A DNA stretch of 64,000 nt, taken from positions 2,503,001 through 2,567,000 of the forward strand of contig NZ_CP050699.1 of assembly GCF_005116675.2 (NCBI RefSeq). Direction: 5' to 3'. A program made the translations under genes and the position numbers. Origin of the DNA: Desulfosediminicola ganghwensis (GTDB lineage: Bacteria > Desulfobacterota > Desulfobulbia > Desulfobulbales > Desulfocapsaceae). Shown piece by piece: positions 1 through 64,000 of this stretch. The notes under the pieces were generated by a model. It did not search any database. It saw only the letters and a program-made list of their open reading frames with translations, and had not been told where the DNA came from. Position 1 is the first letter of the stretch. Every line of letters starts with the position of its first letter.

Positions 1-2
1 CG

Positions 3-215
3 ACATTCAACCTCTCCCTGCATCCATGGTATGAACCGATCGAACGGGTCACCAGTGAAGCCTGGAAGAAAAGTGTGCACGTTTCAGCGCCAATCATAGG
101 CGGAATAGTTGATTATCAGCAACCGATAGTCACCAAATTCTGGTGGCACCAGGCCATGGAGGAGAGCAGGTTGAAAAACAGTGAGCCGCAACTTGCAGCA
201 GAGTTTGAAAACTAG
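3..215 (+). CDS. C-terminal 70 residues of an unknown protein, cut by window edge
   Basis: A frame open from base 3 ends at a TAG at 213-215. It reads like genuine protein (TFNLSLHPWYEPIERV near the start, a polar, acidic tail), whereas the other two frames on this strand stop early or look random. The start lies outside the window, so the size is unknown. I do not recognise the family. No transmembrane segment is visible in the visible part. It is transcribed in the same direction as the aldo/keto reductase-like gene 335 bases downstream. Confidence 0.5.
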   Translation, partial: TFNLSLHPWYEPIERVTSEAWKKSVHVSAPIIGGIVDYQQPIVTKFWWHQAMEESRLKNSEPQLAAEFEN

Positions 216-549
216 GAGTTTATAGCACCGAGCAGGTTTTGTGAGACTCGATGTAATCGAAAAAAGAACCATCTGATTACCCATAATTTACAGCTTGAAA
301 AGGTGAGAAGGGAAAGAGAGGTGCAAGGCGTGCCAGATAGGGAAGTTACCCTCCTGAACTCGATTCATTATATCGAGTTGCCGGGGCCAGACGCGGCTCT
401 CTCCTCTTCATGACCTTCTGCCTTTCATGGGAGCCTGGTTTGATCTGGCATGGGGCGCATTCCGGTGTCAGAATGTGCTACCATGAAATCGAATCATCCA
501 GATTAGCCGCAACGATCAGTCAAAAAACTCTTCAAAACCAGAGGACAGT
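216..549. other. Intergenic region with a perfect inverted repeat
   Basis: No convincing gene here; a short open frame over 410-607 overlaps the next gene in another frame and is dismissed. The only clear structure is the perfect 8-bp inverted repeat AACTCGAT/ATCGAGTT at 357-364 and 372-379 with a 7-base loop. It is not followed by a T run, so an operator is as likely as a terminator. Confidence 0.4.
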
Positions 550-1353
550 ATGGATCTCAACGAAAAGAGAAGTCTGGGCAAAACCGGACTCCTGGTTGGC
601 CGGTTAGGTGTCGCCAGCGGGTATGGTGCCAGTGCAGAGGCATATGAGATGGCTTTTGAGCGGGGGTGCAATTATTTTTACTGGAGTTCACCGCGCAAGC
701 CGGGCATGGGCGAGGCGATTCGCAATATCTGCCGCCAGGGGAAGCGTGATGAGCTGGTGATCGTTTTGCAGAGCTATTCCCGCTCGGCCCGTCTTATGGA
801 GTATTTTTTCACCAAGGGCTTGAAAGATATCGGGTTGGATTCTGTAGATGTACTGCTGCTCGGTTGGCACAACAGTGCCCCCTGGGAACGGATAATGGCG
901 CGAGCCAGACAGATGCAGGCAAAAGGCATGTTTCGCCATTTGGCACTATCGGGCCATAATCGCGGACTGTTTCCGGAACTGGCCAGCCAAGGCAGTTTCG
1001 ATCTCTTTCACCTGCGCTACAATGCAGCACACCGTGGAGCGGAAAGAGAAATATTTGCCAAACTCGACCCCCAGCAGCGGCCGGGGCTGGTGAGTTACAC
1101 CGCGACCCGTTGGGGGCACCTGATCAACCCGAAGAAGGTGCCGCCAGGCGAAGCTCCGCTTACCTCCAGTGACTGTTACCGTTTTGTGCTGACCAACCCG
1201 GCGGTGGATGTCTGTATGTGCGGGCCAGCCGATGTGGGGGAGATGGCTGCGGCATTGCACACCCTGGATGCCGGCCCATTGGATGAAACCGAGATGGCCC
1301 GGGTGAAGAGTATCGGTGATTATGTCCATCAGCACTCGGGGAAATTCTGGTAA
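550..1353 (+). CDS. Aldo/keto reductase-like protein
   Basis: 267 residues. The N-terminus RSLGKTGLLVGRLGVASGYG matches the first strand of aldo/keto reductases, and LALSGHNRGLF plus a C-terminal YVHQHSG region fit the (beta/alpha)8 fold of the Fe-S-independent short AKR group. Known members reduce carbonyls with NAD(P)H in the cytoplasm. The usual catalytic lysine position (normally V-x-x-x-T/S-K) reads VIVLQSY here, so the Asp-Tyr-Lys-His tetrad looks incomplete; the Tyr (FYW) and His (GWHN) regions can still be seen. Either a divergent enzyme or a non-catalytic homologue. The ATG at 550 follows an AGAGGAC stretch. Convergent with the TPR gene. Confidence 0.65.
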   Translation: MDLNEKRSLGKTGLLVGRLGVASGYGASAEAYEMAFERGCNYFYWSSPRKPGMGEAIRNICRQGKRDELVIVLQSYSRSARLMEYFFTKGLKDIGLDSVDVLLLGWHNSAPWERIMARARQMQAKGMFRHLALSGHNRGLFPELASQGSFDLFHLRYNAAHRGAEREIFAKLDPQQRPGLVSYTATRWGHLINPKKVPPGEAPLTSSDCYRFVLTNPAVDVCMCGPADVGEMAAALHTLDAGPLDETEMARVKSIGDYVHQHSGKFW

Positions 1354-1370
1354 GCATCTCCATAATGAGA

Positions 1371-3020
1371 TTATTTCAGGAAATTAGAGGCGTTACGGAA
1401 CTCCTGCCTGTCGGAGGAGGAGGCATTTTGTAGCGCCATCACTTTACGGTAATACTCCCCGGCAGCTTCTTTATCTCCGGCCATTTCCGCTGAGCGGGCA
1501 GCGCCATGCAGACTCCTGAGCCTGTTGACGGAGATGTCCAGAGCGCTCTCATATGCATGTCTGGCCTCATCATAGCGTTGCAGGGTGAACAGCATGTCCC
1601 CCAATAACTCCCGGGCGGGAAGAACCGACCCGGGAGTAACCGGATGTTTGTCGACTGAATCCTCAAGATCAGCCGCCCTGGTCATCAATTCGAGAGCCTG
1701 CTCCTGGTCGCCATCAGCTAAGGTTATCCAGGCGGCCACACTGTTACGCTGGCTATCAACCAGCACCGCCCAGTAGTTCTCTTTGGCAGCTATGGTTTTC
1801 TGATGGCAGTTTTCCAGCTCAGCAAGACTTTCGTGAGCAGCATCCAGGTCACCGCTACGTGCGGCACCGACACCTCTGGAGAAATAGGTTATCGCTTCAA
1901 ACCAGGGATAGTTTTCCCAGGGAAAAGTTGTGTGGTGCCGCAGTGGAAGGTCGGCTGCCTGCTGCCAGTTCTCCTGCTCCATGGGGATTCGGGCCTGGGC
2001 GGCAGCTATGGCGTAGGCAGAGGCAAAACTGTCTTGAATTGTTTCGACCTCAAGCAGGAGTTCAAGGGCCTCGGCAGCTTTTGCCTCATCGCCAAGCTGC
2101 ATATAACCGTAGACCAAATAATCGATGGCGTGGGCGAAATGCAGTGAAGTTGCCTCTCCCACGGGCTGATTCCAAGCAACTTCGGCTGAGCGAATATTCC
2201 AGTTGATTACGTCCTCCCATGAACCGAGTCGCACAAAAATATGCGTTGGCATATGCAGGGCATGTGGAATATCAGGGGCGATGGCACCATATCCCCGCGC
2301 GACCAGAAGTGCTTTCTGAGCCAGCAACGGGTTATCGTAGGCATGTATCAGGTAATGATAGCCAGCAGGGTGTAAGGGCTTGTCGCGATTGATTTTCTCC
2401 AGGATAGCCCCTGCCTGCTGATGGTTGGTGAAGGTCTTGTCGGCCTTGGGGGCTGTTGCCAGGAGTGCAAGCGCATTAAACGCAGCAGCATCGATATCAT
2501 CCGGGTAGTTTTCAGCCAGTTCCGCCTGGGCTGCAGCCCATTTTTCGAGTCGTTCGGGATGGGGCCTGTTATGCCAGTCGTCGTAGTAACTTTTTATTGC
2601 CTGGATGTAGTACTTTTCACGTTCATTTTCAGGTTTCAGACTTTCGGCAAGCAGCACAGCTCCCTCTCCCTTTCTCAACTCATCCTCTTTCGGTGGAGCC
2701 CAGAGAGGGTGCAGATGGGTCATGGCAATTCCCCATTGCAGCATGGCGCAGTCAGGGTGGTCGGCGGCAAGAGAGCTGAGCAGTTCCCGTGATTGAGCGT
2801 ACATCATGTGATGCAGCATGGCCACCCCGCGGTTGAATGATGTTTGTACTACAGGTCCGCAGGATATAGGAAAATCAACCGTGCCAACAGATCGGTTTAC
2901 AGATGACTCAACCGGGTTTGAACTACTTGTGTTTGCGGGGAGTTCCGACAAAGCAGTCGAAGCACCAGCCAGCAGGAAAGAGACAATCATAACAAAATGT
3001 ATTACCTGAATGCGATTCAT
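1371..3020 (-). CDS. Exported tetratricopeptide-repeat protein
   Basis: 549 residues. An N-terminal hydrophobic signal (FVMIVSFLLAGASTALSELP) predicts export to the periplasm. The mature part begins with CGPVVQTSFNRGVAMLHHMM, a signature of a bacterial family whose 'FNRG(L/V)A' helix pair precedes degenerate TPRs; further helix-turn-helix repeats follow (residues about 230-340 and 400-530). The ATG has a good GGGAGGACGGGTA leader. Known relatives have no assigned reaction; TPRs usually scaffold protein contacts. It sits alone between convergent and divergent neighbours, so probably monocistronic. Confidence 0.65.
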   Translation of the reverse strand: MNRIQVIHFVMIVSFLLAGASTALSELPANTSSSNPVESSVNRSVGTVDFPISCGPVVQTSFNRGVAMLHHMMYAQSRELLSSLAADHPDCAMLQWGIAMTHLHPLWAPPKEDELRKGEGAVLLAESLKPENEREKYYIQAIKSYYDDWHNRPHPERLEKWAAAQAELAENYPDDIDAAAFNALALLATAPKADKTFTNHQQAGAILEKINRDKPLHPAGYHYLIHAYDNPLLAQKALLVARGYGAIAPDIPHALHMPTHIFVRLGSWEDVINWNIRSAEVAWNQPVGEATSLHFAHAIDYLVYGYMQLGDEAKAAEALELLLEVETIQDSFASAYAIAAAQARIPMEQENWQQAADLPLRHHTTFPWENYPWFEAITYFSRGVGAARSGDLDAAHESLAELENCHQKTIAAKENYWAVLVDSQRNSVAAWITLADGDQEQALELMTRAADLEDSVDKHPVTPGSVLPARELLGDMLFTLQRYDEARHAYESALDISVNRLRSLHGAARSAEMAGDKEAAGEYYRKVMALQNASSSDRQEFRNASNFLK

Positions 3021-3466
3021 TACCCGTCCTCCCGGAGAAAAATGACCGTACTGCCTTGTTGTCTAATGAAAGCCTTTCAACAGGCAACTGGGAATATCTA
3101 TGAATGTAAGACTGCGGAGGGAAAATTCCAGAATACTGTTTGGGCAATAGCCAGCGAAGAGACATTGCAGCAAGACTGGGAACAATTGACCTGATTTGGG
3201 AGATACGGTTGAGTAAAAAATACGCACCCGACAGGGCTACCTGATGAATGATTTTCGTTGCATATACCCCCCACAAGTGAGATGCGCGGAGCGCAGCGTA
3301 CAGTATTGCAATGAGATAAAAAAAATATGATGTGTCTGCAATAAATTGGTGTGCCATTTGCTATGGAAGTGATGCGTAACGCCCATATCTGTTGATAGAA
3401 TCTCCCGGTTACGCGGATCGGTCATTAATCACAGAAAAATACTATTATTTTGGAGTTATAAATTTT
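3021..3466. other. Gene-free spacer between divergent genes
   Basis: About 445 AT-rich bases between the divergently transcribed TPR and PepSY-type genes. Short frames exist on both strands, but none has a ribosome site with protein-like sequence. It should hold both promoters; I could not pick a convincing -35/-10 pair. Confidence 0.4.
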
Positions 3467-4003
3467 ATGGAGAGAAAAACATTTTCATACAGTCAGTATC
3501 TGCGTTCTTTACACAGGGATATCGGTTATTTCGTTATTGGTCTGACGGTGATCTTTACCCTGAGCGGACTGCTGCTGGTGTTCCGCGATACAGCTTTCTT
3601 GAAGTATCCCTCAGTGGTAAAAAAGGATCTGCAGACAGAAATGGGCACAGGTGAAGTGCAGTCTGCTCTTAAGCTGAAGCGGGTAACGGTTGTGGATACT
3701 GAAGGCGAAACCTACCGGATTGTATCGGGGAATGAGCAAATAGGAATCTACGATCTGGTATCCGGAAAAGCCGAGTACACGACCTACACCTATCCGATTC
3801 TTGTCAATAAACTAAATATGTTGCACAAAGCAACTTTCGCCAGTGCACATTCCTTTCTGGCTATTATTTATGGAATACTCCTACTTTTTCTGGCGCTGTC
3901 ACCACTGTGCTTCCATAGGCCCGGCAGCAGATTGTTTCGGCGCTCGCTCACGTATCTCGGCGGCGGTCTGGTTTTCGCGGTGGCGGCTATTGCACTGGTG
4001 TAG
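3467..4003 (+). CDS. PepSY-associated membrane protein
   Basis: 178 residues with four hydrophobic segments: DIGYFVIGLTVIFTLSGLLLVF near the start, then a periplasmic loop of about 90 residues, HSFLAIIYGILLLFLALSPL, and a C-terminal segment (YLGGGLVFAVAAIALV). The pattern YSQYLRSLHRDIGYF...LHKATFASAHSF is that of the PepSY-associated TM family, short relatives of siderophore-linked ferric reductase membrane proteins. The paired His residues in the N-terminal and third helices could bind heme. Start chosen at ATG 3467, after TTTTGGAGTTATAAATTTT, rather than an upstream in-frame codon. Its last 17 bases overlap the 3' end of the hybrid kinase on the other strand. Confidence 0.6.
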   Translation: MERKTFSYSQYLRSLHRDIGYFVIGLTVIFTLSGLLLVFRDTAFLKYPSVVKKDLQTEMGTGEVQSALKLKRVTVVDTEGETYRIVSGNEQIGIYDLVSGKAEYTTYTYPILVNKLNMLHKATFASAHSFLAIIYGILLLFLALSPLCFHRPGSRLFRRSLTYLGGGLVFAVAAIALV

Positions 4004-6056
4004 GTGAACTGTTGATTGCCCTGCTTAAAGCCCGTTTGAGGGTTTCAGGGTCGATGGGTTTGGCGAGATAGTCATTCATCCCCGAGGCAAGAAATAATTC
4101 CCTATCTCCATCCATGGCATATGCGGTCATGGCAAGAATCGGAATATTGGCAAATGGCTTGAAATCATTATGTTGACGAATAAGGTGGGTGACTTCAACA
4201 CCATTTTTGCCGGGCATCTGGATATCGATGATAAGCAGGTCAAAATCCTTTTCAGCCTGTAAAACCTGCAGCATTTCGTTGCCGTTGCTTACGGAGCGGA
4301 CCTGATGCCCCATTTTATTCAACATGGTCCGGACCAGAACTCTGCTGATGGGGTCATCCTCGGCAAGCAGTATCTGCAGGTTGTCTGGTGTGGCAGGGAT
4401 CTGCCCCACTTGTTTGTCCTCAAACTGGATTTTTGTGGCGGATTCAAATGGAATACTGAGGGAAATTGTAGTACCTCTGCCTTTCTCGCTTGAGATAGCC
4501 ATGTTGCCGCCAAGCAGGGAGGTGAGCTGTTTGCAGATTGACAAGCCCAGTCCGGCTCCCTGGTGTTGTCTGGTAAGGCTGTTGTCTGCCTGGACAAAAG
4601 GGGTGAACAGGGTGGTAAGAGCCTCATCGTCTATACCGATTCCCGTATCTTGAATACAGAAAAAAGCTCGAATGCAATCGGGGGTTGGGGTGGTGATGGC
4701 AGATACTTCAACCCGTACTATTCCTGTTCTGGTGAATTTCAGGCTGTTGCCAATCAGGTTGGTGAGTATCTGTTGCAGGCGTATGACGTCGCCTATGAGA
4801 AAGTGGGGAAGGTTATCATCAATGCTGACCTGGAGCACAACATCTTTTTCGTAAAACGCTGGGGCGAAGAGTTGCTCTATACCGTAAATGGCCTCTCTGC
4901 TGTCAAAGCCCACAGGCTGTATTTTCAGCATTCCCGCCTCAACCTTTGAGAGGTCGAGTATATCACCAAGAAGGCGGGTCAGTCGCTCTGAGGCTATGAG
5001 GGCATTGCTGATATATTGCTCATGGCTGCTGGAGAGAGATTCAGCTTGTATGAGTTTCAGCATGCCGATAATGCCATTTAAAGGAGTGCGGATTTCATGA
5101 CTCATGTTGGCCAAAAACTCAGATTTATACCGGTTGGCTTTCTCTGCTTCCAGCTTGGCCTGAACAAGTTGCTGTTCAGCCTGTTTACGATCCGTAATAT
5201 CTCTTAAGGCGGTGAAACGAAGCCGTCTGCCCTCATCGCAATTTTTTGCCATACGGGCCTGGATTTCACATGGAAAGACAGAACCGTCTTTTCGAAGTGC
5301 AGTCACCTCATACGGGCTCTCGTTACATTCGCGCATCATCACCGCGACCCTTTCTCTGTCATCAGGATGGATCCACTCAATGCCTTTGCGCCCACATGCC
5401 TCTTCATCAGAATAGCCAAACATTTTCCTGGCAGCATTATTCTGGCTGATGCATATGCCGTTTTCTGAAATGAAGATCGCTTCAAAGGTGGCATTGTTAA
5501 GTAGCCGGTAGTGCTCGTTTATTGTAACTAGTTGTGAAAGAGATTCATATTGTTCCGTTACATCGTCTAAAGCACAAAGAACAGCTTCCGGCTTGGTCTC
5601 TGGAGAGCTTTTAATAGGGAAGCAGGAGATATTTACCCAGAGCGTCTCTTTTTGAGAGTTTGAAATTTGGTATCGTTGTTTGAAGAGTGGCTCGCCCGTG
5701 GTGAGGCAGCTTCGATGGGGATAATCAGCGATATCCAGATGTGTTCCGTCAGCCGTCATTAATTTGAGGCTACTGACATGGTGAGCAGTTTCAGCTTCAG
5801 GATTGAGAATGAAGAGAGTTTTTGCAGCAGCATTCAGGTGCTGGATGAGGTTGTCTCTGGAGATAAGCAGCAACCCGGCCTCAACACTGTCCCAAAGCAA
5901 ACTGCTGGTAGTGCTTATGCCCACTTTGCCGTCTTTAAAAGTATAATTAAGGAGGTTTTGCATATTATACGAGGGACTTCCTGTCTGGCTGGGAGACGTC
6001 TGCTCTGTATTTGCATCGGAATGTTTCATCAAAACTTTGCTGTAACCATGATTCAT
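3987..6056 (-). CDS. Hybrid sensor histidine kinase with two PAS domains and a receiver
   Basis: 689 residues, no transmembrane segment, so cytoplasmic. Domain order: PAS about 50-180, PAS with PAC about 190-310 (YRLLNNATFEAIFI, IHPDDRERV), a short coiled coil, HisKA with SHEIRTPLNGIIG at about 335-350 (phospho-His), HATPase with DTGIGI and GAGLGLSI (G1/G2 boxes), and a C-terminal receiver (ILLAEDDPISR, phospho-acceptor in IIDIQMPG, LAKPID with conserved Lys). All catalytic motifs are present. Relatives pass phosphate to an Hpt protein or separate regulator, not visible nearby. Signal unknown. Confidence 0.92.
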   Translation of the reverse strand: MNHGYSKVLMKHSDANTEQTSPSQTGSPSYNMQNLLNYTFKDGKVGISTTSSLLWDSVEAGLLLISRDNLIQHLNAAAKTLFILNPEAETAHHVSSLKLMTADGTHLDIADYPHRSCLTTGEPLFKQRYQISNSQKETLWVNISCFPIKSSPETKPEAVLCALDDVTEQYESLSQLVTINEHYRLLNNATFEAIFISENGICISQNNAARKMFGYSDEEACGRKGIEWIHPDDRERVAVMMRECNESPYEVTALRKDGSVFPCEIQARMAKNCDEGRRLRFTALRDITDRKQAEQQLVQAKLEAEKANRYKSEFLANMSHEIRTPLNGIIGMLKLIQAESLSSSHEQYISNALIASERLTRLLGDILDLSKVEAGMLKIQPVGFDSREAIYGIEQLFAPAFYEKDVVLQVSIDDNLPHFLIGDVIRLQQILTNLIGNSLKFTRTGIVRVEVSAITTPTPDCIRAFFCIQDTGIGIDDEALTTLFTPFVQADNSLTRQHQGAGLGLSICKQLTSLLGGNMAISSEKGRGTTISLSIPFESATKIQFEDKQVGQIPATPDNLQILLAEDDPISRVLVRTMLNKMGHQVRSVSNGNEMLQVLQAEKDFDLLIIDIQMPGKNGVEVTHLIRQHNDFKPFANIPILAMTAYAMDGDRELFLASGMNDYLAKPIDPETLKRALSRAINSSPTPVQ

Positions 6057-6271
6057 AAAGAGGATTGATACAATACTATTTACCCAGCATAACGATGTGG
6101 TGCAACGTAAATCAATGTGAAAACATAGTGTTAATGGTGCCGGTTGTACACCTTCCCCGATGGTGGGTGGTGTGGGTCTGTAAAATACAGCAATTTTTCT
6201 GTAACGACTTCAATTATTTCGGCGAATATAGAAGGTGAGAGATTGTATTTTATGACCCATTATGGAGAAGG

Positions 6272-6766
6272 GTGTTGACGAAAGAACAAAAAAGTACGAG
6301 CTCTGTAGATGAGGGGCAGCATTGCAGGCACGGCAGATTCAGGGTACAGGTGCAAGCCTGGGTGAGAGAATTTAGCCTCTGCCTGTTTCCTGCCTTACTG
6401 ATAATCGTTTTATCTGCAGACAGTCTGCAAGAAGCGGACGCCAACGGCGCTTCAGTGTATGCTGATGGCTCTATTGGGACAGGACTATCTCTAGACGAAA
6501 TTGTGAGGAGCTTAGGCAGGGAACTCAAGCTGACGGAAACCGAAATGGTGCACCTGGGCCGTGCTCTCGAAAACGCCAGGTTACAGTTGTCGCGCCTGAA
6601 TCAGGCCAGCGTTGTTGACGTATATGGTGATCCGGCCGGATTTTTGACTCAGCAGCAGCGTATAATCGAAGAGAGTCTGGAAGGCACTGCGGAATTTCTC
6701 AGCAAAAAGCAGTATCATAAGCTCAGGGTGGAGATTGCCTTTTTGTTAAATAATTGGCAACGTTAA
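6272..6766 (+). CDS. Small exported protein of unknown function
   Basis: 164 residues from GTG 6272. A hydrophobic stretch (SLCLFPALLIIVLSADS, about residues 35-52) preceded by basic residues suggests a signal anchor or late-processed signal peptide. The rest is helical and charged: LSLDEIVRSLGRELKLTETEMVHLGRALENARLQLS, then a region like the Spy/CnrR-type periplasmic helices. It lies upstream of the sigma factor operon and its helical mature part resembles the protein at 8015-8389, hinting at a related role. No named family recognised. Confidence 0.45.
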   Translation: MLTKEQKSTSSVDEGQHCRHGRFRVQVQAWVREFSLCLFPALLIIVLSADSLQEADANGASVYADGSIGTGLSLDEIVRSLGRELKLTETEMVHLGRALENARLQLSRLNQASVVDVYGDPAGFLTQQQRIIEESLEGTAEFLSKKQYHKLRVEIAFLLNNWQR

Positions 6767-6991
6767 CGGGTGCTTAAACTGTAGTTTGAAAAAAAATCTA
6801 AAAAAATTTAAAAAAGTGTAACCGGCAAGGCGTCTCGTGCGATTAAGAGAGTAAGTGAATAGATGCCGGATAGACGCGTTGGGCTCCCAGGCTTTCGTAC
6901 CCCCTCCCCAACCCTCCTCTCTCCAAACGGAACCCGGGAGTCCAACATGTTTACCTCCAAAAATACCGGCAACCATGACTTGAGTTCTTGA

Positions 6992-7666
6992 GTTGTCTAT
7001 GTTGCCTCAGGTCAGGAGCCTGGTCAAGCGGGGATAGGTATCAAAAGAATCGATAATATAACAGAACCGCCGGATGATATTGTCATAGAGAATATCCTGT
7101 CGGGTGATACAGAGCAGTTTCAGGCCCTCCTGGAGCGTTACCAGGCATATGTCTTCGCAATTGTGAGAAAATATGTGCCGCCGCAACTCGTGGAAGATGT
7201 GGCTCAAGAGGTGTTTCTTAAACTTTTCCGTTCGCTTGCCCTTTATCAGCCTCAGGGGGCCGGGCATGGAACAACCGGGAGTTTCAAGAGCTGGCTGGCG
7301 ACTATAACAGTTAGAACAAGCTATGACGCGCTTCGAAAGACGTACAGGTCTTCAGAGGTGACGATAAGTGAGTTGGCAGACAATCACGCACAATGGCTCG
7401 ATTCACTTCTTTCTACTTCTTCCCTCGAAGACTTTACCAGACACAGCCAGGCCAGAGAGGCAAAAGAAATTGTAGATCGGGTGATGACCAGGTTGAGTCC
7501 CGAGGACCAGATGGTTGTACGGCTGGTTCATTTTGAAGGGAACAGTACTGCTCAGGCAGCAGAAATCCTGGGTTGGTCCACCGCTAATGTTAAGATCAGG
7601 ACGTTTCGGGCTCGTACTAAGCTGCAGAAACTGATTGGAAACCTGCTGCGCGAAAATGAAAGGTGA
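6992..7666 (+). CDS. ECF-type sigma-70 factor, start codon unclear
   Basis: Given coordinates are the open frame. Region 2 (TEQFQALLERYQAYVFAIVRKYV then LVEDVAQEVFLKLF) and region 4 (RLSPEDQMVVRLVHFEGNSTAQAAEILG, a helix-turn-helix) are complete, so the product is an RNA polymerase sigma factor of the extracytoplasmic-function class that would direct transcription of its own operon and envelope-stress genes. Oddity: from the upstream stop at 6989 to the start of region 2 there is no ATG, GTG or TTG in frame. The first GTG, at 7163, would delete half of region 2. Initiation at an ATT/ATC/ATA codon (for instance ATC 7040 after GGGGATAGG, or ATT 7079) or a small indel near 7000 (an ATG at 6999 is in another frame) would explain it. 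Confidence 0.8.
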   Translation, partial: VVYVASGQEPGQAGIGIKRIDNITEPPDDIVIENILSGDTEQFQALLERYQAYVFAIVRKYVPPQLVEDVAQEVFLKLFRSLALYQPQGAGHGTTGSFKSWLATITVRTSYDALRKTYRSSEVTISELADNHAQWLDSLLSTSSLEDFTRHSQAREAKEIVDRVMTRLSPEDQMVVRLVHFEGNSTAQAAEILGWSTANVKIRTFRARTKLQKLIGNLLRENER

Positions 7667-7670
7667 CGTG

Positions 7671-7997
7671 ATGAACAGTAGAGAGAAAGAAGATATTAAA
7701 AAGCTTGAAGAAGTATTTAAAACTGTTCACCTGCAGCAGAACGATGATGCGGTTCAGCCAACTTTGCGCTGGCAAAATAGTGTAATGCGAGAGGTTCGGC
7801 ATATTGCCGCCCCTGGGCGAACCGATGTGCAGCGCTCTTCTCTCTTCTGGCCGTTGGCCCAGCTCGCCGCCGCAGTCGCAATTGTCCTGGGGGTAGCTTT
7901 TATCACCGATCAATCGCTGACCACCCTTGATATGGCCGTTTACGACTCGGAGATCTCAAGTAAAAATAATAGCTTGGTATCCTATTACTCTTTCTGA
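7671..7997 (+). CDS. Single-pass membrane protein, probable anti-sigma partner
   Basis: 108 residues. Starts 4 bases after the sigma factor stop, so the two are translationally coupled. The N-terminal 60 residues are charged (KEDIKKLEEVFKTVH) and would be cytoplasmic; one transmembrane helix follows (FWPLAQLAAAVAIVLGVAFI); a short tail ends up outside. This size, order and topology match anti-sigma factors of ECF operons. The HxxxCxxC zinc motif of ZAS anti-sigmas is absent. The anti-sigma role is inferred from context only. Confidence 0.6.
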   Translation: MNSREKEDIKKLEEVFKTVHLQQNDDAVQPTLRWQNSVMREVRHIAAPGRTDVQRSSLFWPLAQLAAAVAIVLGVAFITDQSLTTLDMAVYDSEISSKNNSLVSYYSF

Positions 7998-8014
7998 CAC
8001 ACCGACGGTTAATT

Positions 8015-8389
8015 ATGAAAAATGTTCGAATCGTTGCCACGCTTCTGGTTGTTTTCACTGTCGGTGCCGCCAGCGGTGCCCTGGGGACTCGCTCAATACT
8101 GCTTGAGCGTTTCAGGTTGATTCAGGCAGGTCCGACAGAAAAGCATGTGGAATTACTTATGAAGCGTTTTGATCAGAAACTTGCTTTGACGGAAACACAG
8201 GAGCAGCAATTGAGAGCGGTCCTGGTTTCAGCCATGGAACAAATCCATGTTGTCAGGCAGCAGGTTGATCCGCAGATTAAGGAGATAATCGCAGAGAGCA
8301 ATAAGGAAGTCATGACTATCCTTGATGAAGAGCAGGATGAAATATTTCTGCGATTGCTCAAAAATAAATTTAAAGATGTCCAGATGTGA
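8015..8389 (+). CDS. Periplasmic Spy/CnrR-like helical protein
   Basis: 124 residues. One hydrophobic N-terminal segment (VRIVATLLVVFTVGAASGAL) anchors or exports it; the remainder is a helical hairpin, KHVELLMKRFDQKLALTETQEQQLRAVL followed by VRQQVDPQIKEIIAESNKEV. The LT-x-x-Q-x-x-x-L turn and helical repeats resemble the heavy-metal-sensor/CpxP-Spy group (periplasmic chaperones or metal-responsive antagonists). Third gene of the sigma operon (17 bases after the anti-sigma candidate), so it may sense the envelope signal. Confidence 0.6.
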   Translation: MKNVRIVATLLVVFTVGAASGALGTRSILLERFRLIQAGPTEKHVELLMKRFDQKLALTETQEQQLRAVLVSAMEQIHVVRQQVDPQIKEIIAESNKEVMTILDEEQDEIFLRLLKNKFKDVQM

Positions 8390-8412
8390 ATCTGGAACCG
8401 GGTTCACTTGGG

Positions 8413-9195
8413 CTAAAAGGCAAACGTTACCCCGAGCAGGGGGCCTTCTGTCGATAAATCATAGACGTAGCCATCTTCTTCATAGTCGGCCTCGAAGTAA
8501 CGGTAGGCCAGATCCAGAATGATGAGGTCGCTGACTCTGTAACGAATTGCCGCTGTCCCCTGCCAGGTGAAATCGGAACCGACACCAAATCCTCCCATGT
8601 CAGCACGAAGTATCATCCCCCACTTTTCGTTGAGAGGGTATTGAAAATTCACTCCAACGATCGGGTCTACCCAGGTATCACCAATATCTGTGCCGGCACT
8701 TCTTCCCATCGCTCCGATAATGTCAATCTCGGTATTCGCGTCAATGAGGCGGAAGCCTGCGAACACGTCGAAATACTTCCATCTCTCCGGCTTATAGAAC
8801 AGTGCCGTGGTCCAGGCGGTTTCAGACACCTCAAGCTCGGCCCGGGCCGCATTGACTGTGGTGCCGGTGGAAACCGTCATATGTACGAAATCCATTCTGA
8901 TTCCCCAGGGACCCTTTTGGGCCTGGCCGTTCACGAGTAATGCCATGTCCAGGTTTTCAAGGATATCACTGAAGCTCAGATCGACGTCGGCGATGAGATC
9001 GACCCCGGTACCGCGAACATTTTTGACTCCTGTCCGGCCATCTTTCCCGACGGCCCAGAGGTATGGGCTGACTTCGAACTGCCACTCATCGGGGCTCCCG
9101 GCATGGCAAAGAGTGGGCATTACCAAAATAACAACGCGATAGCTACGGGTATCCTGGTCATGTGCTCTCCTCTCAATCACTGATATTTTCTTCAC
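8413..9195 (-). CDS. Outer-membrane beta-barrel protein, signal peptide out of frame
   Basis: From SPDEWQFEVSPYLWAVGKDG onwards the sequence alternates polar/hydrophobic strands and ends in GVTFAF with the terminal Phe typical of outer-membrane barrels; about 230 mature residues. Family: 'outer membrane beta-barrel / porin-like' proteins with SPYLW near the start. The in-frame ATG at 9195 lies inside the phosphatase gene and gives no signal peptide. A better start, ATG 9161 preceded by GAGGAGAGCAC, encodes a signal-like MTRIPVAIALLFW in another frame that hits TAA at 9120-9122. A one-base indel near 9121-9130 would join that signal to the barrel. Either a recent inactivating frameshift or a sequence error. 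Confidence 0.6.
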   Translation of the reverse strand: MKKISVIERRAHDQDTRSYRVVILVMPTLCHAGSPDEWQFEVSPYLWAVGKDGRTGVKNVRGTGVDLIADVDLSFSDILENLDMALLVNGQAQKGPWGIRMDFVHMTVSTGTTVNAARAELEVSETAWTTALFYKPERWKYFDVFAGFRLIDANTEIDIIGAMGRSAGTDIGDTWVDPIVGVNFQYPLNEKWGMILRADMGGFGVGSDFTWQGTAAIRYRVSDLIILDLAYRYFEADYEEDGYVYDLSTEGPLLGVTFAF

Positions 9196-10888
9196 ATACC
9201 TCTTTTAAAACTGAGCCATCGGCAGAAGACGGTGGCTTGATATGAAGACAATTCGCAAGTGTTCTCGCTATATCCACCGGGTGGATTAACCGGGAGACGG
9301 TTTTTGCCTTTATGCCGTTGCCTGCAAAAACAACCGGTACAAAAAGGTCATAGTTGTATGGGGAACCGTGCATGGCTGCTAAAGGTGTTGTTTCTTCAGA
9401 GACCAGATGATGATAGGGTTGCTGAATAATATAGATGTCGCCCGATCTTCCCTGATAGAAATTGTTGCGCACCAGCTGGTCGAATCTGCTGTTGATGAAT
9501 CGCTGCCGCTGCAGGGCAGAGGAGGAGAGGGCTGCAGCTATGCCGGGAATTTTTGTCATCTCTTCGGCTATGGTGAATTCGACTTCCTGCCGATCCAATC
9601 CTTTGTCAGCTATGACCTGGTGGTTGAGATAGATATAGGGATGGTAATAGAGTTCGATCAACTCCTTCCCCAGGCCAAATTTTTGCTGGAGTCCGGCCAT
9701 GATTTCGTCGGTGCTGACACGTTCAGGAGACATGCGCCTGGTCTGCATTCCCAACTGAGCCATTACCTCCGGGGCTTCAGGGTTTCCATGGTCGGCACTC
9801 AGCACGATAAGGGTCTTATCAAGACCTATTACCTTGTCTACCTCTGTAATAAGCGTTGCGAGAGTACGGTCGAGCCGGTAGAGGTTATCTTCACTTTCCA
9901 GGCTTGCAGGGCCGAAAATATGACTCACATAATCGGTTGAAGAGAAGCTGACTGCAAGGTAGTCACAGACCTGATCACGGCCGATTTGTTCCTGTTCTAT
10001 GAGGGTTTGGACAAAATCGAGAGTGAGCTCATCCCCCACCGGGCTGAGGGTGAGAAAGGTATAGAAATATTTTCGGTCATCACCATAATTATGGGGAAAG
10101 GTGCGGCCGAACCCCTTGATATCGATCTCAAAAGACCTGTCATCGGCATCGGCCTGCATATATCTGGCCTGGGGCTGACTCAACTCCCAGCTGGTGTTCA
10201 ACAGCTTATCTGCCTTATACTCATTGTTCCAACTCTTCACCCAGCCCGGATAGGCGTCGTAATAGTAGGTAGAGCTGATGAATTCGCCTGACTTTTTATT
10301 GAACCAGAAAGCTTTTCCACCGTGGCCAGCCAGTGGCACGGCGCCGCGGTCTTTTACTGATACCGCGAAAACCTTTGCCTGGCCGGCGGTGGCGAGCAGT
10401 AATTCATCGCTGAACGTTGAGCAGGGAATCGCCCTGGCCGAACGTCCCTCACTGCGGGCGGCGCGTTGAGTGGGGTCGATTTCGGTCTTCTTGTCGATGA
10501 AGCTTTTATCGCCGACCACGGAATACTCCGCATCTTCGATGTTGTAATGAAGTTGGCCTGATTCGCGGTCCAGCCAGATATTACCAATCATGCCGTGTTC
10601 GGCAGGCTGGGCACCTGTGGCCAGGGTTGCGTGTCCGACAATGGTTTCCGTATTCGAGTGTTGATAATATGCGTTGGTGAACCAGATGCCGTTTTCATAA
10701 AAGTACCTGAATCCGCCTGGTGGAAGTGCATCCATAAAGCGGAGCGGCATATCTCCGCGAAGACCATCAATGGTTATCTGTAATACCAGTCGCGGCTGTT
10801 GCTGCACGGCCGGAGCGGTTCCGCAACAGAACGAACATGCCAAAAAAGAGCTAAGCAAGGTGATCAGCCGGATCTTTGGGGGAATCAT
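9173..10888 (-). CDS. PafA-like alkaline phosphatase / phosphodiesterase
   Basis: 571 residues with a signal peptide (ITLLSSFLACSFCCGTAPA), hence periplasmic. Alkaline phosphatase superfamily motifs: metal site LQITIDGLRGD, nucleophile region HSNTETIVGHATLATG (Thr nucleophile, as in PafA/NPP-like enzymes), SFSSTDYVSHIFGP, LSADHGNPEAPEV, and late His AAMHGSPYNYD. Family members hydrolyse phosphate mono- or diesters using two zinc ions, often for phosphate scavenging. Length fits the family. Follows the sulfatase on the same strand (about 55 bases downstream of a terminator), and precedes the barrel protein. Confidence 0.88.
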   Translation of the reverse strand: MIPPKIRLITLLSSFLACSFCCGTAPAVQQQPRLVLQITIDGLRGDMPLRFMDALPPGGFRYFYENGIWFTNAYYQHSNTETIVGHATLATGAQPAEHGMIGNIWLDRESGQLHYNIEDAEYSVVGDKSFIDKKTEIDPTQRAARSEGRSARAIPCSTFSDELLLATAGQAKVFAVSVKDRGAVPLAGHGGKAFWFNKKSGEFISSTYYYDAYPGWVKSWNNEYKADKLLNTSWELSQPQARYMQADADDRSFEIDIKGFGRTFPHNYGDDRKYFYTFLTLSPVGDELTLDFVQTLIEQEQIGRDQVCDYLAVSFSSTDYVSHIFGPASLESEDNLYRLDRTLATLITEVDKVIGLDKTLIVLSADHGNPEAPEVMAQLGMQTRRMSPERVSTDEIMAGLQQKFGLGKELIELYYHPYIYLNHQVIADKGLDRQEVEFTIAEEMTKIPGIAAALSSSALQRQRFINSRFDQLVRNNFYQGRSGDIYIIQQPYHHLVSEETTPLAAMHGSPYNYDLFVPVVFAGNGIKAKTVSRLIHPVDIARTLANCLHIKPPSSADGSVLKEVCEENISD

Positions 10889-10910
10889 TGTTCAGGCTCA
10901 ATAGAAAATA

Positions 10911-10931
10911 AGGCCGGGATAATCCCGGCCT
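10911..10931 (-). terminator. Rho-independent terminator of the sulfatase gene
   Basis: Perfect GGCCGGGAT/ATCCCGGCC hairpin; read on the minus strand it follows the sulfatase stop by 14 bases and runs into TTATTTTC. Confidence 0.75.
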
Positions 10932-10944
10932 GTTGTGTGTGTGT

Positions 10945-12510
10945 TTATCTCGCTCCGGCAGGTTGAGTCAATGTTTCCATAACCTGATTCAGGCTGAAAC
11001 TGGCGGCTTTCTGCCTGGGAGGATATTCCTTGAACGTCTGCAGAAAATCACCGACATAAACTTGGGCTGGCACCAGCAGGAATACGCGGTCAATAACCCA
11101 GTCATAGTAGGTGTTGGAGGTCTTCTGGGAACGTTCGTACGGATCGCGGCGCAGATTAAAGATCAATGGCACCCGTAAAGGCACAAATGGCTCAGCCCAG
11201 GCCTGGAGGGTCGCTTCAACCCGTTGCTCCATGAATATGATCTTCCAGTCATCATAGCGAAGAGCGGTGAGATCGCCGTCGTCCGAGAAATAGAAGATCT
11301 CACGGCGTGGAGCCTTCTCCTCCTGGCCGGTCAGGTAGGGGAGAAAATTGTAGCCATCAAGGTGAACCTTGAAATTCTTGTCGCCTGCGACGTGCCCTTT
11401 CAGTAGCTGATCTTTGACATCGGGATTGCCGGCGGCGGCCACGAAGGTGGGCAGCCAGTCCATATGGTGCATTATATCGTTGGAGATCGAACCAGGCTCG
11501 ATTTTGCCAGGCCAGCGGATCATGGCTGGAACGCGCCAGCCACCTTCCCAGTTGGTGTTTTTCTCACCGCGAAATGGTGTTGCGGCCGCATCGGGCCAGG
11601 TGTTGTAATGGGGGCCGTTATCGGTGGAGTAGAAAACGATGGTATTGTCGGCAATGCCAAGTTCGTCGATCTTGTCCAGTAATTTACCAACGTGCATGTC
11701 GTGCTCCACCATGCCGTCGCTATATTCATCCTGCCCTGAGATCCCGCGTAATTCTTCTTTTACGTGGGTACGGAAATGCATGCGGGTGCCATTCCACCAG
11801 AGGAAAAACGGGGTATCCGAGCTGGCTTGGCGTTCCATGAAATCCAGGGCCGCCGCGACGGTCTCATCATCCACGGTCTCCATCCGCTTTTTGGTCAGGG
11901 GACCGGTGTCTTCGATTCTGCCGTCGGCGAAGGATTTTATTACACCGCGCGGGCCAAAACGTTTTCTAAACTCAGGATTCTTGGGATAGTCTTCGTTTTC
12001 CGGCTCTTCTTCCGCGTTGAGATGATAAAGATTGCCGAGGAACTCATCGAAACCATGGGCCGTCGGCAGATGCTCGTCGCGGTCACCCAGGTGGTTTTTA
12101 CCAAACTGGCCTGTGGCATAGCCGAGAGGCTTGAGCAATTCGGCAATAGTCGGATCTTCTGCTGCCAATCCCTCTTTGGCACCGGGGAGCCCGACTTTGC
12201 TGAGACCTGTGCGAAATACTGACTGGCCGGTGATGAAAGAAGACCGGCCTGCAGTACAACTCTGCTCACCGTAGTAATCGGTGAAGAGCATGCCTTCATC
12301 GGCAATTCTGTCGATATTCGGCGTACGATACCCCATCATTCCCCTGGAGTAGGCTGAGACATTTGTCTGGCCAATATCATCCCCCCATATGACAATGATA
12401 TTCGGTTTATCCGCACCTGCCGCGAGCGTTGAGAACGCTGTCAGAACGCCAAAGCAAACAGCCGCAGAAACAATTGTTTTCAAATGTGAAAAGTGTATAC
12501 CACTACCCAT
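10945..12510 (-). CDS. Arylsulfatase (formylglycine-dependent)
   Basis: 521 residues with an export signal (SAAVCFGVLTAFSTLAAGA). Type I sulfatase: metal-binding NIIVIWGDDIG, maturation signature CTAGRSS (Cys to formylglycine; Ala in place of the common Pro), YATGQFGKNHLGD, and FYSTDNGPH with the second Asp/Asn metal ligands. Hydrolyses sulfate esters in the periplasm. The Ala variant of C-x-P/A-x-R is accepted by both aerobic FGE and anaerobic anSME enzymes; no maturase is in the window. Ends in a terminator, and the phosphatase lies next downstream. Confidence 0.9.
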   Translation of the reverse strand: MGSGIHFSHLKTIVSAAVCFGVLTAFSTLAAGADKPNIIVIWGDDIGQTNVSAYSRGMMGYRTPNIDRIADEGMLFTDYYGEQSCTAGRSSFITGQSVFRTGLSKVGLPGAKEGLAAEDPTIAELLKPLGYATGQFGKNHLGDRDEHLPTAHGFDEFLGNLYHLNAEEEPENEDYPKNPEFRKRFGPRGVIKSFADGRIEDTGPLTKKRMETVDDETVAAALDFMERQASSDTPFFLWWNGTRMHFRTHVKEELRGISGQDEYSDGMVEHDMHVGKLLDKIDELGIADNTIVFYSTDNGPHYNTWPDAAATPFRGEKNTNWEGGWRVPAMIRWPGKIEPGSISNDIMHHMDWLPTFVAAAGNPDVKDQLLKGHVAGDKNFKVHLDGYNFLPYLTGQEEKAPRREIFYFSDDGDLTALRYDDWKIIFMEQRVEATLQAWAEPFVPLRVPLIFNLRRDPYERSQKTSNTYYDWVIDRVFLLVPAQVYVGDFLQTFKEYPPRQKAASFSLNQVMETLTQPAGAR

Positions 12511-12759
12511 AGCCTCCTCCTTGGAAAGAACACCTTGAGATATGGTGCGCTGGTTAGATAATATTCAGCTGTAATCTGATAGCTGGCCGAATGCCTTCAG
12601 GCCTTGATTGGTCGGGAGTTACAGGAAAGAAATAGACCAGTTTCAGGATAGTTCAGAGAATTCTGGAAATCAAGGAAGTGTTGACGGTTTAGAGGTGTTA
12701 GGTTACGCTGGTTTGACAGTTTATAAATGATTATCTCGCTCTAGCTAGGGAGGGGACTG

Positions 12760-14070
12760 TTGACGGCCGGAAGCAGGGAAAAGCAGGTGACTGATGGCGT
12801 GCTGAGCCAGTTCGTACTTCATCTGCATCCGAAGAGGGTGCCTGAAGAGACGCTGCGATTTACGCTGAGCTTCGGCCTGGGGGGAATCAGCCTGACCCTC
12901 CTGGTCCTGCTGGGTATATCAGGCGCAATGCAGCTGATGAGTTATGAACCGACCGTTCAGCATGCCCATGACACGGTGCGGGCCATGTATGGGGACAGCA
13001 ACATTTCGGGCTGGTTTCGTAATATCCACTACTGGTCCTCCAATCTGCTGATAGTGAGTATGGGGTTGCATCTGTTGCGGGTGCTCTGTACCGATGCACT
13101 TACCGGGGGCAGGCGCCTTAACTGGGTGGTGGGTACATTCATGTTGCTGCTGGTATTGCTGATCTGCTTTACCGGTTACCTGTTGCCATGGAGCCAGCTC
13201 TCATATTGGGCTGTTACTATTTTCATCAATATGGCCGGTTATATCCCTGTGGTCGGCGAAGTACTTACCGCTCCCTTCCGGACAGGCGGTACGGCCGTTG
13301 AGGTCGGGCAAGGTACGCTCAGTACCTTTTTTGTGCTGCATACGGGCTGGTTGCCGCTGACGCTCAGTGCTCTGGTACTCCTCCATATCTGGCTTATCCG
13401 CAAGGCAGGCGGACTGGTAACCAAAGATGCAGAATCCCGGAATAGACGTGTTGCTGTCAAACCTGCTCTTATAGTGCGGGAGGCCGCTGTGGGGTTGGTG
13501 GCTACCGCCCTGATTTTTCTGCTGGCATCATTTTTCGATGCGCCCGCAGGCGAGCCGGCGATGGTTGGGGTGAGCCCGAATCCTGTGAAAGCGGCCTGGT
13601 ATTTTATGGGCGTCCAGGAGATGCTGATTCATTTTCGTCCGGTATTTGCGGTATGTGTTTTTCCGGCCCTGACGTGTATCGCCTTCATCAGTCTGCCGTT
13701 CTGGCAACAAAGGCTTGAATCACCCGGAACCTGGTTTGGAGGACGACGTGGCCGAAAACTGGCCCTGGTCGCCGCCATAGGAGGTGCTTTTGCTGCCACG
13801 ATTCTTGTTGCTTATGATGCAATCGGGGGGCTGGACGGCAACGGTACTGAAGTACCGGCAATGGCTCTGGTCAGCCGAGGCTGGTTCTCCTTGGTTTTAC
13901 TCGGTGTTGGGCTTGGGGCCGGTTTCCTTCTGCTTACCCGGAAGAAGCACTACTTGAAAGGCGAAGTAATTCTCGCCGCCTGGATGGCTGTTTTCGCCTG
14001 GATGGTGACGTTGACGATAACCGGTATCTGGTTCAGGGGTCCCGGTATGCAATTACTCTTTCCCAGTTGA
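12760..14070 (+). CDS. Cytochrome b subunit of a Rieske/cytochrome b complex
   Basis: 436 residues; TTG start 3 bases after GGGAGGGGACTG. About eleven hydrophobic segments. The heme b ligands are seen as NIHYW...GLHLL (H-x13-H) in helix B and VLHTGW...LLHIW (H-x14-H) in helix D, the spacing of b6f/epsilon-proteobacterial-type cytochrome b. The Qo loop PWSQLSYWAV is present, but the PEWY motif reads AAWYF (Glu missing), so quinol oxidation at that site may differ. Membrane-embedded quinol:electron carrier step. First gene of a three-gene operon with the Rieske protein and an octaheme cytochrome. Confidence 0.92.
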   Translation: MTAGSREKQVTDGVLSQFVLHLHPKRVPEETLRFTLSFGLGGISLTLLVLLGISGAMQLMSYEPTVQHAHDTVRAMYGDSNISGWFRNIHYWSSNLLIVSMGLHLLRVLCTDALTGGRRLNWVVGTFMLLLVLLICFTGYLLPWSQLSYWAVTIFINMAGYIPVVGEVLTAPFRTGGTAVEVGQGTLSTFFVLHTGWLPLTLSALVLLHIWLIRKAGGLVTKDAESRNRRVAVKPALIVREAAVGLVATALIFLLASFFDAPAGEPAMVGVSPNPVKAAWYFMGVQEMLIHFRPVFAVCVFPALTCIAFISLPFWQQRLESPGTWFGGRRGRKLALVAAIGGAFAATILVAYDAIGGLDGNGTEVPAMALVSRGWFSLVLLGVGLGAGFLLLTRKKHYLKGEVILAAWMAVFAWMVTLTITGIWFRGPGMQLLFPS

Positions 14071-14082
14071 TACGGTAACCAT

Positions 14083-14607
14083 ATGAGTAAACGCCAGGGT
14101 GCTGAGGCTGCGACAGGAGAAGTTACTGGGCGCAGGAAGTTTTTAAACCGGATCTGGACTTTTCTGGCGGCTCTTGCCTGCCTGGAGTTCGGTTGGCTGT
14201 CTGTGCGGCTGGTGCGTTCAGCCGGGCAAAAACGAATGGAAGAAGGTAAGGCGGATTTCATCCGGGTAGGGCGTGTGGAAGATTTCTCACCAAACACTGT
14301 TACGGCGATTCCGCAGGGACAGTTTTATCTGGTTTGTCTGGAAGGCGAAGACTTTCGCGCCCTTTCGAGGCTCTGTACACATCTTGGCTGTGCAACGCTC
14401 TGGGACCAGGAGACAGAGCGCTTTATCTGCCCTTGCCACGGTTCATCATTTGATATAACCGGCAAAGTACTCACCCCACCTGCCTTGAAAGGTTTGAGTT
14501 CCCACCCGTTACGAATTGCAAATGGAGAGATTCTGGTGAACCGGGCGATTTCGGTACCGGCCCCATCAGCGGAGCCAGCTACCAGCAACGGAACTGTGAG
14601 GGGTTAA
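14083..14607 (+). CDS. Rieske [2Fe-2S] protein
   Basis: 174 residues, membrane-anchored by one helix (WTFLAALACLEFGWLSVRLV). Cluster ligands are intact: CTHLGC and CPCHGSS, giving two Cys, two His, and the disulfide-forming pair. The soluble domain faces the periplasm and accepts electrons from quinol at the cytochrome b subunit. Starts 13 bases after cytochrome b and ends 1 base before the multiheme gene, so all three are co-translated. Confidence 0.95.
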   Translation: MSKRQGAEAATGEVTGRRKFLNRIWTFLAALACLEFGWLSVRLVRSAGQKRMEEGKADFIRVGRVEDFSPNTVTAIPQGQFYLVCLEGEDFRALSRLCTHLGCATLWDQETERFICPCHGSSFDITGKVLTPPALKGLSSHPLRIANGEILVNRAISVPAPSAEPATSNGTVRG

Positions 14608-14608
14608 C

Positions 14609-16906
14609 ATGGCTCACCGCAATTCAGCTGACAGAACACTGGGCTGGGAGATGACGGCTCTTGCGGCGTTCTGTTTACTATTGCTCACTCCTTTTATCTA
14701 TCTCTGGCGGATGCAGGCGAATGTGCCGGTGCACTCTGCGTCGGAACCCGAATTTGTCGGCACCAGAACATGCGGGGAATGCCATCTGGAACAACACCGC
14801 AAATGGCAGGGATCGGATCACGACAAGGCAATGGCCCCAGCCACACCGGAGACCGTGCTTGGCGATTTCGCTGATACCGTTTTCACAGACCCCTATACCG
14901 GCAAGAAGAGTCGTTTTTTCAGGCGGGACAACAACTATTTCATAGAGACCGAAGATGTGGCGGACCAAAAGGGTGTGTACCAGGTGGCCTATACCTTCGG
15001 CCATTACCCTCTGCAGCAATACCTGATCCCCATGCCAGGAGGCAGAATGCAATGTTTCAATATCGCCTGGGATGTGGATCAAAAACGCTGGTATCGCCTG
15101 CCGCCCTACGAAGTAGATGGGGTTGATGACTGGTTGCACTGGACCGGAAGCGGTCAGAACTGGAATGGTATGTGTGCAGAATGTCACTCAACCAGGTTAA
15201 AGAAAAATTATGATCCGCAGAAAAACAGCTACTCCACCAGCTGGTTTGAGATAAACGTTGGCTGCGAAGCGTGTCACGGGCCAGGCTCAGAGCATGTGAA
15301 GTGGGCCAGGCAACCGGCTTTGGGGCGATCTCAGGAGGGTGCAGGTTTAGTGATTGAGGGAGATGAGGCCTTGCGGGAGCGGCAGATCTCTCTTTGTGCG
15401 CCTTGTCATGCCAGGCGATATCAACTTGGCGATAATCAGCACGATGGGGTCGATCCTCTGGATATGATGGTGCCCGCGTTGCTCACCGAAGAACTTTACT
15501 ATCCTGATGGCCAGATCAAAGAGGAAGTTTATGTCTACGGGTCGTTCATCCAGTCAAAAATGTATTTGCGGGGAGTGCGTTGTAATGATTGCCATGACTC
15601 GCATTCGCTGCAGACACACCGGCAGGGAAATGAACTCTGCACCCAGTGTCATCGCCGTCAGGATTACGATACTCCCGGCCACCACTTCCACAACAAAACG
15701 CACGAGGGAAAACCGAGTAAAGGGTATCTCTGCGTCAGCTGCCATATGAGCGGTCGCGTCTATATGGGTATAGATTATCGGCCCGATCACAGCTTGAGAG
15801 TCCCGCGGCCTGATCTGAGCATATCAATCAAGACCCCCAACAGTTGCTCCACTTCAGCGTGCCATGGAGACAAGTCGCTTGACTGGGTGAACGAGAAGTA
15901 CGGAATATGGTATGGGCAGCAGAACAGGCCCCACTACGGTGAAGCCATAGAAGCTGGCAGAGCCAGAAAACCAGAGGGGCTGGAGCAACTGAAAGATGTG
16001 GCTGAAGACACGCTGCTTCCACCTATAGTGCGAGCCACGGCAATATCTCTTCTGGCGAACTATCCGGGGCAGGGGATTGAGTCGACCATCGTCAAGGCTC
16101 TGGAGAGTAACGAAGGTCTGCTTCGGCACGCCGCTCTGCGAACTTTTGAGCGGTCCGACACAGACAGAATCAGGGCTCTGGTCGCCCCCAAGCTCTACGA
16201 CCCGTCGCGGGCAGTGCGCCTTGAGGCGGCGGCGCGGCTGGCGGCTGTCCCTGGTGAAAGTCTTCGCCAAGAGGATCGCGCAGTATTTCAGGAGACGTTG
16301 TCTGAGTACAGGCAATCACTGGCATATAATGCAGATTTTGCCAGCCAACGGCATAACGAAGGGAACCTGGAGTGGGAGCTGGGCGACGAGGAAAAAGCGG
16401 CCCGCAGTTATCTGGCAGCGTTGAAGATAGATGATCGCTTTATCCCGGCCAAGGTGAATCTGGCAATGTTGTATAACCGGCAGGGCAATAACCGGGATGC
16501 TATTGAATTGCTGCAGGAGGTGTTAACGGATCGGCCGACAATGTATGAAGTTCACTATTCCCTCGGGCTGCTGTTATCGGAATTGAACCGGTATGACGAG
16601 GCAGTAGTTTATTTGCAGCAAGCGGCCGAGGGCATGCCTGGCTATTCGAGGGTGCGCTACAACTTTAGCCTGGCGCTGTTCAAGCTGCAGCGCTGGCAAC
16701 AGGGCGCAAATGTGTTGCGTGAACTGGTATTACAAAACCCGGAGGTTAGTGAGTATTTCGTTACACTGGTCAATCTGTACCTCAACTTTGGTATGGGGCC
16801 TCAGGCTGAGCAGCTGGCCTATGACGTTCTGAAAATCATGCCTGATCATCCGGGGGCAAAAGATCTGCTCAAGGCAATGCGGCAGAACAGGAAGCCTCAG
16901 AGGTAA
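14609..16906 (+). CDS. Octaheme cytochrome c with HEAT and TPR C-terminus
   Basis: 765 residues. N-terminal membrane anchor (LAAFCLLLLTPFIYLWRM), then seven CXXCH sites near residues 54, 188, 220, 263, 324, 343 and 374, and an eighth, CSTSACH (C-x4-CH), near 412. Early spacing resembles the cytochrome c554/multiheme family (GTRTCGECHLEQHRKWQGSDH). Residues about 450-540 form HEAT-like helices, and 570-760 at least four TPRs (YLAALKIDDRFIPAKVNLAM). It replaces the usual cytochrome c1/f as electron acceptor for the Rieske protein; the TPR tail probably docks a partner in the periplasm. Functional inference from operon structure. Confidence 0.9.
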   Translation: MAHRNSADRTLGWEMTALAAFCLLLLTPFIYLWRMQANVPVHSASEPEFVGTRTCGECHLEQHRKWQGSDHDKAMAPATPETVLGDFADTVFTDPYTGKKSRFFRRDNNYFIETEDVADQKGVYQVAYTFGHYPLQQYLIPMPGGRMQCFNIAWDVDQKRWYRLPPYEVDGVDDWLHWTGSGQNWNGMCAECHSTRLKKNYDPQKNSYSTSWFEINVGCEACHGPGSEHVKWARQPALGRSQEGAGLVIEGDEALRERQISLCAPCHARRYQLGDNQHDGVDPLDMMVPALLTEELYYPDGQIKEEVYVYGSFIQSKMYLRGVRCNDCHDSHSLQTHRQGNELCTQCHRRQDYDTPGHHFHNKTHEGKPSKGYLCVSCHMSGRVYMGIDYRPDHSLRVPRPDLSISIKTPNSCSTSACHGDKSLDWVNEKYGIWYGQQNRPHYGEAIEAGRARKPEGLEQLKDVAEDTLLPPIVRATAISLLANYPGQGIESTIVKALESNEGLLRHAALRTFERSDTDRIRALVAPKLYDPSRAVRLEAAARLAAVPGESLRQEDRAVFQETLSEYRQSLAYNADFASQRHNEGNLEWELGDEEKAARSYLAALKIDDRFIPAKVNLAMLYNRQGNNRDAIELLQEVLTDRPTMYEVHYSLGLLLSELNRYDEAVVYLQQAAEGMPGYSRVRYNFSLALFKLQRWQQGANVLRELVLQNPEVSEYFVTLVNLYLNFGMGPQAEQLAYDVLKIMPDHPGAKDLLKAMRQNRKPQR

Positions 16907-17204
16907 CGCAACGAGCTACGGTTCAAAGAAAAGAGGAAGGTATCTGATGGGTGTGATCAGGTGCAGCGATGCCTGTGCATGTGATGAACCATCATAGAGA
17001 GATGATTTACGGTGGTGACTCCAGCCACTGGCCTGGTATCAATCTGTATGATGATGTCATAGCAGAGGAGCGGAAATGGTTGAAGTGGGATCAGAAATAT
17101 GACATTGTGTCAGGGTTATTCCAGTTGCCGTCAGCCTGTTTCAGGGCGTTGTCCTGCGGCAATCAACACTCTTATCAGATAACTCTAGTCTTTCAGCATA
17201 AATT

Positions 17205-18836
17205 ATGGACCCAATTATTCTTACCGTAGCCTTTACTTTAGGCTATCTCGCCCACAGGGCAAGCCTGCCGCCGATGATAGGCTTTCTGCTTGCCGGGCTT
17301 GGCCTCAATTTGCTGGGCTACACCACAGACCCTATTCTGGCACAAATTGCCGAGTTCGGTGTAACCCTGCTGCTTTTCACCATTGGTCTCAAACTCGATA
17401 TCAAGAACCTGTTCAAGCCGGAAGTATGGGCTGGCGCATCGATCCATATGGTGCTCACCACGGCACTCTTCGGTCTTCTACTCTTTCTGCTAAGTCATAG
17501 CGGACTTCAGTTTTTCCTGGGCCTTGATATGACCACGGCAATGCTCGTGGCCTTTGGTCTCAGCTTTTCATCCACAGTTTTTGCCGTGAAAGTGCTTGAA
17601 GGAAATGGCCGGATGGATTCGCTGAACGGCCGTACCGCTATTGGTATACTCATTATTCAGGACCTGATAGCCGTTGTCTTTCTTACTATCTCGGCTGGCA
17701 AAATGCCGTCTCCGTATGCGATCCTGGTCCTGGCAGCACTTCCTTTGGCAAGGGCACTGATTTTTCGGATGATGGACAGGGTAGGCCATGGCGAACTGCA
17801 GCTAGCCCTGGGGATGTTCCTCACCTTTGTGGTGGGTGCCGCCTTGTTTGATCTGGTCGGCTTGAAGGCAGATCTGGGAGCACTGATAATGGGTGTGCTG
17901 GTGGCGCCTCATAAGCGGGCCAAGGAACTTGCTAATTCGCTTTTGAGTGTGAAAGAGCTGATGCTCATCGCATTCTTTATCGATATCGGCCTTGCCGGGT
18001 TGCCGGGCTGGTCTGGATTCATGGCATCGGTGGTGCTGGTGCTTATGCTTCCCTTGAAAATGGCACTCTACTTTTTCATTCTTAGTCGCTTCAAACTCAG
18101 CGCCCGCAGTTCGTTCAAATCGACCATGAATCTCTCAAACTATTCAGAATTTGGTCTGATAGTCTGCTACATGGCGGTTTCGACCGGAATGCTCGATAAA
18201 CAGTGGCTGGTGGTTATGGCCATTGCCCTCTCTCTTTCTTTTGTTGCGGCATCTCCCCTCAACAAATTCGGTGATCGTATTTACGAGCGTTTTGGAGATC
18301 TCCTGAAAAAGTTTGAGAGTAAGGAGAGGCATCCTGAAGAGAAGCCTGTTCCTGTTGGCGATTGGCGGATAGCGATCGTTGGTATGGGGCGAATCGGTTC
18401 CGGCGCTTATGATGTGTTTCGTAAACAGTATGGTGATGTTGTGGTCGGCCTCGACTACGATCCTGCCAGTGTTGCACAGCAGAAGGAGGAGGGCAGACAG
18501 GTACTACTGGGTGATGTTACAGACCCGGATTACTGGCACAGGTTACCAAGGGGGAAATCGAAACTGAAAATGGTAATCCTGGCCATGCCCTGCATGGATG
18601 CAAAACTCTATGTCACCAGCGTACTGAAAAAAAATAACTTTCCCGGAACCATCGCTTCCGTTGCCATGTTTGATGACGAGATAAACACACTCCTGGAAGC
18701 GGGGGTTGATACGGCTTTTAATGTGTACACAGAGGCTGGTGCCGGATTAGCTAACCACATTAAAGAAAATATAACGCTTGAAGACGGAATGTTCAGTCCG
18801 GTTGTCTCTTCTGTTTCACCGAAAAGCGTAAAGTAG
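17205..18836 (+). CDS. KefB/KefC-type monovalent cation:proton antiporter with RCK domain
   Basis: 543 residues. Residues 1-365 form about twelve transmembrane segments of the CPA2 family (PPMIGFLLAGLGLN; FGLSFSSTVFAVKVLEGNG; IQDLIAVVFL). Residues about 385-505 are a Rossmann-type TrkA-N domain (IAIVGMGRIGSGAYDVF). Exports K+ in exchange for H+ in the inner membrane, gated by nucleotides or glutathione conjugates. ATG 17205 chosen; upstream about 300 bases (16907-17204) hold only a weak overlapping frame. Monocistronic. Confidence 0.88.
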   Translation: MDPIILTVAFTLGYLAHRASLPPMIGFLLAGLGLNLLGYTTDPILAQIAEFGVTLLLFTIGLKLDIKNLFKPEVWAGASIHMVLTTALFGLLLFLLSHSGLQFFLGLDMTTAMLVAFGLSFSSTVFAVKVLEGNGRMDSLNGRTAIGILIIQDLIAVVFLTISAGKMPSPYAILVLAALPLARALIFRMMDRVGHGELQLALGMFLTFVVGAALFDLVGLKADLGALIMGVLVAPHKRAKELANSLLSVKELMLIAFFIDIGLAGLPGWSGFMASVVLVLMLPLKMALYFFILSRFKLSARSSFKSTMNLSNYSEFGLIVCYMAVSTGMLDKQWLVVMAIALSLSFVAASPLNKFGDRIYERFGDLLKKFESKERHPEEKPVPVGDWRIAIVGMGRIGSGAYDVFRKQYGDVVVGLDYDPASVAQQKEEGRQVLLGDVTDPDYWHRLPRGKSKLKMVILAMPCMDAKLYVTSVLKKNNFPGTIASVAMFDDEINTLLEAGVDTAFNVYTEAGAGLANHIKENITLEDGMFSPVVSSVSPKSVK

Positions 18837-18839
18837 GAT

Positions 18840-18910
18840 TATGCCCTTGCCTACCAACCGGTACTCAGAAAAGGCTGGTTAGCAACCAGGAGTGAGAGGG
18901 CAAGTGCATA
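18840..18910. other. Structured region after the antiporter gene, possible terminator
   Basis: TATGCCCTTGCC at the left pairs, with one mismatch, with GGGCAAGTGCATA at the right, enclosing an inner pairing AACC/GGTT. No T run follows. It may end the antiporter transcript or be the left edge of the accessory region. Confidence 0.35.
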
Positions 18911-19613
18911 GGCCGTGTACGTTACGTTAGTATGCTCAATATAGCTTATGTGTCTGCTGCAATTCATTAGAGAGAATTGTAATGATCACCGATTCTGGTG
19001 TCGACTCACTCCTTGCTTATCTCTCTCATCTCACCGATCTCAAGTCTCGGATTTGTGAAAATCAAATATGTTTTCTGAAGTTGTGGTTTCTCTTTCTGTA
19101 AAAGGAAAATCTGTTTAGAGAGAAACTATACTGGCAGAAATTTCGAAAAAAATATTCCCAAAACGTTACAGGGATTCTGAACCATTTGTAATGCTACTCC
19201 CGATTCAAACGGCATATACGATTTACCCGCATTTATAAGCTACCAACTCAAATAATAAAACGACAACGTGTCGATGCGGCGATGGGGCTGTATATGGTGT
19301 AGTTCAAGCGTAGTACTCTAGATGTAAGATTTGGCGGGCCTAACGTTTATTGGGGTTGCGTAATATACCCATACTCCTATATCACGGTTATTTGCGTATT
19401 ATAGGAACTCGATAGTTTAACCTGATTATCGCTTGCAACTTGAATTTCAATGGCCTACTATGCGTAAAGCAGTGTTATTTTAGTGACATAGGATAGTTTT
19501 TGCGCAAGCTCCAAAATGCCATACCACGCTGTGGAGCTACCCGTTGTGGTACTCCATTTTTGAATGAATTGGATAATACTCCGCAAAAAGGGAGTACTCC
19601 TATATTACACGTT
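18911..19613. other. AT-rich boundary region between core genome and cassette array
   Basis: No gene supported. Composition shifts to AT-rich. A perfect attC-type left core, GCCTAAC, occurs at 19338-19344 and starts a weak palindrome ending near 19395 at CACGGTTAT. A second palindrome at about 19575-19616 (TACTCC...GGAGTA then CACGTTATG) precedes the first cassette gene. If an integron platform existed on the left, its attI should be here, but no integrase fragment was found. Confidence 0.4.
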
Positions 19614-19620
19614 ATGATTA
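19565..19620 (+). repeat. Degenerate attC-like palindrome before first cassette
   Basis: Inner stem TACTCC/GGAGTA around GCAAAAAG, and a right core CACGTTATG like the other sites, but no clear left AAC core. Confidence 0.4.
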
Positions 19621-20132
19621 CAAAAAAAATCATTACGATATCTCCTAAGAATAAGTATGCTTTGTGGTCAATATTGGCGATAATATATACAGCTATATTA
19701 CATTATGCAATTAGACCAAAAATATCCTTTGAATGGATACAAAGCCTGCCTCTTTACATATTGGTCCCTTCTGTAATTCTGGCTTTTATTGGTCTGATGG
19801 CAATATCAGCCTATGCTTCAATGTACAGGCCAATTGTACCTGGACCACCAAACTGGCGAGAACCAGACATTTCTGGCTCATTGACAGTAGAGTTATCTAT
19901 AAACGGTTTCCTAGTGTTTGCCTTATGGTTATCGAAAATAATTATCTTTGCTACATTACTATATTTTTACTTTGATTTAACAGTTGATACCTATATCGAA
20001 AACTTTGATTGTCTGTTAGGTGGTGGTTGTCAGTTAGATCGTTATGATAGAAGTATAATATTGGTTCCAGTCATAATGTTAACGCTAATATTTATTTATC
20101 TAGGCCTAAGAGTATACGATAAGCTTAAATAA
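19614..20132 (+). CDS. Cassette gene: four-helix membrane protein, unknown
   Basis: 172 residues from ATG 19614, which lies inside the right core (gttATGa) of the preceding attC-like site, so the cassette has no ribosome site of its own. Hydrophobic segments: ALWSILAIIYTAILHYAI, LYILVPSVILAFIGLMAISA, LVFALWLSKIIIFATLLYF and IILVPVIMLTLIFIYLGL. The longer frame from 19500 runs back through the attC and is less likely. AT-rich. No family recognised. Confidence 0.6.
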   Translation: MITKKIITISPKNKYALWSILAIIYTAILHYAIRPKISFEWIQSLPLYILVPSVILAFIGLMAISAYASMYRPIVPGPPNWREPDISGSLTVELSINGFLVFALWLSKIIIFATLLYFYFDLTVDTYIENFDCLLGGGCQLDRYDRSIILVPVIMLTLIFIYLGLRVYDKLK

Positions 20133-20150
20133 TAAATGGAAAATATATCA

Positions 20151-20209
20151 TAACCAAGCGTTCGTAGGGACGCGCAAAAGGCGCGCGCCCCACAACTTCA
20201 CGTTGTGCT
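20151..20209 (+). repeat. attC site 1
   Basis: TAACCAAGCGTTCGTAGGG ... CACAACTTCACGTTGTGC. The two arms fold on each other over GCGCG/CGCGC with bulged bases, the layout of an integron attC (about 59 bases). Confidence 0.75.
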
Positions 20210-20741
20210 TAAAAAACAAACTTACATGAAAGTTTCCGATCTAAAGAAAAAGCTGGATGCTAAAACAAAAGAAGATCTTATAAAAGATGTTCTTGATTTA
20301 TTCAAAAAAAATCAGTTTGTCAAAGATTACTATATTGAAAAAGAATCGGACAATCAAAAATCTCCGGTATTTTTGAAACACAAAGAAATAATTGAAAAGG
20401 AATTTTTCCCAGAAAGAGGTGACGGTAAAGCAAGGCTATCAGTTGCTAAAAAAGCTATATCAGAATTCAAAAATATTTCTACCAACAACGTGCTTATAGC
20501 CGATTTAATGATATTTTATGTTGAAACTGGTGTCAATTATACTAATGAATTTGGTGATATAAATGAAAATTTTTATCTAAGCATGGAAAACATGTATGAA
20601 CAAGCACTGAAATTCATCGTTGCAAATAAATTATCAAGCAATTTCCAAGATCGTTGCTTGGAAATTGTAGAAGGCACAGTAAATATTGGTTGGGGTTTTC
20701 ATGACCAAATATCGTTTCTATATGAAAGTTGTTTTGGCTAA
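20205..20741 (+). CDS. Cassette gene: DUF6155-family protein
   Basis: 178 residues from GTG 20205, or 171 from ATG 20226 (more likely start of the conserved part). The N-terminus MKVSDLKKKLDAKTKEDLIK with a following LFKKNQFVKDYY matches my recollection of the DUF6155 family, soluble proteins of unknown role often found in mobile or accessory DNA. The rest is helical (KARLSVAKKAISEFKNIS). No signal peptide. Flanked by attC sites 1 and 2, so a single-gene cassette. Confidence 0.65.
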   Translation: MLKKQTYMKVSDLKKKLDAKTKEDLIKDVLDLFKKNQFVKDYYIEKESDNQKSPVFLKHKEIIEKEFFPERGDGKARLSVAKKAISEFKNISTNNVLIADLMIFYVETGVNYTNEFGDINENFYLSMENMYEQALKFIVANKLSSNFQDRCLEIVEGTVNIGWGFHDQISFLYESCFG

Positions 20742-20786
20742 TTAGCAGAAACCATAATGATCTGATATAAAATAAAAAATAAATTG

Positions 20787-20846
20787 CACAACAAGAAGTA
20801 GAAAAGGACGCGAAAAAGGCGCGCCCCCCTCAACTCAACGCTATGC
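20787..20846 (+). repeat. attC site 2
   Basis: CACAACAAGAAGTAG ... ACTCAACGCTATGCC with central GGACGCG/CGCGCC arms separated by AAAAAGG. Confidence 0.7.
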
Positions 20847-21298
20847 CTAAAAAGATGAAATTTCATTATTTAGTAAGGGGAATCACCTTCATAAATGGCA
20901 AAGTTCTGTTAGTTCGTCATTTAGGTGCCTCAAATACATTTTTACCTGGAGGGCACATCAGCATCGGCGAAAAAGCCGAGACCGCCCTGGCAAGAGAAAT
21001 TGAAGAAGAAATTGGAAACAAAGCCATTGTTCAACGCTTTATTGGAGCAGTCGAGTGCACTTGGGAAGAAAACAACCAGAACAACCATGAAATAAATTTA
21101 GTTTTTGAAGTTGCAATTCCGGACATTGACTCAATTACTCCAGCACACTCAAATGAAAATCATTTAGAGTTCTACTGGGTGGAGCCTAAAGAATTGAAGA
21201 CATACAACCTACAACCGTATCCTCTAGTGAAATGCATTATGGATTGGAAGGATAATTATAACGGCTTTTGGGGTACAACAATGAACCAAAGGTCATAA
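20843..21298 (+). CDS. Cassette gene: NUDIX hydrolase
   Basis: 151 residues. Complete Nudix box G-x5-E-x7-REUxEExGU, seen as GGHISIGEKAETALAREIEE followed by EIG. Family members cleave nucleoside diphosphates linked to another group, using Mg2+; substrate cannot be told from sequence. Its ATG sits in the right core of attC 2 (gctATGcc), so no own ribosome site; an alternative is ATG 20855. Its TAA stop is the first codon of attC 3. Soluble, cytoplasmic. Confidence 0.9.
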   Translation: MPKKMKFHYLVRGITFINGKVLLVRHLGASNTFLPGGHISIGEKAETALAREIEEEIGNKAIVQRFIGAVECTWEENNQNNHEINLVFEVAIPDIDSITPAHSNENHLEFYWVEPKELKTYNLQPYPLVKCIMDWKDNYNGFWGTTMNQRS

Positions 21299-21357
21299 CG
21301 AATCATTCCACATGGTTTCGCAAACACCACGAAACCAGTGAATTCAACGTCATGCGA
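21296..21357 (+). repeat. attC site 3
   Basis: TAACGAATCATTCCACA, inner stem GGTTTCG/CGAAACC, ending GAATTCAACGTCATGCG. Overlaps the stop codon of the NUDIX gene. Confidence 0.75.
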
Positions 21358-21371
21358 AGAAATAAACTATT

Positions 21372-21704
21372 TTGAAGAATAAAGGGTACATAAGCCTAGT
21401 TTTTTCATTCGTTACTGGTATGATAATATGGTGGTTTTCACCAATAGCTAGCGGTAGTTTAGAACCTTGGGATTCAGATTCAATTTATTATATTATTTCT
21501 TTGCTAATCTCCGGCATACTATTAGGCTATTTCTTCCCGACAAAAACTCTAATTATTTATTCAGGTATCTTGCTAGGTCAAATCTTCTATATACTTGTGT
21601 TCTTGCCAAGTGGCCCATTACTATCAATTGGAATATTTTACCTTGTAAGTTATACATTATTGGCATTGCTAAGCGCTTTTGGTACTTCTAAAATTTTGAA
21701 CTAA
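21372..21704 (+). CDS. Cassette gene: small membrane protein
   Basis: 110 residues from a TTG at 21372. Four hydrophobic segments: ISLVFSFVTGMIIWWF, IYYIISLLISGILLGYFF, LIIYSGILLGQIFYILVFL and LSIGIFYLVSYTLLALLSAF. No family recognised. Isolated between attC 3 and attC 4 as a one-gene cassette. Confidence 0.55.
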   Translation: MKNKGYISLVFSFVTGMIIWWFSPIASGSLEPWDSDSIYYIISLLISGILLGYFFPTKTLIIYSGILLGQIFYILVFLPSGPLLSIGIFYLVSYTLLALLSAFGTSKILN

Positions 21705-21714
21705 TATTAAACGC

Positions 21715-21772
21715 ATAACCAACCGTTCCCAGGAACGCGCAAAAGGTGCGCCCTTGAACTAAACGATATGTG
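21715..21772 (+). repeat. attC site 4
   Basis: ATAACCAACCGTTCCCAGG, arms ACGCGC/GTGCGC around AAAAG, ending TTGAACTAAACGATATG. Close in sequence to attC 1 and the site at 28684. Confidence 0.75.
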
Positions 21773-21805
21773 AATTTTAAAAATATCTCATTTGTGGAGG
21801 GCAAA

Positions 21806-22336
21806 ATGAATACCAAATTCAATCTTATGCAATTGCTCGCTAATCCCTTCATCATTGCTGCATTCTGTTTGTCGCCTGCATATGCAGACGACAAACAGAA
21901 AGAAAAATATGAACGTGAATCATTCTCCGCTATTACGAATGAAACCTATAAGCAAGAATGTGGTGCCTGTCATTTCAATTATCAACCAGGTTTGCTTGCT
22001 TCAGCATCTTGGGAAAAACTAATTAATACTTTACCGTTCCATTTTGATGAAGACGTTTCAATAGATGAAAAATCAGTAAATGAAATTGAAAAATACTTAA
22101 TAGAAAATTCAGCAGAGAATTCTACATCAAAAAGAGCCAGAAAAATATTACATAGCCTTAAAGGCCAAGTTCCTCTTAGAATATCAGAAACTCCATATAT
22201 TAAAGAAAAACATCATGAATTGAACTTATCCGTTTTTGACAGGCCTTCAATCGGCTCACGATCAAATTGTATAGCTTGTCATACAACGGCCGAACAAGGT
22301 GACTACGACGATGATAATGTAAAAATACCAAAATAA
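21806..22336 (+). CDS. Cassette gene: exported diheme cytochrome c
   Basis: 176 residues. Start ATG 21806 has its own GGAGG; a GTG at 21770 in the attC is less likely. Signal peptide (ANPFIIAAFCLSPAYA) sends it to the periplasm. Two heme motifs: ECGACHF near residue 50 and CIACHTTAEQGDYDDD near the C-terminus. The layout ECGACH...YQPGLL...W...L...HF and the distal CXXCH followed by an acidic tail match the diheme cytochrome c (DHC) family, electron carriers often next to cytochrome b561. Here it is orphaned in a mobile cassette. Confidence 0.85.
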   Translation: MNTKFNLMQLLANPFIIAAFCLSPAYADDKQKEKYERESFSAITNETYKQECGACHFNYQPGLLASASWEKLINTLPFHFDEDVSIDEKSVNEIEKYLIENSAENSTSKRARKILHSLKGQVPLRISETPYIKEKHHELNLSVFDRPSIGSRSNCIACHTTAEQGDYDDDNVKIPK

Positions 22337-22340
22337 AACA

Positions 22341-22398
22341 CATGTCAAATCGTTCCAAGTGACAGCAAATAGCCGCGGCTCCTCAATTCCACGTTATA
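22341..22398 (+). repeat. attC site 5 (degenerate)
   Basis: CATGTCAAATCGTTCCAAG ... CTCAATTCCACGTTATAG with central AGCCGCGGCT. Left core is imperfect (GTCAAAT). Confidence 0.55.
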
Positions 22399-22427
22399 GA
22401 AATCAAATCTCTTCTAGATTGATAAAA

Positions 22428-22778
22428 ATGAATGATAAAAACATCCCATTTCAAACTATAGATTGGTCAAAAATTCCTAAGACTGAACATAAAGGTGAAA
22501 CCGGTGTTGCATATTGGCAAACCCTCCAATTCGATGGTTTACGAATAAGAATTGTTGAATATTCTGCTGGCTACGTTGCCGACCATTGGTGCCAAAAAGG
22601 TCACATAGTTCATTGCCTTGAAGGTGAAGTTACAAATGAACAAGAAGAAGGTATTAGTTCAGTATTAACTTCAGGTATGTCGTATGTTGTATCAGATGAT
22701 TTGAGCTCTCATCGTTCTGTAACAAAAAATGGTGTAAAACTAATGATAATCGACGGTGATTTTCTCCAGCTTAAATAA
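22428..22778 (+). CDS. Cassette gene: DHCW-motif cupin-fold protein
   Basis: 116 residues from ATG 22428. Contains ADHWCQKGHIVHCLEGE, the signature of the DHCW-motif cupin family: a small beta-barrel whose His/Cys residues may bind a metal. The opening FQTIDWSKIPKTEHKGETG and the closing RLMIIDG-type strand fit the family. Reaction unknown for the family. The upstream frame from 22359 would read through attC 5 and is discarded. Cytoplasmic. Confidence 0.8.
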   Translation: MNDKNIPFQTIDWSKIPKTEHKGETGVAYWQTLQFDGLRIRIVEYSAGYVADHWCQKGHIVHCLEGEVTNEQEEGISSVLTSGMSYVVSDDLSSHRSVTKNGVKLMIIDGDFLQLK

Positions 22779-22790
22779 AAAAAATTATTA

Positions 22791-22857
22791 TAACAGGGAG
22801 TTAGATGCGAAGTCGCTGAAGCTCGCCGGTTATGTCCACGTTAGCTTCCAAGGAAGT
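22791..22857 (+). repeat. attC site 6
   Basis: TAACAGGGAGTTAGATGCG ... GCTCGCCGGTTATGTCCACG-TTAGC. Its right half resembles the site at 25544-25602. Confidence 0.6.
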
Positions 22858-22862
22858 CCCCA

Positions 22863-23249
22863 ATGCTACTCAAAACATTAATTGTCGGATTATTAATCGC
22901 TATAGGTGAAGTAGTAAACGGAAATTTTAGAGTAAGATATCTACATAAGAAGTATGGCGTAAAACGTGCTAAAAAAATAAGTTTTCTTTCTGGGATTATA
23001 ATTATTTACTCTATTTGTTGGTTTACCCTGTCTTGGGTGGAGCCAACTAATTATGTTGATTGTCTTATAATTGGGTCTGTTTGGTTAGTTATTATGATCT
23101 CATTAGATATTCTTTTTGGGAAATATGTATTTAAAATTAAATGGCATAAAATAATTGATGATTTTAACATAATGAAAGGGAATTTGCTCGGAGTTGGGAT
23201 GGTGTTCTTGTTTATTTGTCCAACTATTGTTTTTTTGTTTATTAAATGA
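22863..23249 (+). CDS. Cassette gene: membrane protein, unknown
   Basis: 128 residues, ATG 22863 preceded by AAGGAAG. Four hydrophobic segments, the first with a conserved-looking IGEVVNGNFRVRYLHKKYG loop, last GVGMVFLFICPTIVFLFI. The N-G-N-x-R-x-R-x-L loop suggests a family of small inner-membrane proteins but I cannot name it. Flanked by attC 6 and 7. Confidence 0.6.
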   Translation: MLLKTLIVGLLIAIGEVVNGNFRVRYLHKKYGVKRAKKISFLSGIIIIYSICWFTLSWVEPTNYVDCLIIGSVWLVIMISLDILFGKYVFKIKWHKIIDDFNIMKGNLLGVGMVFLFICPTIVFLFIK

Positions 23250-23253
23250 TCAA

Positions 23254-23316
23254 GCTAACGAATAAGGATAGATTGTGATCGCAAAGCGATCCACAATCTT
23301 ATCCGTGGTTGAACAA
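23254..23316 (+). repeat. attC site 7, abutting IS91-type insertion
   Basis: CTAACGAATAAGGATA, long stem GATTGTG-ATCGC/GCGATCCACAATC with one bulged base, and right core GTTGAAC (GTTRRRY). The GAAC at 23311-23314 is the type of tetranucleotide IS91 elements insert beside. Confidence 0.75.
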
Positions 23317-23502
23317 GCCCGGCTTTTCTCCTAAGGAAATATCTTTTGAAAGTAATTACCCTGGAAGGGGGCCTTGAATTCTAGCTGTAATTATAGAGCA
23401 TAGTTATCCCTTCACCTGACAAGGTGTGAAAGAAACAGATTGTTTTCATAGACTGCATTACCTCCTGCTGAATTTATGTGAGAGCAGCGTCCAGGCTAAT
23501 CA

Positions 23503-24555
23503 TTATCCTGATCTGCCGTAGTCGAATCGAAAGCGTATCACCAGCATAGCCGCCTTGCATTTTGGGCAGGAATACTTTGGCCTTTGCCGCTGTTTTGGCA
23601 CTATTGGGGTAAAGACATGCAGTATAAGCTGAATGAGGGTTCTGATTTTTCTGGCATTGGCGTGCAGAAAACCGTAATCCCGCACGCGTCTGAAGCCTCT
23701 CGGCAGGACATGCTTGACCAGGATGTTCAGGAAATCCTCTGCTTTTACTGTGGAATATCTTAGCTCATCAGTCCTACTGTCACGGTACTTGAAAGTGACA
23801 TTTCCGTTGTGACTTGCCACAATATTTTTCTCGCTGATGACGCCTCGATAGAGATATCTGGCCAGATATTTCAGGGCCGGGAAGCCATTGCCCACGCATT
23901 CACAATGGGCAACCCACTTTTCAGGCAGATTTTGAGGCAGGGACAGGCCTGTTGATTTCAGCATGTCGAGGAATTTGCCGCGGAAGGTTTTGGCCAGGGC
24001 AAATCCATTGAAGAGATAGTCATTTTTCACCTTTCTCCACTTGCCGAATCGTTTATCTATACCGCCGCCAGGGATGAGTACATGAATGTGGGGGTGAAAC
24101 GAGAGGTCTCGCGCGTGGGTGTGCAGGATCATGGTCATGCCGATCTCCGCTCCAAGATGTTTTGGGTTCGCAGCAAAGGATCTAAGGACTTCAGCGACGC
24201 ATTTGAACATCAGGGAATAGACAGTTTTCTGGTGCCCGTATGCCAGGTATCGCAGTTCATATGGTAAGGTAAAGGTGGCCAGGAAGTAGGGGACCGGCAT
24301 GAGCTTCGCCTGCTGTTTATCAAGCCAGGAACTGGTCTGGTGATTGAGGCAGGTTGGGCAGTGGCGGTTGCCGCACGAGAGGGGGCGCCATTCTCCATGC
24401 TGGCAATCAGGGCATCGTGCATAGAGTTCGCCAGATTGAGGGGTTCGACACTGCTGTATGTCCCTCAAAGCCCTCAGTTGCTCTGGGATGGCATTGCCGC
24501 CATGACGAATCATGTACAGGTCGAAGTATTTGTTGATGAGTGATTTAATGTCCAT
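23503..24555 (-). CDS. IS91-family transposase (HUH/Y2 rolling-circle)
   Basis: 350 residues. N-terminal zinc-binding domain with [20 protein letters not shown], then the HUH motif [13 protein letters not shown] and the tyrosine motif YLARYLYRG (two Tyr, Y2 type). A second Cys pair (CPKCKAAML) closes the protein. Nicks and transfers single-stranded DNA by a rolling-circle mechanism. Its ATG overlaps the end of the recombinase reading frame, so the two are coupled. Full length for this subgroup; appears intact. Confidence 0.93.
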
Positions 24556-25461
24556 GTTGCTTCCTCGTTGGGTTCAGCTCCATGGAATTGATCAGCTCGT
24601 TTATGGTGGCAATGCTATCCTTTTCCGCGGTGTAGGTGAGCTGGGCGTAACGGGCAGTGGTTGTGGGGCTTGAATGCCCGAGAAGTTCCTGGATGTGGCG
24701 AAGGCTTAAACCCGCTTCGAGGAGGTGGGTGGCAAAGCTGTGTCTGAGGGAGTGGATGGAGACTTTTTTTTAATGTTACAGGCTGCAACCACCGCTTTCA
24801 TGGCCTGCTGGGTGGAACCGATGTTCATGTGAGAGGTTGCCCTGATGATGGTTTCAGCAGAGCCTCTATAGTTTGGGAAAAGCAGCTTGGGATGGCGATG
24901 ATCCTGCCAGAGAATGCGTAATGCCTTCAGGGTTCGATCAGGCAGTGGAACCAGACGATCTTTATGTCCTTTGCCTCTGCGGATATGTACCCGTCTGCGA
25001 TTGGCATCGATATCTCCGATCTGTAAAGAAAGTGCTTCCTGTAAACGCAACCCCATGGAGTAAGTAGTAAAGAGAAAGACCCGGTAACGGAGTTTGCGCG
25101 TGTTGTGAACAAGTAAGGCAACTTCTTCTCTAGTAAGGATATCCGGGATTGTTTTCACAGTTGGTGGCTTGACGATATTGAGCCATTGCCAGTCCTGCTC
25201 CAGGACGTGCTTCCAGAAGAACATCAGGCCGAGCCTGTCGAGCTTTACCGTACTCCAGGAATAGTTTTCTACCAGACGGGTAAAATAATCTTCGAGCTGC
25301 TCCACCGACAGTTGATCTGGGCAACAATCAAAATGTTCGGTAAGACGACGAACAGCCCGGGCATAGGCGCTGATAGTTGCCTGACTCTTGCCTTGAAGCG
25401 TAAGCTTTTTCAGGTGCCGATCGTAAAGGATTTCAAAACGTTTGGAATCTTTTGCCTTCAT
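24545..25461 (-). CDS. IS91-associated tyrosine recombinase with -1 frameshift at A_AAA_AAG
   Basis: The zero frame (24706-25461, 251 residues) holds the SAM-like N-terminal domain ([20 protein letters not shown]) and the first catalytic Arg ([12 protein letters not shown]), then drifts into junk. In the -1 frame translation continues [36 protein letters not shown] (His-x-x-Arg, His, catalytic Tyr) and stops at 24545, overlapping the transposase ATG by 11 bases. The switch falls in an A8 run (24764-24771) reading ATT AAA AAA AAG, i.e. the slippery heptamer A_AAA_AAG in the correct phase. A -1 slip gives [14 protein letters not shown], matching in-frame relatives (IKKKISVHSLRHSF type). Programmed frameshift or loss of one A from A9: both fit. 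Confidence 0.8.
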
Positions 25462-25543
25462 GGTATACTCCTTTTTCTGTAAGTGTCCGGAATTGGACTC
25501 TTTACTGAAGTATACTCAAGACCTCTGCCGCGTAGCGGCTTCG

Positions 25544-25602
25544 TTCAACCAGGCGGTCAACACGGCCTCGATGAAGCTCACCGGTTACCTTCACGCTAGC
25601 TA
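25544..25602 (+). repeat. attC site 8
   Basis: TCAACCAGGCGGTCAACACGG ... CACCGGTTACCTTCACGCTAGC; right half similar to attC 6. Lies just right of the IS91-type element. Confidence 0.55.
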
Positions 25603-25838
25603 CAATGGATTATCTGCACTGAACATAGAGAGTTTGTGGCAACAGGTAGCAAACTACATTCCACCAGCATCATAAATTCAAATACTGACCACATAATTAA
25701 ATAGTTATAATAGCATTATTCGACGTTACTTTTAGATATAAAGCCCCTGTTGTGTGGTAAAATATATAGATTGTCTTATCAGACCGGGTGGTTCACCTAG
25801 CATGGCAGAGAGCGATAACTGCCAAAGGAGAATAAATT

Positions 25839-27526
25839 TTGATCCAACAACTTTATAGGTTTTTTCTCTCGTTGTTTTTTTTCTTTGCAGCGAGCTCTCT
25901 GTCTTTAGCCCAAAACTACGATCTTGTTATTTTGAACGGCCGTGTAATGGATCCAGAGAGCATGTATGATTCAGTCGCCAACGTGGGTATAAAAAACGGC
26001 CGGATAGAAGTCATCACAAAGGATAAAATAACTGGTGCCGAAAAGATCGACGCAAAGGGCCCGTGGTTGCTCCCGGTTTTATTGATACCCATGTCCATGG
26101 CTCAGATCCCTTCACCATTAAGATGGTTTTGCGGGATGGGGTGACCACGGCCATGGATCTTGAGGCCGGTGCGTGTCATGTGGGTGACTGGTATGAACAA
26201 AAGGCCAAAGGAGGATGGCAGGTCAATTATGGCACAACATCCAGCCATGCGTTGAACCGAATGATTGTACATGATCCGGAAACTGCCATTGACGAGCCCG
26301 TAGATATGGCCAACGCGGCCGATTGCATGCATGTCGCAGGTGAAGACGGCGTTGCGGGCTGGGCCATGACCAAGGACACTATCGAAACCATGAACAAGGT
26401 GTCACGCCTGCTTGATGAAGACATGCGGCAGGGGGCCCTTGGTCTTGCCGCGGTTCCTGCCTACATGGCCCGGGGATTGACAACCTATGCATTATTCGAG
26501 GGCCAGCGCGCGGCATCCCGCTATGGACGTCTTACGGCCGTGCATACCCGTTTTCACCTTTCGTCCGAGCCGCCCACGGAAGCCGCCCTCGGCTTTGACG
26601 AAGTATTTACCAATGCATTTCTTCTCGATGCGCCGCTGCTGGTGCAACATAACAATGATTACGGATGGTGGGAAATAGAAGAAAAACTTCAGCTCGTCCG
26701 CGCCAGGGGCCTTAACATGTGGTCCGAGCATTATCCATACGCTTCAGGAGGAACAGTTATTTCTGCAGATTTTCTCCGTCCTGAAGTATGGGAAGATATT
26801 CAGGGCAATCGTTACGAGGAAACCATCTTTGATCCCCAAACGGACAGCTTTTTCACTCGCGAGACTTTTAAGAAGACTGTTGCCAATGATCCCAGCCGGA
26901 ACATCGTGATATTTATGCCATGGCGTGAGGAATGGATCCAGTATTGGCTCACCATGCCACACATGGCAGTGGCAAGTGATGGCCTGCCCGGACATGACGC
27001 AAACGGGAATCTTCTGCCAATGAACGCGGATTATTCGGAATATGCAGGCAATCCACGCACGGCCGGCACGCATGCCAAGACCTTGCGCCTGGGGCGGGAG
27101 CAGGGTGTGCCCCTGATGTTTCAACTTTCACAACTCAGCTACTGGCCGGCCCTCCATCTCGGCGACACTGGGCTCCAGGCCATGAAGGACAGGGGGCGCG
27201 TTCAGGTGGGCAAGATTGCCGACCTGACACTTTTCAACCCTGATAAGGTTACTGACAATGCCACTTTTACGGCAGGTGAAAACGGCCTTCCCTCCACAGG
27301 CATTCCCTATGTGATTGTAAACGGCGCTGTTGTCGTGAAAAAGTCCAAAGTGCTCGTGGACGTGAAGCCGGGCCTGCCTATACGGTTTCCCGTGGAAGAA
27401 AACAGTCGGTTCGAGCCGGTAACCGTGAAACGATGGATCAACGAGAAAACCATTGCACCTTTTGAAAATCACGTGGAGGATGCTTGTGGAATGAGTGAGA
27501 TTATCAATGACAATGAACTCAAATAA
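25839..27526 (+). pseudogene. Exported amidohydrolase (D-aminoacylase-like), frameshifted
   Basis: Two overlapping frames make one protein of about 560 residues. Frame one (25839-26060) has a signal peptide (FLSLFFFFAASSLSLAQ) and the amidohydrolase start YDLVILNGRVMDPES. It should continue VVAPGFIDTHVHGSDP (metal-binding HxH) but this lies in the next frame, from 26063 onward. The rest is intact: LTAVHTRFH, PLLVQHNNDYGWWEI, ASDGLPGHD and the C-terminal barrel strand DLTLFNPDKVTDNATF. Family: N-acyl-D-amino-acid deacylases/D-aminoacylases, zinc enzymes. One base is missing (or extra) at about 26055-26062. GC content is higher than neighbouring cassettes, so probably from another source. Confidence 0.8.
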
Positions 27527-27575
27527 TATTTCATAGAAATTAAATATATATCCTCGATCCGTGATGGTTGATTAA

Positions 27576-27660
27576 TAACCAGCTAGCCAAGCGTTAAACA
27601 CCGCTCCACCACGTTCCGCTCGGACTCGCTCAAGCTCGCGTGTGCCACGAAACTTTAAAA
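27576..27660 (+). repeat. attC site 9 (long type)
   Basis: CAAGCGTTAAACACCGCTCC ... CGGACTCGCTCAAGC ... GCCACGAAACTTTAAAAG. It aligns over its length with the sites at 30595 and 33061, sharing the GGACTCGCT centre and an AA(A/C)(C/T)TT(A)AA end. Confidence 0.6.
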
Positions 27661-28025
27661 GGGAAGGGGAGGTAGGCCTCCCCCCCCCCGATTTCGGGTT
27701 GCAGGACCTGGAATCAAACCGCCTGAAGTTGCTGTGGCAAAGAGCCATGGTAGTGAGCGTGTAGGAAAAGGCAGGAGGTAAACCTGTCAGGTGTGCTTCA
27801 GGAAGATGAACGAGAGTGAACCACCGTTGAGGTGTCGAAATCAGCGTTGACAGATGTCATCAAAACCAGTGTTTCGCGAGCTGAACTGTGATAAGTGTGG
27901 AAGTAACCTGCTCACTGACCAGGTGGTGACCGGCACAGAGGTGGCATGATCCTGTTGCAGGCTTTTTTAAGGAACGTGGGAACCTGTCGTTCTGATGTTA
28001 AGGGAAAAATCCAAGATGAACTGGG
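27661..28025 (+). ncRNA. Group II intron-like 5' fragment, no reverse transcriptase
   Basis: A 350-base GC-rich block unlike the surrounding cassettes. It has segments I associate with domain I of bacterial group II introns: GTGAGCGTGTAGGAAAAGGC, GAACCACCGTTGAGGTGTCG, AAGGAACGTGGGAACCTGTC and TGATGTTAAGGGAAAAATCC. No maturase/reverse transcriptase frame and no domain V hairpin follow, so it is a 5' remnant. It adjoins attC 9, as expected for attC-targeting introns. Ends are not defined; a C10 run occurs near 27690. Identification is from memory of such introns and needs a covariance search. Confidence 0.5.
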
Positions 28026-28099
28026 TCGTCTCAAGCGCAACTATGTGTAAACGATGTATTGACATAGTTGTAAACGATGAAGTGCACTAAAAAAAAATA

Positions 28100-28684
28100 A
28101 TGACAACTCGATATAGAAATAGTTTTTCAGGTAAAGGTGTGTTTCCACCTAAGTATGCTTTTACTCTCTTAATTCCCTTCCGTAACTTATTTCTGTCTCC
28201 CAAAAAGTTGATCCAAAGATTAGATATAAGCGGAGACCAAAATATATTAGAGATAGGTCCAGGTCCTGGCTATTTCAGTTCTCATGTTGCAAAAAAACTG
28301 GAAAGCGGTAGGCTTGTCTTGATAGATATTCAACAAGAAATGTTGGATATGTCAAAAAAACGACTCGATAAAAAAGGAATTACTAATGTAGATTACAAGT
28401 TAACTGATGGCTACTGCCTTGATCTGGAAAGCAACCTTTTTGATAGAGTATTTATGGTAACAGTCTTAGGTGAGGTTGACAATAAAGACACATATTTAAA
28501 GGAGATTTATAGGGTTTTAAAAGAAGGGGGAATTTTGTCGATCTCAGAGTTAGTTGGAGATCCCGACAAGATTAGTGTTGAGGATCTTAAATCTTTAGTT
28601 GCAAAATATGGTTTTACAGTATTTCAAGTTTTTGGAAACAAGTATAACTACACTATCAATTTCAGGAAGATAACTGAAAAATAA
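28100..28684 (+). CDS. Cassette gene: class I SAM methyltransferase
   Basis: 194 residues. SAM-binding motif I NILEIGPGPGYFS near residue 50, motif II acidic LVLIDIQQEM, and GGILSISELVGDP post-motif III. The N-terminus (NSFSGKGVFPPKYAFTLLIPFRN) resembles small ubiE/arsenite-type methyltransferases, but the substrate is unknown. ATG 28100 follows an A-rich leader. AT-rich like other cassettes; ends at attC 10. Confidence 0.85.
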   Translation: MTTRYRNSFSGKGVFPPKYAFTLLIPFRNLFLSPKKLIQRLDISGDQNILEIGPGPGYFSSHVAKKLESGRLVLIDIQQEMLDMSKKRLDKKGITNVDYKLTDGYCLDLESNLFDRVFMVTVLGEVDNKDTYLKEIYRVLKEGGILSISELVGDPDKISVEDLKSLVAKYGFTVFQVFGNKYNYTINFRKITEK

Positions 28685-28745
28685 TTTAACAAGCCGTCCA
28701 GGGGACGCGCAAAAAGCGTGCGGCCCTGAACTCAACTATATGCCA
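28684..28745 (+). repeat. attC site 10
   Basis: Perfect left core ATTTAAC, then AAGCCGTCCAGGGGACGCGC, AAAAAG, CGTGCGGCCC, ending CTGAACTCAACTATATGCC. One of the best-preserved sites. Confidence 0.78.
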
Positions 28746-28929
28746 GATAATAATAAAATACCTCCTATTGAGACAAATAGACTTATACTGAAGAGTATGA
28801 GCATTCCTTTACTTCGTATGATTAATGAAGGAAATTATGAGAAGGCCCAACAGCTTTCCGGATTTGTAATACCTCCTGGTTTACCAATGCCGAATAGAAT
28901 ATGGCTCAATAGAAGACTTGAGATGATTG

Positions 28930-30193
28930 CACTGCTGTCTCATAGTTAATTCCACAATGCAAGTTGTGGCGAAAATTGTGTTTTTCCTGGTTTGTCAGGC
29001 GGCTTTAACAAGTCAGCCAACGGTCTTCTTTCAAAAATGTTCAATTGCAATAGCCTGAGCAGTTGCGTGAGCGATCCTTTGAATTTGGCCATGAATTTAA
29101 AATACGACAGCATTAGATAGACACAGAGGGCAATCCATAGCTGTGTAAGTACTGCGTTTTCAGATGTTCCAAGAAACGTCTTCACTTTTAGTTGTTGCTT
29201 GATCCACTTAAAGAACAGTTCGATTTGCCAGCGTTCTTTATAAATTGCAGCAACCTCTGATGCTTTGAGTTTCCTCGAATTTGTCACAAACTGATACTCA
29301 ATGCCCGTTTCTGGATCAACATAGATAATCCGTCGAAAAGTGAACTGATATCCTGGAATTTTTATCTTTTGGTCTTCAAGAACATCAGGAGAATCGGGTT
29401 TACGTCGGTTGCCGTAGCGATAGACTTTTGCATTACTTTTAAGCCGTGTTACGAACGTTATTTTGCGTTTGTCGAGGGTCTCGTACCAAGTGTAATCGGT
29501 GAACCCTCGGTCAAAAACTACACAAGAACCGGCAGGCAGGTTAAGAGATCGTGCCCATTCGATTTCATGTTTTTTGCCCTCCGTCATATCCATGAAGACT
29601 GGAAGATAGCCACTTGCATCAAGGCCAAAATGCAATTTCATGGCACCCTTGGTTTTGCGGTAGTTAGCCCACGGAAACACTGAGAGACAGAGATTGACCA
29701 TCGTTGCATCGAGTAAATAAATTTTACCCTTGAACTTGAACCTATGCTTCGGAGCATTCGCCTGGCACTTATGCAAAAGCTGAAAGAACATGGCTTTGAA
29801 AGTCTCATAAGGCTGTTGCTCATTGACACGAGCCAAGGTGGCCCGACTAGTTGGCCTCATACCCAAATGATACAAACGAGACTTTTGAACGGCCAGGTTG
29901 CTGACTAAGTCACGAAGGCTCTTTCTGGAAGTGAGTTGGGCTATAGTCATGGCGAGAAACTGGCTCCATCTGTTGAAGGAGCGAAACTTTTGTCCATGAT
30001 GATGCTTTCTTGCCAGTTTCTCAAAATCATGTCTTGGGAAAAATGAAGCAATCTGATTTAGGATTGTGCTAGAATGAGCCATGGCTCGGATCTCCTTGTT
30101 ATTATATTGTTTTTCGCAAATTCACTATAACACAAGAAGCTCTCCGAGCCTTTATTTATCCGTAATCACGTTATTATTTGTGAGACAGCAGTG
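28930..30193 (-). mobile_element. Complete IS4-family insertion sequence, 1264 bp
   Basis: Terminal inverted repeats CACTGCTGTCTCA (28930-28942) and TGAGACAGCAGTG (30181-30193). Direct target repeat AGATGATTG flanks it at 28921-28929 and 30194-30202. One transposase gene on the minus strand. Intact repeats and duplication indicate a recent, direct transposition. Confidence 0.95.
28946..30082 (-). CDS. IS4-family transposase
   Basis: 378 residues. N-terminal DUF4372-type domain (FFPRHDFEKLARKHHHGQKF), then an RNase H-like DDE core: first Asp in YLLDATMV, second in VVFDRGFTDY, and the IS4 signature Y-(2)-R-(3)-E-(6)-K seen in IYKERWQIELFFKWIKQ. The catalytic triad is complete and the frame intact, so likely active. 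Belongs with the ISPepr1-like IS4 subgroup by overall appearance (inference). Confidence 0.93.
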   Translation of the reverse strand: MAHSSTILNQIASFFPRHDFEKLARKHHHGQKFRSFNRWSQFLAMTIAQLTSRKSLRDLVSNLAVQKSRLYHLGMRPTSRATLARVNEQQPYETFKAMFFQLLHKCQANAPKHRFKFKGKIYLLDATMVNLCLSVFPWANYRKTKGAMKLHFGLDASGYLPVFMDMTEGKKHEIEWARSLNLPAGSCVVFDRGFTDYTWYETLDKRKITFVTRLKSNAKVYRYGNRRKPDSPDVLEDQKIKIPGYQFTFRRIIYVDPETGIEYQFVTNSRKLKASEVAAIYKERWQIELFFKWIKQQLKVKTFLGTSENAVLTQLWIALCVYLMLSYFKFMAKFKGSLTQLLRLLQLNIFERRPLADLLKPPDKPGKTQFSPQLALWN

Positions 30194-30594
30194 AGATGAT
30201 TGAGCGAGATAGCAGTCAGCAAAAGTGGATGTACCGAGCAATTCTCCAAAAGAATGATAATAGAATGGTTGGGCACATAAGCTTTCATCACAAAGCACCA
30301 GACCCGGATCTTTTGGAAATTTCTGAATTAGCGGTCGAATTGGGATATACAATAGACCCAGAATACAGAAGAAGAGGGATTGCTAAGGAAAGTGCCATTG
30401 CGATGATGGAGTGGGCTAACTATGAATCGAATGTAAGAACTTTTATACTAACCATCAGTCCTGCAAACTACCCCTCTATTAAATTGGCTGAAGCAATGAA
30501 CTTCAAAATAATTGGAGAGCATATCGACGAAATCGATGGGTTGGAATACACGATGAGGGGTGAAATAGAAGATGTTTTAAGAACAAAGCACGCA

Positions 30595-30656
30595 TAATAT
30601 GGCGTTTCACTCGGACTCGCTGAAACTCTTCGGTGAGTTAAACCTTAAAAGTTTGT
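30595..30656 (+). repeat. attC site 11
   Basis: GGCGTTTCA ... GGACTCGC ... TGAAACTC stem, right core GTTAAAC (30637-30643, GTTRRRY). Left core is poor. Confidence 0.55.
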
Positions 30657-30669
30657 AGTTGAATAAAAA

Positions 30670-31215
30670 ATGTCTATAACCAATAGTTGGAATCCAAGTG
30701 AATATATATCGTTAGCTGCTTTAGTGGTTGCAACTATGTCTTTGCTGTATAGTTTTTCAGCCGGTAGAAAACAACATAAGTTTAATTCAAAATTAGCACA
30801 CTATCAGAACATGCAAGAATTCTATGCTTTATTAAACAAGGTTGTAGGTACTAAAAATAAAGCTGATGTAAATATAAAACAAGCAATAGGTATTAACAAG
30901 AAAGCAATCGAATCGATTAAGCTATACAAAAAAATTGTAACGGATGAGCACTATATGGGGCAAGAGTTTTCTGATCTTGAGGAATTTGAAACAATTCTTG
31001 AAGAAAGGAGAGCTAAGGTGGATGAATGGGATGAAACAATAAGCTCTATGTGGAAATATCAAGAAGCGGATCAGCAAATATGGCAAGCATTAAATCAATT
31101 GAATTCGGTTTTAAATGCAGAGATTACTCAAATAGCACCACTGCTTCTAGAGCTAGAAAATAAAAAAAATACTCTATTAGATTCATATGATAAAATTGAG
31201 AAATTAATTAAATAA
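30670..31215 (+). CDS. Cassette gene: membrane-anchored coiled-coil protein
   Basis: 181 residues. One N-terminal hydrophobic helix (YISLAALVVATMSLLYSF) followed by a basic patch (GRKQHK) and about 130 residues of predominantly helical, heptad-rich sequence with charged residues. Likely an inner-membrane protein with a cytoplasmic coiled coil. No family recognised. ATG start; lies between attC 11 and attC 12. Confidence 0.55.
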   Translation: MSITNSWNPSEYISLAALVVATMSLLYSFSAGRKQHKFNSKLAHYQNMQEFYALLNKVVGTKNKADVNIKQAIGINKKAIESIKLYKKIVTDEHYMGQEFSDLEEFETILEERRAKVDEWDETISSMWKYQEADQQIWQALNQLNSVLNAEITQIAPLLLELENKKNTLLDSYDKIEKLIK

Positions 31216-31233
31216 GCCACAAAAAAAACAATC

Positions 31234-31296
31234 GTTTAACCAATCGTTCGCAGGGACGTGTAAAGGCCCTGTGCACCACCACTCCATTTTAGAAAG
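31234..31296 (+). repeat. attC site 12
   Basis: GTTTAACCAATCGTTCGCAG, stem CAGGG/CCCTG around ACGTGTAAAGG, ending ACCACTCCATTTTAG. Confidence 0.65.
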
Positions 31297-31313
31297 TAAA
31301 GAAAGAAAATAGT

Positions 31314-31943
31314 GTGGTCTTAGTAAAATCATCTTTAACCATGTATATGAAAAAAGACAGTCCTGATATATTGGATTATGAAATGTTCGAAGACGAAATG
31401 TTTTTGGATATCAACTTGCCACAACACACTAAATTTGTTGAGGTAGAGTTTTGTGACTGTAAATTTGTAAACTGTAAATTGTCCAAAGTGAATTTCTTTA
31501 ATTGCAGGTTTGAGCGTTGTAGCTTTACAAATTGCGATTTAAACTCAATTTCAGTAAAACATACTGTTTTTGATGATGTCCTCTTTGAGGAATCAAAACT
31601 AACAGGAATTCAGTGGGCTGAAACTGGCATACCTCTAGATGTAATATTTAGACAATGTTCATTGGATTACTGTAGTTTTATCAATGTGGATCTGAAAGGC
31701 ACAGAAATTACCAATTGTAAAGTGAAAGAGGCTGATTTTTCTGAAGCAAATTTGTCCAGAGCGGATTGTCGCCACTCTGATTTTACCGGAACCAGATTTG
31801 TTAATACAAATTTGGAATATACTGATTTGTCTGATGCATTCAACTATTCGATTCATCCAGGCGCCAATAAACTTAAGAAAACGGTATTTTCTTCACCCGA
31901 TGTTTTGTCGCTATTAGATGTGTATGATATTGTAATTAAATAA
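31314..31943 (+). CDS. Cassette gene: pentapeptide-repeat protein
   Basis: 209 residues from GTG 31314 (or about 200 from ATG 31341). Tandem A(D/N)LxX pentapeptides form the whole body: VEFCDCKFVNCKLSKVNF, RFERCSFTNCDLNS, then ADFSEANLSRADCRHSDFTG, interrupted by a GIQWAETGI loop, and a C-terminal SLLDVYDIVIK cap. Such right-handed quadrilateral beta helices mimic DNA in Qnr/McbG proteins that protect gyrase, but many others have unknown roles. Cys-rich repeats are notable. Resistance role cannot be claimed. Confidence 0.85.
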   Translation: MVLVKSSLTMYMKKDSPDILDYEMFEDEMFLDINLPQHTKFVEVEFCDCKFVNCKLSKVNFFNCRFERCSFTNCDLNSISVKHTVFDDVLFEESKLTGIQWAETGIPLDVIFRQCSLDYCSFINVDLKGTEITNCKVKEADFSEANLSRADCRHSDFTGTRFVNTNLEYTDLSDAFNYSIHPGANKLKKTVFSSPDVLSLLDVYDIVIK

Positions 31944-31945
31944 TA

Positions 31946-32010
31946 CTGCTAACCAGGCAACAAGTACTGGCCCGCAAGAGCATGCGGCCGAGTTCTCTCA
32001 ATGTTAGCGA
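31946..32010 (+). repeat. attC site 13
   Basis: CTGCTAACCAGGCAACAAG, centre TGGCCCGC/GCGGCC, ending TTCTCTCAATGTTAGCG (right core GTTAG). Confidence 0.7.
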
Positions 32011-32036
32011 TTGAAAATTAAATTTCAGTAGAAATT

Positions 32037-33053
32037 ATGATATTTACAAATAAACAAAACGCACATGCTGTTATCTTCCCAGCATTTAGTTGCCTTTCGT
32101 TGAGCGATTCTGTTAAAGAGTTTTTATCAGAAGGAGGTTGCTCAATTTTAGTGGGTGAAACCCGTGAAGAGTATGTTTCCAGGCAGGTCTCAATTGAACG
32201 GAAATTATTAGAGACTCCAGAAACCGTACTTTGTTTTAATAACGAGGCCAAATCATTTTCAAAACAAATAATAATAGCTGTAGATCAAGAGATTTCTGGA
32301 ATATGTAGACTACACGATTTAGTTGAACCATTCCCTTCTATAGAAGAACTTCAAACCATACATCTTTCTGATTTCGAGCATTTATCATCAAAAATCGCAA
32401 CAGCAGCAAAAAAACTAGGTTTTAATTGTTTTCTGGGGCCAATATTAGACATAGTATCTGGCATCAACCCATGGTTACTAGGAAGGACATGGACAACTGA
32501 TCCAATACGACTTTCCGATATCTCATCAGCTTTTATCAGAGGGATCCAATCTAGTCATGTTGCTGCTGCAGCAAAGCACTTTCCAGGATATTCGACTATC
32601 GAATTAGACCCTGCAATTGAGTCTGAAGCAATAATGGATGGCTCTTTAGAATCAATTCAAGCAGGTTACATCCCTTTTGAGGATGCTATCAAAAATAATG
32701 TTGAGATTATCATGACTGGTCCAGCTATAATTGAAACATTAGATCCTAACCTTCCGGCATCGCTATCGCCTAAAATTATACAAACCCTTAAATCAGGACT
32801 GGGATTCCAAGGTCTTATATTATCAGATGATTTAGATTCTAAGGCAACCTTGAGAAACAAAACCATTAGTAGTGTTGCTATAGATGCATTGAATGCAGGT
32901 TCTGATCTACTCCTTGTAGCTGATACAGGTAGCCAGATTCAAGATGTTGTAAATTCAATAATCCAGGCTGTAAACTCAGGTACCTTATCTGAACGCCGAC
33001 TATACGAAGCAGCTGAGAAAGTTCGTACAGTGGCAGCTAAATACTCAACATAG
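32037..33053 (+). CDS. Cassette gene: NagZ-like glycoside hydrolase family 3
   Basis: 338 residues, unusually long for a cassette gene. GH3 N-terminal (beta/alpha)8 domain: IIAVDQEISGICR, GFNCFLGPILDIVSG, the substrate loop AAAKHFPGYSTIELDP (K-H-F-P-G motif of NagZ-type enzymes) and the nucleophile strand GLILSDDLDSKA (Asp). Beta-N-acetylhexosaminidases of this group release GlcNAc from recycled peptidoglycan fragments in the cytoplasm; the His of the KHFPGxGxxxxDSH loop is not obvious here (IELDP instead of D-S-H), so the acid/base may differ. No signal peptide. Confidence 0.85.
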   Translation: MIFTNKQNAHAVIFPAFSCLSLSDSVKEFLSEGGCSILVGETREEYVSRQVSIERKLLETPETVLCFNNEAKSFSKQIIIAVDQEISGICRLHDLVEPFPSIEELQTIHLSDFEHLSSKIATAAKKLGFNCFLGPILDIVSGINPWLLGRTWTTDPIRLSDISSAFIRGIQSSHVAAAAKHFPGYSTIELDPAIESEAIMDGSLESIQAGYIPFEDAIKNNVEIIMTGPAIIETLDPNLPASLSPKIIQTLKSGLGFQGLILSDDLDSKATLRNKTISSVAIDALNAGSDLLLVADTGSQIQDVVNSIIQAVNSGTLSERRLYEAAEKVRTVAAKYST

Positions 33054-33060
33054 ATATTGA

Positions 33061-33130
33061 CGCTAACCAACCGTACCATCACTCCACTGCGTTTCGCGGA
33101 CTCGCTGAAATTGAATGGCGAAATTTAAGT
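33061..33130 (+). repeat. attC site 14 (long type)
   Basis: CGCTAACCAACCGTACCATC, stem TTTCG-CGGACTCGC-TGAAA, ending GGCGAAATTTAAG. Aligns with sites 9 and 11. Confidence 0.65.
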
Positions 33131-33207
33131 TTAAAAAAAACAGGTGCATGCATTGAATCAATGTACTGTCATTCAATCCTATCCAGTAAATATGAGGAAT
33201 AAGAATA

Positions 33208-33663
33208 GTGAAAAAAATAATCACTGTTGTTCTAGCCACCTTTTTGTTACTTGCAGGATGTACAGGGTCATCACCTGAATTAGGTCTTGAAAATGGTTAC
33301 CTGAAGAAATGCCCTGACAAACCTAATTGTGTGAACAGTCAGGTAAATGATAAAGAACATTTTATTAAGCCAATTCTTGTTACGAGTACTCAGATTGACA
33401 CAAAAAAGCATATCTTGCAAATACTCAGGGAGTCAAAGAGGACAGAGGTCAAGGATGTTGGAAACGACTACATTCGAGCAGAGGTATCCTCCGCGGTCTT
33501 TCGTTTCATAGATGATGTTGAATTTTATTTTCCTGAGACTCAATCAAAAGAAATGCTCATACACGTTAGGTCGGCTTCCAGGCTAGGCTATTATGATTTC
33601 GGTGTAAACCGAAAACGAGTAGAGGATATTCGTAATAAACTTTCGAGTTATACAAGTAATTGA
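33208..33663 (+). CDS. DUF1499 lipoprotein, last gene of the cassette region
   Basis: 151 residues from GTG 33208 (preceded by a GAGG stretch). Lipobox LLLAGC gives an N-terminal lipid anchor. CPDKPNCVNSQ and the strands VRSASRLGYYDFGVNRKRVEDIR are the DUF1499 signature (family function unknown; seen near envelope genes). Follows attC 14, but no attC could be found after it, so it may be the truncated end of the array. Confidence 0.8.
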   Translation: MKKIITVVLATFLLLAGCTGSSPELGLENGYLKKCPDKPNCVNSQVNDKEHFIKPILVTSTQIDTKKHILQILRESKRTEVKDVGNDYIRAEVSSAVFRFIDDVEFYFPETQSKEMLIHVRSASRLGYYDFGVNRKRVEDIRNKLSSYTSN

Positions 33664-34354
33664 AATAGTACCTTGTTACTCCTAAACTTCAATTTCAAGT
33701 AGTGATGGGAGCGGGGAAACTCGAAATATTATAGCAAGACGATCCTTTATCTGAAAATATATCAAAAGCATGTTTACCCATTATACTCAGCACTGCAATT
33801 GAATTTTTGATCAGGAGTTTGATCTAACTTTCTTGTCTATTGCAGAAGATAAGTTTATCTACACAGGGCTATGTAAAACTAACAGGCCTCACCGTATGGC
33901 CTGGAAAAAAAACTGTCTCCCCACTTGATTGCTAGGCTTGAGGGGGGCAGTTTGACAGGACCTGTCCCATGAAGACGCAATACTTCAAGTAAGAGTGAAT
34001 TATTGCGCTTGCATTAGCCATTCAATTTAATCTATTCATCCAGCCTTCCTCAGCGTAATAGCCTCATCGGTTTCCTGCTGCGTTAGAGAAGCACAACCTG
34101 ATGGTTGGCATTTATCACCTTCGCCGATGGAACGTTTGGTCATAGAGGGTGCTCAGAAATTGATCATAAGAGACTGGTTCAGTTGAAATTGATCAGCCCT
34201 GAGATCAGAAGATGAAAGTCGGGCTATCTCTCTGTTCTTTCCATTCATTGTCTGTTACAGTTGTGCCTCAATTACATACTTATATAAGTGGCGGACCAAG
34301 GTTGGTACGCTAACCTTGCCATATGTCACGTTATTATCAGATGGTTTAAAAAAG
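33664..34354. other. Gene-free region between array and core genome
   Basis: No gene supported. Contains a possible hairpin CTGTCTCCCC...GGGGGGCAG at about 33911-33952. No attC found. A minus-strand frame of 35 codons from 34142 (MTKRSIGEGDKCQPSGCASL) looks protein-like but has no match I know. Confidence 0.35.
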
Positions 34355-35089
34355 ATGCAGAAATTGATTAGCGCAACCAATAATGATCCGCTGGGTGCGA
34401 TGATGCTGGCGTATCTAGATGGTACAACCAGTGTTTCTCTTGAGGTTGAGTCAACTACTCTTGAGATGTCCACCATGACTGGTAAGGTGATGTTTCGTGA
34501 CTATGAAGAGATGGACGAACTCGAAAAAAAAGCACTTTCTCTTTGCAAGGGCAAGGTGCTTGATGTTGGGGCAGGCAGTGGCAGTCACAGCCTTTTTTTG
34601 CAGCAGCATGGGATTGCGGTTGATGCTATAGATATCTCACCAGGTGCGGTGGAGGTGATACAGCGGCGTGGTGTGAAAAGCGTCGCGCACACTGATTTGT
34701 ACTCGATAGAAAAAGGTGAATATCAGACGCTACTTTTTCTGATGAATGGGTTGGGGCTGTGCGGCACTCTTGAAGGGTTGCGTACTATGCTTTGTCATGC
34801 GGCAACCATTATTACAGAAGGTGGTCAGATCATTGCTGACTCGACAGATCTCAGCAGTCTCTATGCGGAGGTCGATGAGGAATTTCGTTTCGAAGATGAT
34901 GTGTATTACGGAGAGACAGAATTTGTTATGCGCTTCGGCTCTATTGTCTCCGAACCATTTCCCTGGCTGTATGTCGATTTTGCAACTTTACTTGAGGTAG
35001 CAGAAGGGTGTGGTTTAGGCTGCGAAAAGCTGTTGTTTTTAGACGATAATCGTTATCTTGTCCGATTGTCTAGGAACTCAAGGGCATAA
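34355..35089 (+). CDS. Class I SAM-dependent methyltransferase
   Basis: 244 residues from ATG 34355; a TTG at 34316 would add 13 residues. SAM motif I VLDVGAGSGSHSLFLQQHG, motif II VDAIDISPGAVEVI, then FLMNGLGLCG in place of the usual motif with an aromatic/NG pair, and a late GGQIIADSTD strand. Substrate unknown. GC content and codon use are back to those of the core genome. Upstream of the potassium channel on the same strand by 36 bases, possibly co-transcribed. Confidence 0.8.
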   Translation: MQKLISATNNDPLGAMMLAYLDGTTSVSLEVESTTLEMSTMTGKVMFRDYEEMDELEKKALSLCKGKVLDVGAGSGSHSLFLQQHGIAVDAIDISPGAVEVIQRRGVKSVAHTDLYSIEKGEYQTLLFLMNGLGLCGTLEGLRTMLCHAATIITEGGQIIADSTDLSSLYAEVDEEFRFEDDVYYGETEFVMRFGSIVSEPFPWLYVDFATLLEVAEGCGLGCEKLLFLDDNRYLVRLSRNSRA

Positions 35090-35125
35090 AATCTGGTTGG
35101 TTAGGGGATTGATCCGGGAAGGTCT

Positions 35126-36136
35126 ATGAAAATCAAACTACTGCGGTTATACGAGTTCCTATATCGGGAAAATGTACTGAAACTATTAGCTGTAATTGGC
35201 ATCATTGTGCTGGTGAGCGGTTACCTTATCTCCAGTTTTGAGCCTTCGATCTCTTTTGCAGGTGGAGTCTGGTGGAGCGTGGTCACCCTGACTACTGTGG
35301 GTTACGGTGATATCTCGCCTACTACTTTAGAGGGCAGGGTACTGGCAGTAATAATAATGTTTTTTGGCATCGGTCTGCTTGGTGTGCTGAGCGCCAGCCT
35401 TGCTTCGATGCTCATCAATATGCGAATACGGGAGAACAAGGGCATGCAGACCTCTAAAGTGAGCGGGCACATCATCATTTGCGAGTGGAACCACAGAGCG
35501 AAAACGGTCTTGCAGGAACTGCGCACGGATTCTGCGACATCGCAGCAGCCTATAGTGCTGATAGCCGATATCGAGGAGAAACCTGTTGATGATCCGAAAC
35601 TTATCTTCATCCGAGGTGTGGTAAATGAAGAAAGCCTGGGCAAGGCGAATCTGGCCGAAGCTGATACCATCATCATTTTAGGTGATGACTCCATAGAACC
35701 TACGGCCCGCGATGCCAAGGTTGTTTTGACCACTTTAACAGTAGAGTCCATCAATCCTGAGGTCTACAGTGTGGTGGAACTGGCGGACAAAGCCAACAAA
35801 CCCCATTGCCAGAGGGCCAACGCGGATGAAATTATTATCGGCAGCGAGCTGAACAGCCACCTGATAGCCAGTGCCGCAAGCGATCACGGTATAAGCCAGA
35901 TTGTTTCGGAACTTTTGAGCAGTCGCTACGGTAATGAACTATTTTCGATGCAGTTGCCCCGGGAATTTATCAATAAAACTTTTCTGGATGTTTTCATCAC
36001 CATGAAAAAGGAACACAACACTACGGTTTTCGGAGTTCAGAAGGGCAAAGGGGGAGAGGTGGTATCGAACCCTGCGGGTGACTGTGTGCTGGCTGAAGGT
36101 GATTATCTGCTGGTGATTTCAAAAGACAGAAAATAG
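35126..36136 (+). CDS. Potassium channel with RCK (TrkA-N/TrkA-C) domain
   Basis: 336 residues. Two transmembrane helices (LKLLAVIGIIVLVSGYLI; VLAVIIMFFGIGLLGVLSAS) flank a pore loop with selectivity filter TTVGYGD. A cytosolic Rossmann RCK domain follows (HIIICEWNHRAKTVLQEL, residues about 112-235) and a TrkA-C lobe (MKKEHNTTVFGVQ). The GxGxxG of a typical nucleotide site is replaced by CEWNHR, as in MthK-like ion-gated channels. Inner-membrane K+ conductance. ATG preceded by GGAAGG. Confidence 0.93.
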   Translation: MKIKLLRLYEFLYRENVLKLLAVIGIIVLVSGYLISSFEPSISFAGGVWWSVVTLTTVGYGDISPTTLEGRVLAVIIMFFGIGLLGVLSASLASMLINMRIRENKGMQTSKVSGHIIICEWNHRAKTVLQELRTDSATSQQPIVLIADIEEKPVDDPKLIFIRGVVNEESLGKANLAEADTIIILGDDSIEPTARDAKVVLTTLTVESINPEVYSVVELADKANKPHCQRANADEIIIGSELNSHLIASAASDHGISQIVSELLSSRYGNELFSMQLPREFINKTFLDVFITMKKEHNTTVFGVQKGKGGEVVSNPAGDCVLAEGDYLLVISKDRK

Positions 36137-36373
36137 CCAGGTTTACTGTTGCCTGGTCAACCAGTTCAAGACCCGTTCGCGGCTGCTTATCTATATTTTG
36201 ACCCAAATAAGGTTCAATCCGCAAAAGGTGTTTGAGCCGATGCGCTCTGCCAGCTGTGACTATTGACACCATCATGCATTGTGCTCTGTCCTGTCACGAC
36301 ATATTATAATATCTGGAATTGAGGAGCCATTTGTCTCTGGTACAGTATTTTCAAACTCCAGCATTGATAAAAT

Positions 36374-38062
36374 ATGGGCGAGCACGAAGAGAAGTCGCGG
36401 GAAGAACTCATTCATGAGATACAGCAGCTGCAGGCAAAGGCCGACAGCGCAGAGTTGTTGCATCAGAGGCTGAAAAAAGCTGAGGCCGATCTGTTCTTTT
36501 TCAAGCAGAGTTGTGAAGAGCGGAACAGGGCTCTGGCGCTTGAGTGTGAAGAGCACGAAAAAGTTTCCGATGAGTTGAGGATGGCCAAGCTGATTGTGGA
36601 GCGGAGCCCTGTCATATTGTTTCGGCGAAGTGCAGGCGAAGATGCACAGCTGCAATATATTTCTGAGAACATTCAGCAGTTCGGGTATTCTCCCCAGGAT
36701 TTTTTTGATAATACACTGACATTTGGCGATATCGTCCACCCGGATGACAGGGAGCGGGTGGAAAAAGAACTCATTGCCCTGGCGGAAGCGAACATTGAAG
36801 AGTACAGCCAGAGATATCGCTGTATAACCAGGAGCGGTGAGATTCGCTGGGTGGAGGATAAAACCTCTGTGGTGCGGGATGAAAATGGCAACAAAACCCA
36901 CCATCAGGGAGTGCTCTATGATATCACGGCGCGGACTCTGGCAACCCGGGAGTTGAAGAAAAGTGAGGAGAAACATCGGCGGATTGTCGAAACCGCAGCA
37001 GAAGGTTTTGTGCTGGTCGATGATGAGCAGACAATCATTGATGTGAACCAGGCATATTGCAACCTTTTCGGCTATAGCCGCCAGGAGCTGATCGGAAAAA
37101 ATACAGCTGATCTGGCAAGTAAAGATTTCAGGGATTTTCTCGAGCACAACCGTGGAACGTTAATGAAACAGGAGTTTCGCGTAATCGAGGGGGCAGGGGC
37201 CAGGAAGGACGGAAGCTCTGTGCCGATACTCATCCATGGCAATGTGCTGCGGGACGACCAGGGTAAAATGATCGGCAATATGGCGTTTGTCACCGACATG
37301 ACCGAGCATAAAAAGGCGCTGATGCTCGCTGGTGAAGTGCAGAAAAGTCTGCTGCCCCAGGAGAAACCAGTGGTGAATGGCCTGGATGTGGCCGGTCGCA
37401 ATGTTTCCTGTGATGAGATCGGTGGTGATTATTATGATTTTATCTGGCATCCGGGTTCAGGCCGTGATCCGTTCAGCGTTGTGGTTGGAGATATTTCCGG
37501 TCATGGCGTAGATTCGGCGTTGCTGATGACCACAGCCCGCGCGTTTTTACGAATGCGTGCCTCCCAACCGGGAACCATATCTGAGATCGTTTCTGCCATG
37601 AACAGTCACCTGGCGAAGGATGTGCTTGAATCCGGCAGGTTCATGACCCTGTTTTATCTTTGCATAGATCGGGGCAAAAGGCAGATAGATTGGGTCAGGG
37701 CCGGGCATGATCCAGCCATCCTGTATGATGCTCAGAAAGACAGGTTCGAGGAACTGAAGGGAAACGGCATCGCACTCGGGGTTATGGATGATATCAGCTA
37801 CGAGGAACATCATCGGCTCGGCCTGGAAAATGGTCAGATCATCGCGGTTGGCACAGATGGTATCTGGGAGTCTTTCAACACTGAAGGTGAAATGTTCGGT
37901 AGGGAAAGGCTGAAAGCAATTCTCAAGGACAATGCACACCGGAGTGCTTCAGAGATTCTGAACACTGTCTACGACGAGGTGGCCAGATTCTCTCTCGGGG
38001 TTAAAACCGAAGACGATATTACCCTGGTAATTATCAAGGTGGAAGGGCTTGCCGACAGTTAA
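36374..38062 (+). CDS. PAS-PAS-SpoIIE/PP2C serine phosphatase
   Basis: 562 residues. N-terminal coiled coil (1-80), PAS with PAC (about 80-195; IHPDDRERVEKEL), second PAS (about 205-315; FGYSRQELIGKNTAD), then SpoIIE phosphatase (about 325-555) with metal motifs EIGGDYYDF, GDISGHGVDSALLM, GTDGIWES and the final EDDITLVIIK. Cytosolic; dephosphorylates a Ser/Thr, usually an anti-sigma-factor antagonist in a partner-switching pathway. No STAS or kinase partner is adjacent. Confidence 0.92.
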   Translation: MGEHEEKSREELIHEIQQLQAKADSAELLHQRLKKAEADLFFFKQSCEERNRALALECEEHEKVSDELRMAKLIVERSPVILFRRSAGEDAQLQYISENIQQFGYSPQDFFDNTLTFGDIVHPDDRERVEKELIALAEANIEEYSQRYRCITRSGEIRWVEDKTSVVRDENGNKTHHQGVLYDITARTLATRELKKSEEKHRRIVETAAEGFVLVDDEQTIIDVNQAYCNLFGYSRQELIGKNTADLASKDFRDFLEHNRGTLMKQEFRVIEGAGARKDGSSVPILIHGNVLRDDQGKMIGNMAFVTDMTEHKKALMLAGEVQKSLLPQEKPVVNGLDVAGRNVSCDEIGGDYYDFIWHPGSGRDPFSVVVGDISGHGVDSALLMTTARAFLRMRASQPGTISEIVSAMNSHLAKDVLESGRFMTLFYLCIDRGKRQIDWVRAGHDPAILYDAQKDRFEELKGNGIALGVMDDISYEEHHRLGLENGQIIAVGTDGIWESFNTEGEMFGRERLKAILKDNAHRSASEILNTVYDEVARFSLGVKTEDDITLVIIKVEGLADS

Positions 38063-38191
38063 TTCCTTTTCAACCCAAAACAGAGCATTCCCTCTAGCTC
38101 TTCATTGCCCGGACAATCTTCTTCTCAGGTAAAACTTGTTCGAGCGTCCAGAATCAGAGGGAAGCCCTGTGTATTACAGGTGAGCAATGGG

Positions 38192-38809
38192 TCAGGATTC
38201 AAAATCATCAGTAGCTTTCGGGTATTCTGACAGTTTTGGTTTGATGGCCCTGCCCAGCCAGTCTATCGCTTTACCAAGGTGGTGCATGTTGGCAACACCT
38301 TCAGCGTCATCTTTTGCTTCTCCCTTTTCCAGCCCGAAGCAGAAATTCCAATAAGTTGAGCCGGGGATGATCATCTGGGACATCTGGAACATGTGATTTA
38401 TGCTGTCATAGACGTGGATTGCTCCTCCTCGCCGGACAGCCACCACCGCCGAACCTATTTTACCGGCGAAGGTGTGTCCATTTGCATAGGCGACATATCC
38501 GGCTCGGTCGGTCAGTGATTTCAGGTCTGAAGCAACAGCGGCGAAATAGGTGGGTGAACCTATTATTATGGCGTCCGCTTCCACCATTTTCAGATATATC
38601 TCGTTGAATTTGTCCTTTTTCTGGATGCAGCTGTTATCCTGGGTTTCAAAGCACTTGTTGCAGGCGATGCAGCCGCGGATAGCGGTGCCGCCTACCTTGA
38701 CCATTTCGGTCTTCCAGCCAGCCTGGTCCAGCTGAGTGAGAACTTCCTGCAGCGCAAATTCGGTATTACCGCCTTTACGGGGACTTCCATTGACAGCTAT
38801 GGCGTACAT
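38192..38809 (-). CDS. Iron-sulfur flavoprotein (Isf-type, NADPH-dependent FMN reductase fold)
   Basis: 205 residues from ATG 38809, preceded by AAGGAGAAACCT; the longer frame to 38908 has no ribosome site. FMN phosphate loop NGSPRKGGNTEFAL, then CIACNKCFETQDNSC, the compact C-x2-C-x2-C-x7-C motif that binds a [4Fe-4S] cluster in Isf proteins, and IIGSPTYFAAVASDLK (flavin-binding loop). Cytosolic electron-transfer protein of anaerobes. Next to the GlxA-type regulator, with which it shares a strand, so may be in the same transcript. Confidence 0.9.
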   Translation of the reverse strand: MYAIAVNGSPRKGGNTEFALQEVLTQLDQAGWKTEMVKVGGTAIRGCIACNKCFETQDNSCIQKKDKFNEIYLKMVEADAIIIGSPTYFAAVASDLKSLTDRAGYVAYANGHTFAGKIGSAVVAVRRGGAIHVYDSINHMFQMSQMIIPGSTYWNFCFGLEKGEAKDDAEGVANMHHLGKAIDWLGRAIKPKLSEYPKATDDFES

Positions 38810-38891
38810 AGGTTTCTCCTTGAGTTGATAGGGGAAAAGGTGCTGAAGAGACTGCTTCAGCTTGGATTGTAGCTGTCTTCGAAATGGACTG

Positions 38892-39866
38892 TCAAACAGA
38901 GAGGGCAAAACGTTTACGGTAGGCTGTGGGGGTGAGGCCGGTATGGAGCTTGAACAGGCGACGAAATGAACTGGTGTCTTCGTAACCTACCTCACAGGTA
39001 ATGATCTCAACGGGTTCTGTCGTTTTTTCCAGCAGGCGGCGGGCAGCTTCTATCCTGGTGGACTGCAGATATTCGGTGGGGGTGTCGCCGGTGGCTTTTT
39101 TAAACCGACGTAGAAAGGTCCGTTCACTCAGGGCAACCATGCTGGCCAGACGGGCGATTCTGACCGGCTCCCGAAAATTATTTTCCAGCCATCGCTGGGC
39201 AGTAAGGATCTCCCGGTCTTTGTGGTTTTTCGGCAGGCTGTAGCTGCAGTAGGGCAGTTGAACTTCCCTGGCTCCGTCGATCAGAAATGTGCTGGAGACA
39301 GCGCCGGCCAGCTCTACAGAGCCGAATCTGCGGACCAGATGCAGACAGAGATCAAGGTAGGCGGTAACCCCGCCGGCCGTAATGACATCACCTTCATCAA
39401 CCAGCATTTTTTCCGCCTTGAGCTGAATATCGGGAAAGCGAGTTCTGAAATTGTCTGCCAGGGCCCAGTGGGTGGTGGCCTTACGACCGTCAAGAATGCC
39501 GGCTTCTGCTGCAAGGAATGCACCGGCGCAGACTGTGGCAATGCAGCATCCGCCGGCGTGCTGAATTTTCAGGAGCTCGCAGATCTCTCTTCTATGCTCG
39601 ACCTGCCCCATATCACCATAAAGAGCAGGGACTATAAGAATGTCATATTGTTCTCCTGCTTCCATTGAGGCGGTGGCGGAAAGGCTCAGACCGCCAAAGG
39701 CTGTTACCGGTGCCCCATGTGGGCTAATGATACTGAGTTCAGCGAACGGCTTTGTATTACCATGGATTTCCTGCCATTTCAGTGAGCTGACCGCAAAAAT
39801 ATCGAAAGATCCGGTTACGCTGGAATGAACACAGTTTTCAAGGGCAAGAATTGCTATTTTAAGCAT
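38892..39866 (-). CDS. GlxA-type transcriptional regulator (DJ-1/PfpI + AraC HTH)
   Basis: 324 residues. Residues 1-190 form a DJ-1/PfpI-like domain (IATVCAGAFLAAEAGILDGR with the nucleophile-elbow Cys); residues 220-320 are AraC helix-turn-helix repeats (IARLASMVALSERTFLRRFK; YEDTSSFRRLFKLHTGLTP). Divergent from the isochorismatase-family gene 210 bases away and upstream of the flavoprotein gene; probably regulates one or both. Known GlxA members respond to amino-acid- or quaternary-amine-type ligands; the ligand here is unknown. Confidence 0.9.
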   Translation of the reverse strand: MLKIAILALENCVHSSVTGSFDIFAVSSLKWQEIHGNTKPFAELSIISPHGAPVTAFGGLSLSATASMEAGEQYDILIVPALYGDMGQVEHRREICELLKIQHAGGCCIATVCAGAFLAAEAGILDGRKATTHWALADNFRTRFPDIQLKAEKMLVDEGDVITAGGVTAYLDLCLHLVRRFGSVELAGAVSSTFLIDGAREVQLPYCSYSLPKNHKDREILTAQRWLENNFREPVRIARLASMVALSERTFLRRFKKATGDTPTEYLQSTRIEAARRLLEKTTEPVEIITCEVGYEDTSSFRRLFKLHTGLTPTAYRKRFALSV

Positions 39867-40076
39867 GTCGTGTCGGTCCTTAGTAGATGGGGGGAAGAGA
39901 GGTTGGGGTAAAGCTAGTCTATGTTGTGTCGTATTTCACTCTCTTTATGTCGAATCAGACACTTTCTGAATGTGACAAGTTGTTCTACATTTTCTGACAG
40001 ATTGGCAGACAGGAGTCTGTCGCCAGGATAGCCATGCATCATTTAGAGAAGCAAAAAATCAGAGAAAGGGCAAATT

Positions 40077-40628
40077 ATGAAGAATAGAGCATTACTTATC
40101 ATCGATGTGCAAAACGACTATTTTACGGGTGGGAAAATGGTCTTACCGGGTGCAGAGCAAGCTGCGGAAAATATCAGCAGAATACTCGAAAGATTTCGTG
40201 CTAACGATCTTCAGGTGGTGCATGTTCGACACCACTCACAAGGGGAGGGCGCGAGTTTTTTCATACCGGAGACCCCGGGGGCAGGGTTTTTTAAGAGTGT
40301 ACAACCCGTGACCGGGGAAGAAGTGATAACAAAGAATTTCCCCAACTCATTTAAGCAGACAGAACTGCAGGAGTATCTCAAGGGGCAGGGAATCACGGAA
40401 CTGGTGATAACAGGAATGATGGCTTTCATGTGTGTTGATGCCACAGTCAGGGCCGCCAGGGATCTGGATTATAGTTGTACACTGGTGCATGACTGTACCG
40501 CGACCCCGCCGACAGAGTTTGGGGGAATCGCTTGCAGTTCAGAACAGGCAAAATCGGTGATTATGGCAGCCCTGTCATATTTGAGTGTTCGGGTGGTTGC
40601 CACCGAGCAAATTCTGGACGAGTTGTAA
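40077..40628 (+). CDS. Isochorismatase-family cysteine hydrolase
   Basis: 183 residues. Catalytic triad visible: Asp in LLIIDVQNDYF, Lys in VITKNFPNSF, Cys in GMMAFMCVDATVRAA. Members hydrolyse nicotinamide, isochorismate or related amides; the sequence does not show the metal site D-x-H-x4-H of nicotinamidase, so a nicotinamidase call is not supported. Cytosolic. ATG at 40077 follows GAGAAAGGGCAA. Divergent from the GlxA-type regulator, its likely controller. Confidence 0.88.
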   Translation: MKNRALLIIDVQNDYFTGGKMVLPGAEQAAENISRILERFRANDLQVVHVRHHSQGEGASFFIPETPGAGFFKSVQPVTGEEVITKNFPNSFKQTELQEYLKGQGITELVITGMMAFMCVDATVRAARDLDYSCTLVHDCTATPPTEFGGIACSSEQAKSVIMAALSYLSVRVVATEQILDEL

Positions 40629-41624
40629 GATAGGGTTCTGACCTGGCAGGAGGAGTTGATTATGAAGTTTTCGAGCGGGCGTTGATCGGGTTTAAAGCCG
40701 ATATTGCCGATATGGACTCGGGGTGGAGCATGTCTTGATATGGGTGGGCTTGTTCAGATACCTGGGGAGGATTTTCTTTGTTCAGAGCCTCCAGGTGGCT
40801 CTGAATCGTTGTTCGATTTCCCGGAAAGGGTTGTTCACCGAACTGGCGAAGATGTGCCTGACAGAAAAAGTGATCACTTTGAAGGATGGTGAAACTCTGA
40901 GCTTGCAAGGTTAAAGTTCTCTCTGGAAGCAGAGCGTTTCTAGTTTACGTTATATGTCGGGCTCATCGGTGAGGTGCGGGTTGAGATAAAATTATCTCAA
41001 CCCGTTTTTTTGTCTCAGCTTTACAGGGAGTTCAAGTGATACGGCTGAAATGCCCAGCTGCTCAGGGTTGTAGCAGGGCAAGAGATAAAGCAAATGCTTG
41101 AATAGCTGACGGCAAATTGGCGCTAGGGTATGAATTTGTTCAAAAAACCAATTGACTCGTTGGAATGGTATGCTACTTTGTATCAAATATCCTGAATGTT
41201 TCTTTCAAGATTACTGTTCCTGGCGCAACATCTCTCTTAACGTAAACGGATGGAAAATCCATCATACCAATATTGGGACTGTTTTGTTGGGTTGGTAAGT
41301 GCATGTTAACATGAGTACATTCCTGATTATTACGACAATGTAGTGATGAAATATTTCAAAGAGTTGCTTAAATCATCTTGATTTGTTAACAACTCAGTAA
41401 TGAATGATGAGTCATTCATAAAGTCGTGTAATTCTATTTGTATTGTCGGTTTGTTTAGTAGATTCCAGTGGGCACTGGGGTAATGATAATAGACCAAATT
41501 CATCTATTTGACAGGGGGGCATCAGTAGCAGCCAGGATATGTAGCATTATGTAGTGCATCCATGTTTTGCGTGAGGAGCAATGCATTGGGTGCTGAGTTG
41601 CCTAATTATGGAGGAGGACTGACT
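40629..41624. other. Gene-poor kilobase with palindromes, possibly decayed DNA
   Basis: No confident gene. Short overlapping frames at 40640-40920 (both strands) and one at 40992-41186 (minus) look partly protein-like but have no recognisable motifs. Two palindromes may be operator sites for the transporter downstream: CATGTTAACATG (41302-41313, perfect 12 bp) and TGAATGA-n4-TCATTCA (41401-41418). Confidence 0.4.
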
Positions 41625-43367
41625 ATGTCATTAGCAGTTTGGGATCGTTTATGGCAGATGCATTATGAAACAAAAGCTCTTGTGCTATTTAGGCCACGGG
41701 AAATCGTCAAGCACTTTTCGCGCGACCATGTCGTCGAAAACAGAGCTGTGCATGATGACGATCCATCGATAGAACGCCTTAACGAGGCACCTGCAGAACA
41801 CAGCCGTCGTTTAAAAACAGGCCCTGACGGCGTAAAAGAAGAAGAACCGAAGGAATATACCAATCGGCAGAAATTCGGACTCGCCCTTGGACCGTTACTC
41901 TTTTTCCTGATGCTGATACTGCCTGCTCCCGGTGGAATGGAGCCTGTAGCCCAGAAAATGGCGGCGGTCGCCTGTCTGATGGCAACCTGGTGGATGACTG
42001 AGGCAATTCCCATTCCGGCAACCAGCCTTATACCGATTGCGTTTTTTCCATTCATGGGAATCATGGGAACCAAGGCTGCGGCTGCACCTTATGCAAGCCA
42101 CCTGATCTTTCTTTTCATGGGTGGTTTTATCATCGCACTTTCCATGCAGCGCTGGAACCTGCATCGTCGCATAGCAATGAACATCGTACGGGTTGTGGGT
42201 TTTTCTCCCGGTAGGCTCATTTTCGGTTTCATGGCCGCGACCGCCGTGCTTTCGGCGTTTGTCTCCAATACCGCTACCACGGTTATGATGATGCCCATTG
42301 GTCTGGCCATTATCCACCATGTAATTGCTGAAGGCAAAAAAGAGGGGCTGGATTCTGAGATCGATTTCTCTCCCGAAAAGTTTGCCTTTGGTCTGAACCT
42401 GATGCTGGGCATCGCCTATGCGGCCTCCATCGGCGGTATCGCCACTTTGATTGGTACTCCGCCGAATACCGTTCTGGCTGGTTACCTCAATAAAACCTAT
42501 GGTTATGAGATAACATTTGCCAGCTGGATGATGGTTGGTGTTCCTCTGGTAATAGTTTTACTGCCACTCTGCTGGCTTTGGCTTATTCGTGTCGCCAACC
42601 CGATGAAACTTAAGCGTGTGCCGGGTGGACGTGACCTGATCGACCGGGAACTTGAAGAGATGGGTTCCATGAACCCTGGCGAGCGCTGGACTGCAGTGGT
42701 GTTCCTGCTCACAGCTTTGGGCTGGATATTTAGAAAGCAGTTGGGATTTCTCTTTCCTGACCCGAAGATGGTGACTGACGCAGCCATCGCCATGATCGGT
42801 GCGCTGGTACTTTTTACCATTCCGCTCAATCTGAAACGTAACGAATTCGTCATGAACTGGACCTGGGCATCCAAACTGCCATGGGGTGTTCTGATTCTCT
42901 TTGGTGGCGGCCTGGCACTTGCTGCAGGTTTCAAAGTAACCGGTCTTGCTGCCTGGATCGGTGGTCAGGTAGGTTTGTTGGAAGCGGCACCGATCTTCGT
43001 TCTGGTGCTGGCAGTGGCGACGCTCATTATTTTTCTCACTGAGCTCACCTCAAACACCGCGACCTCTGCCATGGTTATGCCGATCCTCTCTGCAATCGCC
43101 ATCGGTTTAGGGCAGAACCCATTGCTGCTGGTTGTTCCGGCTGCCATTGCCGCATCCTGTGCCTTTATGCTGCCGGTTGCTACTCCGCCGAACGCCATCG
43201 TCTTTGGTTCCGGTTATGTTTCGATTCCGCAGATGGTTAAATCCGGTTTCGGGCTGAATATTCTTGGTATTATTATCACCGTAGCCCTGACCTTTTTGCT
43301 TGTTATACCTCTGTTTGGCATAGATATCGGTGTCGTGCCCGAATGGGCGTTAAGCGCAGCTAAGTAA
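41625..43367 (+). CDS. SLC13/DASS-family sodium:dicarboxylate symporter
   Basis: 580 residues from ATG 41625, six bases after GGAGGAGGACTGACT. An unusual cytosolic N-terminal extension of about 85 residues precedes the membrane part. Around a dozen transmembrane segments, with the two DASS signature loops: FVSNTATTVMMMPIG and ELTSNTATSAMVMPI (SNT motifs that bind Na+ and a carboxylate), plus IGTPPNTVLAG and ATPPNAIVFGSG. Imports succinate/fumarate/malate or possibly sulfate, driven by Na+; which cannot be told. Ends in a strong terminator. Confidence 0.93.
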   Translation: MSLAVWDRLWQMHYETKALVLFRPREIVKHFSRDHVVENRAVHDDDPSIERLNEAPAEHSRRLKTGPDGVKEEEPKEYTNRQKFGLALGPLLFFLMLILPAPGGMEPVAQKMAAVACLMATWWMTEAIPIPATSLIPIAFFPFMGIMGTKAAAAPYASHLIFLFMGGFIIALSMQRWNLHRRIAMNIVRVVGFSPGRLIFGFMAATAVLSAFVSNTATTVMMMPIGLAIIHHVIAEGKKEGLDSEIDFSPEKFAFGLNLMLGIAYAASIGGIATLIGTPPNTVLAGYLNKTYGYEITFASWMMVGVPLVIVLLPLCWLWLIRVANPMKLKRVPGGRDLIDRELEEMGSMNPGERWTAVVFLLTALGWIFRKQLGFLFPDPKMVTDAAIAMIGALVLFTIPLNLKRNEFVMNWTWASKLPWGVLILFGGGLALAAGFKVTGLAAWIGGQVGLLEAAPIFVLVLAVATLIIFLTELTSNTATSAMVMPILSAIAIGLGQNPLLLVVPAAIAASCAFMLPVATPPNAIVFGSGYVSIPQMVKSGFGLNILGIIITVALTFLLVIPLFGIDIGVVPEWALSAAK

Positions 43368-43395
43368 TTCATTAGCGAAGATATCCCGCTGTATG

Positions 43396-43434
43396 AAAAA
43401 GGCAGCCTTTGCGAAACCGCAAAGGCTGCCTTTT
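43396..43434 (+). terminator. Rho-independent terminator of the transporter gene
   Basis: Perfect AAAAGGCAGCCTTTGCG / CGCAAAGGCTGCCTTTT hairpin with AAAC loop and T-rich exit. It also serves the minus-strand gene ending at 43486. Confidence 0.92.
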
Positions 43435-43485
43435 GTATTTGTGCTTTAAGAGCCAGCTTGGGTGGCAGGGTTTGGGCAAGTCCGG

Positions 43486-44631
43486 TTACTTTTTCTCCGC
43501 TGCGGCAAGGACCTCATCTTCAATGGTCACCAGACGGGAATCTGCCGGGCCGCTGTTAAAGAGCAGGGTCTGCAGCAGAAAGGCATAGGCAATAACTGCC
43601 GCCAGCGCTGCCAGTGGCACAAAATAGCCAAGAGGGCAGAGGATAAGCACCGTCAGCCAATGGAGGATAATAACCTTCTGAGAGTGAAGACGAATCGGGA
43701 AGTCAGCGTGCCTGCTGATCACGGCCAGGCCGCTCAGGTTCCAGCCGTAGAGTGCGGTGAAGGCGTGCAGGCGAAGTAGGGGCTGGGTCTGTTGCGGATC
43801 GTAGTCTGCTGAAAAGGCCCAAAGGATGTAAGTGATGCCGGTGATTGAGGTTATCAGCAGAAAAAAGATTCCTGAGGTGAGAAAGGTTTTTTGCTGCAGG
43901 CGGATTCCCTGGTGGTAATAGAGATAGAGCACCAGGGTGACTGCCAGAAAGAGCGTCGTGGCAATCATCACCTGCGGTACAAACCACTTGGCCAGGATAA
44001 AGAGAAAAAAGACTATTACCCCGAGATTTATGGTCCAGAATAATGCCTCTTTGATGTGAATGGTAACCTCTACCTCATGCTTTTTCATCAAAGAGAAAAT
44101 AACAGACATACTGATCAGGGATACCGGGAAGGAGAAGCCGAGGAAGAAGGTGTCGAGCTTGAGCTTTTCGAGGTAGAACCATTTCGCGTAGATCTCGTTG
44201 AAGATCACAAAACTGGAGATGAACAGGGCAAGCGACAGGCAGAGCAGTGCAGCCTGATGGAACTTGCGGGCAACATCCTCTCTCGAGGAGAAGAGGTCCT
44301 TGGGGAAAATCGACCCGAAATGGACAAGACGTACGCGCTCAACCAGTACCCCGAGAATAAGGGGGATAATCAGGGTTGGCAGATACCATTCAAGAAAACT
44401 GAACAGGGCAAAACAGATTGAGAGTACGAAAAAGGTGCGGGCTGTCCTGCTGAGATTTTTTTTGTCTTCGGTGTAGTAGAGAAGCAGGGTGCCGCCACTG
44501 CAGAGATTGAAAAGAAATATGTGCAGTCGCTCGAAATTGAGTTGTTCTTTCGGGATGAAGTGATGAAAAAAGCCGAAGGCAAGGGCTATCGTCATCAGGA
44601 CCATAAAGGTGATTTTGAGTTGCCGGCTCAA
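43486..44631 (-). CDS. Polytopic membrane protein, unknown
   Basis: 381 residues with about ten to eleven hydrophobic segments; conserved-looking features are FFHHFIPKEQLNFERLHIFL (start), WFYLEKLKLDTFFLGFSFP, and HAFTALYGWNLSGLAVISR. No transporter or enzyme motif was found. Homologues in Desulfobacterota are annotated only as hypothetical (from memory). Downstream of the epimerase gene by 9 bases on the same strand, so an operon of two. Confidence 0.75.
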   Translation of the reverse strand: MSRQLKITFMVLMTIALAFGFFHHFIPKEQLNFERLHIFLFNLCSGGTLLLYYTEDKKNLSRTARTFFVLSICFALFSFLEWYLPTLIIPLILGVLVERVRLVHFGSIFPKDLFSSREDVARKFHQAALLCLSLALFISSFVIFNEIYAKWFYLEKLKLDTFFLGFSFPVSLISMSVIFSLMKKHEVEVTIHIKEALFWTINLGVIVFFLFILAKWFVPQVMIATTLFLAVTLVLYLYYHQGIRLQQKTFLTSGIFFLLITSITGITYILWAFSADYDPQQTQPLLRLHAFTALYGWNLSGLAVISRHADFPIRLHSQKVIILHWLTVLILCPLGYFVPLAALAAVIAYAFLLQTLLFNSGPADSRLVTIEDEVLAAAEKK

Positions 44632-44640
44632 GGTGTTACC

Positions 44641-46050
44641 TCAAAGTTGGTTGAAATGATCAGCAGGCGCTACGGTTTTGCCAAGCAGCACCCTCAGCGC
44701 CGTTTCAAGGTCGGGATGACGGAATTCAAAGCCTGTATCAATGAGTTTCTGTGCAGACGCCCGACAACCGGACAATACAATCTCATTGGCCATCTGTCCA
44801 TGCAGAATCTGTAGCATTTTTGAGGGAATAGGCACCAGGAGCGGACGATGTACTACCCGGGCCAGTGTTGCCATGAGTTCCCGGTTGGTAACCGGATTCG
44901 GGGCAACAATGTTTACCGCTCCGGATACCTCTTCGGTTACCAGGCAATGGAGCATGGCGGCGACCATGTCATCCACACTCATCCAGCTCACATATTGCTC
45001 ACCGCTGCCAAAGTAGCGAATAAAACCGATAGCACGGCTGACCAGCAGACGTTGCAGGGCGCCTCCCCTTGGTGTGAGACCCACTCCAAAACGCATGAAC
45101 ACGGTGCGAATACCGGCATCTCTCACCGGCCAGGTCGATTTCTCCCAAACCTCACAGACACTGGAAACAAAATCATCTCCCGCCGGTTGGCCTTCATCAA
45201 TGATTGTATCATGACAGTTGCCATAATAGCCCACGGCTGAGGCAGAGAGGAATACTCTGGGGGGGACCGGGAGGGCGGCTACCGTTTGGGCCAGCAGTTC
45301 GGTACCGAGAATCCTGCTCTCCACCACTCTGCGTTGCTGCGCCTCACTCCAGCGGCCGACCCCGATGTATTCACCAGCAAGATGGATGACAGCATCTATT
45401 TCGGGAATGTCTGCCGGATTCAATGTTGAATTTTGCGGGTCCCAGAAAATTTCGTGCTTGCCGGGTGAGGGCTTGCGCCGGACCAGGGTCCAGACCTGAT
45501 GGCCGCCGGTCGTCAGCAGGGGGATCAGGGCGGAACCCAAGACCCCGCTGGCCCCGGAGATGAGAATTCGCAAGGGCTTTCGACTGTATTTGCTGTGCAG
45601 CTTCAAGTCAGCGCGAAGTACATGCTCCCGGTGGGAAAAGATTCTCCCGAGCATTTTCTGAACTTGTTTCTCCGCGATGGCGGGCAGGTATTTCTGTGCC
45701 GGCAAGGCGAAAGTAATCGAGTCATCAAGCCGGGAACCATGTGCTGTACTGCTGAAACGATGGGTATGTGAGAATGTCGCAAAGGGGCCTTTATGTTGAA
45801 TATCCCGAAACATGACTCCTGGGGTTTCGGCAATGTGACGGGCTTCCCAGGGAATGGTGAAGGGGCCGAATTTGAGGTGCATCAGTACCTTGCCGCCGGG
45901 AGCTATGGAGCCTTCTTTTCTGATGACCTCAGAGCCGTCCCAGGGGGGAAGCAGCCTTTCAAGTGCCCCGGGGCGACTATGGTAATCATAAAGTTCTTTT
46001 ACGGTGCAGGGGAAGTCGGCACTGTAGTGAAATTCTTTCAGCGTACTCAC
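44641..46050 (-). CDS. Fusion of SRPBCC domain and TIGR01777-type NAD-dependent epimerase (YfcH-like)
   Basis: 469 residues. Residues 1-150 match a START/SRPBCC ligand-binding domain (FHYSADFPCTVKELYDYH, FRDIQHKGPFATFSHTH). Residues 165-460 form a Rossmann oxidoreductase: ILISGASGVLGSALIPLLT nucleotide loop, IDAVIHLAGEYIG, and ASAVGYYGN (YfcH/SDR39U1 signature, Tyr without the usual Lys spacing). The fusion order is known in this family; the substrate is not. Cytoplasmic. Co-directional with the unknown membrane protein downstream. Confidence 0.9.
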   Translation of the reverse strand: MSTLKEFHYSADFPCTVKELYDYHSRPGALERLLPPWDGSEVIRKEGSIAPGGKVLMHLKFGPFTIPWEARHIAETPGVMFRDIQHKGPFATFSHTHRFSSTAHGSRLDDSITFALPAQKYLPAIAEKQVQKMLGRIFSHREHVLRADLKLHSKYSRKPLRILISGASGVLGSALIPLLTTGGHQVWTLVRRKPSPGKHEIFWDPQNSTLNPADIPEIDAVIHLAGEYIGVGRWSEAQQRRVVESRILGTELLAQTVAALPVPPRVFLSASAVGYYGNCHDTIIDEGQPAGDDFVSSVCEVWEKSTWPVRDAGIRTVFMRFGVGLTPRGGALQRLLVSRAIGFIRYFGSGEQYVSWMSVDDMVAAMLHCLVTEEVSGAVNIVAPNPVTNRELMATLARVVHRPLLVPIPSKMLQILHGQMANEIVLSGCRASAQKLIDTGFEFRHPDLETALRVLLGKTVAPADHFNQL

Positions 46051-46388
46051 TCTATCTCCTTTACTTGAGGTCGAAATTCATTTTTATCGTAACTATTCTG
46101 GATTACATGGATTTTTGATATATCAATAGTGGTAATCATTATTAAAAGTTTTGCCAGACAGGTTTTCACGAACCATTGAATATAAGTGCAGGTTACAGCA
46201 AGGTTTCGGATAGAGAAAGGTATGGGTAATTACCCATTGACAATCAGGTACATTAGAGCGATTATGCGACTGTTGTGTGTATATGAACATATCACTTTGT
46301 AGTAATGTCTTATTTTCGGCAATGCCCGAGATGGTGCTCATGTTGAGATTCGGGTAGGCCTGGAGAATATCAGCAGCAAGGAGATCCC
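46051..46388. other. Divergent promoter region with palindrome
   Basis: Spacer between the minus-strand epimerase and the plus-strand oxidoreductase. Contains the perfect palindrome TTGATATATCAA at 46115-46126, a plausible repressor site. AAGGAGATCCC directly precedes the oxidoreductase ATG. Confidence 0.4.
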
Positions 46389-48086
46389 ATGCAAAACAGT
46401 AAGATAGTGGTAATCGGTGGTTCGGCGGCAGGTGCAAAAGCAGCGGCTAAGGCAAGACGTCTTGATCAACAGGCGGAGATAACAATTGTCCAGAAAGATC
46501 CGGATCTTTCCATGGCGAGTTGTGGCTATCCCTATTACATCGGCGGCACCTTTGATGAACGGAACCAGCTGCTGGCTACTCCGACAGGTGTGGTCCGTAA
46601 TCCTGATTTTTTCTATAAGACCAAAAGAATAAATGCGCTGGTTAACACTGAATGTACCGCAATTGATCGTAATGAAAAAAAAGTGACGTGCCGCAATCTC
46701 GAGACGGGCGAAGAAACAACTCTTGCGTACGACAAGTTGGTTGTGGCAACAGGCGCCAGTGCGGCTGTTCTGCCGGTGCCGGGGCGTGAGCTTGACGGTG
46801 TCAGCACGCTGGTTTCCATGCAGGATACAGACAGAATCCATGATCTCTGTGCTTCGGGTACCGTAACAGAGGCGGTGGTGATTGGTGGTGGCCTGATTGG
46901 TGTTGAGGCATGCGAGGCTCTGGTTGCAAAGGGTGTGAAGGTGACCCTGGTAGAGATGGAAAAGCAGGTGCTGACATTTCTCGATGCACAGTTTGCCGGG
47001 TTGGTGGCCAACCACATGAAGGCGAAGTCGGTGAGCGTGCGTCTCGGCATGAGGCTGGAGCGCTGTCTGGGTGAAGATGGACGCCTGGCCGGTGTTGAAC
47101 TGGCCAATGGCGAGGTTCTCCCCTGTCAGCTTGCCGTTGTCGCTGCAGGTGTACGGCCCAATATTGGCCTGGCGGAGGCAGCGGGGCTGGAGATCGGTGA
47201 GAGCCGGGCAATTGCGGTCAATGAATATATGCAGACTTCCGATGCTGATATTTATGCAGCCGGAGATTGTGTGGAGTGTGTGAACAGTGTTACCGGCAAA
47301 AAGGTGTACGCGCCCATGGGAGATCTGGCAAATCTGCAGGGCAGGGTGCTGGGCGAAAATCTGATTGAAGGCAATGTGGTAAAATTTGGCGGTACCCAGC
47401 AGACCGCTATCTGCAAAGTCTTCGATTTTGTGGCAGGTGCCACAGGTTTGAGTGAGAAAGCTGCGATCGCGGCTGGCCTCACAGATTTTGAAACGGTGGT
47501 CAATGCCAGCCCGGATAAGCCAGGTTTTATGGGGGCCAAATTGCTGGTGAGCAAAATACTGGTGGAAAAATCCTCCCAGAAAATTCTCGGCTATCAGTGT
47601 GTCGGTTCCGGTGATGTTTCCCGTCAGATAGCTACTGCCGCCATGGCCATTAAAGGCAGACTGACCTTGGATGACCTCAACTGTGCCGACCTGCCGTATG
47701 CACCACCATTTTCCCTGGCAATCGATCACTTTATCGCTTCGGCCCACATCATCTCGAACAAGTTGAAAGGTCGCATCAAAACTGTCACGGCCGAAGAGGT
47801 GTATAAACGAGTTCAGGAGGGGAATCCGCCATTTTTTATCGACGGAAGAGGGCCGGACGAGCATGAAGTGTTGCGCCTGGGGATAGGTGAGAAGTATATT
47901 CCCTTGGGCATGCTGCGTAATGTTCTTGGTGAGTTACCGCAAGAAAAGGATACGGAGATCGTCTGTTTCTGCAAAATATCCCTGCGGGGTTATGAAACTG
48001 CGCTTATCCTTGAGGCAAATGGCTATACCAATGTTAAAGTGATGGAAGGTGGCATCATGGCATGGCCATATTCCAGAGAAAAGTGA
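46389..48086 (+). CDS. CoA-disulfide reductase-like flavoprotein with C-terminal rhodanese
   Basis: 565 residues. FAD loop IVVIGGSAAGAKAAAKAR, redox Cys in MASCGYPYYIGG (the single-Cys class of CoADR/NADH oxidase), NAD loop VVIGGGLIGVEACEALV, FAD-2 YAAGDCVE, dimerisation domain to about 455, and a rhodanese domain (FIDGRGPDEHEVLRLG; active-site CFCKISLRG). CoADR-Rhd enzymes reduce CoA-bound or glutathione polysulfides, linking sulfur trafficking to NAD(P)H. First gene of an operon with thioesterase and metallo-beta-lactamase genes; the palindrome upstream may be its operator. Confidence 0.93.
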   Translation: MQNSKIVVIGGSAAGAKAAAKARRLDQQAEITIVQKDPDLSMASCGYPYYIGGTFDERNQLLATPTGVVRNPDFFYKTKRINALVNTECTAIDRNEKKVTCRNLETGEETTLAYDKLVVATGASAAVLPVPGRELDGVSTLVSMQDTDRIHDLCASGTVTEAVVIGGGLIGVEACEALVAKGVKVTLVEMEKQVLTFLDAQFAGLVANHMKAKSVSVRLGMRLERCLGEDGRLAGVELANGEVLPCQLAVVAAGVRPNIGLAEAAGLEIGESRAIAVNEYMQTSDADIYAAGDCVECVNSVTGKKVYAPMGDLANLQGRVLGENLIEGNVVKFGGTQQTAICKVFDFVAGATGLSEKAAIAAGLTDFETVVNASPDKPGFMGAKLLVSKILVEKSSQKILGYQCVGSGDVSRQIATAAMAIKGRLTLDDLNCADLPYAPPFSLAIDHFIASAHIISNKLKGRIKTVTAEEVYKRVQEGNPPFFIDGRGPDEHEVLRLGIGEKYIPLGMLRNVLGELPQEKDTEIVCFCKISLRGYETALILEANGYTNVKVMEGGIMAWPYSREK

Positions 48087-48144
48087 CGGTCGCTGGTGAG
48101 TGAGTCGGATTGACCGTACAAGATAATCAGAAGGGGACTGTACA

Positions 48145-48567
48145 GTGACAATGATGGATGACGGAAAAGTTCTTGGCGGACATGATAACTGCATTATCTG
48201 CGGCAGGAACAATCCGTTTTCACTTGGTTTGAAGTTTCAGCAGGCAGGAGCCAATACCGTGGAGGCTACCTTCACGGGCGGACCCCATCTGCAGGGATAT
48301 GAAGGGATTCTGCACGGAGGAGTAATCTCTGCCGTACTCGATTCCGCCATGGCGCATTGCCTGCTGGTACAGGATGTCAAGGCGGTTACGGGGGATCTGC
48401 GGGTGCGGTTTCTGCATGCCATTCCCTGTACCAGTCGAGTAAATATCCGTGCCTGGCTCACCTGTGCAGTCTCCAGCCTCTACGAACTGAAAGCGGAAGC
48501 CCGGGTTGATGGCAAACTTGTGGCCCGAGCCAAAGCCAAATTCATGAAAAAAGAAGGTGTCAAGTGA
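48145..48567 (+). CDS. PaaI-type hotdog thioesterase
   Basis: 140 residues from GTG 48145 (8 bases after AAGGGG; ATG 48151 is an alternative). Opens with NCIICGRNNPFSLGLKF, a Cys-containing N-terminus of the hotdog subfamily, followed by GYEGILHGGVISAVLDSAMA, where the His-Gly-Gly and Asp positions form the acyl-CoA thioesterase active site. Cytosolic. Follows CoADR-rhodanese by 58 bases and overlaps the next gene by 4 bases (GTGA), so translationally coupled. Confidence 0.88.
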   Translation: MTMMDDGKVLGGHDNCIICGRNNPFSLGLKFQQAGANTVEATFTGGPHLQGYEGILHGGVISAVLDSAMAHCLLVQDVKAVTGDLRVRFLHAIPCTSRVNIRAWLTCAVSSLYELKAEARVDGKLVARAKAKFMKKEGVK

Positions 48568-49403
48568 GTATCGCAAATGAGGTCAGTACCCTGACCGTTG
48601 TGGTCAATAATGTGGCAGCCGATGGTCTGACTGCCGAGCACGGTTATGCTTTGCACGTTGCAACCCCCCAGGGAAATATTTTGCTGGATACCGGCCAGAA
48701 GAGCCTGATGGATAATCTGCAGACTCTGCAAATTTCACCGGAGAAAATAGATAAACTTGTACTCAGTCACGGCCATTATGACCACAGCGGCGGCGTTGCC
48801 GATCTTTTAGCAGCCAACAGAGGTGCGGAAATCTACCTGCACTCCGCAGCATTTGAACCACGGTATGCGTGGGATGGCAAAAAGAGTGAATCTGTAAGGA
48901 TGCCACTGCCGGATATGAACGCGGTAATGCATCACAAGGATGACAAAACCCACTGGTTAACCAGGCCAATGGAACTGCTGCCCGGCGTGGGAGTGACGGG
49001 GCCTATTCCCAGGAAGAATGAGTTTGAAGATACCGGTGGCGAGTTTTATCTCGACCCTGATGGCACTGATGTCGATTCAATAAAAGATGATATCGCTCTC
49101 TGGATCAGGACACCTGAAGGTCTGGTGGTCTGTATCGGCTGCTGCCATTCTGGATTGATCAATACCCTTGATCACATTGTTGCAGTCACGGGAGAGAAGC
49201 GTATACGCACCATCATCGGCGGTATGCACCTTCTGCACGCCACCAGCACGCGCCTTCGGAGGACTGTGGCCGAGTTGAAAAAATTTTCAATTGGCAGCAT
49301 CATTGCCTGCCACTGCAGCGGTGAAACAGCAGTTGAATTTTTGCAGAACGAGCTTGAGGCGGAGGTTGTTACCGGTTATGCCGGTCTTACTTTTGCTGTT
49401 TAA
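48564..49403 (+). CDS. Metallo-beta-lactamase-fold hydrolase
   Basis: 279 residues from GTG 48564. Zinc motif SHGHYDHSGG (HxHxDH), further ligands in GCCHSGLINTLDHI and IIGGMHLLHA. Resembles the archaeal/bacterial MBL group near ribofuranosylaminobenzene 5'-phosphate synthase (MptA/pterin-like) rather than glyoxalase II. Substrate unknown; coupling to a thioesterase and CoADR-rhodanese suggests a thioester or sulfur-linked substrate (inference). Cytosolic. Confidence 0.88.
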   Translation: MSIANEVSTLTVVVNNVAADGLTAEHGYALHVATPQGNILLDTGQKSLMDNLQTLQISPEKIDKLVLSHGHYDHSGGVADLLAANRGAEIYLHSAAFEPRYAWDGKKSESVRMPLPDMNAVMHHKDDKTHWLTRPMELLPGVGVTGPIPRKNEFEDTGGEFYLDPDGTDVDSIKDDIALWIRTPEGLVVCIGCCHSGLINTLDHIVAVTGEKRIRTIIGGMHLLHATSTRLRRTVAELKKFSIGSIIACHCSGETAVEFLQNELEAEVVTGYAGLTFAV

Positions 49404-49425
49404 GTGTGACAACTCCAGTCAGGTG

Positions 49426-49462
49426 AAAAATGGGGTTGGGCTTTTGGCCTAGCCCCATTTTT
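49426..49462 (+). terminator. Rho-independent terminator after the metallo-beta-lactamase gene
   Basis: AAAAATGGGG...CCCCATTTTT stem (10 bp, extended by imperfect TTGG/CCTA) with T-rich exit; 23 bases after the stop. Confidence 0.85.
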
Positions 49463-49549
49463 GCTTTGTGTGAGTGGATTTTCATGCCTCGCGAGTAGAT
49501 TGCTCAATGTTGAGCCGTTTAATTCGAATTTCTCCCTAGCCCGAATTCC

Positions 49550-49846
49550 TTATTGAATACATTGCAGAAAGAGCTGAATTGCTTTTTCTGCCTGGCGTAT
49601 CTGCAGAGCCTTTTGTTTTTTTGAAGTGAGCTTTTGCAGAAATGGCGGGATACTCAATCGTGATTTTGCTTTGTGGTTATATTTGTCACAATAATCAAGA
49701 AAGAAGCGCATCCATTTCTGTAATGCAAATTGTTCGTTTGGAGAAATACCACGCTGCTGTAAGAATCGCTTATAAGCATCACGCATTTCGTTTGATACAT
49801 AAAGCACGATATCAACACTTTGAGTGGAGTGAAGGGAGAAGATCAT
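49550..49846 (-). pseudogene. N-terminal fragment resembling an integron integrase
   Basis: 98 residues. YKRFLQQRGISPNEQFALQK, WMRFFLDYCDKYNH and a closing FLQKLTSKKQKALQIRQAEK match the SAM-like core-binding domain of tyrosine recombinases, in the form typical of environmental integron integrases (W-x-x-FL-x-(F/Y)C...FL-x-x-L...Q-x-x-QA-x-x-AI-x-L). The catalytic domain is absent; the frame ends at a TAA at 49550 and nothing continues it downstream. The stretch on its 5' side holds possible attI and attC cores (see 49847-50545). Confidence 0.5.
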
Positions 49847-50545
49847 GTTTTGAAGATTATACAGAATGACAACCCGGCACCTTGAAGGCGTGCTGTCAAT
49901 AAAGTATATTTTTTAGAGTACTTAGGGGAACTGGTGTGGAGGCAAATAATGTGGTATTGGGGAATGTGAAGGGAGCCTTCACCCGGGCTAACTCCGAATT
50001 TTACGAGTTAACCAGTTCTACAGAATAACTTGTTATGAACTTAGAGCGAAGGTTAGGTGTTGCCTGAAACACCGTCGTCCGGGAACTCGATTCCCCCTGC
50101 CAGTCGTTTAGTGATAAACTGTCTTATTAGGCTTTTGGGAGCAGCACGTTGTATGTTGGTTACTCGTCTTTGAGTTGCGTAGCCTTCTGCTGTCGATTAA
50201 CTCACCTGGTGGTTTCGCAGATTAAGGGCAATGGTTCTTTTGTCTGTCAGGTTCGGTGGGGGCAGCCAATGCAGTTGGTCGTTTGGAAAAGCGGCTACGA
50301 CATCGAAAAAAGAACGGACGCAGACAGGCTAGCGCCCAAGTCAGGACCGTCGACCCAGATGCATTTCATATCAAACCGCACCAAGCGACCGGACTCCTCG
50401 GCATTTTGGGTATCAATCGGTTTTGGTGTTTACCGTAATCAATTTTGCACCGGCGCAAACGGGCGCATGTGCTTAGCGTTGGGCGATGAAAATTAATTCT
50501 TGATAATTATTGGATAATGAAAATCAACAAATTTAATCTGCATAG
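49847..50545. other. Possible relic attI and cassette 5' of the integrase fragment
   Basis: GTTAGGT (50052-50058) and GTTGGGC (50478-50484) both fit the integron core GTTRRRY, 420 bases apart, to the 5' side of the integrase fragment, which is where attI and cassettes lie. The stretch between them holds no credible gene: a 115-codon frame at 50149-50496 lacks protein-like features. Only weak palindromes were found. Confidence 0.35.
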
Positions 50546-50584
50546 CAAAATAAGGTATCGATCATAGTTAACGAAAAGTCGGTA

Positions 50585-51271
50585 ATTAAAATTGAACCAT
50601 CCCAATGGTTCAGTATAATCATCATTCACCTTTCCATACCCATAATTCTATTGGTTTGCGGATGGGATTTCAGTTGGTGGCAAGCGTGGGTCTTTTTTGT
50701 GCTGATCGTTACGGCTGGCATAGGGGGACGCATATGGGCAGAATATAGACATCCGGGGATTCTGGCTGAACGGTCTCAGTGCTTTAAGGCTCAAGATGTA
50801 AAGTCCTGGGATAAAGTAATTGGCCCATTGATGGCGTGGAGCCTATCATTTCCGCTTGTCATAGTAGCAGGCCTCGATCACCATTTCGCATGGTCTCTTC
50901 TCTTCCCGATCTGGATGAATTTACTCGGCTTTGTTCTGGTAACATTTGGATATGCCTTCGCCGCATGGGCCTTGATTGAGAATCGCTTCTTTAGCAGTTT
51001 GGTGCGTATCCAGAAAGATCGAGAACATAAAGTGTGCAATAGCGGTCCTTATAGAATTGTACGGCATCCGGGCTACGCAGGGAATATTTTGGCACTTCCA
51101 GGTATTGTTCTCGCTCTCGGTTCAGTGTGGACATTGATTCCAGTGGTCATAGCCATAATAATTGCCGTGATAAGAACGGAATTAGAGGACAGAACACTGC
51201 AAGCAGAATTGAAAGGTTACAAAGAATATGTAAAACGGGTGCGATATAGATTGATTCCTGGAATATATTAA
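50585..51271 (+). CDS. Isoprenylcysteine carboxyl methyltransferase-family membrane protein, start unclear
   Basis: From TTG 50651, 206 residues; the frame is open from 50546 and encodes a first transmembrane helix (WFSIIIIHLSIPIILLVC) expected in this family, but with no ATG, GTG or TTG upstream. ATT 50585 or 50591 are the only near-start codons in a sensible place. The family core is complete: GPYRIVRHPGYAGNIL (SAM/substrate site) and RTELEDRTLQAELKGYKEY(V) C-terminal motif. Such proteins methylate lipid-like or thiol substrates in the inner membrane; substrate unknown. Confidence 0.75.
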   Translation: MKIEPSQWFSIIIIHLSIPIILLVCGWDFSWWQAWVFFVLIVTAGIGGRIWAEYRHPGILAERSQCFKAQDVKSWDKVIGPLMAWSLSFPLVIVAGLDHHFAWSLLFPIWMNLLGFVLVTFGYAFAAWALIENRFFSSLVRIQKDREHKVCNSGPYRIVRHPGYAGNILALPGIVLALGSVWTLIPVVIAIIIAVIRTELEDRTLQAELKGYKEYVKRVRYRLIPGIY

Positions 51272-51278
51272 AATCTGA

Positions 51279-51645
51279 TTACCACCAATCCTCAGCAAGC
51301 CTGAGTTGGCGCTCTGGAATCGGGACAGTTGGTGACGCATGATAAATAAGAGTTTGCAATAAACGTTGAAGATCAAAACGACGATTAAAGCGATAACAGA
51401 ATTCAGTCAAGTATCGTTTTCCCTTCAGCATCTCGCCCACGCTTTCCACCAGAGTGCTTCGCCCCCCAATAGACATCATCGACTTGTACAAAATCTCCGA
51501 GGCGTTTTGAATCGTCAGAAAACTTCATAACCATCTGGATCTTAAGCTTAATACGCATGGCAGCTGTTTGCGAAATACCAAGAAAACAAACTGACACCTG
51601 ATTGAAAGTGAATGTCGCTTCGTTTAGCCATATCAGAGCCCCTGT
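51279..51645 (-). pseudogene. ISXO2-like (IS1595 family) transposase remnant with internal deletion
   Basis: Two frames on the minus strand. The upstream piece reads GISQTAAMRIKLKIQMVMKF and FVQVDDVYWGAKHSGGKRGR, the ISXO2 core with the first catalytic Asp. At about 51425 it passes out of frame into KRYLTEFCYRFNRRFDLQRL, the family's C-terminal end. About 120 central residues, including the remaining catalytic residues, are deleted. Non-functional. Confidence 0.8.
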
Positions 51646-51853
51646 TGAGTTTCGTGGAGTATGACATGGCCGGGGGATCATATAGTGACCACCCATGAAA
51701 AAAATGTGTCAGGCTGAGCTTTAGTGGTAAGCAGATAATCTTTAATATTACAATAGTTGTGTTCGCGAGATCAATTATCTGTAAACGATAAAGTGACATT
51801 GTTAAAAACATGAAGTGAGCTCAATAAAAACACTCGATTGGGATGGAGATCCA

Positions 51854-52342
51854 TCAATTCAAATCGATTTTGCCGCTCGACTCAAAAGGCAGCTTATGTG
51901 AGAAACCGCTCATTTTCACATTGACCGTGCCTGACAGCTTGTAATTCACATCTTCAAATTGGGCCTCTTTTTTAGAGGCCGATTTCACCATACTTATGGC
52001 TGAGCCCACCATGTCGATAACAGAGGCGTAAACTTCCACCGGCACCAGTGCCGTACCGTATGGGGGAATAGTCTGTTGGGCGCCTTGCAGGCCAGAGGCG
52101 AACTTGCGGCCGTCCAGTTCCATCTCGCAACTGAGCCCTTCTATATCCAGTGGCTTCTCGTTGGGGTTTTGTACCCTGAGTTGCACAAGAAAAACAGTTT
52201 CAAAGCTGCGAATTTCACTCACCTGAACGTCAGCGAGGGTAACCTCAGGCGACTCGAGTGAGGTGAGGGCGCAACCGGCTATAAAAAGAAAATAAGTGAA
52301 CAGAAAAATGAAAGGTATGGCAGCCCGGGATATGTTTTTCAT
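51854..52342 (-). CDS. LEA14-like lipoprotein
   Basis: 162 residues. Lipobox FIAGC gives an outer- or inner-membrane lipid anchor. The mature part is one WHy/LEA type 2 beta-sandwich: VTLADVQVSEIRSFETVFLV, RVQNPNEKPLDIEGLSCEME, and GTVNVKMSGFSHKLPFESSG. LEA14 homologues in bacteria are envelope proteins of unknown role. ATG start; isolated between remnants. Confidence 0.82.
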   Translation of the reverse strand: MKNISRAAIPFIFLFTYFLFIAGCALTSLESPEVTLADVQVSEIRSFETVFLVQLRVQNPNEKPLDIEGLSCEMELDGRKFASGLQGAQQTIPPYGTALVPVEVYASVIDMVGSAISMVKSASKKEAQFEDVNYKLSGTVNVKMSGFSHKLPFESSGKIDLN

Positions 52343-52649
52343 AATATTTTATCAGGTTGTATTTATGGAGAGTGATAGTGATTAACTGGTACTACCCTTC
52401 TTTTCTTATCTTATTCAGGTGTTATGATAAGATCGTTTACCCGTTTTGGGGCAATTCGCGTCAAAAAAAAAATTGATGGCTGGAAATCGTGCCAAGTATT
52501 GTGCTGAAATTTCAAGAATGACAAGGTCAGACTCTGCTATCGCCGTGACGGTTTATTTTCTCCTCCTGTCAAAGTAGGCCATTTCCTTTAAAATCTCACT
52601 CTCTTTCAGTATCGTCAGAAGGTTCATTTCTTTATCATCGGTCCCTGCA
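52343..52649. other. Intergenic region, nothing recognised
   Basis: About 300 bases upstream of the lipoprotein gene with no gene or clear repeat seen. Confidence 0.35.
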
Positions 52650-52968
52650 TCAAGATGGTATGAACCGTCCAGGAGGTTCTATATCTATCGGACCATTTTC
52701 GGGTATATCGAGCAGGCTGAAGAGCTTATGGTGGTAACCACTGACAAAGTCTCTGGATTCGACAGGATGAATCAGGACCGTTTTTTGTGTAAAGATACGG
52801 TTTCGAACGTGAACTTTGAGGTACGTTTTGTCTAACAGAGCCGACTCGATAATGAAATTGTACGTGAGAGTATTAGTGTAGGCAAGCGGGATTGCAGGTA
52901 GCGTACCGGAATGTCGATTGAAGAGGGCCTGCCATTCGCGAAGTGAAGACGAAAGCAGCCCCGGTTTT
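52650..52968 (-). pseudogene. C-terminal gene fragment without start codon, unknown family
   Basis: A minus-strand frame of about 105 codons opens after a TAA at about 52971 and ends at TGA (52650). It has no early ATG/GTG/TTG but reads convincingly as protein: SSLREWQALFNRHSGTLPAI, SALLDKTYLKVHVRNRIFTQ, HPVESRDFVSGYHHKLFSLL and IDIEPPGRFIPS. I do not recognise the family. It is either a truncated gene tail or a gene whose start was lost by an indel. It lies immediately upstream of, and divergent to, the liu operon. Confidence 0.4.
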
Positions 52969-53060
52969 TATCTCAAGTTTTTCCTGTGATATACTGATTT
53001 GGAGCCTGAAAAAACACGAAATTAACGTATTGGCAATTTCCTCCATTCAGGGAGTTGAGT

Positions 53061-54248
53061 ATGACACCTGCCGCTACATCTGCTGCCAGCCTGATCGGGC
53101 TGGATTTTGGTCTCGGTGATACCGTAAATTTGCTTCGGGAATCGGTGCGGTCCTTTGTTGCCGAAGAAATTGCTCCCATTGCTGCGGAAATTGACCGGGA
53201 AGATCGTTTCCCAGATGAACTCTGGCAGAAGATGGGTGGTCTCGGGCTCTTGGGTATTACTGCTCCGGAGCAATTTGGCGGGGCGGCAATGGGGTACCTG
53301 GAACATGTGGTAGCCATGGAAGAGATCAGTCGCGGTTCCGGTTCGGTGGGGCTTGCCTATGGGGCTCACTCTAATCTGTGTGTTAACCAGCTTTGTTTAA
53401 ACGGCAGTGCTGCCCAGAAAGATAAGTATCTGCCTCGCCTGGTCAGCGGCGAGCACATCGGGGCGCTGGCCATGAGTGAGGCCGGATCGGGTTCTGATGT
53501 GATCAGCATGCAGCTGCGGGCCGAGAAAAAGGGCGATCGTTTTATTTTGAACGGCACCAAGATGTGGATCACCAACGGGCCCATCGCCGATGTGCTGCTG
53601 GTCTATGCCAAAACGTCACCTGAGAAAATGCAACGAGGAATTTCCACTTTTATCATCGAAAAGGGCATGGTCGGCTTCTCCACCGGCCCAAAGCTGGATA
53701 AGCTGGGCATGCGCGGCTCGCCCACCTGTGAGTTAATCTTCAACGACTGTGAAGTGCCTGCCGGCAATCTGCTGGGGGAAGAGGATGGCGGCGTGAAAGT
53801 ACTGATGAGCGGGCTCGATTCGGAAAGGTTGGTACTTGCAGCAGGTCCATTGGGGCTTATGGCCGCCTGTATGGATACCGTCATTCCATATATCCACGAA
53901 CGAAAACAGTTTGGTCGGTCCATTGGCGAGTTTCAGCTGATGCAGGGCAAGATCGCCGACATGTACTCGACATGGAACGCCTGCCGGGCCTATGTGTATA
54001 GTGTCGCACGGGCAGCAGACCGGGGCGCGGGGATCAGAAAAGAAGGTGCCAGTGTTATCCTTTACTGCGCTGAGAGAGCGACCAGACTTGCCCTTGAGAC
54101 CATCCAGGTGCTGGGGGGGAATGGGTATATCAATGAATATCCTGCAGGCCGTTTTTTACGGGATGCAAAGCTCTACGAGATAGGCGCCGGTACCAGTGAG
54201 ATACGGCGAATGCTTATCGGCCGGGAGATTTTTAGGGAAACAGGCTGA
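53061..54248 (+). CDS. liuA: Isovaleryl-CoA dehydrogenase
   Basis: 395 residues from ATG 53061 (CAGGGAG leader). Acyl-CoA dehydrogenase fold with flavin loops [12 protein letters not shown] and [12 protein letters not shown]. The catalytic Glu is in [16 protein letters not shown], the helix-G position specific to isovaleryl-CoA dehydrogenases, and the usual MCAD Glu is replaced in [13 protein letters not shown]. Oxidises isovaleryl-CoA to 3-methylcrotonyl-CoA, passing electrons to ETF. First gene of the liu operon (leucine catabolism). Confidence 0.93.
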
Positions 54249-54289
54249 GAAATCGGCTGATACCTTTACATATTTGACCACAGGTGCAG

Positions 54290-55873
54290 ATGAAAACCTT
54301 GCGCTCTGCCATACGCACTGATTCAGATGAGTTTGGCGCTAACAAAACGGCGATGGATGCCCTTGTGGCTGATCTGCGTGAAAAGGTGACGCTGATTCGG
54401 CTTGGCGGTGGTGAGCAAGCGCGCAAAAAGCATCTCGATCGAAACAAGCTGTTGGTGCGGAAGCGAATTGAAATCATGCTCGATGCCGGTTCACCTTTTC
54501 TCGAACTCTCCCAGTTTGCCGCCTGGAACATGTATGGTGGCGACATTGCCGCCGCTGGTATCGTCACAGGCATTGGCAATGTCTCCGGCCAGCAGTGCAT
54601 GATAGTGGCCAACGACGCAACGGTCAAAGGCGGCACCTATTTCCCGATGACTGTCAAAAAGCATCTCCGTGCCCAGCAAATAGCCGCACAGAATAATCTG
54701 CCCTGTATTTATCTGGTCGATTCCGGTGGAGCCTACCTGCCGGAGCAGGACCGGGTCTTTCCCGACCGCGATCATTTTGGCAGAATTTTTTATAACCAGG
54801 CCATTATGTCTTCGAAGGGAATTGCCCAGATTGCGGTGGTCATGGGTTCATGCACTGCCGGCGGAGCCTATATCCCGGCCATGGCTGACGAGTCTGTCAT
54901 AGTGCGCAAGCAAGGCACAATCTTTCTCGGCGGCCCGCCACTGGTCAAGGCTGCCACCGGTGAGGTTATCAGTGCGGAAGACCTGGGTGGGGCAGACGTT
55001 CATTGCAGGGAGTCGGGGGTGACGGATCATTATGCGGAAAACGATCACCATGCGTTGCTGCTGGCGAAAAAGATAGTTGCCACGCTAAACCGGACCAAGG
55101 GGACGAGCCTTGCGATAAGAGAGCCGGTAGCGCCTTGCTACGATCCGGCTGAACTTTCCGGTGTTGTTCCTGAAAACCTGAGAACGCCATACGATGTGCG
55201 GGAAGTGCTCTGCAGGTTGGTGGATGGCTCGTTTTTTGACGAGTTCAAGGCCCTGTTCGGTACGACCCTGGTTTGTGGGTTCGCACATATCATGGGTTAC
55301 CCGGTGGGCATTATCGCCAATAACGGGGTGTTGTTTTCTGAGTCGGCAGAGAAAGGCTGTCACTTTATCGAATTGTGTGCGAATCGGCAGATACCGATTG
55401 TTTTCCTGCAGAATATCAGCGGCTTCATGGTGGGTGGCAAGTATGAGCAGGGTGGCATTGCCAAGCATGGTGCGAAAATGGTTATGGCCACTTCCTGCGC
55501 GGCGGTTCCCAAATTTACGGTGATAATCGGTGGCAGTTTCGGGGCGGGAAATTACGCCATGTGTGGCCGTGCCTATGATCCTCGATTTGTCTGGAGCTGG
55601 CCAAACAGCAGGATCTCGGTGATGGGTGGTGAACAGGCTGCAAATGTGCTGGCGGAGGTTGGCATGTCACGATCAGAAGAAGACCTGAAAAGGTTTAAAC
55701 AAGAGATACGGGATCAGTATGAGTCTCAGGGGCATCCCTACTATGCCAGCGGGCGACTCTGGGATGATGGCATAATTGAACCTGCGGATACCAGGATGGT
55801 TTTGGGATTGTCGATTTCAGCAAGTCTCAATGCACCGATCGAGCAGACCCGGTTCGGCGTCTTTCGCATGTAA
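54290..55873 (+). CDS. liuB: Methylcrotonyl-CoA carboxylase beta (carboxyltransferase) subunit
   Basis: 527 residues from ATG 54290 (GTG 54284 alternative). Crotonase-fold carboxyltransferase halves: [48 protein letters not shown] in the N-half and [40 protein letters not shown] in the C-half. The GAYLPEQ and AKHGAKM features are those of MCC rather than propionyl-CoA carboxylase. Transfers CO2 from biotin to 3-methylcrotonyl-CoA. Second gene of the operon. Confidence 0.93.
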
Positions 55874-55928
55874 AGGTGTTGCTGACAACATCCGCGTATC
55901 ACGCTTACAGTGAAGAAGTTGGTGCTAT

Positions 55929-56711
55929 ATGACAGATATTATATCGAAAAGAGATGGTCGCGGAGTAGCGACCCTTACTTTGAACAGGCCCGGCAAGCAT
56001 AACGCTTTCGATGACGAATTGCTTTCTGCCCTGCTCACGGAATTGAGTGCCTGCAGAGACGATGAGCAGGTTCGGGTGATAGTGCTCGCAGCAGCCGGAA
56101 AGAGCTTTTGCGCCGGTGCGGACTTGAACTGGATGAAGCGCATGGCGGGGTATAGTGCTGAAGAAAATTACCGTGATGCCAGAGCCATGGCCTGGTTTTA
56201 TCAGGAGTTGTCAACTATTGCCAAGCCGACCATTGCCCGGGTTCAGGGGGCAACCTTTGGCGGTGGCCTGGGGTTGCTGGCAGCCTGTGACATCGTTGTG
56301 GCGGCGGAGGATGCGGTCTTCGGCCTTACCGAGGTGAAAATAGGTCTGATTCCGGCGGTGATCTCCCCTTATATACGTAAAGCCATCGGTCATCGTCAGG
56401 CGTTGCGTTATTCGATAACCGGTGAGCGTTTTGGTGCCGAAGAAGCGCTGCGACTCGGTCTGGTGCATAAAGTTGTTGCCGGCTCTGAGTTGGATCATGC
56501 GGTGGAGATGTTGTGCCGGGAGTTGCTTGAAAACGGGCCTGCCGCCATGGCTGCAGTCAAGAGCCTGCTCTATGGAGCCAATGAGGATGACCTGCAGAAA
56601 GAGGGACAATTCACCTCCGGCTGCATTGCGGAGGTACGGGTCTCGCCGGAAGGCAGGGAAGGGGTGGCCGCTTTTCTGGAGAAGAAAAAAGCATCCTGGA
56701 GAATGGACTGA
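55929..56711 (+). CDS. liuC: Methylglutaconyl-CoA hydratase (enoyl-CoA hydratase family)
   Basis: 260 residues. Oxyanion holes KSFCAGADLNWMKRMAGYS and RVQGATFGGGLGLLAACDIV, and FGLTEVKIGLIPAVISPYI, which fit the LiuC subgroup (DLxWMK is typical). Adds water to 3-methylglutaconyl-CoA to give HMG-CoA. Located between the beta and alpha carboxylase genes, as in other liu operons; 10 bases before liuD. Confidence 0.9.
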   Translation: MTDIISKRDGRGVATLTLNRPGKHNAFDDELLSALLTELSACRDDEQVRVIVLAAAGKSFCAGADLNWMKRMAGYSAEENYRDARAMAWFYQELSTIAKPTIARVQGATFGGGLGLLAACDIVVAAEDAVFGLTEVKIGLIPAVISPYIRKAIGHRQALRYSITGERFGAEEALRLGLVHKVVAGSELDHAVEMLCRELLENGPAAMAAVKSLLYGANEDDLQKEGQFTSGCIAEVRVSPEGREGVAAFLEKKKASWRMD

Positions 56712-56721
56712 AAAGGCAGAT

Positions 56722-58749
56722 ATGTTCAATAAAATTCTGGTAGCAAACCGAGGTGAAATCGCCTGCAGGATAATCCGCACCGCCAGTAAGCTGGGTATCG
56801 CCACGGTTGCGGTCTATTCCGAGGCCGATAGAAATTCCCTGCACACCAGACTGGCGGATGAAGCCTTTTGCCTCGGGCCCCCTCCGGCGGTACAGAGTTA
56901 CCTGAACATAGGGGCTATTATCGAGGTGGCCATAAAGAGCGGTGCCGAGGCAATTCACCCCGGTTACGGTTTCCTCTCAGAGAATCCCGAGTTTGCCCGA
57001 AGGTGTGTTGATGCGGGGCTGATCTTTGTCGGCCCACCAGCTGATGTCATTGAAGCCATGGGCATCAAGAGCAGGGCCAAAGAGCTCATGGAGCAGGCAG
57101 GTATTCCGGTTATTCCCGGTGGATATATCAGCGCCATGAGTAAAAGCGAGAGAAGCCAACTGGCCGAATCCATAGGCTACCCGCTGCTGATCAAGGCCGA
57201 TCTGGGAGGGGGCGGTAAAGGTATCCGGCTGGTGACAGGAACGCAGGATCTAGAAGAAGCCGTGGCTGCAGCTGGCAGGGAAGCGGCCAGCGCTTTCGGT
57301 GATGCCAGTCTGCTGCTTGAAAAAAATGTCACCAACGCCCGCCACATAGAGGTTCAGGTTTTTCGCGACAGCCATGGCAACTGTCTGCATCTGTTTGAAC
57401 GGGATTGCTCCATGCAGCGCAGGCATCAGAAAATAGTCGAGGAAGCTCCCGCACCTGGGCTTGAGGTAAAGGTCAGGGATGGTCTGCACCAGGCGGCGGT
57501 AAAAGCTGCTGACTCAATAGGGTATTTGGGGGCGGGAACTGTCGAGTTTCTGGTGAGTAACGACGATCATTTCTTTTTTCTTGAGATCAATACCCGCCTG
57601 CAGGTTGAGCATCCTGTCACTGAGATGATTACCGGCCTGGATCTGGTGGAGTGGCAGTTACTGGTTGCTGCCGGTGAATCGTTGCCCCTGCTGCAGCAGG
57701 AGGTGCAGTGCAATGGTCACGCGGTCGAAGTGAGGATTTACGCCGAAGACCCGGAGCGGAACTTTATGCCTTCATCTGGGAGGATACGCTATCTTGATGA
57801 ACCAAGCCCGACGGGTAGCCTTCGAATAGACAGTGGAATTACTATCGATAACCTGATAACTCCCAATTATGATCCAATCCTGGTCAAATTGATCAGCCAC
57901 GGTCCGAATCGTGATGAAGCGTTGAAAACCCTGGTCGCCGGGATGCGCAGCTATAGACTTGCCGGTTTGACCACCAACCTGAATTTTTTGCAGAGACTGC
58001 TGGCAAGCGAAACCTTCAAGGCCGCACAGCACACCACCCGGACCATTGACAATGATCTGGAGCAATCTCTTGCCATCGATAGTGTCAATCTCGAGACCGC
58101 GGCCCTGGCAGGGCTGTACCGATTTCTGGACAACCGGGAGAGTCTCAGATCGGCAGTCAGCTCGACACCAGATCCTTTCTCTCCTTGGAGCGGCGGCAGC
58201 TGTTTCAGGCTGAACCACGAGAATATCTTTCATTGCAGGTTTGGCAGGGGGGAGGAAATTCTGGAAATTGAAGTGACTGAAGATCCACTGGGTATACAGG
58301 TCAAAATCGAGGATACAATTTTCTGTTTTAGCGACCTCATGTTGTCGGGGCAGATGCTTCAATGCAGGCAGGATGGCAGAAATAGAACATTGCAATGTCA
58401 TCGGGACGGCCATCACCTGACCTTGTTTGTAGATGGCAGAACAGAAATATTCGCCACGCTTACTGAAAATGATTGGATTTCTGCACTGTCGGGTGCTGCA
58501 GATTCGTTGCGGGCACCGATTCCCGGTAATATTACCGAGATTTTTGTGGCAGATGAAACCGAGGTGAAAAAGGGTGAACCGATTCTTGTAATGGAGGCGA
58601 TGAAGATGGAGTATGTCATTAGAGCCCCGGCTGATGGCAGAGTGGTTGCTGTGCTCTTTGCCAAAGGCGATTCCGTGCAGGAGCGCCAGCGATTGGCACA
58701 ATTTGAAGCCTATGCAGAAACTGAGGAGGAATCCGATGAATCTTCCTGA
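56722..58749 (+). CDS. liuD: Methylcrotonyl-CoA carboxylase alpha (biotin carboxylase + biotin carrier) subunit
   Basis: 675 residues from ATG 56722. Biotin carboxylase domain: ILVANRGEIACRIIRT, HPGYGFLSENPEFA, ATP-grasp KADLGGGGKGIRLV, EINTRLQVEHPVTEMITG. C-terminal biotinyl domain with EAMKMEYVIRAPADG (biotinylated Lys). Carboxylates its biotin with ATP and bicarbonate for the beta subunit. Overlaps liuE by 14 bases (start at 58736). Confidence 0.95.
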   Translation: MFNKILVANRGEIACRIIRTASKLGIATVAVYSEADRNSLHTRLADEAFCLGPPPAVQSYLNIGAIIEVAIKSGAEAIHPGYGFLSENPEFARRCVDAGLIFVGPPADVIEAMGIKSRAKELMEQAGIPVIPGGYISAMSKSERSQLAESIGYPLLIKADLGGGGKGIRLVTGTQDLEEAVAAAGREAASAFGDASLLLEKNVTNARHIEVQVFRDSHGNCLHLFERDCSMQRRHQKIVEEAPAPGLEVKVRDGLHQAAVKAADSIGYLGAGTVEFLVSNDDHFFFLEINTRLQVEHPVTEMITGLDLVEWQLLVAAGESLPLLQQEVQCNGHAVEVRIYAEDPERNFMPSSGRIRYLDEPSPTGSLRIDSGITIDNLITPNYDPILVKLISHGPNRDEALKTLVAGMRSYRLAGLTTNLNFLQRLLASETFKAAQHTTRTIDNDLEQSLAIDSVNLETAALAGLYRFLDNRESLRSAVSSTPDPFSPWSGGSCFRLNHENIFHCRFGRGEEILEIEVTEDPLGIQVKIEDTIFCFSDLMLSGQMLQCRQDGRNRTLQCHRDGHHLTLFVDGRTEIFATLTENDWISALSGAADSLRAPIPGNITEIFVADETEVKKGEPILVMEAMKMEYVIRAPADGRVVAVLFAKGDSVQERQRLAQFEAYAETEEESDESS

Positions 58750-59638
58750 ACGGGTGAAGATCGTAGAGGTCTCGCCGAGAGACGGTTTACAGAACGAAGA
58801 ACTCACGGTGCAGACTTCTGCAAAACTGGAATATATAGATCATCTTGTTGCGGCGGGTTTGCCGGTGGTGGAGGCAACCAGCTGGGTGCCTGCCGATCAC
58901 ATTCCCCAATTGGCAGATCACGCTGAGGTGATCGCAGGCCTGAAATCACAATCGCAACCATCGCAAATGGTGGTGTTGGTGCCAAACTTGTATGGTGCCA
59001 GAAAGGCGATTGCGGCCGGGGCCGCCTATCTCAGTATTATGGCCTCCGCCTCTGAGCGGTTTTCTGAAAAAAATAATAACTGCACCATTCGTGAGGGGCT
59101 GGAGCGGTGTGCCGAGATAGCGAAGTTTGCCAAGTCAGAGGGGGTGCCGGTACGCGGCTATGTATCATGCACCCTTGGTTGCCCGTATGAGGGGGAGGTG
59201 GCCCTCTCCAGAGTGGTTGAAGTTACAGGGGAATTATACTCACTGGGGTGTGAGGAAATAGCGCTTTCCGACACCATCGGTGTTGGCACGCCGGGTAAGG
59301 TGGAACAGATGATTCGGGCCGTGTGCCGAGAAGTCCCTGTGCATCATCTGGCCGTGCATTTTCATGATAGCTACGGCCAGGCGCTGGCCAATATTTACGC
59401 GGCACTGCAACTTGGGGTGCAGACTGTAGACAGCTCTGTGGCCGGGCTTGGCGGCTGCCCCTATGCGCACGGTGCGACCGGGAATGTGGCCACTGAAGAT
59501 CTGATCTATATGCTGAACGGATTGGGTATTGAGACCGGGGTTGATCTCAGTCAATTGGTTGAGGCGGGGCGCTATATCTGCTGGGTGTTGCAGAAGACCA
59601 CCAATTCGAAAGTGGCGAGGGTGTTGTTGCAGGAGTGA
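58736..59638 (+). CDS. liuE: Hydroxymethylglutaryl-CoA lyase
   Basis: 300 residues from ATG 58736, embedded in the end of liuD. DRE-TIM fold: KIVEVSPRDGLQNEE, LGCPYEGEV, HFHDSYGQALANIY (metal His) and the catalytic Cys loop VAGLGGCPYAHGATGNVATE. Splits HMG-CoA into acetyl-CoA and acetoacetate, the last step of leucine degradation. Ends the operon before a hairpin. Confidence 0.95.
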   Translation: MNLPERVKIVEVSPRDGLQNEELTVQTSAKLEYIDHLVAAGLPVVEATSWVPADHIPQLADHAEVIAGLKSQSQPSQMVVLVPNLYGARKAIAAGAAYLSIMASASERFSEKNNNCTIREGLERCAEIAKFAKSEGVPVRGYVSCTLGCPYEGEVALSRVVEVTGELYSLGCEEIALSDTIGVGTPGKVEQMIRAVCREVPVHHLAVHFHDSYGQALANIYAALQLGVQTVDSSVAGLGGCPYAHGATGNVATEDLIYMLNGLGIETGVDLSQLVEAGRYICWVLQKTTNSKVARVLLQE

Positions 59639-59660
59639 GTCGTCGCTGGTTTTTAATTGC

Positions 59661-59694
59661 TATAGCGCACCTGTCGTAAGACCGGTGCGCTATA
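59661..59694 (+). terminator. Strong hairpin after the liu operon
   Basis: Perfect 11-bp stem TATAGCGCACC / GGTGCGCTATA with a 12-base loop, 22 bases after the liuE stop. No T run, so termination is inferred from position and strength. Confidence 0.7.
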
Positions 59695-59966
59695 TGGTGA
59701 CTTGGACAGAGCGGCCCCTGTTAGCCCGGATATTTCACGGGTCTGGCGGATTCATGTGCAAGGCATCAAGGGTGAAGCTGTAGCAATTTACCGCAAGCCC
59801 TTGATAACGCCGCACATGAGTCTGTCAGACACGCCCGAAGGGTGAAACGTCAGACTCTGATCACGGGTACAAACTGTACCCTGAAAATAGAGGTGCTGTT
59901 AGTTCCAAGTAGCCGATACAACTTAGTAAAATGCCATTGACTCAAACATTTCATGAAATATTCGGG

Positions 59967-60887
59967 TTAGAAGGTTTGCTCTCTTAAGGCAAACTCTTCT
60001 TCGGTAAAACTGTATACCTGGGTTCCGTGCTTTTCCACTGCAAAAGAAGCGCAAATGGAACCAAGTCTGGCACTTTCTGCAAGGTCAAGCCCTTTGGCAA
60101 GCCCGAACAGCAACGCACCGCGGAAAGCGTCGCCACAGCCGGTGGGGTCGACAACCTGTGCGGGAGTGGCTGCTGCGATCGCAGTTTCTGTTCCGTTTAC
60201 AAGCAGTTGGGAGCCGTGCTCTCCGAAAGTGATGATGGTAGCCTGGGGGAGGGCCAGCAACTCCTCACGGGTTTTGTTGGTCTTATTCTTGATCATGTCA
60301 AATTCATAATCGTTGACGATGAGCAGAAAAGCATCGGTGATGGCTTCAATCAGGTCCTCGGCCTGGAGTACAGGCAATGCCTGGCCTGGGTCAAAGATGC
60401 AGCGAATACCGCGTTCCATACAGGCACGGGGGTAATTGATCATATCTTCCAGATTGCCGGGTGAAGCGATGACAATGGTGTTTTCACTATCGAGCGCGTC
60501 AAAGTCCAGATCTGAAGAATGTTTCATAGCGCCCGGGTTGAATCCGGTAATCTGATTATCCGCCTTGTCGGTGGTAATATACGCACCAGCGGTGAACTCC
60601 TCGTCGATCACCTTAATACCATCTGCAGGGATGCGGTTTTCTTCCAGCCATTTGAAATAACGATGGTAATCATGGCCAATGGTAGCGGAGACATGGGCCT
60701 GCGCGCCCATAAGTCTCAGGGCGTAGGCAATATTCCCGGCTGTGCCGCCGAAATGCTCTGTTACACCATCTACCTGGAAGCAGACATTGAGCATGTGGAT
60801 TTTATCTGGAAGAATGTGGTCGGCAAAGTACTCCGGAAAGGCCATGATTCGGTCATAGGCCATGGAGCCGGAAATGATGATGTTCAT
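59967..60887 (-). CDS. PfkB-family sugar/nucleoside kinase
   Basis: 306 residues. Ribokinase/adenosine-kinase fold: N-terminal ISGSMAYDRIMAFPEYFADH, the conserved VTEHFGGTAGNIAYALRLMG, and the catalytic base loop VVDPTGCGDAFRGALLFG (Asp). Phosphorylates a sugar or nucleoside with ATP; the short lid and first strand suggest the adenosine kinase-like group of Desulfobacterota, but the substrate is uncertain. Cytosolic. Convergent with the liu operon. Confidence 0.9.
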   Translation of the reverse strand: MNIIISGSMAYDRIMAFPEYFADHILPDKIHMLNVCFQVDGVTEHFGGTAGNIAYALRLMGAQAHVSATIGHDYHRYFKWLEENRIPADGIKVIDEEFTAGAYITTDKADNQITGFNPGAMKHSSDLDFDALDSENTIVIASPGNLEDMINYPRACMERGIRCIFDPGQALPVLQAEDLIEAITDAFLLIVNDYEFDMIKNKTNKTREELLALPQATIITFGEHGSQLLVNGTETAIAAATPAQVVDPTGCGDAFRGALLFGLAKGLDLAESARLGSICASFAVEKHGTQVYSFTEEEFALREQTF

Positions 60888-61199
60888 GTGATCCTCTATA
60901 TCTCTTGGGGATAATTATCTAAAGTGCTGTTTCATTCAAAACCATTACGGCGGGTAGTATAATTTGCAGCCTGCTTTGAGGCAAAGCATTTTTATTTTAT
61001 CACCTGCGGCACTTCGGCTGGCCGGCCTGGATCTACCTGAAAAAATATAATCATCATTGCAGATGATCTCTCTATGTGACAGGCTTGTGGTGCACGGTAA
61101 TGAAGTTCGGATGCCCGTGGGTCTGTTGCCTGGTATGCGCGGCGGTTGATCCGCTGCACTGTTGATCCGCACACTTATAATCAAGAACAGCTGATAATT
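60888..61199. other. Intergenic region, nothing recognised
   Basis: About 310 bases between divergent genes with no gene or clear repeat. It should hold the promoters of the kinase gene and of the small membrane protein. Confidence 0.35.
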
Positions 61200-61557
61200 A
61201 TGGGAGCGGTTGTCGCTTGGGGATTGGCAGGTTTTTTTCTACTGGTTGCTGTTGTCCTTCTGATTCTGATGCAAAAGAGTCGGGGTGATTTGAAAAATAA
61301 CCTTGAAGAAGTTACCACGCTTCGAGGGAGCTACGATGAGATGAGCAGTAAACTTTAAGTATACCTGCTCAACTTAAAGAAAAGACAACGGATCTGGAAG
61401 CGTTGCAAAATGAGTTTGATGAAAGGATGGATAAGGTTGTCCAGTCGTCGATTCAGAAAATCGAATATGCAGAGCAGGTGAAAGAAGAGGCCATTCAGGT
61501 CGCACAGGATAATCTGGAGGCTGCAACAGAGATCCATGCGCTGTTAAAGGAAAAATA
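61200..61557 (+). pseudogene. Small membrane-anchored coiled-coil protein split by a frame break
   Basis: The first frame (61200-61358) encodes a transmembrane helix (GLAGFFLLVAVVLLILM) and the start of a charged helix ending at SSK-L-stop. The next frame opens exactly there (61352) and reads on as an amphipathic coiled coil: LKEKTTDLEALQNEF and EQVKEEAIQVAQDNLEAATE to TAG 61557. Joined, they form one sensible protein of about 118 residues. A -1 shift at AGT AAA CTT TAA is needed, and no slippery heptamer is present, so one base was gained or lost here. No family recognised. Confidence 0.5.
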
Positions 61558-61942
61558 GGGACTTATTACCAGTTTGCAGGAGCCGGTTGCCACCTGACCG
61601 TGCTACGTGTCATCAGGCAATCTCAGGTAAGAGATGGATTGCAGCGCTGCGGCGTTTTTTGTGCTCGTTTCGGGCGATCTCCCTCATGCACTAAAGTCAA
61701 TTTCAGAACTTCCTGACCAAGGAAGGTTTCTGTCTTTTTGTCGTATTTCTGCAAAATATCATTGATATTTTCAGTTTCACATCCGATTTTTTTCATTTCT
61801 ATTTTCACCGCTACCCTTTACAATCATCTGCAGTTCTTTCGTTACGTCATTCTTCCTGATCCCGGTGATTTGTATCCCGGTGAGACAGAAGGGGGATTTC
61901 GAAATAAACGTTACGACAGTCGAATGAGTCGGAGGAGGGTAG
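61558..61942. other. Intergenic region with a possible small minus-strand gene
   Basis: Mostly non-coding. A 61-codon frame (61623-61808, minus) starts with a GTG behind AAAGGG and is charged and helical (MKIEMKKIGCETENIN; FLGQEVLKLTLVHEGD). It might be a real small protein; I recognise no family. Confidence 0.35.
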
Positions 61943-63133
61943 ATGTTGCGCCGAAACGCATGGGTGTTGGTGTGTGTGTTGTTCTACACTGTTGCGCCGC
62001 AGTGGTCGCATTTTGCCGCAACGGCCAACATCGCAGAGACTCCAGCTCAGACTGATCAGACTATCCCTGTTGCCGCTATTTTTTCACGTACCGGTTTTGC
62101 CGCTGTTCATAATACCTTGCTTATAGAAGTTACCAAAATGACGGTCGATCAGATCAATCAGCGAGGTGGCGTGTTGGGAAAGCAGCTTGAGCTGCTGCTG
62201 CTTGATAACGCTTCGACACCTATAGGTTCGAAAAAGGCCGCACTGAAGGCTATCGAACTCGGGGCAGTTGCAGTGATCGGTGCCCATTGGAGTTCGCACT
62301 CTCTTGCCATGGCTCCGACCTTGCAGAAAGCCGGTATACCCATGATCAGCCCTGCCTCCACACATCCTGAAGTTACCCTTGGCCGGGATTATGTGTTTCG
62401 GGCCTGTTTTATGGATGTCATGCAGGGAGAAGCCATGGCGCGCTTTGCAACCAGCAATCTTGGTCTGGAATCAGTGGTGATTCTTAGAAATGTAGATGAG
62501 GTGTATTGCACTAAACTGGCCGATTTTTTTCTCTACGCATTTTTAAATCAAGGCGGCGAGGTCCTTTACGATGCTTCCTATCGTGGCTTAGCCACAGATT
62601 TTTCCGAGATCATCAGCGAAATATTAGAATTGCAACCTGACGCTGTGTATATACCCGGCTACACCAGGGATACTGCACTGTTTATGAAGCAGGCTCGAAA
62701 ACAGGGGGTTAAAGCTATCTTTCTGGGTGGTGATGGTTGGGACATGCTCGAAAGGCTCATTGCTGATGCGGTGGAAGGCAGCTATCAGACCGTTCACTGG
62801 CACCCCGACGTACCGTATCGGGTCAATAGTGATTTTAAGGAGTTGTACAAAGAAAACACCGGCAATGAGTTGAACAGTTTTACCGCTCCTCTTGCTTATG
62901 ACTCTGTAAATATGTTGGCTACGGCAATTGAGAAGGCGGGGGAGGCTGATCCTGTCAAAATACGTGACGCCCTGGCAACCATGCAGGATTTTGAAGGGGC
63001 CACCGGAACATGGTCTTTTGATGAACAGGGAAATCCCAAGGGGAAGAAGGTTATAATCGCCACCTATAGAAATGGCGAAATTCAGTTTTTGGATGTCGTA
63101 GAGCCTTATGTTGTGCCGGGAGAACTTGAATAA
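61943..63133 (+). CDS. Periplasmic substrate-binding protein (branched-chain amino acid type)
   Basis: 396 residues with signal peptide; ATG 61943 follows GGAGGAGGGTAG. Type 1 periplasmic binding fold of the LivJ class: PVAAIFSRTGFAAVHNT, INQRGGVLGKQLELLLLDN, IGAHWSSHSLAMAPTLQKAG, IPMISPASTHPEVT and FTAPLAYDSVNMLATAIEKA. Binds a small organic ligand. No permease or ATPase genes follow; instead a sensor kinase gene follows 41 bases later, so this protein may feed a signal to that kinase. Confidence 0.9.
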   Translation: MLRRNAWVLVCVLFYTVAPQWSHFAATANIAETPAQTDQTIPVAAIFSRTGFAAVHNTLLIEVTKMTVDQINQRGGVLGKQLELLLLDNASTPIGSKKAALKAIELGAVAVIGAHWSSHSLAMAPTLQKAGIPMISPASTHPEVTLGRDYVFRACFMDVMQGEAMARFATSNLGLESVVILRNVDEVYCTKLADFFLYAFLNQGGEVLYDASYRGLATDFSEIISEILELQPDAVYIPGYTRDTALFMKQARKQGVKAIFLGGDGWDMLERLIADAVEGSYQTVHWHPDVPYRVNSDFKELYKENTGNELNSFTAPLAYDSVNMLATAIEKAGEADPVKIRDALATMQDFEGATGTWSFDEQGNPKGKKVIIATYRNGEIQFLDVVEPYVVPGELE

Positions 63134-63174
63134 GTTGTTCCCGGGGACTGGATTCTTTTATTGCATGTGAGGAT

Positions 63175-64000
63175 ATGAGGAAACCGACAATTTCACTGAG
63201 GTTGCCACTTAAAATCAACCTGGCAATGATCTCGACTATGCTGGCTATTGCATTGGTCTTCCTGGCTTTTGTCTATCCGCTTGAGGGGAGAAGAACAAAA
63301 GATCAGATCGGGCGAGTTCAAGTATTGCTGGAGACTATATATCAACAGCGAAAAGACGATTTTGCCAATGCCTTCTTCTCAGATCAGCACCTGATAATGG
63401 TGCTGACTATTCAGGAGATCAGTAAAACGGTCGAGGAGATAGATAATGTCTGTATTTATCTCGGTGAAGGGGCGGTGCAATATTGCACAGGTAAAAATCA
63501 AGGTCCTCCGGATGAGTTGAGTCGTCTGGCGTCAGGCAGCACTACCGCCTTTATGGAATATGATGTAGATGATCAGCATATGGCAGGTTTTCTCGGTGCG
63601 ATAGATGTGATTGGTGAACGGGCTGGTTACCTTGCTATCTACTACGATCTCACCGATATCAAGAGTGAAAATTTTCGCATGATGTTTATCTTCGGAGGGC
63701 TGTTTCTATTGGGGCTGGGCGGAGTTATCCTGCTTTTGAACCTGTTCTTGTTCAACTCAATTATCAGGCCATTAGAATATCTGGGCGAAGGTATTCGGCG
63801 GGTGGCAGACGGTGATCTTGGTAAAACTGTCCCCCTGCTGGGCAATGACGAAATCTGCAACATCGGAAAGTCGTTCAATAATATGTCGAGAAGACTGTTA
63901 AGCAGCCGTGTAGAGCTTGACCGGCACCAACTGCACCTGGCTGATCTGGTGCGGGATCGTACCGATGAACTGCAGTCGGCAAAGGATCAGGCTGAACAGG
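63175..64000 (+). CDS. HAMP-domain sensor kinase, 5' part, runs off the window
   Basis: 275 residues are visible from ATG 63175. Transmembrane helix one (INLAMISTMLAIALVFLAFV), a periplasmic sensor region of about 140 residues, helix two (FIFGGLFLLGLGGVILLLNLF), a HAMP domain (NSIIRPLEYLGEGIRRVADG) and a signalling coiled coil ending RTDELQSAKDQAEQ, the junction that normally leads into HisKA. Kinase domains lie beyond base 64000. Paired with the binding-protein gene just upstream; a periplasmic ligand-sensing pair is a plausible role. Confidence 0.85.
   Translation, partial: MRKPTISLRLPLKINLAMISTMLAIALVFLAFVYPLEGRRTKDQIGRVQVLLETIYQQRKDDFANAFFSDQHLIMVLTIQEISKTVEEIDNVCIYLGEGAVQYCTGKNQGPPDELSRLASGSTTAFMEYDVDDQHMAGFLGAIDVIGERAGYLAIYYDLTDIKSENFRMMFIFGGLFLLGLGGVILLLNLFLFNSIIRPLEYLGEGIRRVADGDLGKTVPLLGNDEICNIGKSFNNMSRRLLSSRVELDRHQLHLADLVRDRTDELQSAKDQAEQ

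Follow-up and report, generated by a model that had tools for sequence, protein, structure and literature searches.

A Rieske/cytochrome b gene set with a TPR-tailed octaheme cytochrome as third subunit and a genomic link to sulfatases

Three adjacent genes on the + strand of the window (the whole stretch of 64,000 nucleotides analysed here) encode, by open reading frame calls and as an earlier reading (the initial annotation) had stated, a cytochrome b, a Rieske protein and an octaheme/TPR cytochrome, in this order (Table 1). The best explanation, to which we assign a probability of about 0.5, is that their products form a Rieske/cytochrome b complex linked to menaquinol. In it, cytochrome c1 or f would have given way to a membrane-anchored octaheme cytochrome that belongs, within the NrfA family, to the OcwA/MccA branch and is extended by a HEAT/TPR tail. 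This reading is supported by the operon, the co-evolution of the subunits, the complete set of heme histidines, the Rieske cluster motifs and the match to OcwA. From sequences and structure models we recognize the gene set, a Qo site devoid of its usual Glu, the pair E287/H291, a predicted OcwA-like fold minus one heme, and co-evolving subunits. There is also a link to sulfatases, for which plain forward respiration does not account. We will return to this link below.

Table 1. Features of the gene set and its neighbours on the opposite strand, in window coordinates.
Feature	Position	Strand	Remarks
Cytochrome b	12760..14070	+	436 aa, one chain; Pfam PF00033 Cytochrome_B 3e-35
Cytochrome b heme ligands H90/H104 and H194/H209			b6-type spacing; four heme His complete
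Qo motif AAWYF, residues 278-282	13591..13605	+	without Glu
E287 to H291 of cytochrome b	13618..13632	+	both ends invariant in 38/38 relatives
Rieske protein, 174 aa	14083..14607	+	Pfam PF00355 1.6e-11
Octaheme c-type cytochrome, 765 aa	14609..16906	+	N-terminal membrane helix 6-37, heme domain, HEAT/TPR tail
Eighth heme motif C-x4-CH (CSTSACH), residues 413-419	15845..15865	+	
TPR helices, residues 554-761	16268..16891	+	TPR_19 7.6e-15
Exported arylsulfatase, CTAGR active site, divergent	10945..12510	-	Pfam PF00884 1.9e-50
PafA-like alkaline phosphatase	9173..10888	-	also near cassette in loci L084, L094, L109

The cytochrome b gene begins with a TTG codon behind a AGGGAGGGG stretch, and the model of its product (pLDDT 83) matches whole bc1 cytochrome b at a Z of about 30. 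The Rieske protein has a twin-Arg N terminus and carries the cluster motifs CTHLGC and CPCHGSSF. A cytochrome b with four heme histidines and a Rieske protein are encoded together, which places the cassette in the Rieske/cytochrome b group. The cassette shares the cytochrome b fold, these histidines and the Rieske protein with bc1 and b6f, but differs from both in lacking the PEWY Glu, a cytochrome c1 or f, and the Cys for heme c_n. Where bc1 has a cytochrome c1 gene the third gene encodes the octaheme protein, and the split b6 and subunit IV of b6f are represented here by a single chain. Heme c_n is anchored by Cys35 of b6; the aligned residue is Gly39, and at least 90% of relatives have Gly there.

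Inspection of the Qo site bears out the absence of the PEWY Glu that had been noted in the initial annotation. When the sequence is aligned by profile to subunit IV of b6f, a weak match (E 0.5) in which the W-Y-F register is nevertheless plain, its Ala/Pro position comes to lie opposite the PEWY Glu; the outcome that would have refuted the initial annotation, a Glu aligned at this place, is thus not seen. The loss is clade-wide: no Glu was found in any of the 48 cassette cytochromes b (of 57 rows) that were readable with a pattern demanding Ala or Pro first. The first two residues are AP in 34 of these and AA in 14, with one origin of AA, and in 38 relatives the Glu column holds Pro or Ala. 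Among ExtQ-like loci of the phylum, 22 of 25 could be read and 21 of the 22, window included, have no Glu; L184 reads APGYF. Eight residues downstream of the missing Glu lies E287, which like H291 is invariant. The sequence QE is kept in all 21 Glu-less ExtQ-like loci read, the window being one of them, whereas the Glu-bearing loci L188 and L064, the two controls behind this contrast, have Q where the others have E. In locus L079 the motif is APWFF and QG comes after it, which shows that the Glu can be lost without an E at the place of E287. On the basis of these alignments we propose that E287 is a relocated Qo acid.

It had also been suggested that the altered Qo site reflects a different quinol. 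This idea is weakened, since the same genome encodes a second complex with RPEWYF besides the Glu-less one and, if a single quinone pool is assumed, the pool alone does not account for the loss of the Glu. The review PMC9162462 describes the second PEWY residue as varying systematically with potentials and with the quinone, and its replacement as lowering turnover only partly. Because the two kinds of complex, with and without the PEWY Glu, coexist in one genome, the disputed function of this residue can be put to the test there.

The third protein contains seven CxxCH motifs and one C-x4-CH and matches TPR_19, in agreement with the earlier description of eight hemes, one of them bound by C-x4-CH, fused to repeats. 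CX4CH heme motifs occur in Desulfovibrio c3. Motif 8 keeps its two Cys and its His in all of 42 aligned relatives, and on the octaheme tree two changes account for the alternation of CxxCH and CX4CH at this site. This conservation and switching indicate that C-x4-CH is very probably a heme site, and on the conservation we reject the converse, that it does not bind heme. The same relatives have seven invariant His outside the motifs for eight hemes, which is only suggestive of a five-coordinate heme. The heme domain matches OcwA by profile (E 8e-25) and by structure (Z 13.9, rmsd 3.6 over 328 residues), and in its model motifs 1 and 2 are separated by a beta-sheet insert, a feature that PMC6703420 gives as common to OcwA and MccA. 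It corresponds to the OcwA fold minus OcwA heme 5, that is, to the MccA layout. Fold and order of heme motifs, in an alignment shown without heme 4 and with a fold list that did not include HAO, ONR and others, place the protein in the NrfA/MccA/OcwA family. NrfA itself (PF02335) scored above its cut-off in 38 of 58 relatives, a distribution from which we draw no connection to the cassette. Membership in two decaheme families was rejected (DmsE, 31.7 of 192.2 bits; GSU2203, 50.5 of 325 bits). The protein resembles OcwA and MccA in its fold, beta-sheet insert and aligned heme motifs, but differs in having eight hemes (OcwA has nine), a membrane anchor, a HEAT/TPR tail, the C-x4-CH motif and a Rieske/cytochrome b partner. 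Helical repeats extend from about residue 424 onward in the AlphaFold2 model, while HEAT_2 remained below the Pfam cut-off. The initial annotation had spoken of the protein's own docking tail; Pfam and the model confirm the TPR tail, and docking would be its presumed function.

That the octaheme protein stands in for cytochrome c1 or f is upheld by its position as third gene and by its co-evolution with the cytochrome b and Rieske proteins. Distances of cytochrome b and octaheme correlate with r = 0.84 over 48 loci, and 0 of 2000 permutations gave a value as high. When the cassette label (57 rows) is mapped on the octaheme tree of 87 rows, 6 changes are needed, compared with a shuffled mean of 25.1. 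For this tree there were 90 candidates, made up of 80 named loci, 9 without a name and the window, and 3 of them were dropped because they have fewer than eight motifs; five unnamed loci that duplicate named ones had been removed beforehand. There were 31 named loci with no visible cytochrome b or Rieske gene, of which 11 have less than 1.5 kb upstream. The octaheme protein and the Rieske/cytochrome b pair seem to have joined once.

Among known systems, ExtO/ExtP/ExtQ of the Geobacter selenite/tellurite operon are alike in combining a Rieske and a b-type cytochrome with multiheme cytochromes, which have 4, 5, 10 and 12 hemes according to PMC5877670. ExtP/ExtQ gave the best NCBIfam match for all 38 cytochromes b scanned, and ExtQ-like loci share the missing PEWY Glu and the retained QE. 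However, ExtP and ExtQ are split where the window has one chain, and its scores against them (NF040969, 206.6 of 290 bits; NF040970, 43 of 150 bits) lie below the curated cut-off. In anammox bacteria (Kuenenia), PMC12954380 describes Rieske/cytochrome b complexes with a hexa- or octaheme cytochrome in the place of cytochrome f. These have split b6/subunit IV, heme c_n and an NAD(P) oxidoreductase subunit, and the cassette has none of these; no such subunit is encoded by the three genes, and none recurs among the neighbours.

In the proposed mechanism quinol would be oxidised at the Qo site and its protons taken up by E287 and the Rieske His. Of the two electrons, one would enter the octaheme chain through the Rieske protein, while the b hemes would carry the other to the n side. 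In the octaheme protein, heme 2 is presumed to be open and could serve as a reducing site, and the TPR tail might dock a periplasmic protein, perhaps from the sulfatase module. No recurrent acceptor gene was seen among the neighbours, of which 84 of 110 listed proteins were scanned; those that recur are a sulfatase, HAD proteins and a Bat-type cluster. The octaheme protein could instead be a non-catalytic wire that passes electrons of the quinol pool either to a heme-copper oxidase or to other cytochromes of the periplasm or outer membrane. PMC6703420 describes OcwA as a terminal reductase at the cell surface, and among the relatives a heme-copper oxidase (PF00115 above cut-off) is encoded by 12 of 13 genomes with the complex compared with 18 of 45 without it. 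Within the family alone, however, the figures are 12 of 13 with the complex and 13 of 24 without it, the genomes being related, G036 has the complex and no oxidase, and the link to sulfatases is left unexplained. We consider this alternative unlikely.

The sulfatase link emerged from surveys of the phylum, treated by their identifiers as one set of 375 genomes. The CTAGR sulfatase is present in 34 of these, and 26 of the 34 contain the octaheme protein at our own cut of E <= 1e-40 (Fisher p 6e-19, too small a value, as with all these co-occurrence tests, because the genomes are related). The linked sulfatases span several subfamilies (CTAGR, CSPTR, CTPSR), which argues that the constant element is a sulfatase rather than one substrate. 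In distant bacteria, too, octaheme relatives often adjoin sulfatase genes. On this genomic evidence the octaheme protein is tied to Cys-type sulfatases, an association new here, and the partnership is unexplained.

One account would have sulfatase, HAD phosphatase and octaheme protein act in sequence on a sulfated or phosphorylated compound, with the octaheme protein oxidising or reducing the product. The neighbours do include HAD proteins (PF12710; 6 of 84) and MscS-type channels (4 of 84); in Pseudoalteromonas a HAD protein, the octaheme protein and an arylsulfatase are encoded side by side, and in Rhizobium arylsulfatases and an MscS channel adjoin the octaheme gene. Such a pathway is improbable, since many loci have no HAD or sulfatase gene in reach and the diversity of subfamilies makes a single shared substrate unlikely. 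It is uncertain whether the PafA-like phosphatase belongs to the module.

Another account makes the octaheme protein a heme-based maturase, which would act on the exported sulfatase via its TPR tail, convert the active-site Cys to formylglycine and stand in for anSME; electrons would then run through the Rieske/cytochrome b pair to the quinone pool, opposite to bc1. MauG is a precedent. The octaheme protein or anSME, the one maturase counted across the 375 genomes, is present in 31 of the 34 CTAGR genomes, and within 10 kb of the sulfatase there is an octaheme gene in 17 genomes and an anSME gene in 5, no genome having both there. Of 14 anSME-less relatives with a PF00884 match, 12 were read (G045 and G046, with one weak match each, were left out; in G015, 6 of 8 matches were read): the cassette is present in all 5 that have Cys-type sites, and all 7 without such sites have no octaheme protein. 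In anSME-positive relatives 20 PF00884 matches were read, 12 being Cys-type and 8 without the Cys pattern, which is blind to Ser-type sites. In the window genome itself (G000) there are three sulfatases of the Cys type, and no maturase was recognised; its best anSME score is 72 of 349 bits, and a pattern search of its PF03781 proteins did not find the Cys pair that we take to be the FGE signature. The range of linked subfamilies would also suit a maturase. Against this, only a strong oxidant can remove hydrogen from Cys, and the low-potential heme chain of an anaerobe does not provide one. Moreover, sulfatase, octaheme protein and anSME occur together in 7 of the 34 genomes, half of the octaheme genomes (26 of 52) have no CTAGR subfamily, 24 of 38 cassette loci have no sulfatase within 5 kb, and the counts stand without FGE and with the overstated significance mentioned above. 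We therefore regard a maturase role as quite improbable, and the bold reading of it as an unrecognised periplasmic maturase, drained to menaquinone, in bacteria with Cys-type sulfatases and no known maturase as highly doubtful.

Under the preferred reading, a Rieske/cytochrome b complex would have taken up an OcwA/MccA-type octaheme cytochrome with a docking tail, and its Qo acid may have moved. The tie to sulfatases points to a redox partner of these enzymes of which we found no description, or even to a further formylglycine route. Neither a TPR-octaheme Rieske/cytochrome b complex nor the sulfatase link was named in the titles and abstract openings among the matches listed, and a term search of the main text of PMC10553843 gave no match. 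An RNA fold was looked for 3' of the last gene, and nothing was seen there. Octaheme relatives standing alone are distributed over many phyla and the complex over several, and the cassette described here is that of a sulfate-reducing bacterium in the genus group of Desulfopila.

The open reading frames agree with the claim of the initial annotation that three consecutive genes code for a cytochrome b, a Rieske protein and a repeat-bearing octaheme cytochrome; we call this set the cassette. The window is G000:C1:2503001-2567000 of its own genome, G000, a single contig of 5.65 Mb. The same cassette is found in G002, a member of the same genus group, and on contig NZ_FRFE01000023.1 of Desulfopila aestuarii DSM 18488, placed in Desulfocapsaceae by NCBI. 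Multiheme partners of Rieske/cytochrome b complexes (PMC12954380, PMC5877670) and Qo motif variation (PMC9162462) are already known. In the papers listed by our literature searches, apart from older paywalled work on multiple complexes of this type, we found no description of an OcwA/MccA-type TPR-octaheme as third subunit or of its spread, and none of the invariant E287 or the octaheme-sulfatase tie presented below.

Rieske/cytochrome b gene sets in G000
Feature	Location	Strand	Remarks
Cytochrome b, Rieske protein, octaheme cytochrome with repeats	window 12760-16906	+	three genes
Second Rieske/cytochrome b set, L064	L064 5729-11620 = G000:C1:343000-358000	-	
Third, minimal Rieske/cytochrome b set, L065	L065 7211-8499 = G000:C1:4594000-4609000	+	

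The L064 set, apparently a succinate-linked bc complex, comprises genes for an SdhA/FrdA-type flavoprotein and for two fusion proteins, one joining an SdhB-type iron-sulfur protein to a Rieske domain and the other a cytochrome b (RPEWYF) to a cytochrome c domain; it also includes a fumarase-like gene. The L065 set consists of a Rieske protein and a 289-residue cytochrome b with SGPWFFLGLQEL, with no adjoining cytochrome c; similar short cytochromes b are present in many genomes of the order.

The heme ligands of the cassette cytochrome b are H90/H104 and H194/H209, with spacings of 14 and 15. Its N-terminal half matches b6 at E 1.3e-59, with Gly at the place aligned with b6 Cys35, and its predicted model (mean pLDDT 83) matches whole bc1 cytochrome b chains with Z about 30. 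In an alignment of 38 relatives, the position of the PEWY Glu is occupied by Pro in 31 and by Ala in 7, and Q286, E287 and H291 are invariant; residue 145 (13192-13194) is Ser in the window only and Asp, within PWDQ, in the other 37. The first two Qo residues are AP in 34 and AA in 14 of 48 readable cassette cytochromes b, a difference that the cytochrome b tree explains with a single change. We also surveyed 25 loci resembling ExtQ of the Geobacter Ext operon, from 148 genomes of the phylum. Among the 22 that were readable, 21, including the window, lack the Glu and possess QE, and the remaining one reads AEWY with YQ in place of QE. The genome's own PEWY paralogue has Q at the place of E287 and its short GPWFF paralogue has E there. 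One locus, L079, is an exception, with APWFF followed by QG. We propose that the Qo acid has moved two helical turns down.

The predicted octaheme model (pLDDT 88) begins with a membrane helix (6-37). Strands at 75-163 separate heme motif 1 from motif 2, and helical repeats start near residue 424. Its heme domain matches OcwA (6i5b) at a profile E of 8e-25, and the model aligns with OcwA with Z 13.9 and rmsd 3.6 over 328 residues; many TPR chains rank higher through their match to the tail. As printed, this alignment pairs motifs 1, 2 and 3 and sets window motifs 5-8 against the final four OcwA motifs, leaving unpaired one OcwA motif that we take as heme 5. This layout is the one described for MccA in PMC6703420, which also reports that hemes 2 and 5 of OcwA are open. 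Across 42 relatives there are seven invariant non-motif His residues (71, 229, 332, 358, 359, 361, 394) for eight hemes, a count that would allow one heme to be open. Heme 8 is CX4CH in 30 of 87 rows, with two changes on the octaheme tree.

The data establish the parts of this complex, their conservation, predicted folds, co-evolution and linkage, and they suggest a path for electrons. Quinol would be oxidised at the Glu-less Qo site with the participation of E287, and the Rieske protein would pass an electron to the octaheme, with its possibly open heme; docking would take place through the TPR tail. The window Rieske protein retains the Ser beside its cluster and has Phe in place of the Tyr. 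We draw no potential from this Phe because PMC12954380 reports both lower potentials in mutants of this kind and a high potential nonetheless in one anammox Rieske protein without the Tyr.

A scan of named genomes gave at least 578 encoding stretches, and we retained the best 80. The cassette label changes 6 times on the octaheme tree, compared with a mean of 25.1 for shuffled labels. Five rows in which the octaheme stands alone are nested within the cassette group; a contig end lies at most 400 bases upstream in L092, L100, L107 and L123, and L131 has 6 kb of upstream sequence. The simplest reading is that the octaheme and the Rieske/cytochrome b pair were joined once, with few losses. Octaheme-TPR genes that stand alone are spread over several groups, among them Gamma- and Alphaproteobacteria, Acidobacteria and Planctomycetes. 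The octaheme is matched by 161 plasmid records (64 from Rhizobium, 60 from Sinorhizobium), and a plasmid of Aureibacter (Bacteroidota) carries the whole cassette (APWYF, QE) with adjoining sulfatase genes.

Of all these findings, the link to sulfatases points most directly to function and is the one least explained. The nearest gene upstream of the cassette is a divergent arylsulfatase with CTAGR, and in Desulfosarcina alkanivorans a sulfatase gene sits between the Rieske and octaheme genes. PF00884 is seldom matched, with 116 hits in the roughly 135 Mb that we summed over 34 relatives. The distance to a sulfatase is 5 kb or less in 14 of 38 named cassette loci and in 6 of 17 lone loci that have 3 kb or more on one side, so that in most loci none is in reach. 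Cys-type sulfatases also lie near plasmid-borne lone octahemes of Rhizobium (CSPTR), Pseudoalteromonas (CTAGR) and Sinorhizobium (a CTAGR frame). In the aerobes' plasmid loci L219 (Rhizobium) and L220 (Pseudoalteromonas), the lone octaheme-TPR genes accompany arylsulfatases, a HAD hydrolase or an MscS channel.

Among 375 genomes of the phylum, the sulfatase subfamily (E <= 1e-60) is present in 34, the octaheme (E <= 1e-40) in 52 and both in 26, for which the Fisher p of 6e-19 is too small, the genomes being related. The known maturase anSME is present in 44, in 43 of them over the cut-off. Either the octaheme or anSME is found in 31 of the 34 sulfatase genomes; among the remaining three, one genome has a completeness of 85%, and in two the sulfatase gene contains an in-frame stop. 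All three genes coexist in seven genomes, and within 10 kb of the sulfatase the octaheme is found in 17 genomes, anSME in 5 and both in none. Sulfatase matches were read in 12 relatives lacking anSME: all five with a Cys-type sulfatase have the cassette, and none of the seven without one has the octaheme (Fisher p 0.001, again too small for related genomes). In G000 itself we found no anSME over the cut-off, and the Cys pair of the maturase FGE is absent, by sequence pattern, from its PF03781 proteins. G000 encodes three Cys-type sulfatases (CTAGR, CTPTR, CTPTR). A bold reading is that the octaheme is a heme-based sulfatase maturase, which we consider decidedly unlikely because the chemistry would be hard without a strong oxidant.

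In a related genome, a truncated second octaheme gene with 4 of 8 motifs (L080 7474-9051 = G015:C43:803000-820000) lies about 2 kb from sulfatase fragments. Bat-type genes (BatD-like, vWA), one member named by Pfam (DUF7939) and the rest by eye, lie near the cassette in five species (L084, L077, L101, L116, L125). After the PafA gene, window 8413-9195 (minus strand) encodes a 260-residue protein that resembles an outer-membrane barrel and matches nothing in Pfam. Among 58 relatives, a heme-copper oxidase (PF00115) is present in 12 of the 13 that have the complex and in 18 of the 45 that lack it.
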